Of a stretch of 64,000 bases of DNA, positions 1-64,000 are shown one piece after another. The stretch's first letter is position 1, and the number at the start of each line of letters is the position of its first letter. The stretch is from Polynucleobacter sp. Its GTDB lineage: Bacteria > Pseudomonadota > Gammaproteobacteria > Burkholderiales > Burkholderiaceae. The notes beneath the pieces are model-generated. The model was not told where the DNA came from. It saw only the letters and a program-made list of their open reading frames with translations, and searched no databases. Both the position numbers and the translations under genes were made by a program. The stretch spans positions 62,001 to 126,000 of the forward strand of contig JAHEBW010000001.1 in NCBI GenBank assembly GCA_024642065.1, given 5' to 3'.

Positions 1-446
1 AAGACACTGACCCCATCAGTGGAAGTGCCTTCAGGGAAGATACATATAGCATCTCCAGCACTTAACCTTGATTGCATTAAATGGATCACTCTTTTTAAAT
101 CAGATATTTTTTCTCTTTTAATAAAAATAGTTCCAATATTTTTGGCAATCCAACCAAATATAGGCCAATTCGCAACATCAGACTTAGCAACAAAAGTCAC
201 TGGCATCACAGAGTTAATGACATGTATATCTAACCAAGATACATGGTTAGATACCATCAAGAATCCAGTTTTACTATTTAATAAATGGCGATCACCATGA
301 ACAACTATTTTTATTTTTAATATTTTAAGAAGTCGTTTAGCCCAACACTGAATGAGTACCCGTCTCATTTTCTGGCCAAGAATCCCAAAGAATAGTAATT
401 GAGACAGAGCGCTCAAGACATGCAGAATGAGTAAAACAGATTTCAT
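1..446 (-). CDS. 1-acyl-sn-glycerol-3-phosphate acyltransferase family (PlsC/OlsA-like), C-terminus truncated by window edge
   Basis: Reverse-strand translation from ATG at 446: MKSVLLILHVLSALSQLLFFGILGQKMRR...FLMVSNHVSWLDIHVINSVMPVTFVAKSDVANWPIFGWIAKNIGTIFIKREK...AGDAICIFPEGTSTDGVSV; has the H-x4-D (NHVSWLD) and FPEGT acyltransferase motifs. Absent from the ORF track because it runs off the window. Confidence 0.9.
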   Translation of the reverse strand, partial: MKSVLLILHVLSALSQLLFFGILGQKMRRVLIQCWAKRLLKILKIKIVVHGDRHLLNSKTGFLMVSNHVSWLDIHVINSVMPVTFVAKSDVANWPIFGWIAKNIGTIFIKREKISDLKRVIHLMQSRLSAGDAICIFPEGTSTDGVSV

Positions 447-469
447 GAGACAAAGAATCTCATATCAGT

Positions 470-498
470 ATGTCATCAATATGACACAGATCTGACAT
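470..498. promoter_or_regulatory. Putative PhoB-binding region between divergent plsC-like and plcP-like genes
   Basis: TGTCA at 471 and TGACA at 482 and 493, exactly 11 bp apart. + strand 470-488 ATGTCATCAATATGACACA and - strand 498-480 ATGTCAGATCTGTGTCATA each match about 15/19 of CTGTCATAWAWCTGTCAYA by hand. Confidence 0.55.
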
Positions 499-533
499 CT
501 TAATTTCAAATACATCAGGCCCAATTGGGTCTC

Positions 534-1322
534 ATGAATCAATACAGAGCAATATGGATCTCAGACGTCCACCTTGGCACATCAGGCTGCCAAGCAAAGT
601 ATCTCCTAGATTTTCTTAAACACAATGAGGCCGATAAGTTTTATTTAGTCGGCGACATCATTGATGGCTGGCAATTAAAGAAACGTTGGTATTGGCCACA
701 ATCACATAATGACGTGATTCAGAAACTACTTCGCAAAGCTCGCAAAGGTTCGGAAGTCATCTTCATACCCGGCAATCACGATGAAATGGCTCGTCAATTT
801 TTTGGCATGAGTCTGGGCGATATCCGTATAGAAGAAGAAGTGATACACGTAACAGCGGATGGCAAGCGACTCTGGATAACTCACGGAGATTTATTTGATA
901 GCGTCATGCAATATGCCAAATGGCTGGCTTATGTGGGAGACACCCTTTACACCTTCATCCTGTGGGTGAATGGTTGGTTTAATAAGATACGTGCGCGCAT
1001 GGGACTGAACTATTGGTCTTTATCTCAATATCTAAAGCACTCCGTTAAAAATGCTGTGAACTTTATCGCTGACTTTGAGCTCATTATGGCCAGAGAAGCT
1101 CGAATTAGAGGTTGTGATGGCGTGGTTTGTGGGCACATCCACAAAGCAGAAATCCGCATGATCGATGACATTTTGTACTGCAACGACGGTGACTGGGTAG
1201 AAAGCCTAACAGCTCTTGTTGAGGATATGAATGGCGAACTCAGGATTGTTCATTGGCCAAAAATATTAGAAGAGAAAAAAGTTCAGATAGAACTTAAACA
1301 ACCTGCCGTGGAGATAGCATGA
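534..1322 (+). CDS. Calcineurin-like metallophosphoesterase, PlcP/LpxH-like
   Basis: WISDVHLGTSG, GDIIDGW, PGNHDE, THGDLFD and GHIHKAEI metallophosphoesterase motifs; ATG at 534 preferred over the TTG at 525; followed directly by a glycosyltransferase, as in plcP-agt loci. Confidence 0.85.
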   Translation: MNQYRAIWISDVHLGTSGCQAKYLLDFLKHNEADKFYLVGDIIDGWQLKKRWYWPQSHNDVIQKLLRKARKGSEVIFIPGNHDEMARQFFGMSLGDIRIEEEVIHVTADGKRLWITHGDLFDSVMQYAKWLAYVGDTLYTFILWVNGWFNKIRARMGLNYWSLSQYLKHSVKNAVNFIADFELIMAREARIRGCDGVVCGHIHKAEIRMIDDILYCNDGDWVESLTALVEDMNGELRIVHWPKILEEKKVQIELKQPAVEIA

Positions 1323-2350
1323 AAATAATGATCGTAACTGATGCTTGGGAACCCCAAGTCAATGGCGTAGTTAGAACACTCAAGCAAACCATGCATGAGC
1401 TCAAGAAAATGGGGCATGAGATTGACATGATCACCCCTTTAGAGTTCAAGACTCTACCCTGCCCTACTTATCCAGATATATCTTTATCGCTATTTCCCAA
1501 AAAGAAGGTTCATGCAAAGATGACTTCTTTTAAGCCTGATGCGATACATATAGCCACAGAAGGTCCTCTAGGTATTGCAGCTCGAGCTTACGCACTCAAA
1601 AACAAACTGCCATTCTCGACCGCGTATCACACTCGCTTTCCTGAATATGTCAAAGCGCGCACCGGCATTCCATTGGCACTTACTTATAAGTTTTTAAGAT
1701 GGTTCCACGATCCATCACTAGCAGTGATGGCACCCACTGAAGTGGTCATCAAAGATCTTCAATCTTATGGATTTACCAACACAGTTTTGTGGACGCGTGG
1801 CGTTGATTTAGATATTTTCAAGATGCAAGACGCTAGAGTTCTAGAGTCTGATCCACCTATATTTTTGTATGTGGGACGCGTAGCAGTTGAGAAGAATATT
1901 GAAGCTTTCTTGGAGTTAAAACTTCCAGGATCGAAATGGGTGGTAGGAGACGGTCCGGCATTAGAGGGCTTAAAAGAAAAATACCCCCATGTTAATTACC
2001 TAGGAGTACTGCAACAAGAGGCCCTGGCTGAGGTATATGCATCAGCAGATGTGTTTGTGTTCCCTAGTAAGACCGATACTTTTGGACTAGTTTTATTAGA
2101 AGCTATGGCATGCGGCACACCGGTTGCGGCTTACCCAGTAACAGGGCCGATTGATGTATTGGGAGACTCCAATGCAGGCGTCATGAGCGAGGATCTTCAG
2201 GAAGCATGCCTCCTAGCCTTAAGAATCCCTCGAGAAGTGGCTCGCCAACATGCTGAGAAATTTTCATGGCAGGTTGCTAGCGAACAATTCGTGGAACATC
2301 TAAAACCTAAAGAAAGTCACACAACTGCAACTTCTCCGTCATTTGCGTGA
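1319..2350 (+). CDS. Glycosyltransferase, GT4 family (Agt-like, possibly diacylglycerol glycosyltransferase)
   Basis: KIMIVTDAWEPQVNGVVRTL N-terminus and FVFPSKTDTFGLVLLEAMACGTPVAAYPVTGP donor-binding motif; ATGA overlap with the upstream gene. Confidence 0.87.
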   Translation: MKIMIVTDAWEPQVNGVVRTLKQTMHELKKMGHEIDMITPLEFKTLPCPTYPDISLSLFPKKKVHAKMTSFKPDAIHIATEGPLGIAARAYALKNKLPFSTAYHTRFPEYVKARTGIPLALTYKFLRWFHDPSLAVMAPTEVVIKDLQSYGFTNTVLWTRGVDLDIFKMQDARVLESDPPIFLYVGRVAVEKNIEAFLELKLPGSKWVVGDGPALEGLKEKYPHVNYLGVLQQEALAEVYASADVFVFPSKTDTFGLVLLEAMACGTPVAAYPVTGPIDVLGDSNAGVMSEDLQEACLLALRIPREVARQHAEKFSWQVASEQFVEHLKPKESHTTATSPSFA

Positions 2351-2406
2351 CATAAATACTTATTAAATTGTGAATAGATGAAATCAAAGAACTTTAGAGA
2401 CTAATT

Positions 2407-3324
2407 ATGAAAGAAATTCCAAATCCTTGGCTATCCCTCACAAGTTCTTTTTATAAACCTGAGGTTGATAAAACTACTATGAAGAAAAATTCATTCCACA
2501 AAATTATTCAAGAGAAGATTTCTAGATTAATTCCAAAATCTGCTAATCAACAGAGTCCAATTGAGAATACTCAATCTGCACCAGCAGTCCATACGAATAG
2601 CTCAAAACAAAGCCCTATTTCTTTGAGCTGGGCAAGACATCAAGATGAAGTTCGTGAAGCACAACGCTTACGCTATAAAGTATTTGCAGAAGAAATGGGT
2701 GCCACTCTAAAGCCATCACAAGAAGGTTTGGATATCGATATTTTTGATGATTTCTGTGAGCATTTAATCATCAGAGATACTGAAACTCTTAAAGTAATTG
2801 GCACTTATAGGGTATTACCTCCTCACCAAGCGAAACAAATGGGCTGCTTCTACTCTGACTCTGAGTTTGATTTGACACGTTTACGCCACTTACGTCACAA
2901 AATGGTGGAAGTTGGTCGCTCATGCGTGCATCGCGACTATCGCTCAGGCGGCGTGATCATGGCTCTTTGGAGCGGTTTAGGCCAGTACATGAAAAAGCAT
3001 GACTATGAAATTATGCTGGGTTGCGCAAGCGTGCAAATGGGTGACGGCGGCCACTATGCGGCAAGCTTGTCAAAAATACTGAACTCAAACCACTTAACAG
3101 ATATTGAATATCGTGTATTTCCACGTTTAGCTCTACCAGTGGATGAGTTGAATAATCAATTAGATGTTGAGCCACCTGCGCTTATCAAAGGCTACCTAAG
3201 ATTAGGCGCTAAGGTTTGTGGTGATCCAGCATGGGATCCAGACTTTAATACAGCAGACTTTTTGACCATGTTACGCATGGATGATATTCATCCACGTTAT
3301 GCAAAACACTTCTTAGGGCAGTAA
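2407..3324 (+). CDS. GNAT-family L-ornithine N-alpha-acyltransferase-like (OlsB-like)
   Basis: RLRYKVFAEEMGA, DIDIFDDFCEHLIIRD, VIGTYRVL, EVGRSCVHRDYRSGGVIMALWSGL, LGCASVQ and IKGYLRLGAKVCGDPAWDPDFNTADFLTMLRM are typical of the OlsB/hemolysin-like family. Confidence 0.8.
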   Translation: MKEIPNPWLSLTSSFYKPEVDKTTMKKNSFHKIIQEKISRLIPKSANQQSPIENTQSAPAVHTNSSKQSPISLSWARHQDEVREAQRLRYKVFAEEMGATLKPSQEGLDIDIFDDFCEHLIIRDTETLKVIGTYRVLPPHQAKQMGCFYSDSEFDLTRLRHLRHKMVEVGRSCVHRDYRSGGVIMALWSGLGQYMKKHDYEIMLGCASVQMGDGGHYAASLSKILNSNHLTDIEYRVFPRLALPVDELNNQLDVEPPALIKGYLRLGAKVCGDPAWDPDFNTADFLTMLRMDDIHPRYAKHFLGQ

Positions 3325-3353
3325 TCGAGTTACTCTGCAATGTCCTGAGATGC

Positions 3354-3379
3354 AAAAGGGGAGCCTGGCTCCCCTTTTT
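3354..3379. terminator. Bidirectional intrinsic terminator between olsB-like gene and ppx
   Basis: aaaaggggagcctggctcccctttt stem-loop with flanking A/T runs between convergent genes. Confidence 0.85.
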
Positions 3380-3400
3380 AATTACTTATGAATCAATTAA

Positions 3401-4954
3401 TCAGATTAAATTGATTTGATAATCACGACCAATCTTTTGCCAATCTGATGATTCTTTTTCTAATCCAAATTGAGTGAGTGGGTTTTTTTCAGCCCATTTT
3501 TTAGGAATCTTCAAGATAAAACCTTGCTCAGATTCTGTAATTTGAATATCAGTCAGAACCTCATCATCACGTCTTCTACAGATGACGTGCGCTAATCTGA
3601 GACAAAAAAGCATGCGCCAATCAATGTACGCTGAAGTAACTGCAATTTTTCCCAACTTCCCAGTGTGCCCCAGTAGCAAAGCAGCCAATCTGGCTTGATC
3701 TAATCTCGAAAATCCCGGCATATCGGCATGGGAGGCGATGTAAGCTGAATGCTTGTGATAACCATTATGAGAAATACTTAAACCAATCTCATGAAGCTTG
3801 GCAGCCCAGGAAAGAATGTGGATATTGTCTTTTCTATTTTCGTTCTTAGGCTTAGGTAATTGCTCTAAAAAATAAACAGCCGCATCACTTACCCGTTTTG
3901 CCTGGGCACGATCAACCCCATAGCGCTGCATGAATTGCTCTACCGTTACAAAACGCATGTCATGATGCTGCGCCCTACCCATCAGATCATAGAGAACACC
4001 TAAACGTAGGGCCGCCTCAGTGACTTCCATCCTTTCAATACCCAGCTCATCAAATGCAGCCAACATGATGGCCAATCCACCTGGTAACACGGGCTTTCGA
4101 TCTGATTTCAAACCAATTAAGTGAGATTTATCCACATACTCATTTGCAATCAGCGCTTTTTTGAGCTGCTGCAAGCCCTCACGAGTTATGACACCGCCCG
4201 CTCCGTTAATCGGTAGATCATGTGGCACGCCATCAAAACCATTTTGAGCAATTAGTTCTGCAATCGCACGCGCCGTTCCAGAGGAACCAATCGACTGCTT
4301 CCAGCCTAATTTTCTGAACTGAGATGAAATAGCCTGGATTTCCCGACGAGCGGCTGTTTGAGCTTGCTTAAAGTTATAGGCATCAACTAAACCATCAGGA
4401 AAGTATTGCTGACTATACGATACGCAACCTATATACAAGGACTCTAATAATTTGGGCTCATACCCATCACCAATAATAAATTCAGTAGAGCCGCCACCAA
4501 TATCTAGTACAAATCGTTTCCCATCACATGTAGGAGCATCATGAGAAGCTCCGATGTAGATTAAGCGCGCCTCTTCACGACCGGCCACTACCTCAATTGG
4601 AAATCCTAATAGCTTTTCAGCCTCTTTAATAAAAGCATCTGCATTACGAGCTACTCTTAAGGTATTTGTAGCAACTACTCGTACCTTTTTAGCTTCAAAG
4701 TTTTTTAAACGATCGCCAAAACGATGTAGTGCTTTAAGCCCTCTTTCGATCGACTTTTCATCCAAATTTTTATCTTTGGTTAAACCCTCGGCCAATCGAA
4801 CAGAATCTCTTAAGGTATCAATCGGCTGGACCTGAGTGCCTGATGGTGACTGTACAACCCGCGCAATAACCATACGAAAACTATTAGAGCCCAGATCAAC
4901 AGCTGCAACTAAGTCTTGGGTATTTGGTGGGGTTATTGATGAATGTGATGACAC
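3401..4954 (-). CDS. ppx: Exopolyphosphatase (Ppx/GppA family)
   Basis: AAVDLGSNSFRMVIARV, VVATNTLRVARN, FVLDIGGGSTEFI, SSGTARAI motifs; divergent from ppk. Confidence 0.93.
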   Translation of the reverse strand: MSSHSSITPPNTQDLVAAVDLGSNSFRMVIARVVQSPSGTQVQPIDTLRDSVRLAEGLTKDKNLDEKSIERGLKALHRFGDRLKNFEAKKVRVVATNTLRVARNADAFIKEAEKLLGFPIEVVAGREEARLIYIGASHDAPTCDGKRFVLDIGGGSTEFIIGDGYEPKLLESLYIGCVSYSQQYFPDGLVDAYNFKQAQTAARREIQAISSQFRKLGWKQSIGSSGTARAIAELIAQNGFDGVPHDLPINGAGGVITREGLQQLKKALIANEYVDKSHLIGLKSDRKPVLPGGLAIMLAAFDELGIERMEVTEAALRLGVLYDLMGRAQHHDMRFVTVEQFMQRYGVDRAQAKRVSDAAVYFLEQLPKPKNENRKDNIHILSWAAKLHEIGLSISHNGYHKHSAYIASHADMPGFSRLDQARLAALLLGHTGKLGKIAVTSAYIDWRMLFCLRLAHVICRRRDDEVLTDIQITESEQGFILKIPKKWAEKNPLTQFGLEKESSDWQKIGRDYQINLI

Positions 4955-4999
4955 TGGAATAAGTTGCTTAAAAGTATTAATAGTTATCTATATATAGAT

Positions 5000-5018
5000 T
5001 ATGACTCTATTGTGACAA
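5000..5018 (-). promoter_or_regulatory. Weak Pho-box-like site upstream of ppx
   Basis: Minus strand TTGTCACAATAGAGTCATA, about 14/19 to the Pho-box consensus by hand. Confidence 0.35.
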
Positions 5019-5044
5019 TGTCATTACAAAATAGATTCATGTAA

Positions 5045-5063
5045 TTGTCATATTTATGTCACA
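5045..5063 (+). promoter_or_regulatory. Pho-box-like site upstream of ppk
   Basis: TTGTCATATTTATGTCACA, about 16/19 to CTGTCATAWAWCTGTCAYA, 21 bp upstream of the ATG. Confidence 0.6.
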
Positions 5064-5084
5064 GAGGTTTGCAACACTCTTAGT

Positions 5085-7172
5085 ATGCAAACGAAAATCC
5101 CATTACTCAATAGAGAACTAGGTGCACTTGAGTTTAATTCAAGAGTATTAGCTCAAGCCGAAAACCCTAAAACCCCTCTATTAGAACGCTTGAGATTTGT
5201 TTGCATCGTCTCATCTAATATGGATGAGTTCTTTGAGATCAGAATGTCGGGGATTAAAGAACAATTAAAAAGTAATCCCAAAAATAAAACCCCAGATGGC
5301 TTATTAATCACAGATGCCTATAACATCATCACACAGCAGGCACATGATTTAGTAGCCAGAAAATATCGCCTATTACAAGAAGACATTATTCCCAAGCTGA
5401 ATAAGGAAGGTGTTACCTTTCATTTAGCAAACGAATGGAATAGTCGCCAAAAGGCTTGGGCTAAAGAATTTTTTCACAATGAACTAGTTCCACTTTTAAC
5501 CCCAATAGCACTTGACCCAGCTCATCCATTCCCTAAAGTTATCAATAAAAGTTTGAACTTTTTTGTTACCTTAGAGGGCGAGGATTCATTTGGAAGAAAA
5601 CCAAGCTTAGCGGTTGTGCAAGCCCCGCGATCTTTGCCAAGGGTTGTACCGATGCCAAAGCATTTATGCGATCAACCATACGGCTTTGTGTTGCTATCTT
5701 CATTCATGCAAGCTTTTGTGCCAGATTTATTCCAAGGCATGAATGTTACAGGCTGCCATCAGTTCAGAGTCACGCGTAATTCTGATTTATTTGTTTCCGA
5801 AGACGACATCACTGATTTAAGAGAAGCTCTTCAAGGTGAATTGCCAACAAGACATTTGGGCGATGCGGTTCGATTGGAAATTACGGCAGATATGCCAGAG
5901 AAATTAAGAAAGTATTTACTCAAGGCTGAAAAATTAGATCGAGCCGACTGCTATCAAGTGAATGGTCCAGTTAATTTGGTGAGATTAGTCCAAATACCAG
6001 ACTTGGTAGATATTCCAAAATTTAAATTCAGCGACCATCAAGCCAGTCAATCAGTTGATTTGGCCACTGGCGACAGCTTACTAGATAAGATAGCAGATCA
6101 AGATATCTTATTGCACCACCCATATCAAAGTTTTGATCCAGTTTTAAAAATGCTCAAAGAAGCAGCCAAAGATCCTAAAGTGTTGGCCATCAAGCAAACT
6201 GTATATAGGACTGGTGAACAATCGCTTGTTATGGATGCGTTAATGGAAGCCGCCAGAAATGGCAAAGAAGTAACGGTTGTTGTGGAGTTATTGGCGCGTT
6301 TTGATGAGCAAACCAATATTGGTTGGGCTGCAAAGCTAGAAGCAGTTGGTGCTCATGTGGTTTATGGTGTTGTTGGACATAAGTGCCACGCCAAAATGCT
6401 ATTGGTAGTTCGTCAAGAAACGATTCCAGCAGAAGGTAGACGCAAGGCAAAAACCATACTTAAGCGTTACGCTCATTTAGGCACTGGCAATTACCATCCT
6501 AGAACAGCTCGTCTCTACAGTGACTTTGGCTTAATGACATCCAATCCTGAGATTTGTGAAGACATGCACCATGTCTTTATGCAATTAACTGGAACTGGTG
6601 GTCGTGTACCTCTAAAACATCTCTGGCAATCGCCATTTACGATGCATGAAGAGTTAATAAAACATATCCGCGCAGAAGCCAGGGCTGCAAAAGCTGGGCG
6701 AAAAGCCAAAATCATGGCAAAAATGAATGCCCTACTTGAGCCAACGATTATTCAAGAGCTATATAAGGCATCTCAGGCTGGCGTAAAGATTGATTTAATT
6801 ATTCGTGGAGTGTGCGCACTTCAACCTGGTGTACCTGGGCTTTCAGAAAACATCAAGGTACGCTCAATTATTGGAAGATTCCTAGAGCACCATCGAATTT
6901 ACTATTTCTATGCTGACGGTGAAGAAACCCTCTATCTTTCATCCGCGGATTGGATGGATAGAAACTTATTTAGGCGAGTCGAAGTTGCTTTCCCAGTCCT
7001 TGATAAAAAACTCAAGGCCCGGGTTATTAAAGAAGGCTTTCAAATCCTTCTAAAAGATAACTCTACAGCTTGGATCATGAACGGGCATGGCCAGTATCAG
7101 CAAGTCAAAACAAGGGCTGGAGCGTTACCTTATGTTGGCCAAAAAGAATTGGTGGAGCTTCTTTGCAATTAA
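5085..7172 (+). CDS. ppk1: Polyphosphate kinase 1
   Basis: NRELGALEFNSRVLAQA, SSNMDEFFEIRMSG, HHPYQSFDPV, KQTVYRT, HLGTGNYHPRTARLYSDFGLMT, SSADWMDRNLFRRVEV signature segments. Confidence 0.97.
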   Translation: MQTKIPLLNRELGALEFNSRVLAQAENPKTPLLERLRFVCIVSSNMDEFFEIRMSGIKEQLKSNPKNKTPDGLLITDAYNIITQQAHDLVARKYRLLQEDIIPKLNKEGVTFHLANEWNSRQKAWAKEFFHNELVPLLTPIALDPAHPFPKVINKSLNFFVTLEGEDSFGRKPSLAVVQAPRSLPRVVPMPKHLCDQPYGFVLLSSFMQAFVPDLFQGMNVTGCHQFRVTRNSDLFVSEDDITDLREALQGELPTRHLGDAVRLEITADMPEKLRKYLLKAEKLDRADCYQVNGPVNLVRLVQIPDLVDIPKFKFSDHQASQSVDLATGDSLLDKIADQDILLHHPYQSFDPVLKMLKEAAKDPKVLAIKQTVYRTGEQSLVMDALMEAARNGKEVTVVVELLARFDEQTNIGWAAKLEAVGAHVVYGVVGHKCHAKMLLVVRQETIPAEGRRKAKTILKRYAHLGTGNYHPRTARLYSDFGLMTSNPEICEDMHHVFMQLTGTGGRVPLKHLWQSPFTMHEELIKHIRAEARAAKAGRKAKIMAKMNALLEPTIIQELYKASQAGVKIDLIIRGVCALQPGVPGLSENIKVRSIIGRFLEHHRIYYFYADGEETLYLSSADWMDRNLFRRVEVAFPVLDKKLKARVIKEGFQILLKDNSTAWIMNGHGQYQQVKTRAGALPYVGQKELVELLCN

Positions 7173-8461
7173 GCAATTCTTTGCTTAGGAAATAATAGGT
7201 AAAAACGGCTACCTAGTCCAACAGTTGATTCAATTTTCAGCTCACCATGATGGCGATTAATCACATGCTTAACAATCGCCATGCCTAATCCAGTGCCACC
7301 AGTTTCTCTAGAACGACTGCGATCAACGCGATAGAAACGCTCTGTCAAACGAGGGATATGCTCAGCAGCAATACCAGGCCCTGTATCAGATACACATAAT
7401 TGAATACCATCTTTGGTTTCTTGCCAAAGAATATCGATCTTGCCACCCTCTGGTGTGTATCGGACAGCATTCGATACCAAATTACCAAATGCTGAATACA
7501 ACTCCATATCATCACCCAAGATATTTTTATCAGTTTGAGACTGGAAATTAATTTGATGCTGGCCTTGAGACAAGCCTTCGGCATCAAGCTTTAAACGAGA
7601 CAGCATATTAGGCATGTTAACCACCTGAGAAACCGGTGGCTCTGGATTACCTTCTAGCTTGGCAAGAGTTAATAGATCTTCAACCAGCGTCTTCATCCTA
7701 CCGGTTTGAACTGACATCATTTCTAAATACTTATCTCGATCATCTTGATTGAGATCTAACTCTCTGACCGTTTCTAAAAAACCAGCCAATACTGTCAGGG
7801 GCGTCTTTAATTCGTGAGAGACGTTGGCCACAAAATCTCTTCGCATCGCATCTGACTTTTCAATCTGAGAAATGTCTTGAGATAAAACTAACTTTTGCTT
7901 ATCTCCATAAGGAAATATTTGAACCTCTAATGAAAACTGCTCAAAATCGCCCATTCCAGTTAGTTTGACCGGCTCACGATAGTTTTGACGAACGATGTAT
8001 TGAACAAATGCAGGTTTTCTAAGAATGTGTGTAATGCGTTGCATAGCATCACGTCTAGGGTTAATTCCAAAATGCTTTCCAGCAATAGCATTGCACCATT
8101 CAATTTGATCATCTTCATTGAGCATCACAACACCGTTAGGTGAAGCTTGAATAGCCTCAATAAATCTTTGATGCTGCTGCTCTACCTCAACTACTTGATC
8201 TCTCCAACCTTTGACTAACTTATGGAGGCGGTAATAAATCTCACCCCAAATCCCAAGAGCCCCAGGGACCTCACCATAACTAGGAGATAACAATAATTGA
8301 GTTAATTTTGATGCGTGCCAAAGCTGATGAACCAGAAGTATTGCCAAACAGATAACAGCACTCATCCAACCAGTAACAGCCGAAAACGCCAGGCCCATGA
8401 CCCAAGAAATAATCAGGGTAATGATGAAAATAACAATTAATCTAGTGCGCAATGACAACAT
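7169..8461 (-). CDS. phoR: Phosphate regulon sensor histidine kinase PhoR
   Basis: N-terminal TM region, PAS segment (FIEAIQASPNGVVMLNEDDQIEWCN), FVANVSHELKTPLTVLAGFLET H-box, DTGPGIAAEHIPRLTERFYRVD; in the pho/pst locus. Confidence 0.92.
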   Translation of the reverse strand: MLSLRTRLIVIFIITLIISWVMGLAFSAVTGWMSAVICLAILLVHQLWHASKLTQLLLSPSYGEVPGALGIWGEIYYRLHKLVKGWRDQVVEVEQQHQRFIEAIQASPNGVVMLNEDDQIEWCNAIAGKHFGINPRRDAMQRITHILRKPAFVQYIVRQNYREPVKLTGMGDFEQFSLEVQIFPYGDKQKLVLSQDISQIEKSDAMRRDFVANVSHELKTPLTVLAGFLETVRELDLNQDDRDKYLEMMSVQTGRMKTLVEDLLTLAKLEGNPEPPVSQVVNMPNMLSRLKLDAEGLSQGQHQINFQSQTDKNILGDDMELYSAFGNLVSNAVRYTPEGGKIDILWQETKDGIQLCVSDTGPGIAAEHIPRLTERFYRVDRSRSRETGGTGLGMAIVKHVINRHHGELKIESTVGLGSRFYLLFPKQRIA

Positions 8462-8500
8462 AAGTGGAATCTTACCAAGCCTTTTGTTTAATTGATTATT

Positions 8501-8536
8501 TTGTCAAAAATATTCATTGAATTGTCAAATTTGACA
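8501..8536. promoter_or_regulatory. Putative PhoB-type repeat region between phoR and dgkA
   Basis: TTGTCAA at 8501 and 8522 flank ATTCATT at 8512 (about 11-bp phasing); the perfect 14-bp palindrome TGTCAAATTTGACA is at 8523-8536. Confidence 0.4.
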
Positions 8537-8568
8537 GGTACTCTTTGGCCTACCAAGGTATCTAGCTA

Positions 8569-9129
8569 ATGACTCAATATAAGCCCACTTACTGTAGCCA
8601 AAAAGCAATAGCGCCCGAAATCGAGGCACATATGCTGATTTACCATTTTATAAAAACTAGCGCGAATTACCTTGAAGTTGAATTTATTGATAGTCCCATT
8701 GAATATCTAAAGAAAATAAACGAAAAACAGTCGTCACCATATAAATCATCAAACAATCCTCACAAATCTAATAAAGGTATTTATAGAGCCTTTAAAGCTG
8801 GGCTAAATTCCTATCAAGGAATTATTTACGCCATAAGAGAAGAAAGTGCTTTCAGACAAGAACTGTTCCTAGCCGCTATTCTTATCCCCATTGCATGCTA
8901 TCTAGAGCTTAGTTATCTCGAAAAACTATTATTAATAAATTCTGTTTTATTAGTATTGGTAGTTGAATTAATTAATTCAGGAATAGAAGCAGCAATTGAT
9001 CGAGTCTCTTACGAGTTTCACGATCTATCAAAAAGAGCCAAGGACTTTGGCAGTGCAGCTGTGATGACTTCGATTCTGATTTGCTGTGTCACATGGTGGT
9101 TCATTATTCAGAACCACCTTAGCAACTAA
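8569..9129 (+). CDS. dgkA: Diacylglycerol kinase (DgkA, prokaryotic membrane type)
   Basis: RAFKAGLNSYQGIIYAIREESAFRQELFLA...VVELINSGIEAAIDRVSYEFHDLSKRAKDFGSAAVM is diagnostic for DgkA. The N-terminal ~65 aa extend beyond the usual core, so the start is uncertain. Confidence 0.9.
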   Translation: MTQYKPTYCSQKAIAPEIEAHMLIYHFIKTSANYLEVEFIDSPIEYLKKINEKQSSPYKSSNNPHKSNKGIYRAFKAGLNSYQGIIYAIREESAFRQELFLAAILIPIACYLELSYLEKLLLINSVLLVLVVELINSGIEAAIDRVSYEFHDLSKRAKDFGSAAVMTSILICCVTWWFIIQNHLSN

Positions 9130-9833
9130 ACAATAGGTGTTTTGGTTAATCGATAACCACTACCACGAACAGTTTCAATGAGATTTTGACAGTTAGTTGG
9201 CGCCAAAGAAGCTCTTAAACGTTTGATGTGAACATCAACAGTTCGCTCTTCAACAAACACATGATCACCCCACACTTTGTCTAACAACTGTCCGCGAGAG
9301 TGAACACGTTCAGGATGGGTCATTAAAAAATGTAGCAATCTAAACTCTGTGGGACCTAAATCAATCATCAATTCATTAACCCCATCGACAGCCATAACGC
9401 GATGAGCTACAGGATCTAGACGCAAATTATTAACTTGCACCACTTCATCAGCCAACTGTGGAGAGCGTCTTCTTAAAACGGCTCTAATTCTGGCTACAAG
9501 CTCTTTAGGTGAAAATGGTTTGGTAACGTAGTCATCAGCCCCAGCTTCAAGACCCGCTATCTTATCCATCTCCTCACTTCGAGCAGTCAATAAAATAATA
9601 GGAATATCTTTGGTTCGCTCATTAGATCTCAACTCTTTTGCGAATTGAACACCGGACTTACCAGGGAGCATCCAATCTAACACCACCAAATCAGGCAAAA
9701 CTTCTTTCATCAATTGAGATGCTTGCTCAGTTTGGAATGCCCTAACAGGCAAAAATCCCGCGTGAGTTAAATTGACAGCAATTAACTCCGCTATGGATGG
9801 TTCGTCTTCAACGATCAAGATGCTACTTGCCAT
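9126..9833 (-). CDS. phoB: Phosphate regulon response regulator PhoB
   Basis: OmpR-family receiver (ILIVEDEPSIAELI...VVLDWMLPGKSG) and winged helix (VEERTVDVHIKRLRASL...IETVRGSGYRL); in the pst operon. Confidence 0.95.
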   Translation of the reverse strand: MASSILIVEDEPSIAELIAVNLTHAGFLPVRAFQTEQASQLMKEVLPDLVVLDWMLPGKSGVQFAKELRSNERTKDIPIILLTARSEEMDKIAGLEAGADDYVTKPFSPKELVARIRAVLRRRSPQLADEVVQVNNLRLDPVAHRVMAVDGVNELMIDLGPTEFRLLHFLMTHPERVHSRGQLLDKVWGDHVFVEERTVDVHIKRLRASLAPTNCQNLIETVRGSGYRLTKTPIV

Positions 9834-9836
9834 ATA

Positions 9837-10541
9837 TTAGCTATTTGCCTCTTGCGTTAGTTGCTCGTGAGGCAAATGTCTCACGTCAGTACCCTTAACG
9901 ATGTAAATAACAAACTCAGCAATATTCTTGGCATGGTCACCAATACGTTCAACAGCCTTAGCAATTGACAACATATCTAAACCAACAGAGATAGTTCTTG
10001 GATCTTCAGCCATATAGCTAGTTAGCTTTCTAACGAATGCTCTGAACTCTTCATCAATCTGCTTGTCTTCATTAACAACTTCAGCAGCAGCTTTTGTATC
10101 AAGACGAGCAAAACAATCTAAGCTACGGCGCAATAATGAAACTGCCATCTGTCCTGACAATCTAATTTCAGCAGTATTGATGCTGTGCGAGGCACTATCT
10201 TCCAAGATATGCTTAGTTCTTCTGGCAATACGATCAGCCTCATCACCAGCTCGCTCTAAGTTGGTGATCGCTTTTGAGACAGCCATCACCAAACGCAAAT
10301 CTCTTGCTGTTGGTTGACGACGAGCAATTAGCTCAGTACAGGCTGAATCAATCACGATTTCAAAATCATTGACTTCACGCTCGCGATCCATCACTTGGTC
10401 TGCTAGCTCAGCATCCAATTGAGAAAATGCGCGCATAGCAACAGAAACCTGTGACTCAACCAAGCCACCCATTTCTAAAAGCTTGCCGCAGACCGAATTG
10501 AGATCCGCATCAAATTGTGAGGATAAGTGTTTATCTGGCAT
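9837..10541 (-). CDS. phoU: Phosphate signalling complex protein PhoU
   Basis: PhoU-family repeats (LEMGGLVESQVSVAMRAF, RRQPTARDLRLVMAVSKAITNLERAGDEADRIAR, VERIGDHAKNIAEFVIYIVKG). Confidence 0.95.
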   Translation of the reverse strand: MPDKHLSSQFDADLNSVCGKLLEMGGLVESQVSVAMRAFSQLDAELADQVMDREREVNDFEIVIDSACTELIARRQPTARDLRLVMAVSKAITNLERAGDEADRIARRTKHILEDSASHSINTAEIRLSGQMAVSLLRRSLDCFARLDTKAAAEVVNEDKQIDEEFRAFVRKLTSYMAEDPRTISVGLDMLSIAKAVERIGDHAKNIAEFVIYIVKGTDVRHLPHEQLTQEANS

Positions 10542-10564
10542 TTTTATCTCCTAATTCTTTTTAC

Positions 10565-11356
10565 TTAACCAAAACGGCCAGTAATGTAATCTTCTGTTTC
10601 TTTACGTTTTGGCTTAATGAACAATTCATCAGTTTTGCCAAATTCAACCATTTCACCCAAGTACATATAAGCCGTGAAATCTGACACACGAGCAGCTTGC
10701 TGCATATTGTGAGTAACGATTGCTATCGTATAGTCTTTTTTAAGCTCATGAACCAATTCCTCTACTTTCGCTGTGGATATTGGATCTAATGCTGATGTTG
10801 GTTCATCCAACAACAAAATCGATGGTTTAACAGCAACGCCACGAGCAATACAAAGTCTTTGCTGCTGACCGCCTGATAAGGACAAACCACTTTGATTCAG
10901 CTTGTCTTTCACTTCACCCCATAAAGCGGCTTTAGTTAGGGACCACTCAACACGCTCATCCATTTCTGCGCGAGATAAAGATTCATACAACTTAACACCA
11001 AAAGCAATGTTGTCGTAGATAGACATTGGAAACGGTGTCGGCTTTTGGAAAATCATGCCAATTCTTGAGCGAAGCAAGTTCAAATCTTGCTTAGGATCTA
11101 GGATGTTTTGGCCATAGAAATTGATTTCACCTTCAGCGCGCTGACCTGGATATAAGTCATACATGCGGTTCAATGTGCGCAAGAGCGTTGATTTACCGCA
11201 ACCAGATGGTCCAATGAAGGCAGTAACATGCTTCTCAGCAATGTTTAAATTGATATTCTTAAGACCTTGAAACGAACCGTAATAAAAATTTAGATTCTTA
11301 ATTTCAAGTGCGTTTTTTAGTTCGCTTGCTTGGTTAGTATTTGTTTCAATCATCAT
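10565..11356 (-). CDS. pstB: Phosphate ABC transporter ATP-binding protein
   Basis: Walker [51 protein letters not shown]; start likely internal to the tracked ORF (MMIETN). Confidence 0.96.
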
Positions 11357-11402
11357 ATTTCCTTGAATTGTTTCGGTATCAAAAATATTTCTCATTTTTT
11401 GA

Positions 11403-12269
11403 TTAACTTTGAACCTTTTCCCTAAAAACTACTCGAGTCAAAATGTTCAGACCCAAAACTACGAAAGTAATTAACAACGCTGCACCCCAAGCCAAATCAA
11501 CCCAATTGTCATAAGGACTCATTGCGAACTGGAAGATCACCACTGGCAAGTTGGCCATTGGCGCATTCATATTGGTTGAGAAGAATTGATTATTTAATGC
11601 AGTAAATAGCAATGGCGCCGTTTCACCACTGACACGAGCCAATGACAACAAGATGCCAGTGATCACACCACTCTTAGCAGCTCTTAGAGTTACTGTGAAT
11701 GCTACTTTCCACTTAGGTGCACCCAAGGCATAAGCTGCTTCTCTTAAGCTGCCCGGCACAAGCTGCAACATGTTTTCTGTAGTTCTCACAACTACAGGTA
11801 TTGCAATTAGAGCCAAAGCAATCGTACCAGCCCATCCTGAGAAGTGCTTTACCTGAGCAACTAATATGGCATAGATAAATAGACCAATCACAATCGATGG
11901 TGCTGACAACATAATGTCGTTAACAAATCTGGTAACAGCAGCAATTTTGCTTTTGGCGCCGTATTCAGATAAATAGATACCAGCCATAACGCCAATTGGC
12001 GTACTAATTAAAGTACAGCTAGAAACGATTAATAAACTGCCTACTATGGCATTTGCCAATCCGCCACCATCAGAGCCGGGAGCAGGAGTGCTTTGAGTAA
12101 ACATATTTAAATCAATAGCTGAGAAGCCTTTGATAAAAAGAATACTCAAAATCCAGAGTAAGAAAACCATACCAAGCACCATCGCACCCATGGATAGAGC
12201 AAGTCCAATCCAATTGTTGCGTTTACGCTTGGCGTAAATACTTTGATTAAAGTTTGATGTGTTCATCAT
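11403..12269 (-). CDS. pstA: Phosphate ABC transporter permease PstA
   Basis: Permease with [73 protein letters not shown]. Confidence 0.95.
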
Positions 12270-13252
12270 GTCTTTTTACCCTGACCGGCTTCCATGCGAG
12301 CCAACATGATTTTGGCCAATGCCAAAACAACAAATGTAATTACAAACAAGGCTAAGCCCAGTGCAAATAGTGATGAGTAATGTAAGCCAGGCTCGGCTTC
12401 ACCAAACTCATTTGCCAAAGTGGATGCAATTGAATTACCTGGTGAAAATAGTGAAGCGCTGAGTTTGTGAGCATTACCGATCACAAAAGTAACCGCCATG
12501 GTTTCACCCAAAGCTCTACCAAGACCCAACATAATTCCACCGATAACACCTGTCTTTGTGTATGGCAAAACAATCTTGTTAACCACTTCCCAAGTTGTGC
12601 AGCCGATACCGTATGCAGACTCTTTAAGAACAGGTGGTACAACTTCAAAAACATCTCGCATCACCGATGCGATAAACGGCAGAATCATCATTGCCAAAAT
12701 TAAGCCAGCACACAAAATACCAATACCGTTAAATGCGCCAGAGAATAAGTAGCTGAGGCCAGGGATCTGACCCAATGTTGCTGCCAATGCTGGTTGAATG
12801 TACTCAGCAAACAATGGTGCAAAAATAAATAAGCCAAACATGCCGTAAATGATGGATGGCACGGCAGCTAGCAATTCAACAGCAGTTCCTAGGGGTCTTC
12901 TTAGTTTTGCTGGACAAGTTTCAGTTAAGAACACGGCCACCCCAAAACTCAAGGGCACAGCAATTAACAAAGCGATGAGTGCTGTGACAACAGTACCAAA
13001 TACAGCGATGAGGCCGCCGAACTGACCATTAATAATGTCCCACTCAATCGTGAAAAAGAATCCTAGACCGAATTCGCGTAATGCAGGCCATGCGTTGATG
13101 ACCAAGGAAATGATGATGCCAATAAGCGCTATCAATACTGATAATGCAAAAAATAGGGTCGCCTTATGAAAAATGAAATCTTGAAGTCTTTGTAGCTTCA
13201 GAATTTTTTCAGCTTGCGGCGTCAACATGTCAGAAGACTGACTGGTATTCAT
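12266..13252 (-). CDS. pstC: Phosphate ABC transporter permease PstC
   Basis: [69 protein letters not shown]. Confidence 0.95.
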
Positions 13253-13269
13253 AGTAATCCTAGCGTTAG

Positions 13270-13300
13270 AACCACAGCTCACATAGTGTGAGCTGTGGTT
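13270..13300 (-). other. Intercistronic stem-loop between pstS and pstC
   Basis: Perfect 14-bp arms AACCACAGCTCACA / TGTGAGCTGTGGTT with 3-nt loop; no U-tract follows in the direction of transcription. Confidence 0.75.
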
Positions 13301-13332
13301 ATCTTACTCATTTAATACTCAAATACAACTTA

Positions 13333-14361
13333 TTACTTAGTGCTAATTTTTGTCCATACGTTTTTACGGATGAACTCAGTTGTTGCATCAGGCATTGGCA
13401 CGTAATCTAAATCAGCAGCCATTTTCTTGCCTTCTTTGAAAGCGAAGTCAAAGAACTTGATTACTTCAGCTGCGTTAGCTTTGTTTTCAGGGTTCTTGTA
13501 CATCAAGATGAATGATGCGCCAGTAATAGGCCATGACTTAGCACCTGGTGCGTTTGTAATGAATGTACCCATACCAGGAACTTTTGACCAATCTGTACCA
13601 GCGGCAGCTGCTGCAAATGTGTCATCATCAGGAGCAACGAATTGACCGGCTTGGTTTTTGATTTGCAAGTAAGTCATGTTGTTCTTTTTAGTGTAAGCAT
13701 ACTCAACATAACCAATTGAGTTCTTTACACGGTTAACGTTGGCTGCAACACCTTCGTTACCTTTGCCACCAATTGATGAAGCTGCTGGCCATTTAACTGC
13801 AGCACCAGAACCAACTGTTTCTTTCCACTTTGGATTAACTTTAGCTAAGTAATCAGTGAAGATTGCAGTAGTACCTGAACCATCAGCACGGTGAACAACT
13901 GTGATGTTTGCATCTGGTAACTTAACACCTGGGTTCAAAGCAGCGATTTGCTTGTCATTCCAGTTAAGAATTGAACCCATGAAAATCTGAGCCAACACGT
14001 CACCAGTTACTTTTAATTGACCTGGCTTTAAGCCTTCAATATTCACCACTGGTACAACACCACCAATTATTGCTGGGAATTGAACCAAACCATCTTTTTC
14101 TAAATCATCAAACTTAACTGGGGCGTCAGATGCGCCAAAGTCTACTGTTTTAGCTTTGATTTGTTTAATACCGCCAGAAGAACCGATAGATTGGTAGTTC
14201 AAGCCATTTTTTGTTTTAGCTTTGTACGCCTCAGCCCACTTAGCATAAATAGGATATGGGAATGTAGCGCCAGCTCCCGTAATATCTGCAGCAAAAGCAG
14301 TCGTTACTGTTGATAAAGCAACTACGCCTGCTACTAATGTCTTTGTAAATAAAGCTTTCAT
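13333..14361 (-). CDS. pstS: Phosphate ABC transporter substrate-binding protein PstS
   Basis: Signal peptide MKALFTKTLVAGVVALSTVTTAFA; ITGAGATFPYPIYAKWAEAY, QSIGSSGGIKQI, HRADGSGTTAIFTDYL. Confidence 0.97.
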   Translation of the reverse strand: MKALFTKTLVAGVVALSTVTTAFAADITGAGATFPYPIYAKWAEAYKAKTKNGLNYQSIGSSGGIKQIKAKTVDFGASDAPVKFDDLEKDGLVQFPAIIGGVVPVVNIEGLKPGQLKVTGDVLAQIFMGSILNWNDKQIAALNPGVKLPDANITVVHRADGSGTTAIFTDYLAKVNPKWKETVGSGAAVKWPAASSIGGKGNEGVAANVNRVKNSIGYVEYAYTKKNNMTYLQIKNQAGQFVAPDDDTFAAAAAGTDWSKVPGMGTFITNAPGAKSWPITGASFILMYKNPENKANAAEVIKFFDFAFKEGKKMAADLDYVPMPDATTEFIRKNVWTKISTK

Positions 14362-14414
14362 ATTTTCCTCATTCAATGACGCACAACGCGACATGTAGAA
14401 AGATACCTAGACTT

Positions 14415-14433
14415 TATGAAAGTTTTGTGACAT
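14415..14433 (-). promoter_or_regulatory. Pho-box-like site upstream of pstS
   Basis: Minus strand ATGTCACAAAACTTTCATA, about 16/19 to CTGTCATAWAWCTGTCAYA, 53 bp upstream of the pstS ATG. Confidence 0.65.
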
Positions 14434-14508
14434 TCACAATTAATACCCCAAAAACCACTTTTTAAGTATTTAATTCAATTAAATCAATTACTTAATATTG
14501 GGGTTAAA

Positions 14509-15528
14509 TTAGCCCCGTTCATACCAATCTTTGGATTGATTGACCCATTTCACCACCAACAACATCACAGGAACCTCGATTAGCACCCCTACAACTGTTG
14601 CCAAAGCCGCACCAGAGTGAAAACCAAAAAGACTGATGGCGGCTGCAACTGCCAATTCAAAGAAATTCGATGCTCCAATCAAAGCTGATGGACAAGCTAC
14701 ATTGTGCTTTTCACCGACAGCGCGATTTAGCCAATAAGCTAGTGCTGAATTAAAAAACACCTGGATCAAAATTGGTACCGCCAATAAAGCAATAACAAGG
14801 GGCTGATCAATAATTGCCTCGCCTTGGAATGCAAACAAAAGAATAAGTGTGACCAATAAGGCAGCTATAGACCAAGGGCCGATTCTTTTCATCGCAGAAT
14901 CAAAGGCACTCTGACCCTTCGATAAAAGTGACTTTCTCCACACTTGGGCCAAGATAACCGGTATGACGATATACAAGACTACTGAAGTTAATAAGGTGTC
15001 CCAAGGAACTGTAATGGCAGAAACACCCAACAAAAATGCCACTAATGGTGCAAACGCGACCACCATGATGGAATCATTCAGCGCCACTTGAGACAGAGTA
15101 AATAAGGGATCGCCATTGGTCAATCGACTCCAAACAAAGACCATAGCTGTACATGGAGCCGCTGCCAACAAAATCAAACCAGCGATATAACTATCAATTT
15201 GATCAGCTGGTAAATAAGGGGCAAATAGTTGACGAATAAAGAACCAAGCTAATAGAGCCATTGAAAAAGGCTTAACCAACCAATTAACAAATAAAGTAAT
15301 GCCAATACCTCGAATATGTTGCTTCATTTGATTCAAAGCACCAAAGTCCACCTTCACCAGCATGGGAATGATCATGACCCAGATTAAAAAACCCACAGGA
15401 ATATTGACTTGGGCAAACTCAAGACTGCCGAGTAAGTGGAAAACCTGAGGAAATAATTGCCCCAAAAAAATTCCAACTACGATACAAATAAAAACCCAAA
15501 CAGTGAGATAGCGTTCAAAAATATTCAT
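14509..15528 (-). CDS. acr3: Arsenite efflux transporter, ACR3 family
   Basis: Polytopic protein with LLAAAPCTAMVFVWSRLTNGDP and the ACPSALIGASNFFELAVAAAISLFG signature; linked to arsC/arsI/arsR. Confidence 0.93.
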   Translation of the reverse strand: MNIFERYLTVWVFICIVVGIFLGQLFPQVFHLLGSLEFAQVNIPVGFLIWVMIIPMLVKVDFGALNQMKQHIRGIGITLFVNWLVKPFSMALLAWFFIRQLFAPYLPADQIDSYIAGLILLAAAPCTAMVFVWSRLTNGDPLFTLSQVALNDSIMVVAFAPLVAFLLGVSAITVPWDTLLTSVVLYIVIPVILAQVWRKSLLSKGQSAFDSAMKRIGPWSIAALLVTLILLFAFQGEAIIDQPLVIALLAVPILIQVFFNSALAYWLNRAVGEKHNVACPSALIGASNFFELAVAAAISLFGFHSGAALATVVGVLIEVPVMLLVVKWVNQSKDWYERG

Positions 15529-15552
15529 GGCAATTAATTAGTATTTAGTTTG

Positions 15553-16044
15553 TTAATAATGAGTGGCAATATTTTTTAGCTCTGCATTTAATGACATGCC
15601 GTCTAACTTCTCAAGCGGTAGATTCATTAATATTTCAATGCGCTTCTTTAAGCCAAGCTCAACTTCTTTAAATGCCGCTCTCTTATCGTCGTCACCACCT
15701 GCAACGCTTGAGGGGTCAGGATATCCCCAATGAGCAGTTGCCGGCTTACCAGGCCAAAATGGACAAACCTCTCCTGCTGCGTTGTCACAAACGGTAATAA
15801 TGAAATCCATCTTAGGGGCATCTGCTTGGGCATACTCATCCCAACTCTTTGACCTTAATTTTGAGAGGTCGTAGTTATATTTTTCCGCGATTTCAATAGC
15901 AAATGGATTGACCTTACCGCCAGGCGTTGACCCAGCTGAATAACCCACAAACTTTCCATTAGAAATTTGAGTTGCCAATACCTCACCAACAACTGACCTT
16001 GCAGAGTTGTGAGTACATAAAAAAAGAATGTTGTATGTTTTCAT
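15553..16044 (-). CDS. arsC: Arsenate reductase, low-molecular-weight phosphatase type
   Basis: ILFLCTHNSARSVVGEVLA CX5R loop; FIITVCDNAAGEVCPFWPGKPATAHWGYPDPS. Confidence 0.93.
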   Translation of the reverse strand: MKTYNILFLCTHNSARSVVGEVLATQISNGKFVGYSAGSTPGGKVNPFAIEIAEKYNYDLSKLRSKSWDEYAQADAPKMDFIITVCDNAAGEVCPFWPGKPATAHWGYPDPSSVAGGDDDKRAAFKEVELGLKKRIEILMNLPLEKLDGMSLNAELKNIATHY

Positions 16045-16077
16045 ATTAAATAGAAATTAAAAATTAAATTAGCTTTG

Positions 16078-16554
16078 TTATGCGCCACATTTGTTTTTGG
16101 TGGAGATGGAGTTGATTGAAATCGTTGAAACGGATGGCATAGAACTAGGAGTGCAACACGCATCAGCACCATCAGGCGACTCATTAAATACAGGAATACT
16201 GTCAAGAGTATGGAAAGTCTCCCAAGGGATTCCTGAGGGGTCATTGACCCAATACTTATCAGATCTTGAATAGCAACAAGCTGTACCCTCTTCCGCTATC
16301 AATTCTGTTTGTAACTGATCTAATCTTGTTTTCATTTCTGCAAGTCCTTCAGGTGCATCTACCTGAATACCCAAGTGATTAAGCCCCTCTGCAGCACCTC
16401 TGGCAGAAATGGCGAAGTTAACTTTAGGATCATCTAATTGCCACTTGGCATAGTCAGTTTTCAAAACAGTCGGTTCAGTTCCAAACATTTTTGAATAGAA
16501 GGTGATGCTATCTGCCAAACTTTTGACAGCGATGTGGATGTGCATTCTTTTCAT
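16078..16554 (-). CDS. ArsI/CadI-family vicinal-oxygen-chelate protein (putative C-As lyase)
   Basis: MKRMHIHIAVKSLADSITFYSKMFGTEPTVLKTDYAKWQLDDPKVNFAIS; vicinal Cys pair EEGTACCYSRSDKYWVNDPSGIPWETF; ATGA overlap with arsR. Confidence 0.85.
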   Translation of the reverse strand: MKRMHIHIAVKSLADSITFYSKMFGTEPTVLKTDYAKWQLDDPKVNFAISARGAAEGLNHLGIQVDAPEGLAEMKTRLDQLQTELIAEEGTACCYSRSDKYWVNDPSGIPWETFHTLDSIPVFNESPDGADACCTPSSMPSVSTISINSISTKNKCGA

Positions 16555-16886
16555 AATTTGGCCTTGGAGTTAGTTTTTTCGGAGGTGCTTGATGAACACG
16601 ACTGACCACCACAACAATTAAATAAAAGGAAATCCATCAAACTTTGAACTTGATCCGCATTAGGTCTGTAAATGAGATTTCTACTTTGTCTCTCAACCAA
16701 TATTAAATTGGCCTGATAAAGTTCTTTCAAATGGAATGAAAGAGTTGCAGCAGGAATGCCTAAACTTTCCTTAATATCAGATGGGGTAACCCCATCAATT
16801 CCTCGTTGAACAATTAAACGGAAAATATTCAACCTTGATTCTTGTCCAAGGGCAAGAAAGGCTTGAGTCGCTTCAGTATTTTTCAT
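16551..16886 (-). CDS. arsR: ArsR-family transcriptional regulator
   Basis: LGQESRLNIFRLIVQRGIDGVTPSDIKESLGIPAATLSFHLKELYQANLILVERQSRNLIYRPNADQV winged HTH; C-terminal CCGGQSC. Confidence 0.92.
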   Translation of the reverse strand: MKNTEATQAFLALGQESRLNIFRLIVQRGIDGVTPSDIKESLGIPAATLSFHLKELYQANLILVERQSRNLIYRPNADQVQSLMDFLLFNCCGGQSCSSSTSEKTNSKAKL

Positions 16887-16909
16887 AATTCCATAATAAT
16901 GGAATTATG
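16884..16909. promoter_or_regulatory. Candidate ArsR operator: perfect inverted repeat overlapping the arsR start codon
   Basis: CATAATTCCAT-AATA-ATGGAATTATG, 11-bp perfect arms. Confidence 0.75.
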
Positions 16910-16926
16910 TGACAAATTCATGACAG
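16908..16926 (-). promoter_or_regulatory. Pho-box-like site upstream of arsR
   Basis: Minus strand CTGTCATGAATTTGTCACA, 17/19 to CTGTCATAWAWCTGTCAYA by hand; half-sites 11 bp apart. Confidence 0.65.
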
Positions 16927-17020
16927 CAAAAGGCTCTTTGTGAATTTTTTATGACTTGCCTTATTTATCTTGTTTTAAGTTGGTTGATGCATGAAACTTT
17001 TTTGAACTAAAGGAGTTCAT

Positions 17021-17218
17021 ATGTATAAGTACGAAGACGCCGTCAAGCAACTGCAAGAAACAGGCACAATTGGATTAATCAATTTCAAAGAATTGCCTTA
17101 TGAAGATCTCGAAGAGCTTTTAGAGGAGATCAAAAAGTGGTGCGTATACGCTAACGGCAATAAAGAAAAATTAGAGAAAAAATCTAAAAAGAAAGATAAA
17201 AAGAAAAAGAAGAAATAA
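17021..17218 (+). CDS. Small hypothetical protein with Lys-rich C-terminal tail
   Basis: 65 aa MYKYEDAVKQLQETGTIGLINFKELPYEDLEELLEEIKKWCVYANGNKEKLEKKSKKKDKKKKKK; aaaggag RBS just upstream; terminator follows. Confidence 0.8.
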   Translation: MYKYEDAVKQLQETGTIGLINFKELPYEDLEELLEEIKKWCVYANGNKEKLEKKSKKKDKKKKKK

Positions 17219-17241
17219 ACATCTTTTCCTTTAGATTAGCT

Positions 17242-17276
17242 AAATAAGCCAGTTTTTTAACTGGCTTATTTTATTT
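17242..17276. terminator. Bidirectional terminator
   Basis: AAATAAGCCAGTT...AACTGGCTTATTT stem-loop between convergent genes. Confidence 0.8.
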
Positions 17277-17292
17277 AAAGAGATAACTATAT

Positions 17293-18378
17293 TTAGATGG
17301 ACTGAAATCTTAGGGTAACACTCAAACCACCTAATTCAGGAGCCTTGCTGACCTGAATGGCTAAACCATCAACATCGGCGATCTTTTTGATGATGGACCA
17401 GCCTAAACCAGTTCCAGAAATATCTGACGAACTCATTCTTAAGAAACGCTCACCTAAACGCTTAATTTCAGGATCCGAAAGACCAGGACCACTATCTTCA
17501 ATCGTTAAATAAACGGCGTCATGCTTTTGATTGATCGATATATCAATCTTGCCTTTCATAGGCGAATAACGAATGGCATTGTCTAAAAGGTTTCTTAATA
17601 AGATCCCCAAGAGATCTTCATTGGCCAGCACATGAAAACTACCCTCTTCTGATAACTCAATCGTTTGATGTTTTTCATCCACCAAGTGATAAGTATTGGC
17701 AATTTGCTTTCTAACGAATTCAGATAGGTTGAGCTCTGTTTTAACAAACGGATTAGTCGCACTCTCTAATCTAGCCAGAGCTAAGAGTTGCTCAATCACT
17801 CGGCTTGAACGATCACAACTTTCAATCAGGTTATTCACTGATTCTGGATTGAATACTTTTTCGTATTTCAACACTTCTGCCTGAGTTCTTATCGCCGCTA
17901 GGGGCGTTCGTAATTCATGAGCAGCATCAGATGTGAAGCGCTTTTCTTGTTCTAAAACATGTCCCATTTTTAGAAGGAGCGTATTGAGTTCATCGAGCAC
18001 TGGCTGTAACTCTTTAGGCAAAGCATCCGCTTGAATGGGCTCCAATGAATTAACTGATCGATTAGAAATCGCAGCACTTAACTTTTGTAGCGAACGGTTA
18101 GACCAAACAATCACACCAGAAACAATAATCGCCAATATAGGTAATCCCACCAACATCGGCCAAATGAGACCCCAAAGTAAATCACGCAGTAACTCTTCTT
18201 TTTCATGAGTTAATTTATAAAGACTCATTCGATTAGATGCCAATTTATCGAATATCTCCTCTAGCTCACTTTTTGCATCTAGCCATACAAATAAGGCAGT
18301 GACCGTCCAAATTAGAAAAATACTTCCTAATACCCAAACTAAGAGGCGTGTTCTTAATGAAAATGTAGGGGATTTCAT
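17293..18378 (-). CDS. Sensor histidine kinase (QseC/TctE-like)
   Basis: FTSDAAHELRTPLAAIRTQAEVL H-box, LLRNLLDNAIRYSP N-box, EDSGPGLSDPEIKRLGERFLRM, SGTGLGWSIIKKI. Confidence 0.92.
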   Translation of the reverse strand: MKSPTFSLRTRLLVWVLGSIFLIWTVTALFVWLDAKSELEEIFDKLASNRMSLYKLTHEKEELLRDLLWGLIWPMLVGLPILAIIVSGVIVWSNRSLQKLSAAISNRSVNSLEPIQADALPKELQPVLDELNTLLLKMGHVLEQEKRFTSDAAHELRTPLAAIRTQAEVLKYEKVFNPESVNNLIESCDRSSRVIEQLLALARLESATNPFVKTELNLSEFVRKQIANTYHLVDEKHQTIELSEEGSFHVLANEDLLGILLRNLLDNAIRYSPMKGKIDISINQKHDAVYLTIEDSGPGLSDPEIKRLGERFLRMSSSDISGTGLGWSIIKKIADVDGLAIQVSKAPELGGLSVTLRFQSI

Positions 18379-19037
18379 GCGTTCGCCTTGAATTGATAGC
18401 CAATACCTCTAATGGTATGAATGTATCCATTACCAATCTTTTTACGGATATTGTGGATGTGAACTTCTATTGCATTACTTTCAACTTCGTGGCCCCAGCT
18501 ATAAAGTTGTTGCTCTAACTGAGACTTGGTCATGACTCGGTTGGATGATGTCATTAAGACATGTAAGAGCGCGAACTCTTTTTTAGAGATGCTGATCAAT
18601 TGCTCTGATAAGAAGACTTCATAAGTTGCAGGGTTGAGACTTAAATCGCCAGCCGTGAGTTGATTATGAGTTAAGCCTTCTGATCTTCTGATCAGCGCTC
18701 TTAATTTAGCAGTCAGAACTTGAAGCGCCACCGGCTTAATAACATAGTCATCACCGCCCAAGTCAAGCCCCTGAGTGATGCTCTCAACACCATCTTGAGC
18801 CGTTAATACCAATATGGGTATTTTGATACCTTGAGAGCGTAACTCTTGAAGAACTTCAAATCCAGTTTTAAGCGGCAAACCAATATCTAATACCAAAGCA
18901 GCATATTGGGTGGACTTTGATTCGTAGATAGCCGCTTGGCCGTCACGCACCCAATCGACTTGAAAGCCATCATGAGCTAGGCCAGCTTTTAGAGCTTCAC
19001 CTAGGTTTTTGTCGTCTTCAGCTAATAGGATGCGCAT
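18375..19037 (-). CDS. OmpR-family response regulator (QseB-like)
   Basis: MRILLAEDDKNLGEALKAGL, LVLDIGLPLKTGFEVL, GGDDYVIKPVALQVLTAKLRALIRR, VESNAIEVHIHNIRKKIG. Confidence 0.94.
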   Translation of the reverse strand: MRILLAEDDKNLGEALKAGLAHDGFQVDWVRDGQAAIYESKSTQYAALVLDIGLPLKTGFEVLQELRSQGIKIPILVLTAQDGVESITQGLDLGGDDYVIKPVALQVLTAKLRALIRRSEGLTHNQLTAGDLSLNPATYEVFLSEQLISISKKEFALLHVLMTSSNRVMTKSQLEQQLYSWGHEVESNAIEVHIHNIRKKIGNGYIHTIRGIGYQFKANA

Positions 19038-19039
19038 TC

Positions 19040-19669
19040 TTATAGTTTAATTTGAATGACCCAGAAATAAGTAACAGCCAGAATAATTAAAGCAGCCATC
19101 CATTTATAAGGTCTAGATCTCTCAATCGATGCCGCCACTCTTCTGGCAGCCCCAGTTTGCTCTGTACTCATAGCAAGCTTCATTTTTTGAATCACGGCAT
19201 TGATAACCACACCGCCGATATGAATGACCACAATTGCAATTAAAAGATTGCCTAGGGTTTCATGTAAGTCTTCAAATAAGTCCGGGCCTAACTCTTCATA
19301 AACGATGTAGCCACTGATAGTCACCATCAGGATCACGGCTAATAGCAAATAGGCCGCCAAGAATCCAATCGCATGAAATCCTATAAACGCTTGTGGCTCA
19401 GCAGTAAAAAGTGACTTGAGGTATTCAATGACTTTTTTAATTCTGGGATAAATGGAATTAAATCGCGCGTATTTACCACCAATAAATCCCCATACCAGGC
19501 GAAACGCAACCAAGCCAAACATGGTGTAACCCATGGTGACATGTAAGAGCCGAAACTTTTCACTGTCTTGAGTAATAACAGCCCCTAAGAAACAGATGGC
19601 TAATAACCAATGGGAAACCATAACAGCCGCATCCCAAGACATCATTCTTTTAGAGAGTTGAGCAATCAT
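19040..19669 (-). CDS. Cytochrome b561 family protein
   Basis: WDAAVMVSHWLLAICFLGA, HVTMGYTMFGLVAFRLVWGFIG, GFHAIGFLAAYLLL, LHETLGNLLIAIVVIHIGGVV. Confidence 0.9.
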   Translation of the reverse strand: MIAQLSKRMMSWDAAVMVSHWLLAICFLGAVITQDSEKFRLLHVTMGYTMFGLVAFRLVWGFIGGKYARFNSIYPRIKKVIEYLKSLFTAEPQAFIGFHAIGFLAAYLLLAVILMVTISGYIVYEELGPDLFEDLHETLGNLLIAIVVIHIGGVVINAVIQKMKLAMSTEQTGAARRVAASIERSRPYKWMAALIILAVTYFWVIQIKL

Positions 19670-20121
19670 TTTGGCACCCTCACATAGTCATCATCATATT
19701 GACCTTTGTCGGCTGTTGTGTGGCACGCCATGCAGTTGGATTTACTTTTGATCTTAGGATGCTTCCAAGTTAGTTCAGAAACTTTTCTATGTTTTCTAAT
19801 AAACCATTCTGACTCAGTCATTCTGTCATTCGGCGGCGCTCCATTGACACGCTTATAGGTGCCAGCGTACTGAAACAACCATTGACTCACCTCTTTAACC
19901 GATTGAGGATCTAAAGATGCATCAGTGCCATAGTGCTTGTCGAGGGTACCCATGATTCTTCCCCAAGATTCTTTCGGTAAGAATGCCGGGGCATAGAGCA
20001 TGTGACAGCTGGCACACTCACTGTTTACTTTTTCAGGAATTTTGAGAGGCAACATATTGCCATCGGCCAAAACTGCTGAAGATGCCAGAACTAGCAAGCA
20101 CATTGAAATGATTTTTTTCAC
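19666..20121 (-). CDS. Diheme cytochrome c (DHC-like)
   Basis: Signal peptide; two CxxCH motifs (CASCH, CMACH). Confidence 0.9.
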   Translation of the reverse strand: MKKIISMCLLVLASSAVLADGNMLPLKIPEKVNSECASCHMLYAPAFLPKESWGRIMGTLDKHYGTDASLDPQSVKEVSQWLFQYAGTYKRVNGAPPNDRMTESEWFIRKHRKVSELTWKHPKIKSKSNCMACHTTADKGQYDDDYVRVPK

Positions 20122-20133
20122 AATGATTCTTCT

Positions 20134-20547
20134 TTATTTTTTTAGATTAATTAGATAAGCCATCACATCAGCTTTTTCAATCGCTGTGCACTCTCTAGCC
20201 AAGACGTCATTGCAGTTGCGCTTGAACCATTTATTGACCTTAGCTTCATCTGTAAATCTTTTGGCATTAAAAGCAGGCGCTAAAGGTGCGATAGTTTTAT
20301 CGGTTGATGCATGCTTACCATCGCTTGTAGGGGGTGCGTTATGACAAGTAGCGCAACTCCATTCTTTGCCGTGCTTAGATGTAAAAAATTTTTCACCCCT
20401 GGCAATCGAGGCAGTTTGTTTTGCTTCGTCGCTATATTGTTTTTGAAATCCTTGAGCATCGATAGCCCAACTAAGTTGCGTAGCAAAGCCCAATGCCATA
20501 AATAAGATGGTTTGCTTTGTAAGCATGCGCACTTTCGTTGATTTCAT
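20134..20547 (-). CDS. DUF1924 / SHP-like monoheme cytochrome c
   Basis: ARGEKFFTSKHGKEWSCATCHNAPPT (CATCH) and RNCNDVLARECTAIEKADVMAYLINL; next to DHC and cyt b561. Confidence 0.85.
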   Translation of the reverse strand: MKSTKVRMLTKQTILFMALGFATQLSWAIDAQGFQKQYSDEAKQTASIARGEKFFTSKHGKEWSCATCHNAPPTSDGKHASTDKTIAPLAPAFNAKRFTDEAKVNKWFKRNCNDVLARECTAIEKADVMAYLINLKK

Positions 20548-20695
20548 GAGATTCCTCTGATCTGATTAACTGTTCTATATCGTTAATGTATGAGGTCTAC
20601 ATTAAGAAATCCTTAAGAAAATGTAGTTATTTAAAATTGAATCTAAGCAACTATATTTAAAGGACTTTCTTCAAAAATCAGGTTATAGTGAAAAG

Positions 20696-23221
20696 ATGAA
20701 TGTTGGTTTAAAAACCCCAGAAGTTACTGAACTTCGCAAGCAATATGGCTTTAATGATCTACCGATCAAAAAGATGAACTCCCTTTTAAAGACCCTTATT
20801 GATATTTTATTAGAACCAATATTTAGCTTGTTAATTGGTGCAGGCCTGATATACCTAATTATTGGGAGCACTGAAGATGCAATAACCCTATTAGGATTTA
20901 TCAGTATTTCTATAGTTATTACACTTTTTCAGCAAAGAAAAAGTGAGCGCGCATTAGAAGCCCTCAAAGATTTATCCAGCCCTCACGTATGGGTTATTAG
21001 AGATGGTCAATCACAAAAGATCCCAAGTCGAGAATTAGTTGTCGGAGATGTTCTGATCCTTCAAGAGGGCGAGAGAGTCGTTGCTGATGCGGAACTAATT
21101 GAGTCACATGATTTATTGATTGATGAATCTCTATTGACAGGAGAATCTGAAGCCGTCGAAAAAACTCAGCAAAAAATAACTACCCAACCTAAAAATCATC
21201 TCATCTTCTCTGGTTGCATGATTATTCGTGGCAGCGGTTTAGCATTAGTAACGGCGATTGGAGCAAAAACAGAAATTGGAAAGATAGGCAAAAGCTTAGA
21301 AACAATTGTTATTGCAGACAGTCCTCTCCAAAAAGATATCCGCCAACTTATCCGTAAGTTCGCAACATTTGGGATAGCGCTCTCCATAGCCGTTACCCTA
21401 ATTTACGGCTTCATACATGATGATTGGTTACGGGGCGTTCTATCAGGAATTACTCTAACAATGGCTTTATTACCTGAAGAATTGACAGTTATTTTGACTG
21501 TGTTTATGGCCTTAGGTGCCTGGAGAATATCGCGCCTACACGTTTTAACTAGGCATGCTCCTGTTATTGAAACCTTGGGTAGCATTAACGTTCTTTGCGT
21601 TGATAAAACTGGCACACTTACACAAAACAAAATGAGTCTAGAGGCTCTAGCTACCAAAGATGCAATAGTTCAATTAATTCCTGAAATAAAGGAACTTTCT
21701 CAATCATTTAAAGAACTACTCAGTCACGCTGTATTAGCCAGCGAAATAAAACCATTCGATCCTATGGAAAAAGCATTCCATGAAAGCCTCTTGAAATTCC
21801 ATCCTGAGCATCATGAGGTTTATCAAGATCAATTTATTTCTCACGAATACCCTCTTAGCCATGAATTACCTGCAATGACACATCTATGGCAAGATACATC
21901 TGACCCACAAAATCACGTAGTGGCGATCAAAGGATCTCCTGAGGCTGTTTTGAAACTTTGTAAACTGACCAATGCTGAAATTGATCAGATTCAAATACAA
22001 ATTTCTAAAATGGCCAGTCAAGGCTTAAGAATCCTTGGCGTTGCAAAATCTAAATTTAAAAAAACGACAGATAGCTGGCCACAGCACCCCAATGAGTTTG
22101 AATTTGAATGGTTGGGCTTAACAGGTCTTAAAGACCCTCTCAGAATAGAAGTTCCTGAGTCTATTCAGGTATGCCGCTCAGCAGGAATAAGAGTTGTCAT
22201 GATTACTGGTGATCATGCTTTAACTGCACAATCGATTGCACAACAAGCTGGTATTGACGACCAGAAATGCATTTCAGGCCCTGAAATAGAAATGATGTCG
22301 GATATTGACCTACAAGAATCTATTAAAAATTGCTCCATATTTGTCAGAATTCAGCCCCACCAAAAATTACGGATTGTTCAAGCCTTTCAAAATAATCAAC
22401 AAATCATTGCGATGACAGGTGACGGTATTAATGATGCTCCTGCCCTGAAGGCTGCCCATGTTGGAATAAGTATGGGTCAAAGAGGAACAGATGTCGCCAG
22501 GGAAGCATCTTCATTAGTTTTATTAAATGATGATTTTTCATCCATAGTGCATTCGATTAAACAAGGCCGTCAAATTTATGACAATCTACATAAGGCTGTT
22601 ATTTATGTTTTGGCAGTCCATATTCCAATAGCAGGCGCAGTTTTTATCCCATTAATTTTTGGTGCGCCACCCATGCTAAGCCCCATTCATATACTTTTTC
22701 TAGAAATGATCATTGACCCAGCGTCTGCCATAGTTTTTGAGATGGAAGAGGCTGAGAAGAATATTATGGAAAGACCGCCCAGAAATATCAATGCTAAATT
22801 TTTCGACTTAGATCGACTCTCTTTAGCTATCTTCCAAGGCCTGATTTTATTGATTTTTGTTGTTGGCTCTTACTTGTTTTTACTAAATAACAACGCCAGC
22901 CATGAACTTGCGACCACCATCTCGTTTAGCACGCTCATTATTGGTAATTTACTACTCATCATGATGAGTAGATCTAAACAAGAACATTTTTTAACGATCC
23001 TACAAAAACCAAACTCTGCGCAATGGTGGATTTCTGCACTAACCTTAATATCAATTACTGCAGTGATTGAACTCCCCTATCTGAGAGAAAAGCTTCATTT
23101 TATTGAACCATCTGCTCAACAAATACTGCTGGTTGTTGGATTAAGTCTAGCAACCTTGATACTTGGCGAGTTTGTAAAATGGCTTTATAGATCCACTGAC
23201 AAATTAACATCTTTATATTAA
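20696..23221 (+). CDS. Cation-translocating P-type ATPase
   Basis: DKTGTLTQNKMS phosphorylation motif, LLTGES, MITGDHALTAQSIA, MTGDGINDAPALKAAHVGISMG, PEELT in the TM4 region. Confidence 0.95.
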   Translation: MNVGLKTPEVTELRKQYGFNDLPIKKMNSLLKTLIDILLEPIFSLLIGAGLIYLIIGSTEDAITLLGFISISIVITLFQQRKSERALEALKDLSSPHVWVIRDGQSQKIPSRELVVGDVLILQEGERVVADAELIESHDLLIDESLLTGESEAVEKTQQKITTQPKNHLIFSGCMIIRGSGLALVTAIGAKTEIGKIGKSLETIVIADSPLQKDIRQLIRKFATFGIALSIAVTLIYGFIHDDWLRGVLSGITLTMALLPEELTVILTVFMALGAWRISRLHVLTRHAPVIETLGSINVLCVDKTGTLTQNKMSLEALATKDAIVQLIPEIKELSQSFKELLSHAVLASEIKPFDPMEKAFHESLLKFHPEHHEVYQDQFISHEYPLSHELPAMTHLWQDTSDPQNHVVAIKGSPEAVLKLCKLTNAEIDQIQIQISKMASQGLRILGVAKSKFKKTTDSWPQHPNEFEFEWLGLTGLKDPLRIEVPESIQVCRSAGIRVVMITGDHALTAQSIAQQAGIDDQKCISGPEIEMMSDIDLQESIKNCSIFVRIQPHQKLRIVQAFQNNQQIIAMTGDGINDAPALKAAHVGISMGQRGTDVAREASSLVLLNDDFSSIVHSIKQGRQIYDNLHKAVIYVLAVHIPIAGAVFIPLIFGAPPMLSPIHILFLEMIIDPASAIVFEMEEAEKNIMERPPRNINAKFFDLDRLSLAIFQGLILLIFVVGSYLFLLNNNASHELATTISFSTLIIGNLLLIMMSRSKQEHFLTILQKPNSAQWWISALTLISITAVIELPYLREKLHFIEPSAQQILLVVGLSLATLILGEFVKWLYRSTDKLTSLY

Positions 23222-23306
23222 TCAATTATTTAGTTGATAATATTGGAATAGAAATCTTTAAATCCATTTAAATGCCGTTTGCTCTAAAAAAATAAGCCTT
23301 TTAATA

Positions 23307-24140
23307 TTGCTGTCACCTTGTTGGGCAGAGGCTATCGATTTACAGCCTGATGACATCATTGCTCCGCCACCCGGCATTCAGCAAATTCAGATTAATTACC
23401 AAAGAAGTGAACGTAGTGATTACTACCAACATGGCAATAAGGCCCTAACTGGTGGCGAAGTAGTAAACACCCAAACTCAGCTGAAATATGGGCGCTCTTT
23501 TGAGTTAAATGCACTCCCTGCTTACTTTTATGTTCAAACACCTTTAACTGAGATTTCTACCACCGGTAGCGTAGCCTCTTACTCCACGAACTCGGGTGCC
23601 GGTGATACCACCTTCGCCTTTGCTCTTTGGCCCTACGCTAATAGAGAATCAGAAAAATATATGGGGTTTGCGGGCTATCTAACAGTTCCAACCGGTACAT
23701 ACGATAGCGAAAAAAAATTGAATGCTGGCGACAATCGATATAAGTGGGCACTACAAGCTGGCTACGAACAATCCATCGCTAAAAATGTTAATTGGATGTC
23801 AGCAGTCGATACGCTATGGTTTGGTGAGAATGATGACCAAGCAATTAATCACAAAAAACTAAAACAAAAAGCTCTCTACAGCGCGCAAACTGCGCTGATT
23901 TATAAATTTAATTCCACCTACAGCGCTTCCGCTGGTTACTTCTACAGTGTTGGCGGCGTCACCAGTCTAAATGGAGAGAGCCAAGGTGATCTAACACAGA
24001 GTCATCGCTATCAAATTAGCGGCATCGCCAATTTGCCCATAGGACGCTTAATATTGCAATATGGCCAAGAGCTAAGCACTAGGAATGGGTTTATTGAAGA
24101 TGCTCGCTGGATAGTTCGATACAGTAAATTCTTTAAGTAA
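23307..24140 (+). CDS. Outer-membrane transporter-like protein (phenol MetA-degradation family), 5' end apparently frameshifted
   Basis: AALWPYANRESEKYMGFAGYLTVPTGTYDSEKKLNAGDNRYKWALQAGY-type region (sequence reads FALWPYA...) and ILQYGQELSTRNG; the tracked start is a TTG inside a hydrophobic signal-peptide-like stretch. Confidence 0.7.
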   Translation: MLSPCWAEAIDLQPDDIIAPPPGIQQIQINYQRSERSDYYQHGNKALTGGEVVNTQTQLKYGRSFELNALPAYFYVQTPLTEISTTGSVASYSTNSGAGDTTFAFALWPYANRESEKYMGFAGYLTVPTGTYDSEKKLNAGDNRYKWALQAGYEQSIAKNVNWMSAVDTLWFGENDDQAINHKKLKQKALYSAQTALIYKFNSTYSASAGYFYSVGGVTSLNGESQGDLTQSHRYQISGIANLPIGRLILQYGQELSTRNGFIEDARWIVRYSKFFK

Positions 24141-24141
24141 T

Positions 24142-24171
24142 AAAAAAGCCGCTTTCATTAGCGGCTTTTTT
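24142..24171. terminator. Bidirectional terminator
   Basis: aaaaaagccgctttcattagcggctttttt between convergent genes. Confidence 0.9.
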
Positions 24172-24201
24172 ATTAGATTCACTGATGAGTGAGATGACTA
24201 C

Positions 24202-24654
24202 TTAGTCGTGCTTTTCCACACCACCCGCTGGGAATTTATGAGATGCATAACGAACTACTGCGTTTGCAATCGCCAATAGCAAGATAGTTCCACCCAATAC
24301 TAAGATTTGAGTGCTTGCTGAGTGATCCACGTTGACCAAGTCAATAATCAAACGAGTGACTGCTGTAATCGCTACGTAGATCAAAAAGCGAACTGGCATG
24401 TGATTGGTCTTGAAGTAAATACCAACCATGGCACCAATCTCAAGATAAATGAATAACAAGAGCAAGTCTTCTACACCAGCATGTGACTTACCCATGATGT
24501 TCAAGAAAGTGGTAACACCAGACCAAACAGTTGCGGCACCAATAGCAAATAAAGCAATTAAGTGAAAGATCGTGACGCAGGCGTTCCCCAGTGGGTTAAC
24601 CATTGCCTCAATTCGTTTATCAATTGGTAATTCAGTTTTATTGTTATCTGTCAT
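24202..24654 (-). CDS. PsiE-like phosphate-starvation-inducible family protein
   Basis: Four-TM protein with EDLLLLFIYLEIGAMVGIYFKTNHMPVRFLIYVAITAVTRLIIDLV; start assigned to MTDNNK. Confidence 0.82.
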   Translation of the reverse strand: MTDNNKTELPIDKRIEAMVNPLGNACVTIFHLIALFAIGAATVWSGVTTFLNIMGKSHAGVEDLLLLFIYLEIGAMVGIYFKTNHMPVRFLIYVAITAVTRLIIDLVNVDHSASTQILVLGGTILLLAIANAVVRYASHKFPAGGVEKHD

Positions 24655-24900
24655 GGAGCCTCGAATGAATTCAATGTATATGAATCTCATTCTATATGGC
24701 ATCTCAGTTGAATGGCTCTTTTTTATAGCAATTAATCACTTAGCTATTTTTCATAAGAATCTCTTAACACTTGAGATCTAAGGGGCTCCTCCTATTGATC
24801 TAATTTTTAGATTAATAGTATCTATTTAATCAATTAGACAAATATAAGGGTAGACCCCAAAATTCGTCTGTTGTTTAACCATTTTGAAGAAGGAAATACC

Positions 24901-25464
24901 ATGTCAATCATCAACACAGCAGTGCAACCATTCGTAGCACAAGCCTACCATAACGGTAAATTTGTAACAGTTACAGAGCAAAACCTTCAAGGTAAATGGT
25001 CTGTATTTATCTTTATGCCAGCAGCCTTCACATTCAACTGCCCTACAGAAATTGAAGATGCAGCTGATAACTATGCTGAGTTCCAAAAAGCAGGTGCAGA
25101 GGTGTACATCATCACAACTGACACACACTTCTCACACAAAGTTTGGCATGAAACTTCACCAGCAGTGGGTAAAGCTAAGTTCCCATTAATCGGCGATCCA
25201 ACTCACGCTTTAACACGCGGCTTTGATGTGCATATTGATGCAGAAGGTTTGGCTCTTCGCGGCACATTCATCATCAACCCAGAAGGCGTTGTTAAGACTG
25301 CTGAAGTTCACAGTAATGAAATCGCTCGTGATATCTCAGAAACATTGCGCAAGTTGAAAGCTGCTCAATACACAGCTGCTAACCCAGGCCAAGTTTGCCC
25401 AGCAAAATGGAAAGAAGGCGCAGCAACATTGACACCAAGCCTTGATTTAGTTGGCAAGATCTAA
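24901..25464 (+). CDS. ahpC: Alkyl hydroperoxide reductase subunit C (peroxiredoxin)
   Basis: FIFMPAAFTFNCPTEIEDAADNYAEFQKAGAEVYIITTDTHFSHKVWHETS; resolving-Cys region GQVCPAKWKEG; followed by ahpF. Confidence 0.96.
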   Translation: MSIINTAVQPFVAQAYHNGKFVTVTEQNLQGKWSVFIFMPAAFTFNCPTEIEDAADNYAEFQKAGAEVYIITTDTHFSHKVWHETSPAVGKAKFPLIGDPTHALTRGFDVHIDAEGLALRGTFIINPEGVVKTAEVHSNEIARDISETLRKLKAAQYTAANPGQVCPAKWKEGAATLTPSLDLVGKI

Positions 25465-25479
25465 ATAGTAGATATATCC

Positions 25480-25533
25480 ATAGGCTCTCATTTGAGAGCC
25501 TATTGGAGAGAAACAATTTTCTCCAATAGGCTC
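25480..25533 (+). other. Overlapping mutually exclusive hairpins in the ahpC-ahpF intergenic region
   Basis: Hairpin A 25480-25503 (ATAGGCTCTC/GAGAGCCTAT); hairpin B 25496-25533 (GAGCCTATTGGAGA/TCTCCAATAGGCTC); 25496-25503 is shared. Confidence 0.75.
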
Positions 25534-25561
25534 ACACGAACCGAATACATAAGGAACGACC

Positions 25562-27139
25562 ATGTTAGATAACAATATCAAAACCCAATTAAAAGCTTAC
25601 TTTGAAAAAATTCAAGCTCCAGTTTCATTAACTGCTTCATTGGATCAAGGTGAAAAATCATCTGAAATGCTTACTTTGTTACAAGAGGTAGCAGAGCTTT
25701 CAGACAAAATTACTGTCAATACAGATGGTCAAGCTGTTAATCGCCCAAGCTTCACTGTTGGTGCAACAGGTACTCCAGCTCGTATTAGCTTTGCAGGTTT
25801 GCCAATGGGTCACGAAATGACGTCATTTGTATTAGCCATTTTGCAAAGCGGTGGCTACCCACCGAAGGTTGAACAAGCCATCATCGATACCATCAAGGAG
25901 TTACCTGGCAAGTTACATTTCCAGACTTTTATTTCTTTGTCATGCCACAACTGCCCTGATGTAGTTCAAGCCTTGAACTTGATGGCTGTGCTCAACCCTA
26001 ATATTGAACACGAAATGGTGGATGGCGCACTTTTCCAAGATTTGGTGAATCAACATCAGATCATGGCTGTTCCTACCGTGATCATGAATGGCGCAGTATT
26101 TGGTCAAGGTCGCATGACAGTTGAAGAGATTGTTGCTAAGTTAGACACCAACTCATCTGAAAAAGATGCAGAGAAGTTAAATGCTAAAGATGCATTTGAT
26201 GTCTTGGTCATTGGTGGTGGCCCAGCGGGTGCCTCTGCAGCGATCTACGCTGCCCGCAAAGGTATCGCTACAGGTATCGTTGCTGAGCGCTTTGGTGGTC
26301 AAGTGATGGACACCATGGGCATCGAGAACTTCATTTCTGTTAAAGAAACAGAAGGTCCTAAATTGGTCATGGCTCTTGAGCAACACGTGAAATCTTATGA
26401 AGTTGACGTGATGAATTTGCAACGCGCAAAATCTTTACGCAAAGATGGTCAAGGATTAGCCATTGAATTAGAGAATGGCGCAGTGCTTAAGAGCAAATCT
26501 GTGATTATCAGTACAGGCGCACGCTGGAGAGAAATGAATGTACCAGGCGAGCAAGAATATCGTGGCAAAGGCGTAGCTTACTGCCCTCACTGTGATGGCC
26601 CTTTATTTAAAGGCAAGCGTGTTGCCGTAATTGGTGGCGGCAACTCTGGTGTTGAAGCTGCGATTGATTTGGCAGGCATTGTTAGCCATGTCACTTTGAT
26701 TGAGTTTGATAGTCAATTACGTGCAGATGCTGTTTTGCAAGCCAAGATGAATAGCTTAGCTAATGTGACCGTGATTAAGAGCGCTTTGACCAAAGAAGTA
26801 TTGGGTGAGAATCAAAAAGTAACGGGGTTGCGTTATGAAGATCGCTCAACTGGTCAGATCAACACCTTAGAACTTGAGGGTATCTTTGTGCAAATTGGTT
26901 TATTGCCTAATACAGATTGGTTAAAAGGCACGATCGATCTTAGCCCTCGCGGTGAGATTATCGTGGATGCCAAAGGTGAAACTTCAATGCCTGGCGTTTT
27001 TGCTGCAGGAGACTGTACAACTGTCCCTTACAAGCAAATCATTATTGCCATGGGTGAAGGTGCTAAAGCCTCTTTAGGTGCTTTTGACTATTTGATTCGA
27101 TCATCTGTACCAGAAGCTGATGTGGCAATAGCTGCCTAA
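25562..27139 (+). CDS. ahpF: Alkyl hydroperoxide reductase subunit F
   Basis: [66 protein letters not shown]. Confidence 0.97.
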
Positions 27140-27154
27140 TCTAGCACTTAGTTT

Positions 27155-27194
27155 AAAAAGCTCCTAATACCTTTGAGGCATTAGGAGCTTTTTT
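27155..27194. terminator. Bidirectional terminator between ahpF and oxyR-like gene
   Basis: aaaaagctcctaat...attaggagctttttt stem-loop. Confidence 0.88.
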
Positions 27195-27208
27195 ATGAGC
27201 TGAGTTTT

Positions 27209-28156
27209 TTATTTTGTCTTAAAAGATTTTTTACGACTAACGGTACTTTTGTGAGATTGATGGTATTGCTCAGCAATGATGTTGGCAACTGCCATAAACT
27301 CATCAATCCGCGCAGTGGTTTGACGTGCTACTAATGCAATGCCACGTTTAGGTGCCGGAGCAGAAAGCGGCCTAGCCATGAGACTGGTGTTATTAAGAAT
27401 ACCGCCTTTGATCGCCATTTCTGGTAACAATGCAACACCCAAGCCAGCTTCTACCATTTGCACCAAAGTCAGTAAGCTAGTTGCTTCTATACCGTAAGGG
27501 CTGGCAGTTTCTTTTTGACGGCAAGCTCTTAAGCTATGTTCACGCAAACAGTGGCCCTCCTCTAACAACAATAGTCTGTCAGTCATCGATGCAGAAACTT
27601 TAACTTCTGGCGCTTTTAAAGCGGGCTCATCCGCATGAGCCGTTAACCAGAATTCGTCACCATACAGTTCTTTAACTAATAAACCCTCGGTGTCATAAGG
27701 CAAAGCAATTAAAGCAAAATCAAGCTGATGATCGACCACTCTTTTTAGTAGGTTGGCGGTCAAGTCTTCGCGCAGTGTTATTTTTAGATCTGGATAATTT
27801 TGTCGAATATTAGGCAAGACCTGCGGTAATACAAATGGTGCAATAGTCGGAATGACACCTAACTTAATCGTACCCGTCATCGAGTGGCCAGTGTTGTGGG
27901 TGTAGTCAACGAGGTCTTCTGCTCCAGCCAATAATTTAATCGCACGAGCTACCACCTCTTCACCAAGAGGAGTAACGGATACGTTTTGACGATCCCTCTC
28001 AATGAGATGAGCGCCCATGGTTTGCTCGAGCTCTTTCAATCCTGTACTCAGAGTGGATTGACTAACGAAACAGGATTCTGCAGCCTTAGTGAAGTTCAAG
28101 TATTGCGCAACAGCCACTAAATACTTCAGCTGTCTCAATGATGGCAACGCTGACAT
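27209..28156 (-). CDS. oxyR: LysR-family hydrogen peroxide-inducible activator (OxyR)
   Basis: LRQLKYLVAVAQYLNFTKAAESCFVSQSTLSTGLKELEQTMGAHLIERD HTH; LLLEEGHCLREHSLRAC with the OxyR-type Cys pair; convergent with ahpCF. Confidence 0.9.
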   Translation of the reverse strand: MSALPSLRQLKYLVAVAQYLNFTKAAESCFVSQSTLSTGLKELEQTMGAHLIERDRQNVSVTPLGEEVVARAIKLLAGAEDLVDYTHNTGHSMTGTIKLGVIPTIAPFVLPQVLPNIRQNYPDLKITLREDLTANLLKRVVDHQLDFALIALPYDTEGLLVKELYGDEFWLTAHADEPALKAPEVKVSASMTDRLLLLEEGHCLREHSLRACRQKETASPYGIEATSLLTLVQMVEAGLGVALLPEMAIKGGILNNTSLMARPLSAPAPKRGIALVARQTTARIDEFMAVANIIAEQYHQSHKSTVSRKKSFKTK

Positions 28157-28267
28157 AAATACCTTCCGCTATGGATGAATAGGTATCAATCGTATTGATT
28201 GATAAATCAGATCAATTATATGAAATTGATCGATTTTTGTGTTTTTAATTTAATTAGCTTCTACTAG

Positions 28268-29554
28268 CTAATAAGCAATTGGCAGCTGATTCCACTGGGT
28301 GGTGTAGTTCGGTGATTTATTGCCTGAGCGCATGGCCCAATTTTGCTTGGTGCCAGTTGCCGCTGATTTAACAAGCGTGCTGCCATAACGAGTATTAATA
28401 GCATCAATGGTCTTCATGAGTTCAGCAGATTTCCCTTTTGCTTCCATATCTTCAAATAGTGACTGTTGAACTACTGGCTTATCGGTTAGCAAATTTAAAA
28501 TGACTCCTGCCTTCTTATATCTAAATCCTGCTTTAAATATTTTCCTGAGGCCCTTCATAGCTGCTTCAGTTAGCTCTAATGAGTTATCCGTTGGATCAGC
28601 CAATGGCACAACAATACTTTGAGCATATTGATTTTCGTATCTCATGAAAGGATTGGTTTGAATGAATACCGTCATAGCTCCAGTAACAGAATGCTGCTCT
28701 CTTAATTTTTCAGCAGCTCTTGCTGTGTGAGTCGCTACCGATTCAGATAATTCATTAAACGTAGTAACTAATTTTCCAAAACTACGAGAAGCAATAATTT
28801 GCTGTTTAGGTGGCGCCACTTCTTCTAGCTTTAAACAAGAAACCCCTCTAAGCTCATAACAAATACGCTCCATCACAACACCGAATTGCAATCGTATTGT
28901 TTGAGGAGATATTTGCATCAGGTCAAATATGCTTTTAATACCCATGGCTTCTAGGCGCTTAGCAATCTGACGGCCTATACCCCAAACTTCTCCGACAGAA
29001 ATTTCGCTCATCCATTGATGAATCTCTTTTTTGGGCATGGTGCTGATATCGCACACCCCCAAGAACTGCTGATTTTTTTTAGCCAAGTGATTCGCTAATT
29101 TGGCTAATGTCTTAGTTGGGGCAATCCCAACGCAAACAGGTAAACCAGTCCAATCTTTGACTCGCTCTTTAACTGTACTTCCCAAATGAGTCGGCGTTTC
29201 ATAATGCTTCAGAACAGAATCTATTCTTAAGAAACTCTCATCAATACTGTAGACCTCTAGATTGGGCGTGAATTGTCTTAAGACCTCAACCACCCTATTG
29301 CTCATATCACCATAGAGTGTGTAGTTAGATGAGTAGGCTTCAATGCCATGCTTTCTGGCCAAGTCTTTCATCTGGAACCAAGGAGTTCCCATCTTGACAC
29401 CCAAAGCTTTGACTTCTGCACTGCGAGCCACAGCACAACCATCGTTATTAGAAAGAACCACCATGGGCACATTCTCTAATTTCGGAGCAAAGACTCTTTC
29501 ACAAGAAACATAAAAGTTATTAACATCGACTAAAGCAAATAATGCGGATGACAT
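28268..29554 (-). CDS. umuC: Error-prone DNA polymerase V subunit UmuC
   Basis: [75 protein letters not shown]. Confidence 0.96.
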
Positions 29555-29556
29555 GA

Positions 29557-30042
29557 TTAGCTCCTACTTGAATGGCTAGCGTAGCGACGCACAACCCCGA
29601 CCACAACACCCCAGATTTGTAGTTCATGGCCTTCACTGAAAGTAATGGCTTGATACTCAGGATTTTCAGGGCGCAGTTCAATGCGCCCTTTGTATTTGTA
29701 GAGCCTTTTGATGGTGTACTCACCGTCAACAACGGCCACAACAATATCCTTATGTTTGGCTTTTAAGGCTTTATCAACTACCACCTTATCGCCATCGTGG
29801 ATGCCAGCCACAATCATTGATTCACCTCTCACAGTAAACATGAAAGTGGCTGGCTTATTCTGTACTAAGTAGTTATTGATATCTAAGCCATCTTCAACAT
29901 AATCCCCGGCAGGACTAGGAAATCCAGCAGAAATTCGATGAGATAAGAACCTCACTTCACAAGCAGCAAAATCCTTTGCCAAGGCTTGTGGCTCTTGATG
30001 AAGGGTCACAGAATGACTGGAAGTTGAAATAAGCTGATTCAT
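29557..30042 (-). CDS. umuD: UmuD (S24 peptidase family)
   Basis: [67 protein letters not shown]; adjacent to umuC. Confidence 0.95.
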
Positions 30043-30046
30043 ATAA

Positions 30047-30066
30047 TACTGTATATTTATACAGTA
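30047..30066. promoter_or_regulatory. LexA/SOS box
   Basis: TACTGTATATTTATACAGTA, immediately upstream of umuD. Confidence 0.9.
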
Positions 30067-30125
30067 TACATAGATTCTGTCAAGTTCAGCAAATTTGTCG
30101 TTGCACTATTAAGATATGACTCATC

Positions 30126-30470
30126 ATGTTGGGAAAAATTCGTCAAAAACAAATAGCCAATCAGTTCAAAGAGCTCACTTCCCCAAAGGAAGTGATCTGC
30201 CCTATTTGTGATCGCCCAATTCCAGACTCGCAAAAAGATGCTCATCACTTCATCCCCAAATCCAAGGGCGGGAAGACAACCGAGTATTTGCATCGTATTT
30301 GCCATCGGCAAATACATGCTTTATTTACAGAAACTCAGCTAGCGAAGGAATTAAATACGGCAGAAGCCGTTAAGGAGCGAGCAGAGATGAAGAAATTTAT
30401 TGATTGGGTTCAATCTAAACCCATTCATTTTTATGAAAGAACCTCAAAGAGCAATCAGCTCAGAAGCTAG
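30126..30470 (+). CDS. HNH-type nuclease domain protein
   Basis: CPICDRPIPDSQKDAHHFIPKSKGGKTTEYLHRICHRQIHALF: CxxC, HH, C-x2-H arrangement of HNH zinc-finger nucleases. Confidence 0.75.
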   Translation: MLGKIRQKQIANQFKELTSPKEVICPICDRPIPDSQKDAHHFIPKSKGGKTTEYLHRICHRQIHALFTETQLAKELNTAEAVKERAEMKKFIDWVQSKPIHFYERTSKSNQLRS

Positions 30471-30533
30471 CAAATATCAAAGCATAGTGAGTTCATAAGA
30501 ACATCCTAAACAATGTTACATTTGTGAATAACT

Positions 30534-31673
30534 ATGGTCATTAAGAAGATATTTTTACTTCTCTGCTTATTTATTTCTCAGAACGCATACTCTGAGGGAT
30601 TGGTGTTCGAGTGCGATGAAAAAAGTCTTCAATCAATCGACTCAAAGCTGAATCAATACTTTTCAAAACTAGATATTCAACATCAACTGTATGAAAAGAA
30701 GATTGCTCCGCATAGACTGCAATTTCATCTAAAAAAGAATTATCCAGATACAAGCACTCTTTATCTTCGCTGGAATCCTGAATTAAAAATTCAAGACGAG
30801 GTTTTATCTTTACCTTCTGCAAATGGACAAAAAGAAATAACAACTGTCTCTAAGAAAGAAATAGTTTTAGCGCTCATGCAATCAGGAAGACGAACCGTCT
30901 TTTCTGGTAAATCCTGTCAATTTGAAGCTTTTGAAGATCATATTCAGGTCCGCCAGATGATTGTTGCATGGGCAGAACATTTACATTGGAAGTTTCCTGA
31001 TGGAGATAGTGCCAAGTGGAATGAAGCTTACTGGAAAGATGGCACATTAAAGCCTGGAAAACCGATCCTAGAGGCTATGACTGATTTTTTCATTAATCCA
31101 AATGCATGCTCAGTCGGCTGCTATACAGCCACAAAAATTGTGGTGATCCAAGGCATTATTGATTATTACCAAAGAGTTAAAAAAGATGTTGAAAAAGCTA
31201 ACCATATTAAAAAATTACTTCGAAGTGATGGTGAAGTTTTAGTGAACATTGAATCAGAATCAATGTGGCAATTTTTAAAAAAAGATAAAACACCTATGCC
31301 ATCCAATGATGGCAAATTATTAAAAGTTCAGAAAGGAGTTGCTCCCCTGAATTTCATTCCTGGTGACTGGGTTTACTTTATTAATACAGATGATAAAAGT
31401 TCCAACACACCGGGATATGAAGGCTCTAATGCCATTTATATGGGGCGAGCTAAATTTGACGATTTCTATAATGACAATGGCCATCATTATTTTTATCATG
31501 AAAAATTAAATGAAGTCTATAACTGGCGTCTTGGTGTTTTTAGTCGCTCACGAGACTATGACAAGCTACAGCCACTTTCAGCTGAACTGCTGCACTCTTT
31601 AGGCTTACCACCCCATCAAGGCGGCATCATTCCAGATAGTCGATCAGTGCCAAAATATTTTGGATTTGAGTGA
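30534..31673 (+). CDS. Secreted protein with TGL-like (protein-glutamine gamma-glutamyltransferase) C-terminal domain
   Basis: Signal peptide MVIKKIFLLLCLFISQNAYS; NACSVGCYTATKIVVIQGIIDYY and FIPGDWVYFINTDDKSSNTPGYEGSNAIYMG resemble the Bacillus Tgl family from memory. Confidence 0.6.
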   Translation: MVIKKIFLLLCLFISQNAYSEGLVFECDEKSLQSIDSKLNQYFSKLDIQHQLYEKKIAPHRLQFHLKKNYPDTSTLYLRWNPELKIQDEVLSLPSANGQKEITTVSKKEIVLALMQSGRRTVFSGKSCQFEAFEDHIQVRQMIVAWAEHLHWKFPDGDSAKWNEAYWKDGTLKPGKPILEAMTDFFINPNACSVGCYTATKIVVIQGIIDYYQRVKKDVEKANHIKKLLRSDGEVLVNIESESMWQFLKKDKTPMPSNDGKLLKVQKGVAPLNFIPGDWVYFINTDDKSSNTPGYEGSNAIYMGRAKFDDFYNDNGHHYFYHEKLNEVYNWRLGVFSRSRDYDKLQPLSAELLHSLGLPPHQGGIIPDSRSVPKYFGFE

Positions 31674-31940
31674 TCAAACCAGATCAGTTATTGAATTCAG
31701 GAGCTGGACACGTCAGATGACGTTAAAAACTTAATTAATCCAATAAGTCATACCAAATAAGCTTTCAATCCATAGTGGAATATTCAGCTAAGACTGAATT
31801 GAGCCCTGCAACTAGGGTGATTAGAGCTCTTTTCATAGGGCCAATAGCCATATAGGAACATTCCACACGTAAACCCTAATATGGGATTTTTAGCTTCAGT
31901 AGCAGAATTGACCAACAATAATTAAAGAGGAGTCAATTCA

Positions 31941-32729
31941 ATGAATAACCAGAAGCGTAACACCATCAAATTAGGCATTGCTGCTTTAGCAGTTGGCGCC
32001 ATTGCTTCGCCAGAAGCAGAAGCTGCTGCCGCTAAAACACCTTTTAAAGTTGCACAAACTTATATCCCTATTGCGAACAGCAAAGAAGTCTTCCCTGTTC
32101 GAAGAATTTATTGCATTGGCAGAAACTATGCTGCCCATGCAAGAGAAATGGGATCTGACCCAACTCGTGAACCACCATTTTTCTTTCAAAAACCAACTGA
32201 TGCCATACAGTATGTTGCACCAGGAACAGTTGGCGATCACGCCTACCCTTCATTAACAAAGAACTATCACTATGAAGTTGAACTAGTGGCAGTTCTGAAG
32301 TCTGGCGGCAAAGATATTCCTATTGAAAAAGCTTTAGATCATGTATTCGGCTACGCATTAGGTCTAGACATGACACGTCGCGACCTTCAGCGCTTCATGG
32401 GTGACCAAAAGAAACCTTGGGAAATCGGTAAGTCATTTGATCGCTCTGCGCCAATTGGTCCTATTCATACGGTTAAACAATTAGGCGGTCACTTAGGTAA
32501 AGAAAATATTTCTTTGGCAGTGAATGGTCAAATTAAACAAAATGCCACCTTGTCACACATGATTTGGTCAGTCGCTGAACAGATCTCTAAGTTATCAGAA
32601 GCGAATGAACTTTTCCCTGGCGACATTATTTACTCTGGAACTCCAGAGAATGTTGGCCCAGTAGTTAAAGGAGATGTGATCTCTTGCAAGCTTGATAGGC
32701 TGCCTGATTTATCAATCAAGATCATATGA
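31941..32729 (+). CDS. Fumarylacetoacetate hydrolase-family protein with N-terminal export signal
   Basis: RIYCIGRNYAAHAREMG, PFFFQKPTDAI, YHYEVELVAVL, YALGLDMTRRDLQ, WEIGKSFDRSAPIGPI, DIIYSGTPENVGPV; MNNQKRNTIKLGIAALAVGAIASPEAEAAAA leader. Confidence 0.88.
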   Translation: MNNQKRNTIKLGIAALAVGAIASPEAEAAAAKTPFKVAQTYIPIANSKEVFPVRRIYCIGRNYAAHAREMGSDPTREPPFFFQKPTDAIQYVAPGTVGDHAYPSLTKNYHYEVELVAVLKSGGKDIPIEKALDHVFGYALGLDMTRRDLQRFMGDQKKPWEIGKSFDRSAPIGPIHTVKQLGGHLGKENISLAVNGQIKQNATLSHMIWSVAEQISKLSEANELFPGDIIYSGTPENVGPVVKGDVISCKLDRLPDLSIKII

Positions 32730-33478
32730 TGCGCCGACCAGTTAGCATGTCACTCGCCTGGGTGACATGCTTTTTTATGTTCATGTCCACGGCCATCAAG
32801 GCTGAGGAAATTCTGTATGCGGCCGCTGGGGTCAAACTACCTTTAATTGAGTTAGCTCAATTGTATGAAAAACAAAAAGGCACGAAAGTGTCCTTAGACT
32901 TTGATACAGCAGGCGCTGCTGAGAAAATGTTCTTAGAAAACCCTCAAGCAACCATACTCATAACAACTTTAGATCGCATCCAAAAAAATGTTGCTCCCAA
33001 AAATCAAGGGCAAGTTATTCCTTTGGCAGATACAGTCGCAGGCATTGCAGTTTCTACCGCCAGCAAACCAAGCCTTAAGAATGCACAGGATTTAAAGCAG
33101 GCTTTACTTCAAGTCAATAGCATTGCATTTTCTGATCCATCAAGAGGTGCCACAGTTGGCACACATTTTTTAAAAGTCATTCGCGAACTTGGCATCGAAA
33201 AAGAAGTGATGCAAAAAGCAACCCTAGCAAGAGATGGGGTTGAAACAATGAAATTGGTTCAATCAAAAAAGGTTGAATTAGGTATCACTCAAATTAGTGA
33301 AATTGTCCAAGCTGACGCCTCATTATTGCTGGGCGCCTTTCCTGACCCCTATGATTTATCGACCAGATATGCCTTGTGGTTTAAAGACAATAAGGAAACA
33401 GTTCAGTTTGTTCAATTCTTAAAAACCAAAGATGCTCAAGCCATTTATCAGAAGCATGGCTTAAGACCTCATCAATAA
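32726..33478 (+). CDS. ModA-like periplasmic substrate-binding protein
   Basis: EEILYAAAGVKLPLIELAQLYEKQKGTKVSLDFDTAGAAEKMF, IAFSDPSRGATVGTHFLKV, VELGITQISEI. Confidence 0.75.
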   Translation: MMRRPVSMSLAWVTCFFMFMSTAIKAEEILYAAAGVKLPLIELAQLYEKQKGTKVSLDFDTAGAAEKMFLENPQATILITTLDRIQKNVAPKNQGQVIPLADTVAGIAVSTASKPSLKNAQDLKQALLQVNSIAFSDPSRGATVGTHFLKVIRELGIEKEVMQKATLARDGVETMKLVQSKKVELGITQISEIVQADASLLLGAFPDPYDLSTRYALWFKDNKETVQFVQFLKTKDAQAIYQKHGLRPHQ

Positions 33479-33493
33479 TCTTCTAGGATCTGT

Positions 33494-34465
33494 ATGTTAA
33501 AAAATATCAAAGGATTACTCCTTCTCTCTTGTTTGTTTATAAGTCTCTCCACCTCTGTTAACGCTCAAAGCATTGCCAATGGCAAACCTATCCGCATCAT
33601 CGTTGGCGTTACCACTGGAGGCACCACAGATAATCTTGCGAGATACATCGCTAATGAATTATCAAAAGAGCTCAAGCAAAGTGTCTTCGTTGAAAACAAA
33701 CCAGGTGCTGGCGGCAATATCGCTGCACAATTTGTAGCTAAAGCACCATCTGATGGATTGACACTACTGTTCGTTAATACAAGCCATAGCGTTAATGCGG
33801 GACTCTATGGAGATCAAGCTGGATATGATCCAGTTAAAGATTTCACACCTATTACACTTTTATCAACTGGACCTGCTGTATTGGTTGCTAATCCAAGCTT
33901 TCCAGCCAATAACGTGAAAGAATTAATTGCACTAGCCAAGGCAAAGCCTGGCAAATTAAATTTTGCAATTGGTGGCGTGGGAACATCCCTTCACATGGCA
34001 GGTGAGTTATTTAAACATTCAGCCCAAGTTGATATTACAAATATTCCATATAAAGGTAGCTCACCTGCACTCACCGATGTCATGGCTGGTCAAGTTGAAC
34101 TGATGTTTGCGGCTGTTATTAATGCTGTACCGCAAGTAAAAGCGGGCAAGTTGAAAGCTCTTGGTGTTACAGGTAATCAAAGAATTCCAGCATTACCAGA
34201 TGCACCTCCAATTTCTGAGACTATTCCGGGCTATGAATCAACTGCCTACTTTGGTTTATTAGCCCCAGCTAATCTTCCTAAAGATGTTCTTGAGAAGATA
34301 TCAAAGATTGCTATGAAAGCTTCAGGTCAGAGCGAACTAAAAAATAAGCTTGAGCCAGATGGTTCAAAAACTGTAGGAAGTACTCCTGAAGAATTTAGAA
34401 AGTTTTTGGTACAGGATGTGGATAAATGGAAAAGGGTTGTTAAGGCCACTGGCGCTCAACCTTAA
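33494..34465 (+). CDS. Bug-family (TctC-type) periplasmic receptor
   Basis: KPIRIIVGVTTGGTTDNLARYIANELSKELKQSVFVENKPGAGGNIAAQFVAKAPSDGLTLLF is a typical Bug signature. Confidence 0.93.
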   Translation: MLKNIKGLLLLSCLFISLSTSVNAQSIANGKPIRIIVGVTTGGTTDNLARYIANELSKELKQSVFVENKPGAGGNIAAQFVAKAPSDGLTLLFVNTSHSVNAGLYGDQAGYDPVKDFTPITLLSTGPAVLVANPSFPANNVKELIALAKAKPGKLNFAIGGVGTSLHMAGELFKHSAQVDITNIPYKGSSPALTDVMAGQVELMFAAVINAVPQVKAGKLKALGVTGNQRIPALPDAPPISETIPGYESTAYFGLLAPANLPKDVLEKISKIAMKASGQSELKNKLEPDGSKTVGSTPEEFRKFLVQDVDKWKRVVKATGAQP

Positions 34466-34467
34466 AT

Positions 34468-35883
34468 ATGTCGCTCCATCGCACTGCAGCCCAGAAAATC
34501 TGGGCTGATCATCTTATTAAACCATTAGCTAGCAATCAAGACCTTCTCTTGATTGACAGAGTTTTTCTCCATGAAAGAACAGGGCCAGCTCTTTTATCTG
34601 GCCTCTCTCTATCGAATCGCAAACCCGCCAATCCAAAAAGTATTTTTGGCACTCTTGATCACATAGTTGATACCAGCATATCTAGGAGTGATGACACCTT
34701 ATTTAAGGGCGGCAAACTTTTCATTGAGGCTTTTAAAAAGAGAACGCATGAGTTTGGCATCCAGCTTTTTGATTTAAATGATCCACGTCAAGGCATCGTT
34801 CACGTTATCTCACCAGAGCTAGGCATAGCCCTTCCAGGCAGCACCCATGTATGCCCAGATAGTCACACATGCACAGTTGGCGGTTTAGGTGCTTTAGCTT
34901 GGGGCATTGGATCGACTGAAGGTGAGCATGCAGTTGCCACTCAAACCTTGATATATAAACAACCCAAGCAACAAAGGGTTGTCTTTACTGGTAAGTTGTC
35001 TACTGGGGTCACTGCAAAAGATCTTGCTTTGGCACTGATTGCCAAATATGGAGTTACTGGAGGCAATGGCCACATTACAGAATATGCGGGCGATCCAATC
35101 AGAGATCTAGACATTGAAGGACGAATGACACTCTGTAACCTCAGCGTTGAATTTGGATCCTGGACTGGGATTGTGCCTGCGGATGAGAAGACTTTTGCAT
35201 GGCTGGCTGATAAACCGATGTCACCAAAAGGCAAAGATTGGGATATGGCGATTGACCATTGGAAATCTCTTGCTAGTGATGCTGAAGCCACATGGGACTC
35301 AGAGCTCACTCTGGCATGCCATGATTTAGAGCCACAGGTGACATGGGGAACAAGCCCTATGCATGCAATAGGTATTAGCTCACAAGTTCCCAATCTATCA
35401 GAGGTGTCAGCTTTAATCCAAAATCAAGATTACAACAAAGCTCTTGATTACATGAACTTACAAGCTGGTCAAAAAATGACTGATATAGCTATTGATGTGG
35501 CGTTTATTGGTTCCTGCACTAATAGCCGAATCACTGACCTTAGAGCAGCTGCGAGTATCTTAAAAGGCAGAAAAGTAAAGTCACATATCAAAGCGATTGT
35601 TGTTCCAGGATCAATGGAAACAAAGCGTCAAGCTGAAGCAGAAGGTCTTGATGTGATTTTTAAGGAAGCTGGCTTTGAATGGCGATCCAGTGGTTGCTCT
35701 TTATGTTTTTATGCAGGAGGAGAATCCTTTGGGGAAGGCGTTAGAACGATCAGCACCACCAATAGAAACTTTGAAGGCAGACAAGGCATCCAAGTTAAAA
35801 CACATCTAGCAAGTCCTTTAACAGTAGCCGCCTCGGCTCTTGAAGGAAAAATTGCTGATCCACGCCCTTATCTAAAATCATGA
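34468..35883 (+). CDS. Divergent LeuC-like hydro-lyase large subunit (aconitase superfamily)
   Basis: GSTHVCPDSHTCTVGGLGALAWGIGSTEGEHA, VAFIGSCTNSRITDLRAAA, SSGCSLCFYAGGES...TTNRNFEGRQG: three Fe-S cysteines retained. Confidence 0.88.
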   Translation: MSLHRTAAQKIWADHLIKPLASNQDLLLIDRVFLHERTGPALLSGLSLSNRKPANPKSIFGTLDHIVDTSISRSDDTLFKGGKLFIEAFKKRTHEFGIQLFDLNDPRQGIVHVISPELGIALPGSTHVCPDSHTCTVGGLGALAWGIGSTEGEHAVATQTLIYKQPKQQRVVFTGKLSTGVTAKDLALALIAKYGVTGGNGHITEYAGDPIRDLDIEGRMTLCNLSVEFGSWTGIVPADEKTFAWLADKPMSPKGKDWDMAIDHWKSLASDAEATWDSELTLACHDLEPQVTWGTSPMHAIGISSQVPNLSEVSALIQNQDYNKALDYMNLQAGQKMTDIAIDVAFIGSCTNSRITDLRAAASILKGRKVKSHIKAIVVPGSMETKRQAEAEGLDVIFKEAGFEWRSSGCSLCFYAGGESFGEGVRTISTTNRNFEGRQGIQVKTHLASPLTVAASALEGKIADPRPYLKS

Positions 35884-36503
35884 AGCCATTTGAAGTATTT
35901 ACTGGGATAGTTGCCCATTTACCCAATGACAATATAGATACTGATGCGATCATTCCATCAAGAGAGATCGTGAGCCCAGAGAAAACAGGATTTGGAGAAA
36001 AGCTGTTTAGCTCATGGCGCTATTTAGATAAAAACTATGCAGAAAATACTGAATTTATTTTAAATAAAGAGCCCTACCGAGACTCTTCCATTTTATTGTC
36101 TGGCTATAACTTTGGATGCGGCTCCTCAAGAGAAATGGCAGTTTGGGCCCTTGCACAATTTGGTTTCAAAGTAGTGGTTGCAAAATCTTTTGGGGAAATT
36201 TTCAGAAATAATTGCAACAAGAATGGCTTACTCACTATTCAAATTTCTGATGCTGCCTATTTATCTCTTTCAGAGCTATGCCATAAGCACCCATGTCAAC
36301 TGAAGGTTAATTTAGCAGATCAATTAATTGAAGCAGTTGATGAGACTAGTGAATTTAAATTTCATTTTGATATTGATGCAACTCTCAAAGAGTATTTTTT
36401 AAGTGGTCAAGATGCGATTTCTAAAACCTTAGAACATCAATTGGCCATTGATGAATTTTGCCAAGCTGATAGAAAAAATCGTCCATGGATGTGGCAATCT
36501 TAG
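35880..36503 (+). CDS. LeuD-like hydro-lyase small subunit
   Basis: NDNIDTDAIIPSREIVSPEKTGFGEKLFSSWRYL, SGYNFGCGSSREMAVWALAQFGFKVVVAKSFGEIFRNNCNKNGLLTI. Confidence 0.9.
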   Translation: MKPFEVFTGIVAHLPNDNIDTDAIIPSREIVSPEKTGFGEKLFSSWRYLDKNYAENTEFILNKEPYRDSSILLSGYNFGCGSSREMAVWALAQFGFKVVVAKSFGEIFRNNCNKNGLLTIQISDAAYLSLSELCHKHPCQLKVNLADQLIEAVDETSEFKFHFDIDATLKEYFLSGQDAISKTLEHQLAIDEFCQADRKNRPWMWQS

Positions 36504-36549
36504 GCACATGAATATGCCCCACTAATAGATTCTTAAAATTTAGGTCATT

Positions 36550-36577
36550 AAAAAACCACCCTTAGGTGGTTTTTTAA
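36550..36577. terminator. Bidirectional terminator
   Basis: aaaaaaccacccttaggtggttttttaa. Confidence 0.88.
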
Positions 36578-36583
36578 TTTTTA

Positions 36584-37069
36584 TCATCTGTAGACAATAT
36601 CTGCTCGACGATTTTCTTTCCAGGCCTCCTCATTGCTTCCCTTAGCCTTTGGCTTTTCCTTACCAAAACTAACAGACTCTAGCTGACCTTGATTAACACC
36701 CAGCAAAGATAATGATTTCTTAACTGCTTCAGATCTCTTTTGACCTAAGGCTAAGTTGTACTCTGTTGTTCCACGCTCATCAGTATTACCCTGAATCACG
36801 ATGTTAGCCTTTTTATCTTGGTTTTCACGAAGATATTTAGCGTGAGCTTCAATAACAGACTGATACTCAGGCTTTACTTTGTAGCTATCAAAATCAAAGT
36901 AAATGCTGCGCTTGCCATAAACGATTGTCTTTGGATCGTTAATAGGGTCATAACCCATGCCCTGGCCTGTTACATCAACTGATGCCACTTTGTTTGAATC
37001 GGTTGTGCTGCAAGCACCAATGAGTGATACGAAGGCGACTGCAAATAAAACTTTTGCTAACTTATACAT
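36584..37069 (-). CDS. pal: OmpA-family peptidoglycan-associated lipoprotein (Pal)
   Basis: Lipobox LIGAC; IYFDFDSYKVKPEYQSVIEAHAKYLR, IQGNTDERGTTEYNLALGQKRSEAVKKSL. Confidence 0.92.
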   Translation of the reverse strand: MYKLAKVLFAVAFVSLIGACSTTDSNKVASVDVTGQGMGYDPINDPKTIVYGKRSIYFDFDSYKVKPEYQSVIEAHAKYLRENQDKKANIVIQGNTDERGTTEYNLALGQKRSEAVKKSLSLLGVNQGQLESVSFGKEKPKAKGSNEEAWKENRRADIVYR

Positions 37070-37099
37070 ATATATTCCTTTAAAGATTGGATAAAAAAA

Positions 37100-37483
37100 T
37101 TAAACAGGGATATATGTACTTTTGGGTGGCTTAAAGATTCTTTCAAGAAATTGGGAGGCCTTTAATATTTCATTAACAGGTCTCAATACTTCCATTAACT
37201 TAATTTGGGCAATAAAGAAAATGAGCGCAACAATGATGCCAACCATATGGATAGGCAGAAGATTGAGTAGTTCGTTCTTACCCTCAGGCAATTTGGAATC
37301 AATGATGGCTTGCTGGGCAACTACAAAACCAGTGTAGTCAGCATAAATTTCAGCGCGTTTAATACCATTCTCTACAAATCGATGCGCAGTCAAAGCCTTA
37401 AACAAGACCATGCTTAAGCACAAGAGAATGAGTAGAAGTTTGTATTTGCGAATCATTTCAAAAGATTCTACAAGATAAATCAA
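37100..37483 (-). CDS. Hypothetical membrane protein
   Basis: 127-aa ORF with two hydrophobic segments between pal and a hydrolase gene; overlaps the hydrolase gene by 4 nt. Confidence 0.6.
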   Translation of the reverse strand: MIYLVESFEMIRKYKLLLILLCLSMVLFKALTAHRFVENGIKRAEIYADYTGFVVAQQAIIDSKLPEGKNELLNLLPIHMVGIIVALIFFIAQIKLMEVLRPVNEILKASQFLERIFKPPKSTYIPV

Positions 37484-38169
37484 GAATGTTGCTTGAGCCA
37501 GCCTGAGATCATAGGACCAAGCAAGCTGGGCTGTTCAAGCGGAATCATGTGCCCGCAATCTTGAATGATGGCTAGTTCGGAGTTAGGAATCCCCTGCTGG
37601 AGCTGCGTCACCTCATCTAGGCTTCGCAGCCGATCCTGATCGCCTGCGACAACCAATGTGGGGCACTGAATGACTGATAGTTGATCGAGATCCCCAGCTC
37701 TTCTAATGGAAGATTGCAAAACGAATTCATCTTTACCCAAACCAGCTCCCATCAGTCTAATTCTCTCAACAAGTTCAGGATTATTAGCTGATGAAGCCCC
37801 AAGAGACTCTTTGATAGATACCTGACTCAATCCTCTAAAGTTAGTAGCGCTGATATTTTTTGCAGCAGTTATTCTTTGTAGGGCTTGCTGATCATCATCA
37901 GCTCTGGCTGATGTAGCAATCAGAATAAGAGACTGAATTCGATCAGGGGCTTGACGAACCATTTCACGGGCCACATAGCCACCCATTGAAAAACCAATTA
38001 ATGTGAAGGTATCAGGAGCTTTACTTAAATTAGCTTGAGCAATAGTCTCAATTGAGTTGCCGGAGCATAAGTCACCAAACATCAGTTGTTCAGCATTGTC
38101 TATAAATGGCAAGACATCATTCCATAAGGACTCATCGAGCATGAAGCCTGGTAAGAAGACTAAATTCAT
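37480..38169 (-). CDS. Alpha/beta-fold hydrolase
   Basis: FTLIGFSMGGYVAREMVRQAPDRIQSLILIATSARAD (GFSMGG nucleophile elbow); VVAGDQDRL; GHMIPLEQP. Confidence 0.9.
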   Translation of the reverse strand: MNLVFLPGFMLDESLWNDVLPFIDNAEQLMFGDLCSGNSIETIAQANLSKAPDTFTLIGFSMGGYVAREMVRQAPDRIQSLILIATSARADDDQQALQRITAAKNISATNFRGLSQVSIKESLGASSANNPELVERIRLMGAGLGKDEFVLQSSIRRAGDLDQLSVIQCPTLVVAGDQDRLRSLDEVTQLQQGIPNSELAIIQDCGHMIPLEQPSLLGPMISGWLKQHS

Positions 38170-38208
38170 GATGACAGCAAGCAGTCAGACAAAGCAAGCC
38201 AACTCAAA

Positions 38209-38655
38209 TTAAGAATGAATCAAAGGCTGATTTTCTTCGGGCTCAAGTTCTTCCCAAGTGCTATCACCTAGTTTTTTAACTGTTAGCTTAAATGTCCAAT
38301 GCTCAGGAACACCACAGGTCCATTCTTTAGGGCCAGTTTGAATGAGCACATTGGTTTGTTGGCGATGATCAAAATACAGATGGTATATCTTGCCATGCAG
38401 AGGAATAAAAAAGAATTTAGCGGCGTGAACTTGCTCCGTCACATCTAGTCTTGATTGCAAGGCCTTCGCTTGTTTCATCAGGACATTAGCTTGCTCCATG
38501 ATGCGGTCATATTCATGCTTGGCATTTTGGCGGGCAACGTTGACTGCCTTATCTTTTTCTTCGGTGACTTGAATAGGTGCAAAGACTGGTGACCCTACTT
38601 CCATAGGATATTCAATACTGGCATGGCGAGCTGGATCGGTATCTTCAATGCGCAT
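38209..38655 (-). CDS. DUF2452-like protein
   Basis: EQANVLMKQAKALQSRLDVTEQVHAAKFFFIPLHGKIYHLYFD...WTCGVPEHWTF, recognised from memory as that family. Confidence 0.7.
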   Translation of the reverse strand: MRIEDTDPARHASIEYPMEVGSPVFAPIQVTEEKDKAVNVARQNAKHEYDRIMEQANVLMKQAKALQSRLDVTEQVHAAKFFFIPLHGKIYHLYFDHRQQTNVLIQTGPKEWTCGVPEHWTFKLTVKKLGDSTWEELEPEENQPLIHS

Positions 38656-38809
38656 TTAAGTCCCCGTTATACAAGCTAAAAGCTAATTTTTTATAGTTTT
38701 TAGATTATATGAATATCAGTGATTTTTTGCTTGAACCCCTTGAATTTCCTCCTCTTAGGGCTTGTAAACAGGATTTCTTAATTCACTCCATAATGAGGAT
38801 TACTTACTA

Positions 38810-39244
38810 TTGTTGGTACTGCAATCAATGAATCAGAGTCATAGCCAAACTGAGAACTGTAATCAGTCCGAAACACTTAAAGTCTTATATGACGGCGCAT
38901 GCCCTATGTGTCGCACTGAGATTGCACATGTGAAAGGGTTGGCCAATAAAACTCCTGCAAGTGGCTTGATGTTTATTGATATCAGTAGCAATGACTCCCA
39001 ATTAGCCTGTTACCAAGATGATAAAGAGCAACTTTTAGCCAGATTTCATGTGGAACGGATGGATGGCTCAAGGATGGATGGAGCCCAAGCATTTGTTGCT
39101 ATGTGGGAGCGATTGCCAGGCTGGCAATGGCTAGCTAGATTTTCAAAAATACTAGGGATGCTTTTTTTGATGGAATTAGCTTATAAGGGCTTTTTAAAAA
39201 TTCGCCCTTCTATTCAGTCCCTGGTTCGCCGCTTCGCTAAATAA
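38810..39244 (+). CDS. DUF393 thiol-disulfide oxidoreductase-like protein
   Basis: LKVLYDGACPMCRTEIAHVKG (CPMC) and DGAQAFVAMWERLPGWQWLARF. Confidence 0.85.
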   Translation: MLVLQSMNQSHSQTENCNQSETLKVLYDGACPMCRTEIAHVKGLANKTPASGLMFIDISSNDSQLACYQDDKEQLLARFHVERMDGSRMDGAQAFVAMWERLPGWQWLARFSKILGMLFLMELAYKGFLKIRPSIQSLVRRFAK

Positions 39245-39257
39245 TGATCTAGTTAGC

Positions 39258-39641
39258 TTATCTCATTTGATTGAGCGTATCAGCATCAACAATGAGTCTC
39301 ACTCCCAAAGAACCTGATTGATTCATGACTGGAGATTTTCTTAAACCAATCTCTAAGCTCTTGATTGGTGCATAAGTGGCACATGCACGAACAATCCGCG
39401 TCATCAGTCTTTCTTGAGTTTCGTAACGGCCCTCACGAGCCAATCGATCAATCTCTTTTATCAATGGATCGTAGTCAAAGACATGTTTCATATGGTCTTG
39501 TTCAATCAATACAAGCTCAGAATCGAACCATAGAGTTAGATCCAGAAGATGTTGATCTGGAATGAGGTCACCCTTTGCATACGTCCCGATCTGGGTCGTA
39601 AGAATAAGATCTCTTAATTCAATGCTGGCTTGAGTAGTCAT
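39258..39641 (-). CDS. Dihydroneopterin aldolase-like (FolB family)
   Basis: IELRDLILTTQIGTYAKGDLIPDQHLLDLTLWFDSEL...RETQERLMTRIV-type pattern; start assigned to MTTQAS. Confidence 0.75.
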   Translation of the reverse strand: MTTQASIELRDLILTTQIGTYAKGDLIPDQHLLDLTLWFDSELVLIEQDHMKHVFDYDPLIKEIDRLAREGRYETQERLMTRIVRACATYAPIKSLEIGLRKSPVMNQSGSLGVRLIVDADTLNQMR

Positions 39642-39648
39642 GAAGTGA

Positions 39649-39834
39649 TTATGAATTTTTATTATTTTCGTCAGATTTTGGAGTTGGATCACTTGAACTA
39701 TTCGATGGCTCATTCATTTTCAATGGAGGGTGAACCATTTTTTCACCGTTCCATACTTGTCCACACCAGCACTCACCTTGAGCATTGATGATGCAAACCC
39801 CTGATCCACAACAGCGCTTATCTACAGAGCTCAC
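39649..39834 (-). CDS. Small Cys-rich hypothetical protein
   Basis: 61-aa MSSVDKRCCGSGVCIINAQGECWCGQVWNGEKMVHPPL; CCxxxxC...CxC pattern suggests a metal-binding small protein; ends just before the likely folB-like start. Confidence 0.6.
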   Translation of the reverse strand: MSSVDKRCCGSGVCIINAQGECWCGQVWNGEKMVHPPLKMNEPSNSSSDPTPKSDENNKNS

Positions 39835-40019
39835 ATCAACCTCCTATAAAAATGTCTCAACTGAGATCAAACTGGACACCATCTTAGTCTGTTTTGAAGA
39901 TGTGCGCTCTGCACTTAACTTACACACTCAAAGAAGGATTAACGTTCACCGAACTTGATTAACAGCCAATTTCCAACTACAAACCAAGAGAACATTCATA
40001 AACCCAAAAAAATAACAGC

Positions 40020-40655
40020 TTATTTTTCTAACAATGGATTAATGACTGACTGTGCATGTTGAAATTCTTTTTCAGAAAACATGTCAGGTTTATTGAGATA
40101 CTCAATAATCCAATCTATCGTATCCAGACCCCAAAATACTTGTTGATCAATTCTTATGCTGGGCACACCAAATACAGCATGATCGGCAGCGTTTTGCGTT
40201 GATTGAATCAGAGCTTGCTTGACATTGTCATCAACTGGTTTTGGGGTATTTGCCGGCAATCCAATCGCTTCACAAAAGCCTGCCCACTCAATCTCGGGAT
40301 CATGCCCCTGTCCCCAAACAAAATCAAAGGCTTTATCAAGCATAGCTAAATCAGCGTTGTGCTGAAGCAGCAAACGCTGTGCTGGCGCCGAGGCAAAAGG
40401 ATGGCGTTTGGGAAATTGAAATGGCAGATTTAGCTTTCGAGCTTTCCATACGCAAAATTGGTAGGTATGTATTCGTTTCTCTGGCACCTCAGCAGGGCCA
40501 CGATTATCTTGAAGTCTCAGTAGGCCTGGGAAAAAAATAGGTGTTGGAATGAGCTCTAATTTCTCTTCTAACACTTTTCTTGATTTTAGAAAAAGATAGG
40601 CATACGGTGAAATGATGTCGTAATAGAAATAGGCTTTAGTTTTCATATTCATCAA
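40020..40655 (-). CDS. DsbA-family 2-hydroxychromene-2-carboxylate isomerase-like protein
   Basis: KAYFYYDIISPYAYLFLKS, QDNRGPAEVPEKRIHTYQFCVWKA, AVFGVPSIRIDQQVFWGLDTIDWI. Confidence 0.85.
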   Translation of the reverse strand: MMNMKTKAYFYYDIISPYAYLFLKSRKVLEEKLELIPTPIFFPGLLRLQDNRGPAEVPEKRIHTYQFCVWKARKLNLPFQFPKRHPFASAPAQRLLLQHNADLAMLDKAFDFVWGQGHDPEIEWAGFCEAIGLPANTPKPVDDNVKQALIQSTQNAADHAVFGVPSIRIDQQVFWGLDTIDWIIEYLNKPDMFSEKEFQHAQSVINPLLEK

Positions 40656-40665
40656 TTAAGTAAAT

Positions 40666-41361
40666 TTAGTTTCTTCCTTTTTTTACGCTTTTAACTCTTT
40701 CTACCACCTGAGTTATATAAGTAGCACAAAGTTTTGCGGAATCTTCTTTAAACATTTTTATACGGTGCGTGTTTTCTAAAATGAGTAAGCCCACACAATG
40801 TGCAAAAAAAGCAGTGACCTCCTCTTTTGCAACTTTTGGTGATGCTCCCAATTCTAGTAAAGCATGCTCAAAATGCAGTAATGAATCTCTTAGCCTGGTA
40901 TTTAATGTTGTGTTGAGATCTGGTGTTAAGCCATAAGGCCTAGCGCCTCCAAATAAATAAAATCCAAGATCTAAATCTCTTGGGTTTGAAGCGTAAAACT
41001 CATAGAACCCCAATGCAGATCGCTCTACCCTTTGCGTTGCAGATTTAGCACCGCCGATGCTCTTATTAACAGCATCATTCAAGCGCTCTAATGAATCAGA
41101 CAACAGGGCACCATATATTTCTTCTTTGGCCGTGAAATATGAATAAATGGCTCCTGGCGTATACCCTGCTCGTTTAGCAATTTCTCTAACGCTAGCCCCT
41201 TCTAAACCATACTCTTCGAATACTTCTTTGGCTGCAGCCAAGATGTGTGCTTTTTTAGCATCACTAACAATCGCTAAGCGATCCTTACGCGCCTTTAGCG
41301 CATTAGGCACCTTAGGCGCTTTTTCTTTGCTGGAATCTTTCAAGTTAGATGTCTGTCTCAT
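40666..41361 (-). CDS. TetR/AcrR-family regulator
   Basis: ILAAAKEVFEEYGLEGASVREIAKRAGYTPGAIYSYFTAKEEIYGALL HTH. Confidence 0.93.
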   Translation of the reverse strand: MRQTSNLKDSSKEKAPKVPNALKARKDRLAIVSDAKKAHILAAAKEVFEEYGLEGASVREIAKRAGYTPGAIYSYFTAKEEIYGALLSDSLERLNDAVNKSIGGAKSATQRVERSALGFYEFYASNPRDLDLGFYLFGGARPYGLTPDLNTTLNTRLRDSLLHFEHALLELGASPKVAKEEVTAFFAHCVGLLILENTHRIKMFKEDSAKLCATYITQVVERVKSVKKGRN

Positions 41362-41450
41362 ACTTGTTATTTTACCTAAATTTAAACAATTGACAATAAA
41401 TTGAACGATGTTTAATATTTAAATGAATTAAGCGCCAGAAAGCCAAAATC

Positions 41451-43019
41451 ATGTTGATGTCAGCCAAAGAATATGAAGAATCACTCCGCCAATACAAGCC
41501 CAAAGTGTTTGTTGACGGACGACGTGTTGAATCGGTTGTCGATGAGCCTGCGTTCCGACCAGGGGTTAATGCTGTTGGCCTAACCTATGACTACGCTCTT
41601 CGCCCAGAATATGCGCCGATTATGACGGCTACTCAAAATAGCACTGGTGAGCTTGTTAATCGCTTTGTTCACATTAATACCAGCAGTGGCGATTTGTTAA
41701 ACAAACTCGAAGCAGTTCGTCTTGTCTGCCAAGAAACAGGTTGTGCGCAACGTTACCTGACTCATGATGCATTGAATGCGATTCATCAAGTATCCGCACG
41801 AATAGATGATGCAAAAGGCACAACCGAACATCGTGAAAAATTCGCTGCTTATCTTCATGATGTTCAAAAGCGCGATTTAACTTTAGGTATTGCTATGACT
41901 GATGCCAAAGGTGATCGAAGCAAACGCCCTCATGAACAAGGCAATATCGATGCTTATGTCCATGTCACTCGACGTGATGGCAAAGGTATTTGGATTTCAG
42001 GAACAAAGGCTATTGTTACTGGCGCACCATATATGCATGAGTTTCTAGTGATGCCTTGCCGGAATATGAGCAAAGAGGATGCTGAATTTGCTGTTTGCTG
42101 TGCTGTGCCGGTTGATGCTGAAGGTGTCACCATTGTTGCTCGTCCAGCAGGACGTCCAGGTGAAAAGGCAGCGTTATTTTCAAATAAATATGGTCAATCT
42201 ACTGGCGTAGTTATTTTTGAGAATGTGTTCGTACCTTGGGACAAAGTTTTTTACGCTGACGAATGGGAACACACTGGGTATATGACATACAACTATGCCA
42301 CCCATCATCGTCATAGTTGTATTGGTGCGCGCGCAGGATTTGGTGATTTATTAATTGGAGCTGGCGCATTGATGTGTGAAGCCAATGGCTTTGATCCAGG
42401 TGAGGAGCATCATTTACGCGATCAGATGGTTGAGCTGATTAAGATTACTGAGGGCTTTTATGCTTGCGGTGTAGCTGCCTCTGTGTATGCAACGCAAGAT
42501 GTTCCTGCGCAAAGCTTTGTGCCAGATCCTGTATTTGCCAATATCGGAAAACTATTATTAGCAACTCAAATCTATGACATGCATAAGATTGCTCATTATG
42601 TGTCTGGTGGATTAATTGTGGCATTACCAGGACCTGATGAAGATCACAACCCTGAAACCGCCGCGAAACTAAGTGATGTGCTTCGCGCTAACAGTAGCAT
42701 TCCTTATGAAAAACGTATTGAAACTGCTCGTTTCATTGAGGATCTAACTGCCTCTTATCAAGGTGGTTGGTATTCAGTGATTAGCTTGCATGGTGGAGGC
42801 TCACCTGAAGCGATGAAACGTGAAATCTACCGCAACTATCCCGTAGGCTCAAAAGTAAAACTAGCTGAACGCTTGTTAGATAGAGGATTATCTAACGATC
42901 CTAATCGCACCATCACACAAAACACACAACCAGGAAAATGCTGTACTCAAGGGTGCACTACTCCAGGAGCGCCAGTGATGGTTGATTTGCCTGATTTACC
43001 TTCAAAAGGATCATCGTGA
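41451..43019 (+). CDS. 4-hydroxyphenylacetate 3-monooxygenase family (HpaB-like) flavin-dependent oxygenase
   Basis: RPGVNAVGLTYDYALRPEYAPIMTA, NRFVHINTSSGDLLNKLEAVRLVCQETGCAQRYLTHDALN, VIFENVFVPWDKVFYADEWE. Confidence 0.88.
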   Translation: MLMSAKEYEESLRQYKPKVFVDGRRVESVVDEPAFRPGVNAVGLTYDYALRPEYAPIMTATQNSTGELVNRFVHINTSSGDLLNKLEAVRLVCQETGCAQRYLTHDALNAIHQVSARIDDAKGTTEHREKFAAYLHDVQKRDLTLGIAMTDAKGDRSKRPHEQGNIDAYVHVTRRDGKGIWISGTKAIVTGAPYMHEFLVMPCRNMSKEDAEFAVCCAVPVDAEGVTIVARPAGRPGEKAALFSNKYGQSTGVVIFENVFVPWDKVFYADEWEHTGYMTYNYATHHRHSCIGARAGFGDLLIGAGALMCEANGFDPGEEHHLRDQMVELIKITEGFYACGVAASVYATQDVPAQSFVPDPVFANIGKLLLATQIYDMHKIAHYVSGGLIVALPGPDEDHNPETAAKLSDVLRANSSIPYEKRIETARFIEDLTASYQGGWYSVISLHGGGSPEAMKREIYRNYPVGSKVKLAERLLDRGLSNDPNRTITQNTQPGKCCTQGCTTPGAPVMVDLPDLPSKGSS

Positions 43020-43090
43020 GTTGAGGATCAAAAAGATCGCTCACAGCTTATTACTATCAGATACCTTGGGAATATTAGGCCAATAGAGTT

Positions 43091-43167
43091 TGGCCTGCCC
43101 AGCACGATTCGAACGTGCGACCTACGCCTTAGAAGGGCGGTGCTCTATCCAGCTGAGCTATGGGCAG
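43091..43167 (-). tRNA. tRNA-Arg (anticodon TCT)
   Basis: Reverse complement CTGCCCATAGCTCAGCTGGATAGAGCACCGCCCTTCTAAGGCGTAGGTCGCACGTTCGAATCGTGCTGGGCAGGCCA folds as cloverleaf; anticodon loop CTTCTAA; CCA encoded. Confidence 0.95.
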
Positions 43168-43284
43168 TCTTTGATATGAAATGAGATTATAGCGGAGGTC
43201 TGGTATTGGAGAGTATTCCAGTTTGTTACTTGATTTGGCGGCTACAACTAGAATATATCTTTACTACCTTAATTGATCGCCAAT

Positions 43285-43635
43285 ATGTCTATCAAGATTT
43301 ATCACAACACTAAATGCAAAACATCACGTGATGTTTTAGAAATGATTCGCAATAAGGGTATTGAACCTGAAGTGATTATGTATTTAGAGACACCACCTAC
43401 CGAAACTGAATTACGTTCTTTGATTAAAAAGACTGGCGGCTCAGTGCGAGACATTCTTCGTCAAAAAGGCACACCCTATGATGAGTTAGATTTAGGGAAC
43501 CCAAAGTGGACCGATGAAGAACTGATTCAATTTATGCTTCAGCACCCCATCCTAATGAACCGCCCGATTGTTAGCAATTCAACAAAAGCTCGCCTTTGCA
43601 GACCCATTGAGACTGTTTTAGAACTATTGCCGTAA
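43285..43635 (+). CDS. Arsenate reductase, glutaredoxin/ArsC-Spx type
   Basis: IKIYHNTKCKTSRDVLEMIRNKGIEPEVIMYLETPPTETELRSLI, QFMLQHPILMNRPIV; close to E. coli ArsC from memory. Confidence 0.88.
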   Translation: MSIKIYHNTKCKTSRDVLEMIRNKGIEPEVIMYLETPPTETELRSLIKKTGGSVRDILRQKGTPYDELDLGNPKWTDEELIQFMLQHPILMNRPIVSNSTKARLCRPIETVLELLP

Positions 43636-43767
43636 GTTTTGCGTTGGCTTTGCCTGAGATGTTCTAGACATTTTTGGCACCAATTTATGGCATTTTTTCT
43701 TATTGCCCCACTTGAGATAGCCGGATAGGCTTGAGTATCAAATACAGATTTTTCAAGGGAGAGAAAA

Positions 43768-43971
43768 ATGGGTGAACTAGAAAAAGATGGTGACAAAAAA
43801 CTATTATCGTTTGCGGAAGGCGGCAATATCAAGCTCGATAGCCTGGGTGAAATGAGCTACGATGATTTAGAAGTTCTTTGTAATCAGTTACTTCAGTGGA
43901 AGTTGTTTGTTGCGAACCGCGAGTTTGTTGGCGAAGCCATTGGGCAATACATGACTAGTTCACTCAACTAA
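43768..43971 (+). CDS. Small hypothetical protein related to 17021..17218 product
   Basis: 67 aa; GNIKLDSLGEMSYDDLEVLCNQLLQW aligns ungapped with GTIGLINFKELPYEDLEELLEEIKKW; gggag-type RBS upstream (caagggagagaaaaATG). Confidence 0.75.
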   Translation: MGELEKDGDKKLLSFAEGGNIKLDSLGEMSYDDLEVLCNQLLQWKLFVANREFVGEAIGQYMTSSLN

Positions 43972-44000
43972 TTTTTGCGTCTTGGACAAGAAATCCAGCC

Positions 44001-44492
44001 TCAAGCGCTGGCTTGTCCGCCCTGTTGCAATGGCTTACCACCCGGTTGATCAGCTACAGATCTCATTAAAGTCAAAATTTCCCTAGGCAATGCAGCTGCA
44101 CCATCTCTAAGACCCATTCTTAACTCGGGCACATATTTACTGATTTCATCAGATCCATAAAACTTCATAGAGCAATTAGTAAAGCGTCTTTTATTTAGCT
44201 TATCGATATCTAATATTTCAATATCTTTGTGTCGAGGGTCAGCGCAAATCGAAGCCCAGATAGGCGCAATAGTGGCTGGGTAACCTTCAAGAATTTGACC
44301 GTAAATACCATTGTCGTAAAACAAGACACCAGTGACTGCCGAATTTTTATTCCGGTGAACTGCGCCTTCCAATAAGTTCATCAAGCCCAAGATGCCAACA
44401 TCTTGACTGGCTTTACTGATGTAACTTAATTCAATGAGCTGCTCTGGATTAAAGCTGGAGAAATCGATTTGTGAATCTTCTAAAAATGCCAT
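44001..44492 (-). CDS. BLUF-domain (blue-light FAD sensor) protein
   Basis: LIELSYISKASQDV, HRNKNSAVTGVLFYDNGIYGQILEGYPATIAPIWASICADPRHKDIEIL, RRFTNCSMKF: Tyr, Asn and Gln of BLUF conserved. Confidence 0.88.
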   Translation of the reverse strand: MAFLEDSQIDFSSFNPEQLIELSYISKASQDVGILGLMNLLEGAVHRNKNSAVTGVLFYDNGIYGQILEGYPATIAPIWASICADPRHKDIEILDIDKLNKRRFTNCSMKFYGSDEISKYVPELRMGLRDGAAALPREILTLMRSVADQPGGKPLQQGGQASA

Positions 44493-44691
44493 CTGGTACT
44501 TACTAATTAAACGTATAAATATTATGGTTATTTTAATAATTTAATTAGACAAAAGCATCAGGATTAGCCCTACGTCTAAGGCATAAATTAGACAAATTTT
44601 GAGAAAGATCAAATAGCCTGGAACACTGGCATCAAGCTAGTTTGGTTCTTTGTTTACTTTTGAGGATATATCACTTAAGCAGAAAGCTAAG

Positions 44692-44768
44692 TGGTCGGAG
44701 TACAAGGATTCGAACCTTGGACCCCCTGGTCCCAAACCAGGTGCGCTACCAGACTGCGCCACACTCCG
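44692..44768 (-). tRNA. tRNA-Pro (anticodon TGG)
   Basis: Reverse complement CGGAGTGTGGCGCAGTCTGGTAGCGCACCTGGTTTGGGACCAGGGGGTCCAAGGTTCGAATCCTTGTACTCCGACCA; loop TTTGGGA. Confidence 0.96.
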
Positions 44769-44887
44769 ACTAAGACCAACATTGTAACCTATGGGCCCTT
44801 CATTGGCAAATATATTGATCTGCCACAGAGCTAAAAGCAGCTCTAAACGACTGTAATTGTTGGGTTTTTAAGTGCTACTAGAGTGGA

Positions 44888-46234
44888 TTAAACAGGCACA
44901 ACTGCTGCTATTTTTTGGGCCAAATCTTTCGATTGCTGAGCATTTTGTGCTTCCACCATGACACGCAATAAAGGCTCAGTACCCGAGGCTCTGATTAATA
45001 CACGGCCAGTGCCGTTGAGTTCTTTTTCAGCTTGTTGAACTGCTGCTTTGAGTTTGGCATCTGATTGCCAGTCATAACCTTGTTTGTAACGAACATTGTT
45101 TAATGTCTGCGGGAACAAAGTAACTTTTTGTAAAAGCTCAGCCAAACTTTGATGGCTTTGCTTCATGGCAGATAACACTTGAAGTGCAGCAACGATGCCG
45201 TCACCCGTGGTGTGTTTATCTAAACAAATCAGATGGCCCGAACCTTCACCACCTAATAACCAAGACTTTTCTTTTAATTGCTCAAGCACATATCTATCGC
45301 CCACCTTGGCGCGTAAAAAGCCAATGCCTTCTGCTTGAATGGCTTGCTCAATAGCTAAGTTAGTCATGAGTGTACCAACAACGCCCTCCACTTTTTCGCC
45401 AGCATCTTTTCTAGCTTTAGCGATCAAGTAAAGAAGCTCATCACCATTGAAGAGTCTGCCAGTATGGTCAACTAACTGAAGACGATCAGCATCACCGTCC
45501 AGGGCAATACCTAAATGCGCTTTTTCTTCTTTAACTTTTTCAATCAATGCTTGAGGGGCTGTAGCACCTACACCATCATTGATATTTTTACCGTTTGGAT
45601 GGATACCAATCGATACCACCTCAGCACCTAACTCATGAAAGACATGAGGAGCAATGTGATACGCCGCACCGTGCGCACAATCCACCACCAACTTCAAACC
45701 ATGCAAGTTCAAGTGATTAGGGAAAGTGCTTTTACAAAATTCGATATATCTACCAGTTGCATCATCTAAACGTTTGGCTTTACCCAAGCGTGCAGAGTCG
45801 ACGCAATTCATGGGCTCATTCAGTGCAGCCTCAATCTCTAATTCAACAGCATCATCTAATTTGTCACCATTGGCAGAAAAGAATTTAATGCCGTTATCGT
45901 GATAAGGATTGTGTGAAGCAGAGATCACCACACCCGCTGATAGTCTTAATGTCCTAGTGAGGTAAGCAATCGCTGGTGTAGGCATTGGGCCACACAACAT
46001 CACATCAACACCAGCTGCTGAGAAACCAGCTTCTAAAGCTGCTTCAAGTAAGTAACCAGATACACGCGTATCTTTACCAATCAATACAACTGGCTTGCCG
46101 TGAGCATGATTTTGAGAATGCTTGGCCAAGACTTGTCCAGCCGCATATCCTAAGCGCATTACAAAATCAGGAATAATCGGAAATTGACCGACTTCCCCAC
46201 GAATTCCATCTGTACCGAAATATTGACGTGTCAT
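44888..46234 (-). CDS. glmM: Phosphoglucosamine mutase
   Basis: [59 protein letters not shown]. Confidence 0.97.
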
Positions 46235-46243
46235 ATATGTATT

Positions 46244-47104
46244 TTATAAGTATTCTTGAGCGGCTGACCAAATTTTGACTGCATCCACAGTTTCAGCCAC
46301 ATCATGCACGCGAACGATCTTGGCGCCCCGTTCAACCGCCATCTGAGCAGCACTGACGCTAGCCGTCACTCGATGCCCGATATCTCTGCCAGTAATTTGA
46401 CCCAAACTATTTTTTCTGGAGATGCCAGCGACTACTGCAAAGTCATGTTGGCAGAATTGATGGAACTGAGCCAACATGGTCATATTGTGTTCAAGCGTTT
46501 TGCCAAAACCAAAACCTGGATCAATTGCGATGCGTTGTCGATCAATGCCTTCATCCTCTAGAGCAACACAGCGCTCCATTAAGAAACCATTCACCTCTGA
46601 AATAACATTGTCGTAATGCGGATCGAACTGCATCGTTGTTGGATCTTTTTGCATATGCATCAAGATCAAACCACACTGACTATTTGAAATAGCTTCTATC
46701 GCATGAGGCTGCCTAAAAGCCCAAATGTCATTAATGCAATCAACGCCCAAATCAATAGCGGCTGACATCACTTTGGCTTTGTAGGTGTCAACTGAGATCG
46801 CAACAGATGCTCCCTTAAGACCTTCCAATACCGGCATCACACGATCAAGCTCTTCTTGTAAAGAGAGTGGCTCTGATCCAGGGCGACTCGACTCACCACC
46901 CACATCAATCATTTCTGCGCCCTCAGAGATCAACTGCTCAGCATGACGCAATGCTGCATCACGGCCAGCATACTGACCACCATCAGAAAATGAATCCGGT
47001 GTGACGTTCAAGATCCCCATCACCACTGGTGAGGTTCTTTGCGTCCAATCAAAAAGAAAACGCCCGCAGCGCCATGCCACGGGCGTTATATGTTGCTTCA
47101 CCAT
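46244..47104 (-). CDS. folP: Dihydropteroate synthase
   Basis: VMGILNVTPDSFSDGGQY, IDVGGESSRPGSEPLS, IDPGFGFGKTLEHN. Confidence 0.97.
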   Translation of the reverse strand: MVKQHITPVAWRCGRFLFDWTQRTSPVVMGILNVTPDSFSDGGQYAGRDAALRHAEQLISEGAEMIDVGGESSRPGSEPLSLQEELDRVMPVLEGLKGASVAISVDTYKAKVMSAAIDLGVDCINDIWAFRQPHAIEAISNSQCGLILMHMQKDPTTMQFDPHYDNVISEVNGFLMERCVALEDEGIDRQRIAIDPGFGFGKTLEHNMTMLAQFHQFCQHDFAVVAGISRKNSLGQITGRDIGHRVTASVSAAQMAVERGAKIVRVHDVAETVDAVKIWSAAQEYL

Positions 47105-48984
47105 TAGGCCGCCGCTGGAGCGCCGCCCTCAGCGACAACAGGTGTGCCACCTGATGGACCGCCGCTAGGTGTAGTTGGTGGGTATTTAGGTGGGCGTGGA
47201 TCTTTACCAGCCATGATGTCACTCACCTGATCAGCATCAATGGTTTCCCATTCAAGCAATGCCTTCACCATCACTTCTACTTTGTCTTTATTCTCTTCAA
47301 GAATCTTTTTAGCTACCGCATATTGTCTGTCCAAGATCGCACGGATCTCAACGTCCACTTTTTGCTGCGTAGCTTCAGAAACTGATTTAGAGCTCATAGG
47401 TCCAAAAATACCTGGTTGATCTGCATCGACATAAACCATCGTGCCAAGCACTTCACTCATACCGTAACGAGTCACCATGTCACGTGCCATTTTTGTAGCG
47501 CGTTCAAAGTCATTCGATGCACCTGTACTGCTAGAGTTCAAGAAAATCTCTTCAGCTAAACGGCCGCCAAACAAGATAGAAATTTCTTCTAGCATTTTGT
47601 CTTTGTACATATTGACTCTGTCGTGCTCAGGCAACTGCCATGTCACACCCAAAGCCCAACCACGAGGCATGATGCTGACCTTATGAACCGGATCAGCCTT
47701 TGGCAAGACCTTGGCAACTACTGCGTGACCTGACTCGTGATAAGCCGTATTGCGACGCTCTTCTTCACGCATCACTGCTGACTTACGCTCGGGACCCATA
47801 AAGATTTTGTCTTTAGCATCTTCGAAGTCTTGCATGTCTACCGTGCGCTTATTGCGACGTGCCGCAAACAAAGCTGATTCGTTCACTAAGTTAGCTAAAT
47901 CTGCACCTGAGAAACCTGGAGTACCACGTGCCAATACTGCTGCATCAACGTCGCTGTTGATAGGCACTTTGCGCATATGTACTTTAAGAATCTGCTCACG
48001 ACCACGAATATCAGGTAAACCAACGTGTACTTGACGGTCAAAACGACCTGGACGCAATAAAGCCTTATCTAAAACATCAGAACGGTTAGTAGCGGCAATC
48101 ACGATCACACCACTGTTCGGCTCAAAACCATCCATCTCAACCAACATTTGGTTCAATGTTTGTTCGCGCTCATCGTTACCGCCACCAGTACCTGATCCAC
48201 GATGACGACCCACCGCATCGATCTCGTCAATAAAGATGATGCATGGCGCTTGCTTCTTAGCGTTCTCGAACATATCGCGAACACGTGCAGCACCCACACC
48301 CACAAACATCTCAACGAAGTCTGAGCCAGAGATCGCAAAAAAAGGTACCTTAGCTTCACCTGCAATGGCTTTGGCTAATAAAGTTTTACCTGTTCCTGGA
48401 GGACCTACTAAAAGAACGCCTCTTGGAATATGACCACCTAATTTTTGGAACTTAGTAGGGTCTTTTAAGAAATCAACTAATTCGAATACTTCTTCTTTAG
48501 CTTCATCACATCCAGCAACATCAGCAAATGTGATGGCATTGGTGTTCTCATCAATTAAACGAGCTTTTGATTTACCAAAGGAGAAAGCACCGCCTTTGCC
48601 GCCACCTTGCATCTGACGCATCATCAAGAACCAGAAACCAATGATCAATAGTGTTGGGCCAAGATAGTAAAGCGCAGACACTAACAAGCTTTGCTCTTCT
48701 TCAGCCTTGCCTGTTACCTGAACGCCAAACTTCATGAGGTCACCCACCATCCAGATATCTCCCGGGCTGATCACAGAATACTTCTGACCATCAATTGGAG
48801 TTACTTGGATATTGCGACCCTGAACGTCAACTCTTTTAACTTTGCCATTTTTGGCATCATCCATAAATTGAGTATATGTAACGTTTTCAGCAGCGCGAGG
48901 CTTATCAAATTGTTTGAAAACAGTGAATAGCACGAGGCCTACGATCAGCCACACACCAACCTTCTGTATCAAATTATTATTCAC
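47104..48984 (-). CDS. ftsH: ATP-dependent zinc metalloprotease FtsH
   Basis: [42 protein letters not shown] zinc site. Confidence 0.98.
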
Positions 48985-49132
48985 AAAGCCTCCTTAAGGC
49001 AGATATATCTATACACATATGATTCTACTCTCTCCACTTTTCAAGTGCTTGACTAAAAAAATGGGGAATTCCCATATATTTATTGTGGTTTTAAGCGTTT
49101 TTGAACTTTTCAATGACGCTCAAAAGATCAAC

Positions 49133-49804
49133 TTACTTGAGATGTTTACCTAAAAGGAAGGTCTCTGCAGATTTATCTCGAGAAGCCTTAGGTTTTCTAG
49201 GAGAAACCACCTTAAAGACCTTTTTAAATGATTCCACGATTTGGCTATATCCACTGCCATGGAAGCACTTGATTAAGAGAGCGCCGTTGGGCTTTAAGTG
49301 TGCCTGGGCAAACTCTAATGCTAAATCTGCCAAATGCCCCATACGTGCAGCATCCGCAGTCGATACGCCGGAGAGATTAGGCGCCATATCAGACAGCACC
49401 AAATCTACTTGAGGGCCATCTGCAGGGTTACCTGGCAATAGGGCCTCAAACTGCTTTAACACCTCGTCTTCACGGAAGTCACCCTGAAGATAGGTCACAT
49501 CAGCAATTTCATCCATCGGCAATATATCAATGGCCACAATCGTGCCATGTGGTTTGCCATCAGCTACGTTGGGGTTCTTTTTACCAAACTCCACCAAACG
49601 GTTACGAGCATATTGAGACCAACTTCCAGGAGTACTTCCCAAGTCCACTACCACCATGCCAGGACCAATCAAACGATCCTGCTCATCAATCTCTTTGAGC
49701 TTATAAGCAGCGCGTGCGCGATAACCCTCTCTCTGCGCCATCTTGACGTAGGGATCATTGAGATGGTCATTTAGCCAATCTTTATTAAATTTATTCTTTG
49801 CCAC
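49133..49804 (-). CDS. rlmE: 23S rRNA 2'-O-methyltransferase RlmE (FtsJ)
   Basis: [52 protein letters not shown]. Confidence 0.96.
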
Positions 49805-49975
49805 ACTTACCTGCTTCCTACTGATTGATTGCTACAAACAGCTTATTTTGTTAATTTTTAGTAATTATGCGAATTAATTAAGCACTTAATACCCTATTTT
49901 CCGCTGTTTTTGACTCAGTTCCACATTTACCTGCAATTTAATGGCTTATCATATGGGACTTCCAAAGAAATACCT

Positions 49976-50452
49976 ATGCCAAAACTAGAATTATCCTCTG
50001 CCGAACGTTCGGCACACCGCTCAGACGCTCATGCGTTAAAACCTATTGTTCTTATTGGTGCTGATGGCTTAACGCCTGCAGTAGTCAAAGAAGTGAACAA
50101 TGGCCTCAATTTCCACGGCTTGATTAAAGTTCGTGTCTTTGGTGACGACCGCGAAGCGCGCGTTGCCATCTATGAACAACTTTGCGATGAGCTATCAGCT
50201 GCCCCTATTCAGCACATTGGCAAGCTCTTAGTTCTTTACAGACCTAAAGTTGAAAGAGAGTCCGAAGATAAACGTCGCAGCAAGAAGAGCGGCCCTAAGG
50301 TGGTGATGGTGAAAAAATTCACTCGCAACCCACAGCGTCGTCCTAAACCAGTTGCAACAACCGTTCTTGGTAACGAACGCGTAGCCGCAGGCGGCCAAGT
50401 AAAAAGAGCCAAACCTCGCCAGACCAGCGTTAAGAAACGCCAGCTCGGCTAA
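49976..50452 (+). CDS. CRM-domain RNA-binding protein (YhbY family)
   Basis: RSDAHALKPIVLIGADGLTPAVVKEVNNGLNFHGLIKVRVFGDDREARVAIYEQLCDELSAAPIQHIGKLLVLYR; basic C-terminal extension. Confidence 0.92.
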   Translation: MPKLELSSAERSAHRSDAHALKPIVLIGADGLTPAVVKEVNNGLNFHGLIKVRVFGDDREARVAIYEQLCDELSAAPIQHIGKLLVLYRPKVERESEDKRRSKKSGPKVVMVKKFTRNPQRRPKPVATTVLGNERVAAGGQVKRAKPRQTSVKKRQLG

Positions 50453-50474
50453 AAGTTTTTTATTACTTCTAATG

Positions 50475-50505
50475 AATAAGCCACCTTTCGGTGGCTTATT
50501 TTTTT
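50475..50505. terminator. Intrinsic terminator
   Basis: aataagccacctttcggtggcttattttttt. Confidence 0.88.
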
Positions 50506-50569
50506 CTTTGAATCTTCTTTGAATCTTCTTTGAGTTTTCTGTGTATTGCTCTTGTTGTTGATTGAGATC

Positions 50570-51040
50570 TTAATTAACAGGCTTAGTTAAGCGCCACATC
50601 AACACCAAACCAATCAAGGATTGCAATAGGTACAGAGCGCTAGAAACACCATGTAAGCGGCCAAATGATTCAGCCAAAGGTGACAACATCACAGGAAAGC
50701 CATGACTCAAAGCTTCAACTCTTAAAGAGTTCATCATCGGCTGCAAGACAAAGGCCGTCGTGGCCGCACAAACCACCATCGCCAATAAATACCAACGAAT
50801 ATTTTTATAACGCTGTAAACCACGCTTCACCAATAAGTTGGCAAACACAATCAGTGCAACGCCTAACACCATGCTGATGGTGCCTTCAATCCTAAACAAA
50901 GCACCAGCCACCATACCTGCCACTTGGCGATCAGTTAGTGTTGCAAACAAAGTGGGCGCAACAACATAACCAATCGTCACAAGCGTACCCACCCAAAGCG
51001 TTAGGATAAATACAAACAGTCTTTGAGCAGTGATGTGCAT
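50570..51040 (-). CDS. DUF4149-like membrane protein
   Basis: Four hydrophobic segments; LWVGTLVTIGYVVAPTLFATLTDRQVAGMVAGALFRIEG; downstream of greA. Confidence 0.8.
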   Translation of the reverse strand: MHITAQRLFVFILTLWVGTLVTIGYVVAPTLFATLTDRQVAGMVAGALFRIEGTISMVLGVALIVFANLLVKRGLQRYKNIRWYLLAMVVCAATTAFVLQPMMNSLRVEALSHGFPVMLSPLAESFGRLHGVSSALYLLQSLIGLVLMWRLTKPVN

Positions 51041-51052
51041 GTGATGAATAGC

Positions 51053-51529
51053 TTAGATGTAATTAACGCTTAGGATTTCAACTTCACGATTGCCACCTGG
51101 TGATGAGAATGTAGCCACATCACCTTCTTCTTTGCCAATCAATGCACGAGCGATCGGTGAGCTAATAGAGATCTTGCCAGCATCTAAATCGGCCTCATCA
51201 TCACCAACGATTTGGTATTTGGCTTTTTTGCCATCTTCCAAATCTTCTAATTCAACAGTAGCGCCAAAAACAATACGGCCTTCTACATCGAGTGTGCTTG
51301 GATCAATAATTTGAGCAGCAGCTAGCTTGCCTTCTAGCTCTTGAATACGGCCTTCAATAAATGCCTGCTTTTCTTTAGCAGCATCGTATTCAGCATTTTC
51401 AGACAAGTCACCCTGGGCACGAGCTTCAGAGATAGAGTTGATCACCGCTGGGCGTTCAACGTGCTTCAAATTATGTAGCTCTTGCTTTAAAAGCTCAGCG
51501 CCATGTCTTGTAATAGGAATCGTACTCAT
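51053..51529 (-). CDS. greA: Transcription elongation factor GreA
   Basis: [59 protein letters not shown]. Confidence 0.97.
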
Positions 51530-51644
51530 GAATCTACATCCAAACTCTAATTAATTGAAGAAGAAATGACTGGTAGTGAACTACCAGTCATTTTTGTTTT
51601 TTACAGCTTAATTTTATATCTATGTTGATATTTAGGTTGCTATC

Positions 51645-54600
51645 TTATAAAGAAGCGTGCAGACCTTGCAAGTCATAAACTTCCAATTGGTCAATAGCCT
51701 TAATACCAGCAACAGCTGCTTTAGCACCACTAATCGTTGTGTAATAAGTAACACGATTAGCTTGCGCTGTTGTACGAATCGATCTTGAATCAGCAATCGC
51801 TGTTCTTGTCTCATCAACAGTTGTAAATACCAAAGCAATCTCACCGTTTTTGATCATATCCACAATATGTGGACGGCCATCTTTCACTTTATTCACACGC
51901 TTCACAGGTACACCTGCCGCTTCAATCGCCGCAGCCGTGCCTTGTGTCGCCACAATGGAGTAACCCATGCCATTGAGCATTTGAGCTACTTCAACAGCCT
52001 TTGCTTTGTCGCTATCTTTAACTGTTAATAAAACAGTTCCTGATTTTGGCAAAGTTGTACTAGCCGCTAACTGTGATTTGAATAAAGCTTCACCGAAAGT
52101 TTTACCTACGCCCATGACCTCGCCTGTTGAACGCATTTCTGGTCCAAGAATTGGGTCAACACCTGGGAATTTATTGAATGGGAACACAGCTTCTTTAACA
52201 GAGAAGTATGGAGGAATCACTTCTTCACCAATACCTTGCTGATCCAAGCTTTGTCCTGCCATACAACGGGCAGCAATCTTAGCTAACTGTAAACCTGTTG
52301 CTTTTGATACATATGGAACAGTTCTTGATGCACGTGGATTCACTTCCAAGACATACACAATGTCTTTGCCATCTACTTGCTGAATCGCAAACTGCACGTT
52401 CATCAAACCAATCACATTGAGGCCTTTAGCCATCGCTGCAGTTTGACGACGCATTTCATCAACAGTTTCTTTTGATAATGAATATGGTGGCAATGAACAT
52501 GCTGAGTCACCTGAGTGAACACCCGCCTGCTCGATATGCTCCATCACGCCACCAATGAACACTCTCTTACCATCAGAGATACAGTCCACATCGCACTCAA
52601 TCGCATCATTCAAGAAACGATCTAATAGAACTGGTGAATCATGAGAAACCTTTACAGCCTCACGCATATAACGCTCGAGGTCACGGCCATCATGAACGAT
52701 TTCCATCGCACGACCACCCAATACATAAGATGGACGAACAACTAATGGGTAACCAATCTCATCCGCTAACTTCAGAGCCTCAGGTTCTGTACGGGCCGTT
52801 CTATTAGGTGGCTGACGCAAACCTAAATCTTGCAATAATTTTTGGAAACGCTCACGGTCTTCAGCAGCATCGATCATGTCTGGGCTAGTACCAATAATAG
52901 GTACGCCGTTGGCTTCTAAATCAAGCGCTAGCTTCAATGGCGTTTGACCACCGTACTGAACAATTACACCCTTTGGTTTTTCAATCGCAACGATCTCTAA
53001 AACATCTTCAAGTGTTAATGGCTCAAAGTACAAACGATCAGAAGTGTCATAGTCAGTAGAAACAGTTTCTGGGTTGCAGTTCACCATGATGGTTTCGTAA
53101 CCATCATCACGCATAGCTAAGGCAGCGTGTACGCAGCAGTAGTCAAACTCAATACCTTGACCAATACGGTTAGGACCACCACCTAAAACCATGATCTTTT
53201 CTTTGGTTGTTGGCTGTGATTCGCACTCACCATGCTCCGCTTCGTAGCAAGAGTACATATAGGCTGTGTTCGTTGAGAACTCAGCCGCACAAGTATCTAC
53301 ACGCTTGTAAACAGGTCTTACTTTTAATGCATGGCGTGCTTCACGCACAGCTTTTGCATCCGTCTTTAACAATTTAGCTAAACGACGATCTGAGAAACCT
53401 TTTTGTTTTACAAAGCGCAACTCTTGAGCTGTTAGATCTTTTAATTGACGAGTTTGTAGTTTCTTTTCAATTTCAATGATTTCTGAAATTTGCGCCAAGA
53501 ACCATGGGTCAATTGCTGTATTGGTGAATGCCTCTTCCTGAGTCATACCCATTCTGAATGCATCGCCCAAATACCAAATACGATCTGGACCTGGCTCACG
53601 GATCTCTTGAGTGATTTCATCAAGGTCTGTTGACACTTCATCCAAGCCATCAACACCCACTTCTAATCCACGCAAAGCCTTTTGGAAAGACTCTTGGAAT
53701 GTGCGGCCAATCGCCATCACCTCACCAACAGACTTCATCTGTGTAGTTAAGCGTTTATCAGCTGCTGGGAATTTTTCGAATGCAAAACGAGGAATCTTGG
53801 TAACAACATAGTCAATGGATGGCTCAAACGATGCTGGTGTTTTGCCACCAGTAATATCGTTTTGCAATTCGTCTAATGTGAAACCAACAGCCAACTTGGC
53901 AGCAATCTTCGCAATTGGGAAGCCAGTTGCTTTTGATGCCAAGGCAGATGAACGTGACACACGAGGATTCATTTCAATCACGATCATGCGGCCATCAACT
54001 GGGTTGATAGAGAACTGAACGTTAGAACCACCTGTATCAACACCAATCTCACGTAAAACAGCCAATGAGGCGTTACGTAAAATCTGATACTCACGATCGG
54101 TTAATGTTTGCGCAGGCGCTACAGTGATCGAGTCACCAGTATGCACACCCATTGGATCTAAGTTTTCAATCGAACAAACGATGATGCAGTTGTCCTTACG
54201 GTCACGCACCACTTCCATCTCGTATTCTTTCCAACCTAACAATGACTCTTCAATTAAGAGCTCACGTGTTGGAGAAAGATCGAGACCACGTTTACAAATT
54301 TCTTCAAATTCTTCGCGGTTATAAGCAATACCACCGCCTGAACCACCCATCGTGAATGATGGACGAATAATCACAGGGTAACCAGCACCACCCGTTTCAA
54401 CAGCAATTTGCTGTTGAACTGTGTGAGCTTCTTCTAATGAGTGAGCAATGCCAGATTTTGCAGAACCCAGACCAATTTTGGTCATGGCTTCTTTGAACTT
54501 TTGACGATCTTCAGCTTTATCAATCGCTTCTGGAGATGCGCCAATTAATTCGCACTTGTATTTATCGAGAACACCATGGCGATGCAAATCAAGCGCGCAG

Positions 54601-54890
54601 TTCAAGGCAGTTTGTCCGCCCATGGTTGGCAAGATGGCATCTGGTTTTTCTTTGGCAATAATGCGCTCTACTACTTCCCATGTGATGGGTTCGATGTAAG
54701 TCACATCAGCCATCTCAGGGTCTGTCATGATGGTCGCAGGATTACTGTTCACCAAAATAACGCGGTAACCTTCTGATCTCAAAGCTTTACAAGCTTGAGC
54801 ACCTGAATAGTCGAACTCACAGGCCTGTCCAATGACGATTGGACCTGCGCCAATAATGAGGATACTTTTTATGTCGGTACGCTTAGGCAT
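51645..54890 (-). CDS. carB: Carbamoyl-phosphate synthase large subunit
   Basis: [37 protein letters not shown]; duplicated ATP-grasp domains. Confidence 0.98.
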
Positions 54891-54899
54891 TCGTCAATC

Positions 54900-56102
54900 T
54901 CACATCAATTTAATAAAGCGATCAAACAAGTACGCAATGTCATGCGGTCCTGGTGATGCCTCTGGGTGACCTTGGAAACAAAAAGCTGGCTTATCAGTCC
55001 AAGCCAAACCTTGCAATGAACCATCAAACAAAGACACATGTGTTGGTCTTACGTTTGCTGGAAGAGTTGCTGCATCAACAGCAAACCCGTGGTTTTGTGA
55101 AGTAATCACCACACGACCGTTATCCAAATCTTTCACTGGATGGTTGGCACCGTGATGACCAAATTTCATTTTGAGAGTTTTTGCACCAGCTGCTAAACCC
55201 ATAATTTGATGACCCAAGCAAATACCAAAAGTAGGAATGCTTTGATCAATAAATGTTTTAGCTGCAGCAATCGCGTAATCACATGGCTCAGGATCTCCAG
55301 GGCCATTCGATAAAAACACACCGTCTGGTTTCATTGCAAGCACATCTGCCGCTGGCGTCTTAGCAGGAACCACTGTGATTCTGCAGCCACGCTCAGACAA
55401 CATACGAAGAATATTGCGCTTCACACCAAAGTCATAAGCCACCACATGCTTCAATGGCTTTTCTAATTGTTTAAAACCTGGTTTGCCGTTATCAGCATTT
55501 AGGCCCCACTCGCCTTCAGTCCACTCGTAAGCAGTCTTTGTGGTTACTACTTGCGCTAAATCTGAACCAGCCATGCCAGGGAAACCTTTAGCAGCAGCCA
55601 AGGCTTTTTCAGTTACAGACTGTAATGAGTCGCCTAACTTGCCAGCGACAATCGCGCCAGGTTGTGCGCCCTTGTCGCGCAAGATGCGGGTTAATTTGCG
55701 AGTATCAATACCTGCGATACCTACAACGCCTTCACCAACCAAATAATCGCTTAGAGTTTTTTCTGAGCGGAAATTTGAAGCGATGAGTGATAAATCTTTA
55801 ATGATGAGACCAGCAGCGTAAATTTTTCCAGACTCTCGGTCTTGATCATTTACACCAACGTTACCAATATGTGGGTAAGTCAATGTCACCAATTGATTGG
55901 TGTAGCTTGGATCTGTGAGGATTTCTTGGTAACCAGTCAGAGCTGTGTTGAAAACAACTTCGCCGGCTGATTGGCCAACGGCACCAATGCTATAACCTGG
56001 AAAAATAGTTCCATCGGCAAGTGCCAAAACTGCTGGGGATAAAGAAGGAATTAACTGTGGCAGCAAAGGTATTCTCCAAAGCCCTACTGCCATCCGACAC
56101 AT
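54900..56102 (-). CDS. carA: Carbamoyl-phosphate synthase small subunit (start uncertain)
   Basis: [64 protein letters not shown]. Confidence 0.96.
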
Positions 56103-56292
56103 CCCTGATCCGGAAAAGACACCTCCGGTCTGAGTATTTTCGGGAGGTATATGTGTCTTTAAGCGCTAGGGCAAGTATCTAATAATTTAACTACGAAATT
56201 ATACCTCACCGGCCCCTCTTGATCCGGAAATACCCTAGTGGGGTCTTTGATGAATGCAAATAAAACCTATATTAATCAATGACCTGAAAACA

Positions 56293-56318
56293 AATTAGGG
56301 CTCCGAAGAGCCCTAATT
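56293..56318 (-). terminator. Stem-loop downstream of prpE
   Basis: aattagggctccgaagagccctaatt. Confidence 0.7.
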
Positions 56319-56337
56319 CTGACAAAGCAAGTGGCTA

Positions 56338-58212
56338 TTAAGCTGTGAACAAAGCCTTAATAGCAGTTAATACACTTTGATCATCCAAAGTGCTGAGGTC
56401 GCCAGGGTCACGACCCTCAGCAACCGCTTGTAGTGAACGGCGAACAATCTTGCCTGAACGAGTCTTAGGCAAAGCGTTCACGATGTAAACGCGTGCAGGT
56501 CTTGCAACGGCGCCCAATTGTGAATCCACTGTTTTTAAGATCTCTGCTTCTAGAGTTGCTACGTTATTAGCATCTTTAGCAATTGCAAAGCCGATAGCTA
56601 CTTGGCCTTTCAATTTATCTTCGATACCAACCACTGCCACTTCAGAAACGTTTGGATGACTTGAAATACTCTCTTCAATCTCGCGAGTACCAAGACGGTG
56701 GCCCGCAACGTTGATCACGTCATCGGTACGGCCCAAGATGAAATAGTAACCATCTTTATCTCTAATACCCCAGTCAAATGTTGAGTACACCAATTTGCCA
56801 GGAACTGTATTCCAATAGGTTTTAACGAAACGCTCATCATCACCCCAAACTGTTTGCATGCAACCCGGAGGCAATGGGCCTTCAATTGCCACAACACCTT
56901 TTTGATCAGGGCCCAATTCAGCACCTGTTGAGTCGTCTAACAACTTCATGTTGTAACCGTAAACAGGCACACCTGGTGAACCAAACTTATGCGGCATAAC
57001 TTCAATGCCACGTTGCAATGCAAGCATTGGCCAACCAGTTTCTGTTTGCCAGTAGTTATCAACGATCGGCTTATTGATTGCGCCATGCAACCAAGTTGCT
57101 GTTGGCTCATCCAATGGCTCACCCGCCAAGAAAACAGCGCGCAGACTAGATAAGTCATATTTTGTTAAGAATGCTGGATCTTGTTTTTTCAACACACGTG
57201 CTGCTGTTGGTGCTGAGAACATCACTGATACTTTGTATTTCTCAACCAACTTCCACCAGATGCCTGCGTCAGGACGCAATGGTGTGCCTTCATAGATGAT
57301 GGTGGCCATACCATTGATCAATGGACCATAAATAATGTAGCTGTGACCAACAACCCAACCAATGTCAGAAGTAGTGAACATAGCTTCACCAGGCTTGCCG
57401 CCATAAATGTGGCGCATTGATGAAGCTAGAGCAACTGCGTAGCCACCTGTATCACGTTGAACACCTTTAGGCTTGCCAGTTGTACCTGATGTGTAAAGAA
57501 TGTATGAAGGGTCTGTTGCATCTAACCATTCGCATGGCACTTGCGCATCCATCACCTTGGCACGCTCAGTAGCGTAATCCAAATCACGACCTTCTACTTT
57601 GGTGTATTCCACCAACTTGCGGTCAATCAATAAAACCTTAGCTGGTTTGTGCTCAGACAAAGTAATCGCTTCATCCAGCAATGGCTTGTAAGGCACTGGC
57701 TTACCACCACGTGCACCCGCATCAGCCAAGATCACCATCTTAGGCTTCGCATCATCAATACGTGAAGCTAAGCTATGTGAAGCAAAACCACCGAATACCA
57801 CTGAGTGGATCGCACCTAAACGAGTACAAGCCAACATGGCGAAAGCTGCTTCCGCAATCATCGGCATATAAATCAATACACGATCACCCTTAACCACACC
57901 ATGCGCCTTCAAAATGGCGGCCATTCTGTTAACTTCAGTATGTAGTTCTTTAAATGTGTATGACTTCTCTTGATCTGTTTCTGTTGAAACAGCTACCAAA
58001 GCTTGTTGGTCTGGACGGTCTTTTAAATGACGGTCAACAGCGTTATGACAAAGATTAGTTTTGCCACCTACGAACCATTTAGCGAATGGAGGATTGCTAT
58101 AGTCCAATACCTGATCAAAAGGTTTTTGCCATTCAATTAACTGCGCTTGCTCTGCCCAAAAACCTTGTGGATCTTTTACAGAACGCTCATGGAAAGCTTT
58201 GTAAGCGGACAT
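56338..58212 (-). CDS. prpE: Propionate--CoA ligase (acyl-CoA synthetase)
   Basis: YILYTSGTTGKPKGVQRDTGGYAVAL, DVINVAGHRLGTREIEE, KTRSGKIVRRSL; N-terminal SAYKAFHERSVKDPQGFWAEQAQLIEW. Confidence 0.92.
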   Translation of the reverse strand: MSAYKAFHERSVKDPQGFWAEQAQLIEWQKPFDQVLDYSNPPFAKWFVGGKTNLCHNAVDRHLKDRPDQQALVAVSTETDQEKSYTFKELHTEVNRMAAILKAHGVVKGDRVLIYMPMIAEAAFAMLACTRLGAIHSVVFGGFASHSLASRIDDAKPKMVILADAGARGGKPVPYKPLLDEAITLSEHKPAKVLLIDRKLVEYTKVEGRDLDYATERAKVMDAQVPCEWLDATDPSYILYTSGTTGKPKGVQRDTGGYAVALASSMRHIYGGKPGEAMFTTSDIGWVVGHSYIIYGPLINGMATIIYEGTPLRPDAGIWWKLVEKYKVSVMFSAPTAARVLKKQDPAFLTKYDLSSLRAVFLAGEPLDEPTATWLHGAINKPIVDNYWQTETGWPMLALQRGIEVMPHKFGSPGVPVYGYNMKLLDDSTGAELGPDQKGVVAIEGPLPPGCMQTVWGDDERFVKTYWNTVPGKLVYSTFDWGIRDKDGYYFILGRTDDVINVAGHRLGTREIEESISSHPNVSEVAVVGIEDKLKGQVAIGFAIAKDANNVATLEAEILKTVDSQLGAVARPARVYIVNALPKTRSGKIVRRSLQAVAEGRDPGDLSTLDDQSVLTAIKALFTA

Positions 58213-58340
58213 ACATTTCCCCCGAATAAACATGAAATAGTTTTAAGAATCCCGATAGGATCAAATCCTAGGCTGACTTGGCTCTGACACTTAGGGATTT
58301 ACCCTATAAATCGTGGCCTTAAAACTGCGATTAGCTTGTT

Positions 58341-59741
58341 TTAATTCGATTTTTTTTGATTTTGGGCCAACTTAGTGTCTGACTTGTTGTCAGTCTTGGC
58401 CTTTTTGTTGGTTTTATTCGAGCTGGTTTTTTTATTAGATGCTGTTTTTTTATTGGCGCCAGAATTTTTCTTAGCTTGGGCTTTCTTTTGCGCTACTTCT
58501 TTTTCTAACATCAATGCAGCATTGTTAGCCAAGTGCATCGGCACGTCATTATTTTTTGCAGTTTTAGGAATGATTACGGTTGAACCTGGTTTGATTCTCA
58601 TCCCCCTAGGGATGCCGTTAATTTCTCTTAATTGAGCAGCATCCACATTGAGTCTTGTCGCTAATTTATCAACTGTCTCTCTTGAACCCAACTGAACTGC
58701 AGTCCATGAAGATAGTCGTCCCTTATGAGAGTTGATATTTTCTTGGAAAGATTCTGCACGCCCGAAAGGCAAAAGAATTTGAGGTTCACTGGCACCCAAA
58801 ATAACGGGCTTATTAAATGATGGATTCATGGCCTTAAATTCTGGCAGTGTCATTCGAGCAAACTCTGCAGCTAAATCCACATCAATATCTTTAGAAGTGG
58901 TGACAATCACAAAATATGGGTGGTTTTCCAAAGTAGGTAACTTCAGGCCATAAGCTTTAGGGTCTAAAACAATTTTTTTAACCGCTAGTAATTTTGGTAC
59001 GTAGTTACGTGTCTCATCGGGCATCTTGAGACTTAAGTAATCAGTTGGTAGGCCTTGGGCTTGATTGCGCTTGATCGCTTTTGAGACATTGCCCTCACCC
59101 CAGTTATAAGCAGCTAGAACTAACTGCCAATCACCGAACATTTTGTACAGACGCTGCAAATAATCTAATGCAGCATCTGTGGACTGAATTACATCTCGAC
59201 GCTCATCTCTAAAAACGTTTTGAGTTAATTTGTAATCTTTGCCAGTTGCTGGCATGAATTGCCACATCCCCGAGGCTTTAGCTCTTGAAAAGGCCTCTGG
59301 ATTAAAGGCACTTTCAATGAATGGCAAAAGCGCTAGCTCCATGGGCATTTTGCGACGCTCAACTTCTTCAACGATATAAAACAGATAACGCGAAGAACGA
59401 GACATCATGCGATCAACATAGTCTGGGCGATCTGAATACCAGCGAACGTGCTTGATGACTAAAGGGCTATCTAAATCCTCCATCTCAAGGCCATCACGTA
59501 TGCGATCCCATAGATCGTTATAAGGCGCATTGAGAGAGCCTACAGAGTCTTTATCAATATTGACGCGTGGCGCCCTACCTGCTTTGCTTGACTTAGAAAC
59601 CTTAGTAGGCTCATTGGTCCAATCACCATTCATAGAAGCACAAGCGGTGACCACTGCAGCGAGAGAGACAATTGCAAGCAAGCGAAGACAACGCTTAGCA
59701 AAGCCAATCAACTCTTTGGAAATTTGTAGCTTAATAAGCAT
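58341..59741 (-). CDS. mltD: Membrane-bound lytic murein transglycosylase D-like (SLT + LysM)
   Basis: ALLPFIESAFNPEAFSRAKASGMWQFMPATGKDYKL; LVLAAYNWGEGNV; LysM-like VDKLATRLNVDAAQLREINGI; Lys-rich C-terminus. Confidence 0.92.
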   Translation of the reverse strand: MLIKLQISKELIGFAKRCLRLLAIVSLAAVVTACASMNGDWTNEPTKVSKSSKAGRAPRVNIDKDSVGSLNAPYNDLWDRIRDGLEMEDLDSPLVIKHVRWYSDRPDYVDRMMSRSSRYLFYIVEEVERRKMPMELALLPFIESAFNPEAFSRAKASGMWQFMPATGKDYKLTQNVFRDERRDVIQSTDAALDYLQRLYKMFGDWQLVLAAYNWGEGNVSKAIKRNQAQGLPTDYLSLKMPDETRNYVPKLLAVKKIVLDPKAYGLKLPTLENHPYFVIVTTSKDIDVDLAAEFARMTLPEFKAMNPSFNKPVILGASEPQILLPFGRAESFQENINSHKGRLSSWTAVQLGSRETVDKLATRLNVDAAQLREINGIPRGMRIKPGSTVIIPKTAKNNDVPMHLANNAALMLEKEVAQKKAQAKKNSGANKKTASNKKTSSNKTNKKAKTDNKSDTKLAQNQKKSN

Positions 59742-60553
59742 TATTTAAAAATATCTTTCCAGGCACGCATCGCTGCAAATACATCAACAGGGTCTTTTCG
59801 CTTTAAAGGCGTATGACGGTGAACGGCATTAATAACTGGTGAAAAATCACACCTCAGAAATGGATTAACCAATTTCTCATGTGCAATGGTTGTAGGAATG
59901 GTTGGTTTTCCAACCTGTCGCAATGCTTCTGCTCTTGATTTCCAATCCAGTAGATCTTGATTGTGAGGTTCAACAGCCAGAGCGAATTTTATATTAGATA
60001 AGGTGTATTCATGCGCACAGTGCACGAATGTTTCTTCTGGGAGTTGTTTGAGCTTTTCAAGTGAAGCCACCATTTGCGCAGGAGTTCCCTCAAATAAGCG
60101 GCCACAACCAGAAGCAAAGAGTGTGTCACCACAAAATAGGTGTTTGTCATCACCCGCATCCATGAAGTAAGCAATGTGACCTGCGGTGTGTCCAGGCACA
60201 TCCAAAACCCATAGCAAGCAAGCTGGTTTTTGCAGGTGCAAGCTGTCGCCTTGCATCAAGGCATCGGTTACGCCGGGGATATCTTCACCAGCAGGTCCAT
60301 AGACTGTTGGCAAGTGTTGTCCAGATGCTTTTGCCCATGTTAGCAAGTCAGCTATCCCGCCCACATGGTCAGCATGGTGATGGGTGATTAAAATAGCTTC
60401 CAATGACAGTTGATGCTCTTTTAAATAAGCAATCACTGGCTCGGCATCACCTGGATCGACAACTACGGCACAATGACTATCTGACAATAACCAAATATAG
60501 TTATCGTCATACGCGGCAATGGGTCGCACTTGTAGTGAATTTTTATCTGGCAT
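59741..60553 (-). CDS. gloB: Hydroxyacylglutathione hydrolase (glyoxalase II)
   Basis: AYDDNYIWLLSDSHCAVVVDPGDAEPV, ITHHHADHVGGI, HTAGHIAYF, FCGDTLFASGCGRLFEGTPAQM. Confidence 0.94.
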   Translation of the reverse strand: MPDKNSLQVRPIAAYDDNYIWLLSDSHCAVVVDPGDAEPVIAYLKEHQLSLEAILITHHHADHVGGIADLLTWAKASGQHLPTVYGPAGEDIPGVTDALMQGDSLHLQKPACLLWVLDVPGHTAGHIAYFMDAGDDKHLFCGDTLFASGCGRLFEGTPAQMVASLEKLKQLPEETFVHCAHEYTLSNIKFALAVEPHNQDLLDWKSRAEALRQVGKPTIPTTIAHEKLVNPFLRCDFSPVINAVHRHTPLKRKDPVDVFAAMRAWKDIFK

Positions 60554-60567
60554 CTCAAAAACAAAGC

Positions 60568-61362
60568 ATGATTCAAGCAAAGCCCAAACAAACTAAGCAA
60601 GCGCCCTGGACATCCTGGGATGGTTGGCTTAGCTCAGCTCCAGGACAATATGTCCTGAATTGGGAACAGGCTCAATTTGACCACATTGTTAGTGATATTT
60701 TTGGCTACCATGCACTACAGATAGGCCTACCTCAATTACAGGGCCTCAAAGAAAACCGTATGCCACTTCAAATGATCTTGAGAGCCCCGCACGACAGGCC
60801 CATCGATCATCAGCCAGAAACTTGGCACACCATCAGTGGCATCCCTGAAGAATTACCATTTGCCAGTCAAAGTGTGGACTTGGTTTTACTACCCCATGTC
60901 CTTGAATTTGCAGAAGATCCCCATGCAGTTCTCCGAGAGGTCAACAGAATTTTGATGCCTGAAGGTCGAGTAGTCATCTCAGGTTTTAATCCCGCGAGCT
61001 TATGGGGCTTGAGACAGTATTGCAGCCATTTAATTGGCCAACCTTACCTGCCTCGCGAAGGAAAATTCATTGATTTATTGCGTATCAAAGATTGGCTGAA
61101 ACTTTTAGATTTTTCAGTCGATCGTGGTCGCTTTGGCTGTTACCGTTTACCACTTCGAAGTGCCTCGGGCATGACAAAAATGGGCTTTTTAGAAAAAGCA
61201 GGTGATCGTTGGTGGCCAGTGTTAGGTTCTGTATTTATGGTGTCAGCAATTAAACGCGTTTCTACACTGACACTGGTCGGCCGTGTAGAAGTGAGCACTC
61301 CTAAAAAGGCGCCACAACTCAGCACAGCAACGAATTTAAGCAGCCACCCCTCCAATAGCTAA
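60568..61362 (+). CDS. Class I SAM-dependent methyltransferase
   Basis: LPFASQSVDLVLLPHVLEFAEDPHAVLREVNRILMPEGRVVISGFNPASLWGLR; upstream part of the tracked ORF overlaps gloB antisense, so the start is set at MIQAKPK. Confidence 0.88.
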   Translation: MIQAKPKQTKQAPWTSWDGWLSSAPGQYVLNWEQAQFDHIVSDIFGYHALQIGLPQLQGLKENRMPLQMILRAPHDRPIDHQPETWHTISGIPEELPFASQSVDLVLLPHVLEFAEDPHAVLREVNRILMPEGRVVISGFNPASLWGLRQYCSHLIGQPYLPREGKFIDLLRIKDWLKLLDFSVDRGRFGCYRLPLRSASGMTKMGFLEKAGDRWWPVLGSVFMVSAIKRVSTLTLVGRVEVSTPKKAPQLSTATNLSSHPSNS

Positions 61363-61376
61363 CTGGAAAAAACTGA

Positions 61377-61850
61377 ATGAGCGAAGCAGCGAACACCAGC
61401 CAAGGAAGAGTCATCATCTATACAGATGGTGCTTGTAAAGGTAATCCAGGTCCTGGAGGCTGGGGAGTTGTCTTGAGATCAGGCGACAAGGAAAAACACC
61501 TGCATGGTGGCGAGACTCTGACAACCAATAACCGCATGGAAATGACTGCAGTGATTGAAGCTCTCAAAGCTCTCAAGATGGCTTGTCATGTCACGCTTTA
61601 CACCGACTCCAAATACGTGATGCAAGGGGTTACCGAGTGGATGGGCGGATGGAAAGCTCGCGGCTGGAAAACAGCCAATAAAGATCCTGTTAAAAACGTC
61701 GATTTATGGCAAGAAATCGATAGCCTTCTTGGTAAACACGATATCAATTGGCACTGGGTTAAAGGTCATGCCGGGCACCCAGGCAATGAATTAGCTGATG
61801 CTCTTGCCAATAAGGGTGTTGAAGAGCACCTCAAGAAAATATCGAGCTAA
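61377..61850 (+). CDS. rnhA: Ribonuclease HI
   Basis: [67 protein letters not shown]. Confidence 0.98.
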
Positions 61851-61870
61851 ATTTAGAGTTAAAAATGACA

Positions 61871-61897
61871 TTAAAACCACCTTTTAGGTGGCTTTTT
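61871..61897 (+). terminator. Intrinsic terminator after rnhA
   Basis: ttaaaaccaccttttaggtggcttttt. Confidence 0.8.
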
Positions 61898-61995
61898 CAT
61901 TGGGTTCAGGATATCTGCCCCGAAGGTGCAAATGTGCGAGAATATTCCCATAAAACACAAGGAGATAGTGGGGTAGCATCCTGCCCCCATCAGCT

Positions 61996-63225
61996 ATGAA
62001 ATTGATTGAACAAATTAAAGCCAAATTATTGAGTTGGGGTTGTGCAGGTGTAAAGCGCGGAATTGCTTTGCTTAAAAAAATTGACCTCATCAAAACCTAC
62101 CAATATTGCATGCTTCACAAAAAGAAAATCATTGCTGGTTTGGTGGTGCTTTATGGCTTGAATTACGCCTACAACTATTTCTTTCCTGATACCGGTAAAA
62201 AATCTCCACCGCAATTAGTAACAACAACTTTGGTTGAGAAAAAAGATATCCCTGTTATCTTAGAAGCAACTGGCAACATCATTGCTAAAAATATTGTCGA
62301 CATTCGCCCTCAAACAACCAACGTTGTCGGCAAGATCCACATCAAAGAAGGTCAAGCTGTAAAAGCAGGCGACCTACTCTTTACATTAGATGACAGAGCT
62401 AGCAAAGCGAACTTTGATAAAGCAAAAGCATTGTCTGACGATGCTGCTCGTCAATACAAACGCTCTTTAGAATTGATTGAAAGAAAATTTATTTCACAAG
62501 CTGCTGCTGATACATCCAAAGCCAATATGGAATCAGCAAAAGCGAATGCCAGAGCTGCTGAAGTAGCTTTGAGCTTTGATCACATCCGCTCACCGATCAA
62601 TGGTCGCGCTGGCGTGATTAACGTTTTTGTAGGTAGCTTGGTTCAAGCTGGTACGAACGTGACTACCACTAGCAGCGCCACATCTACGACTACAACTGGT
62701 GCAATGGTGACCATCACCCAACTAGACCCTATCAATGTGCAGTTCACCATCAGTGAAAAAGAAATTCCACTGATCCTCGGCAAACGAGAAGAAGGTGATG
62801 ATTTAACTGTGAGCGTTGAAGTCAATGGCACTGACAAACCAGTTGAAGGCAAAGTGTATGTTGTTGATAACCAAGTTGATCCAGCCATTGGTGCAGTTCG
62901 CGTTAAAGCTGAACTTAGCAACAAAGATGGTTTGATGATCCCAGGTCAATTTGTCAGAATTAAATTAAAAGCAAAAATGATGAAGGATGCTTTGATCATC
63001 CCAACGCATGCTGTTGTGACAAATCCAAAAGGCGACTTCCTCTACGTTGTTGATAAAGACAATAAGGTGGCATTAAAGCCTATCAAGGTTGTTTATCAAT
63101 ACCAAGGTCAAAGTGCTGTCACTGGCGTGAATGCAGAAGACAAGATCGTTGTGGAAGGTAAACAGAACTTGCGCCCTAACGGCGTTATTAGAGAAGCCAA
63201 AAGCGCTGAGAAAGCCAAGAAATAA
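61996..63225 (+). CDS. RND efflux periplasmic adaptor subunit
   Basis: VVGKIHIKEGQAVKAGDLLFTLDDRASKANFDKAKA, LSFDHIRSPINGRAGVINVFVGSLVQAG, VRVKAELSNKDGLMIPGQFVRIKL. Confidence 0.95.
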   Translation: MKLIEQIKAKLLSWGCAGVKRGIALLKKIDLIKTYQYCMLHKKKIIAGLVVLYGLNYAYNYFFPDTGKKSPPQLVTTTLVEKKDIPVILEATGNIIAKNIVDIRPQTTNVVGKIHIKEGQAVKAGDLLFTLDDRASKANFDKAKALSDDAARQYKRSLELIERKFISQAAADTSKANMESAKANARAAEVALSFDHIRSPINGRAGVINVFVGSLVQAGTNVTTTSSATSTTTTGAMVTITQLDPINVQFTISEKEIPLILGKREEGDDLTVSVEVNGTDKPVEGKVYVVDNQVDPAIGAVRVKAELSNKDGLMIPGQFVRIKLKAKMMKDALIIPTHAVVTNPKGDFLYVVDKDNKVALKPIKVVYQYQGQSAVTGVNAEDKIVVEGKQNLRPNGVIREAKSAEKAKK

Positions 63226-64000
63226 TGAATATCTCTGAGTTATGTATACGCCGTCCAGTGATGACGGTTTTGCTATCTTTGGCAACCGTTGCTGCCGGAA
63301 CAGTGGCTTACCTCAAGATTCCAGTTGCTGCCTTACCTAGCTTTAATACCCCCGTTATTCAGGTGAGCGCCAATTTACCAGGCGCCAGCCCTGAGAACAT
63401 GGCATCGTCAGTTGCCCTACCCTTAGAAAAAGAATTCTCAACGATTGACGGTATTACAGTCATCAGCTCAACCAATACGCTCGGCAGCTCCAATATCACG
63501 CTTGAATTTAATAACAACCGTGACATTGATAAAGCAGCTGTCGATGTGCAAGCCGCTCTTTTGCGCGCGCAAAGACGTTTACCAATCGAGATGACCAATC
63601 CTCCGTCATATCGCAAAGTGAATCCAGCGGATGCGCCTGTGTTGATCATGACAATGACATCACCTTCGATGGATTTGTCACAAATTAGTGATTACGCAGA
63701 GAACTTAATTTCTCCAACACTTTCAACCATTGACGGTGTTGCTCAAGTTTTGGTTTACGGTCAAAAACGCTACGCTGTTCGTGTGCAGGTGAATCCCTCA
63801 CTCTTGGGCGCTAAAAATCTAACGATTGATGATTTAGCAAAAGCCATTAATAGCGCTAACTCCAACACACCTGTTGGCGTACTTGATGGCCCACGCCAAC
63901 AGTTAACGATCTACGCTAACCCGCAGATGGTGAAAGCCAGCGAATACGCCAACCTGATTGTGGCGCAGCGCAATGGTTTACCAATCCGTCTAAAAGATGT
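63225..64000 (+). CDS. RND efflux permease, 5' portion truncated by window end
   Basis: MNISELCIRRPVMTVLLSLATVAAGTVAYLKIPVAALPSFNTPVIQVSANLPGASPENMASSVALPLEKEFSTIDG; open to the window end; absent from the ORF track because it is incomplete. Confidence 0.95.
   Translation, partial: MNISELCIRRPVMTVLLSLATVAAGTVAYLKIPVAALPSFNTPVIQVSANLPGASPENMASSVALPLEKEFSTIDGITVISSTNTLGSSNITLEFNNNRDIDKAAVDVQAALLRAQRRLPIEMTNPPSYRKVNPADAPVLIMTMTSPSMDLSQISDYAENLISPTLSTIDGVAQVLVYGQKRYAVRVQVNPSLLGAKNLTIDDLAKAINSANSNTPVGVLDGPRQQLTIYANPQMVKASEYANLIVAQRNGLPIRLKD

Follow-up and report, generated by a model that had tools for sequence, protein, structure and literature searches.

In Escherichia coli, RNase III cuts the messenger between ahpC and ahpF; the half-life of ahpC falls from about 14 min in the wild type to about 6 min in an rnc mutant, that of ahpF stays the same, and the authors suggest that a hairpin at the 3' end protects the ahpC message (PMC5371410). 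The element that we describe here in Polynucleobacter lies at the same position of the same operon and likewise makes the spacer strongly structured, but the E. coli spacer has 244 nt, separate hairpins and another sequence, and does not show the three-arm layout; the cut has been demonstrated in E. coli and is presumed in Polynucleobacter, and the analogy is one of position. In attenuators and antiterminators of the trp and his type, two hairpins compete for one arm and are near-balanced. Competition for one arm and near-balance are also features of the Polynucleobacter element, which, unlike these regulators, has neither a U-tract terminator nor a leader peptide and is located after a gene, not before an operon. 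Intercistronic hairpins are further known from the puf operon of Rhodobacter (Klug et al., 1987, cited in PMC11354728), a similar case in that RNA structure in a spacer leads to unequal protein amounts via segmental mRNA stability, and a dissimilar one in that the genes and bacteria are different and that overlapping arms are not described in the citing article's account of it.

According to the main text of its source, the PBC-28-3 motif is a structured RNA that precedes an AhpC-like gene and directly adjoins its start codon (PMC8632094). It resembles our element in being a structured RNA by an AhpC-related gene in a betaproteobacterium allied to Polynucleobacter (PMC8632094). Identity of the two is ruled out by that main-text description together with the presence of a fitting structure upstream of a different gene, which encodes a redoxin: in several Polynucleobacter genomes (loci L207-L213, L222 and L224), a long stem whose C-rich loop is strongly conserved lies upstream of the redoxin gene (MIAVGQKLPNATLYE), just before its start codon, and a variant stem is found in the genome studied here. 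This stem fits the description of PBC-28-3 published in that main text (PMC8632094).

The window (the whole stretch of DNA that was analysed, 64,000 nucleotides from Polynucleobacter sp.) carries ahpC and ahpF, whose products score 310 bits against TIGR03137 (cut-off 272) and 807 bits against TIGR03140 (cut-off 503), respectively, separated by a spacer of 97 nt. The locus comprises the following features, in window coordinates.

24901..25464, forward strand: ahpC, alkyl hydroperoxide reductase subunit C (TIGR03137 equivalog, above cut-off)
25480..25489, forward strand: arm 1 (AUAGGCUCUC), 5' arm of hairpin A (from the sequence)
25490..25493, forward strand: loop of hairpin A, AUUU in the window
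25494..25503, forward strand: 3' arm of hairpin A (GAGAGCCUAU), serving as arm 2, with 25496-25503 common to hairpin B
25496..25512, forward strand: 5' strand of hairpin B (GAGCCUAUUGGAGAGAA), starting with the shared arm
25513..25516, forward strand: loop of hairpin B, ACAA (from the fold)
25517..25533, forward strand: 3' strand of hairpin B (UUUUCUCCAAUAGGCUC) (from the sequence and the fold)
25526-25533, forward strand: arm 3 (AUAGGCUC), which repeats the initial 8 nt of arm 1 in direct orientation
25551..25555, forward strand: ribosome-binding site of ahpF, AAGGA, outside both hairpins (from the sequence)
25562..27139, forward strand: ahpF, alkyl hydroperoxide reductase subunit F (TIGR03140 equivalog, above cut-off)
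27209-28156, reverse strand: OxyR-like LysR gene facing ahpC-ahpF

Hairpin A (ATAGGCTCTC-ATTT-GAGAGCCTAT, 25480-25503) is a perfect helix of 10 bp, and hairpin B (GAGCCTATTGGAGA...TCTCCAATAGGCTC, 25496-25533) one of 14 bp that reaches 17 bp through the pairs G25510-U25519, A25511-U25518 and A25512-U25517 (one G-U, two A-U), giving GAGCCTATTGGAGAGAA-ACAA-TTTTCTCCAATAGGCTC when written out in full. The stretch GAGCCTAT (25496-25503) is common to both hairpins; the middle arm (arm 2, GAGCCUAU) is complementary to arm 1 as well as to arm 3, which form a direct repeat of AUAGGCUC. In folds of the nascent chain, CC at 25478-25479 can lengthen the pairing of arm 1 past a bulge. The original prediction had given the coordinates of both hairpins, the perfect 14-bp stem of hairpin B and the shared stretch exactly, and the TIGR03137 and TIGR03140 scores confirm the two genes between which it had placed the hairpins.

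Elsewhere at the locus, a conserved ATC..GAT..ATC pattern upstream of ahpC (24800-24880) resembles an OxyR-type operator, and in the stretch between ahpF and the convergent oxyR-like gene (27155-27195), AAAAAGCTCCTAAT...ATTAGGAGCTTTTTT looks like a bidirectional terminator. An OxyR operator within the palindromes themselves was considered and rejected: the OxyR period is ATAG-N7-CTAT, which the ATAG/CTAT spacings of 20 and 26 found here do not fit.

The region folds with a z-score of -4.66, none of 200 shuffles being equally stable, and no pair of overlapping helices of equal strength arose in 500 shuffles; the overlapping hairpins are real and exceed what chance produces. Since a single sequence could nevertheless be an accident, we collected relatives through AhpC and AhpF searches in the genus, named genome contigs and extracted spacers. 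In 129 Polynucleobacter loci, representing 104 distinct sequences, this site shows the order arm 1-arm 2-arm 3 again; the named isolates among these loci are Polynucleobacter species, and a few metagenome bins carry other labels. Across the genus the element occupies at most one place per genome (a second match in G209 is a self-overlap on the other strand), and no second copy was found elsewhere in the genome of the window, by which a REP or other dispersed palindromic repeat is rejected. Outside the genus, a pattern search of 25 genera sampled from the family did not recover it, and a covariance model run on 200 genomes of the order gave strong matches in three Polynucleobacter genomes only, the others being weak (E 7e-4 or worse). 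No Rfam family matched the element above its gathering score, the 64-kb window yielding only two tRNAs, and the matches that fall below threshold close to the site are implausible. We found no earlier description in the main texts of open-access articles, and the element is apparently undescribed before. The operon itself is patchily present: of 186 Polynucleobacter genomes, only about 100 showed full-length ahpF or the hairpin element, the remaining ones giving only distant thioredoxin-reductase-like matches.

The minimum-energy structure of the window sequence in context contains a 7-bp version of A next to a truncated B of 12 bp. The state containing A has an energy of -26.5 kcal/mol and full B one of -27.9 kcal/mol, a gap of 1.4; among the 104 relatives the gap favours B by a median of 1.8 kcal/mol, B being the more stable state in 81 and the two states lying within 3 kcal/mol of each other in 77. 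Folds of the growing chain pass from A alone to A with the upper part of B, and then to full B once arm 3 is complete. The hairpins compete for the shared arm and not as whole hairpins: the conflict over that arm, on which the original prediction had based its statement that only one hairpin can form, is borne out, but the exclusion of one whole hairpin by the other is not, as A coexists with upper B. The near-balance of the two states follows almost automatically from the likeness of arms 1 and 3, and is therefore no separate evidence for a sensor.

Overlapping hairpins in near-balance are what a transcription attenuator or antiterminator would display, in which one hairpin halts the polymerase and the other prevents the halt upon a cue, and this was the first function that the original prediction had suggested. 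Competing hairpins with a shared arm are indeed present, but the U-tract that intrinsic termination demands after a hairpin is not. The spacer between ahpC and ahpF holds no terminator-like site, and none of the 104 sequences has a U-tract: the 10 nt that follow A contain 1-3 T, and the 10 nt that follow B contain 0-4. The U-poor context of both hairpins speaks against that suggestion, and we regard attenuation as very unlikely. A switch of translation initiation was likewise rejected, as the ribosome site of ahpF (25551-25555) lies outside both helices; across relatives, about 22-58 nt separate the end of hairpin B from the start of ahpF.

Conservation was quantified on the ahpC tree. Arms 1 and 2 together accumulated 0.52 changes per site, and the figure for arm 3 is 2.0, compared with 29 in the upstream flank of the spacer, 16.4 at third codon positions of ahpC and 1.15 at its first and second positions, meaning that the arms, inside a randomised flank, are about as constrained as the neighbouring protein sequence. 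In the 104 sequences, 95.5% of cells are paired in helix A and 90.6% in helix B, while slid controls pair far less (25-65% for helix A, 28-48% for helix B); the corresponding values in a set of 28 sequences are 91.1% and 92.4%. Six pairs of helix B changed on both sides in this smaller set. Double-change cells in helix B number 25 as against 10 in shuffles, none of 500 shuffles reaching 25, although such cell counts are inflated by relatedness and the count of branches is the safer figure: the pair at columns 52-71 changed together on five branches of the tree (p = 4e-8). Co-change tests on the other pairs of helix B are individually weak because their columns hardly vary. Covariation in relatives had been named with the original prediction as a way of checking it; helix B does covary and conservation of the shared arm is extreme, and the lack of covariation it had listed as counter-evidence was not observed.

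Helix A has a single pair that changed on both sides, at the position common to all three arms. In the clade of the window, the three arms changed together at this position, from A, U, A to G, C, G, which on the tree corresponds either to one gain and a later reversal or to two gains; intermediate G-U states are seen in other species, in arm 1 (L015) or in arm 3 (L032 and L133). The covariation that helix A contributes beyond B amounts to this one three-way change in one clade. The loop of hairpin A is of the UNCG type in 79 of the 104 sequences (UUCG in 67, UCCG in 8, UGCG in 2 and UACG in 2) and GCAA in one further sequence, loops that are hard to explain except as those of a folded sense-strand RNA. 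In the same vein, departures within the arms of helix B are mostly G-U pairs on the sense strand, equivalent to A-C mismatches on the other strand.

A concerted change of arms is also the expected outcome if template switching during replication, and not selection for an RNA function, keeps the palindromes alike. However, such correction fails to explain the near-invariance of the arms across the genus next to a flank saturated with changes, and leaves the UNCG loop and the preference for G-U over A-C in the arms without explanation; we find it highly improbable. The near-invariance of arm 2 is greater than simple pairing requires, and could reflect its double pairing or a bound protein or RNA. 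On the latter reading, a protein or trans-acting RNA would bind the site, or a small RNA would be released from the 3' end of ahpC, with arm 2 as the recognised part and the hairpins controlling its exposure. That arms 1 and 2 change less than the first two positions of ahpC codons (0.52 vs 1.15), and are conserved beyond ordinary stems, would be expected of such a site, but the clade of the window altered all three arms, keeping the pairing and not the sequence, and the element has neither a second copy in the genome nor an Rfam match, which makes this reading quite unlikely in our judgement. What the alignments establish is a real cis-RNA element under strong selection for its structure, of a known general kind and with an unusual shared-arm layout.

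As to its function, the element is a stable and conserved RNA fold that separates two co-directional genes within a single operon, as is characteristic of intercistronic elements for mRNA processing or stability. The genome of the window encodes both RNase III and PNPase, and helix B, with 17 bp in the window and an interruption by two mismatches at mid-helix in most relatives (64-66 of 104), is a candidate RNase III substrate. Typical sites of this enzyme are longer than 17 bp, which, like the mismatches, counts against a cut in B.

In four genomes (G016, G085, G086 and G089; loci L225, L226, L227 and L228, respectively), frame changes or a deletion have disrupted ahpF and ahpC matches at full length; AhpF may be dispensable in these lineages. 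Three of them (G016, G085 and G086) retain the element, and this persistence despite a broken ahpF favours a role on the ahpC side; in G089 the stretch between arms 1 and 3 is gone, apparently through a direct-repeat deletion. Beyond the genus, 58 of 65 ahpC-ahpF spacers of other lineages have z-scores below -2, compared with 8 of the control stretches that were cut out of the end of ahpC. The feature that recurs across lineages is structure at the 3' end of ahpC. In three spacers from unrelated genera (L101, L099 and L084), the 3' arm of the hairpin following ahpC has a second possible partner downstream, and these are possible independent versions of the overlapping layout. We do not claim that this layout is general: overlapping helices exist in spacers of other lineages, but many of them, for example in Pseudomonas, derive from self-complementary terminator-like stems.

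The processing known from E. coli, together with the structured 3' ends of ahpC in other lineages, leads us to favour an element that parts ahpC from ahpF and protects it. We infer processing, protection and an effect on the protein ratio from these comparisons, and consider that there is about an even chance that the element acts in cis in intercistronic processing and 3' protection, in which case the ahpC part of the messenger would outlive the ahpF part and more AhpC than AhpF would be made. The suggestion in the original prediction of a stability switch setting the AhpC:AhpF ratio is in this respect plausible, and draws support from what was measured in E. coli at this position of the operon (PMC5371410); its further suggestion of a response to a cue finds no support in the present analyses.

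The overlap of the arms suggests how this could proceed. As computed, arms 1 and 2 would fold into hairpin A when the polymerase leaves ahpC, and arm 2 would then branch-migrate into the longer and slightly more stable hairpin B once arm 3 has been made. By analogy with E. coli, hairpin B would be cut, probably by RNase III, parting ahpC from ahpF; the freed arm 2 may then re-pair with arm 1, so that hairpin A, often with its very stable UNCG loop, would cap the 3' end of ahpC against 3'-5' exonucleases. Such a self-refolding relay, with B as the substrate for cutting, the cut passing the shared arm to arm 1 and A serving as the protective cap, is a tentative proposal that we hold to be rather unlikely. 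If true, the same arm would act first in processing and later as a shield of the 3' end, and its near-invariance would thereby be explained.

A weaker version of the protective function dispenses with the cut, the hairpins simply blocking decay from the 3' side. Taken further, the hairpins would be passive 3' stabilisers of the REP or puf-spacer kind, either of which blocks exonucleases without any specific cut, and their overlap would be incidental to a duplication of the arm. The position, the absence of a U-tract and the common occurrence of structured ahpC-ahpF spacers fit this explanation, as do the direct repeat formed by arms 1 and 3 and the apparent direct-repeat deletion in G089. An incidental overlap should drift, yet arms 1 and 2 are almost invariant, and the concerted change of all three arms in the clade of the window is at odds with it as well, so that we consider purely passive hairpins unlikely.

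Explanations of how one operon yields unequal amounts of its proteins usually proceed case by case. Throughout Polynucleobacter, a genus of abundant freshwater bacteria, a compact conserved structure stands at a point where E. coli processes the same messenger with an unrelated RNA. Should both serve the same function, structure between ahpC and ahpF has been reinvented in different lineages, and the need for an excess of AhpC becomes a testable rule; the overlapping arms would also represent a simple natural design that couples a cut to the protection of the cut product.
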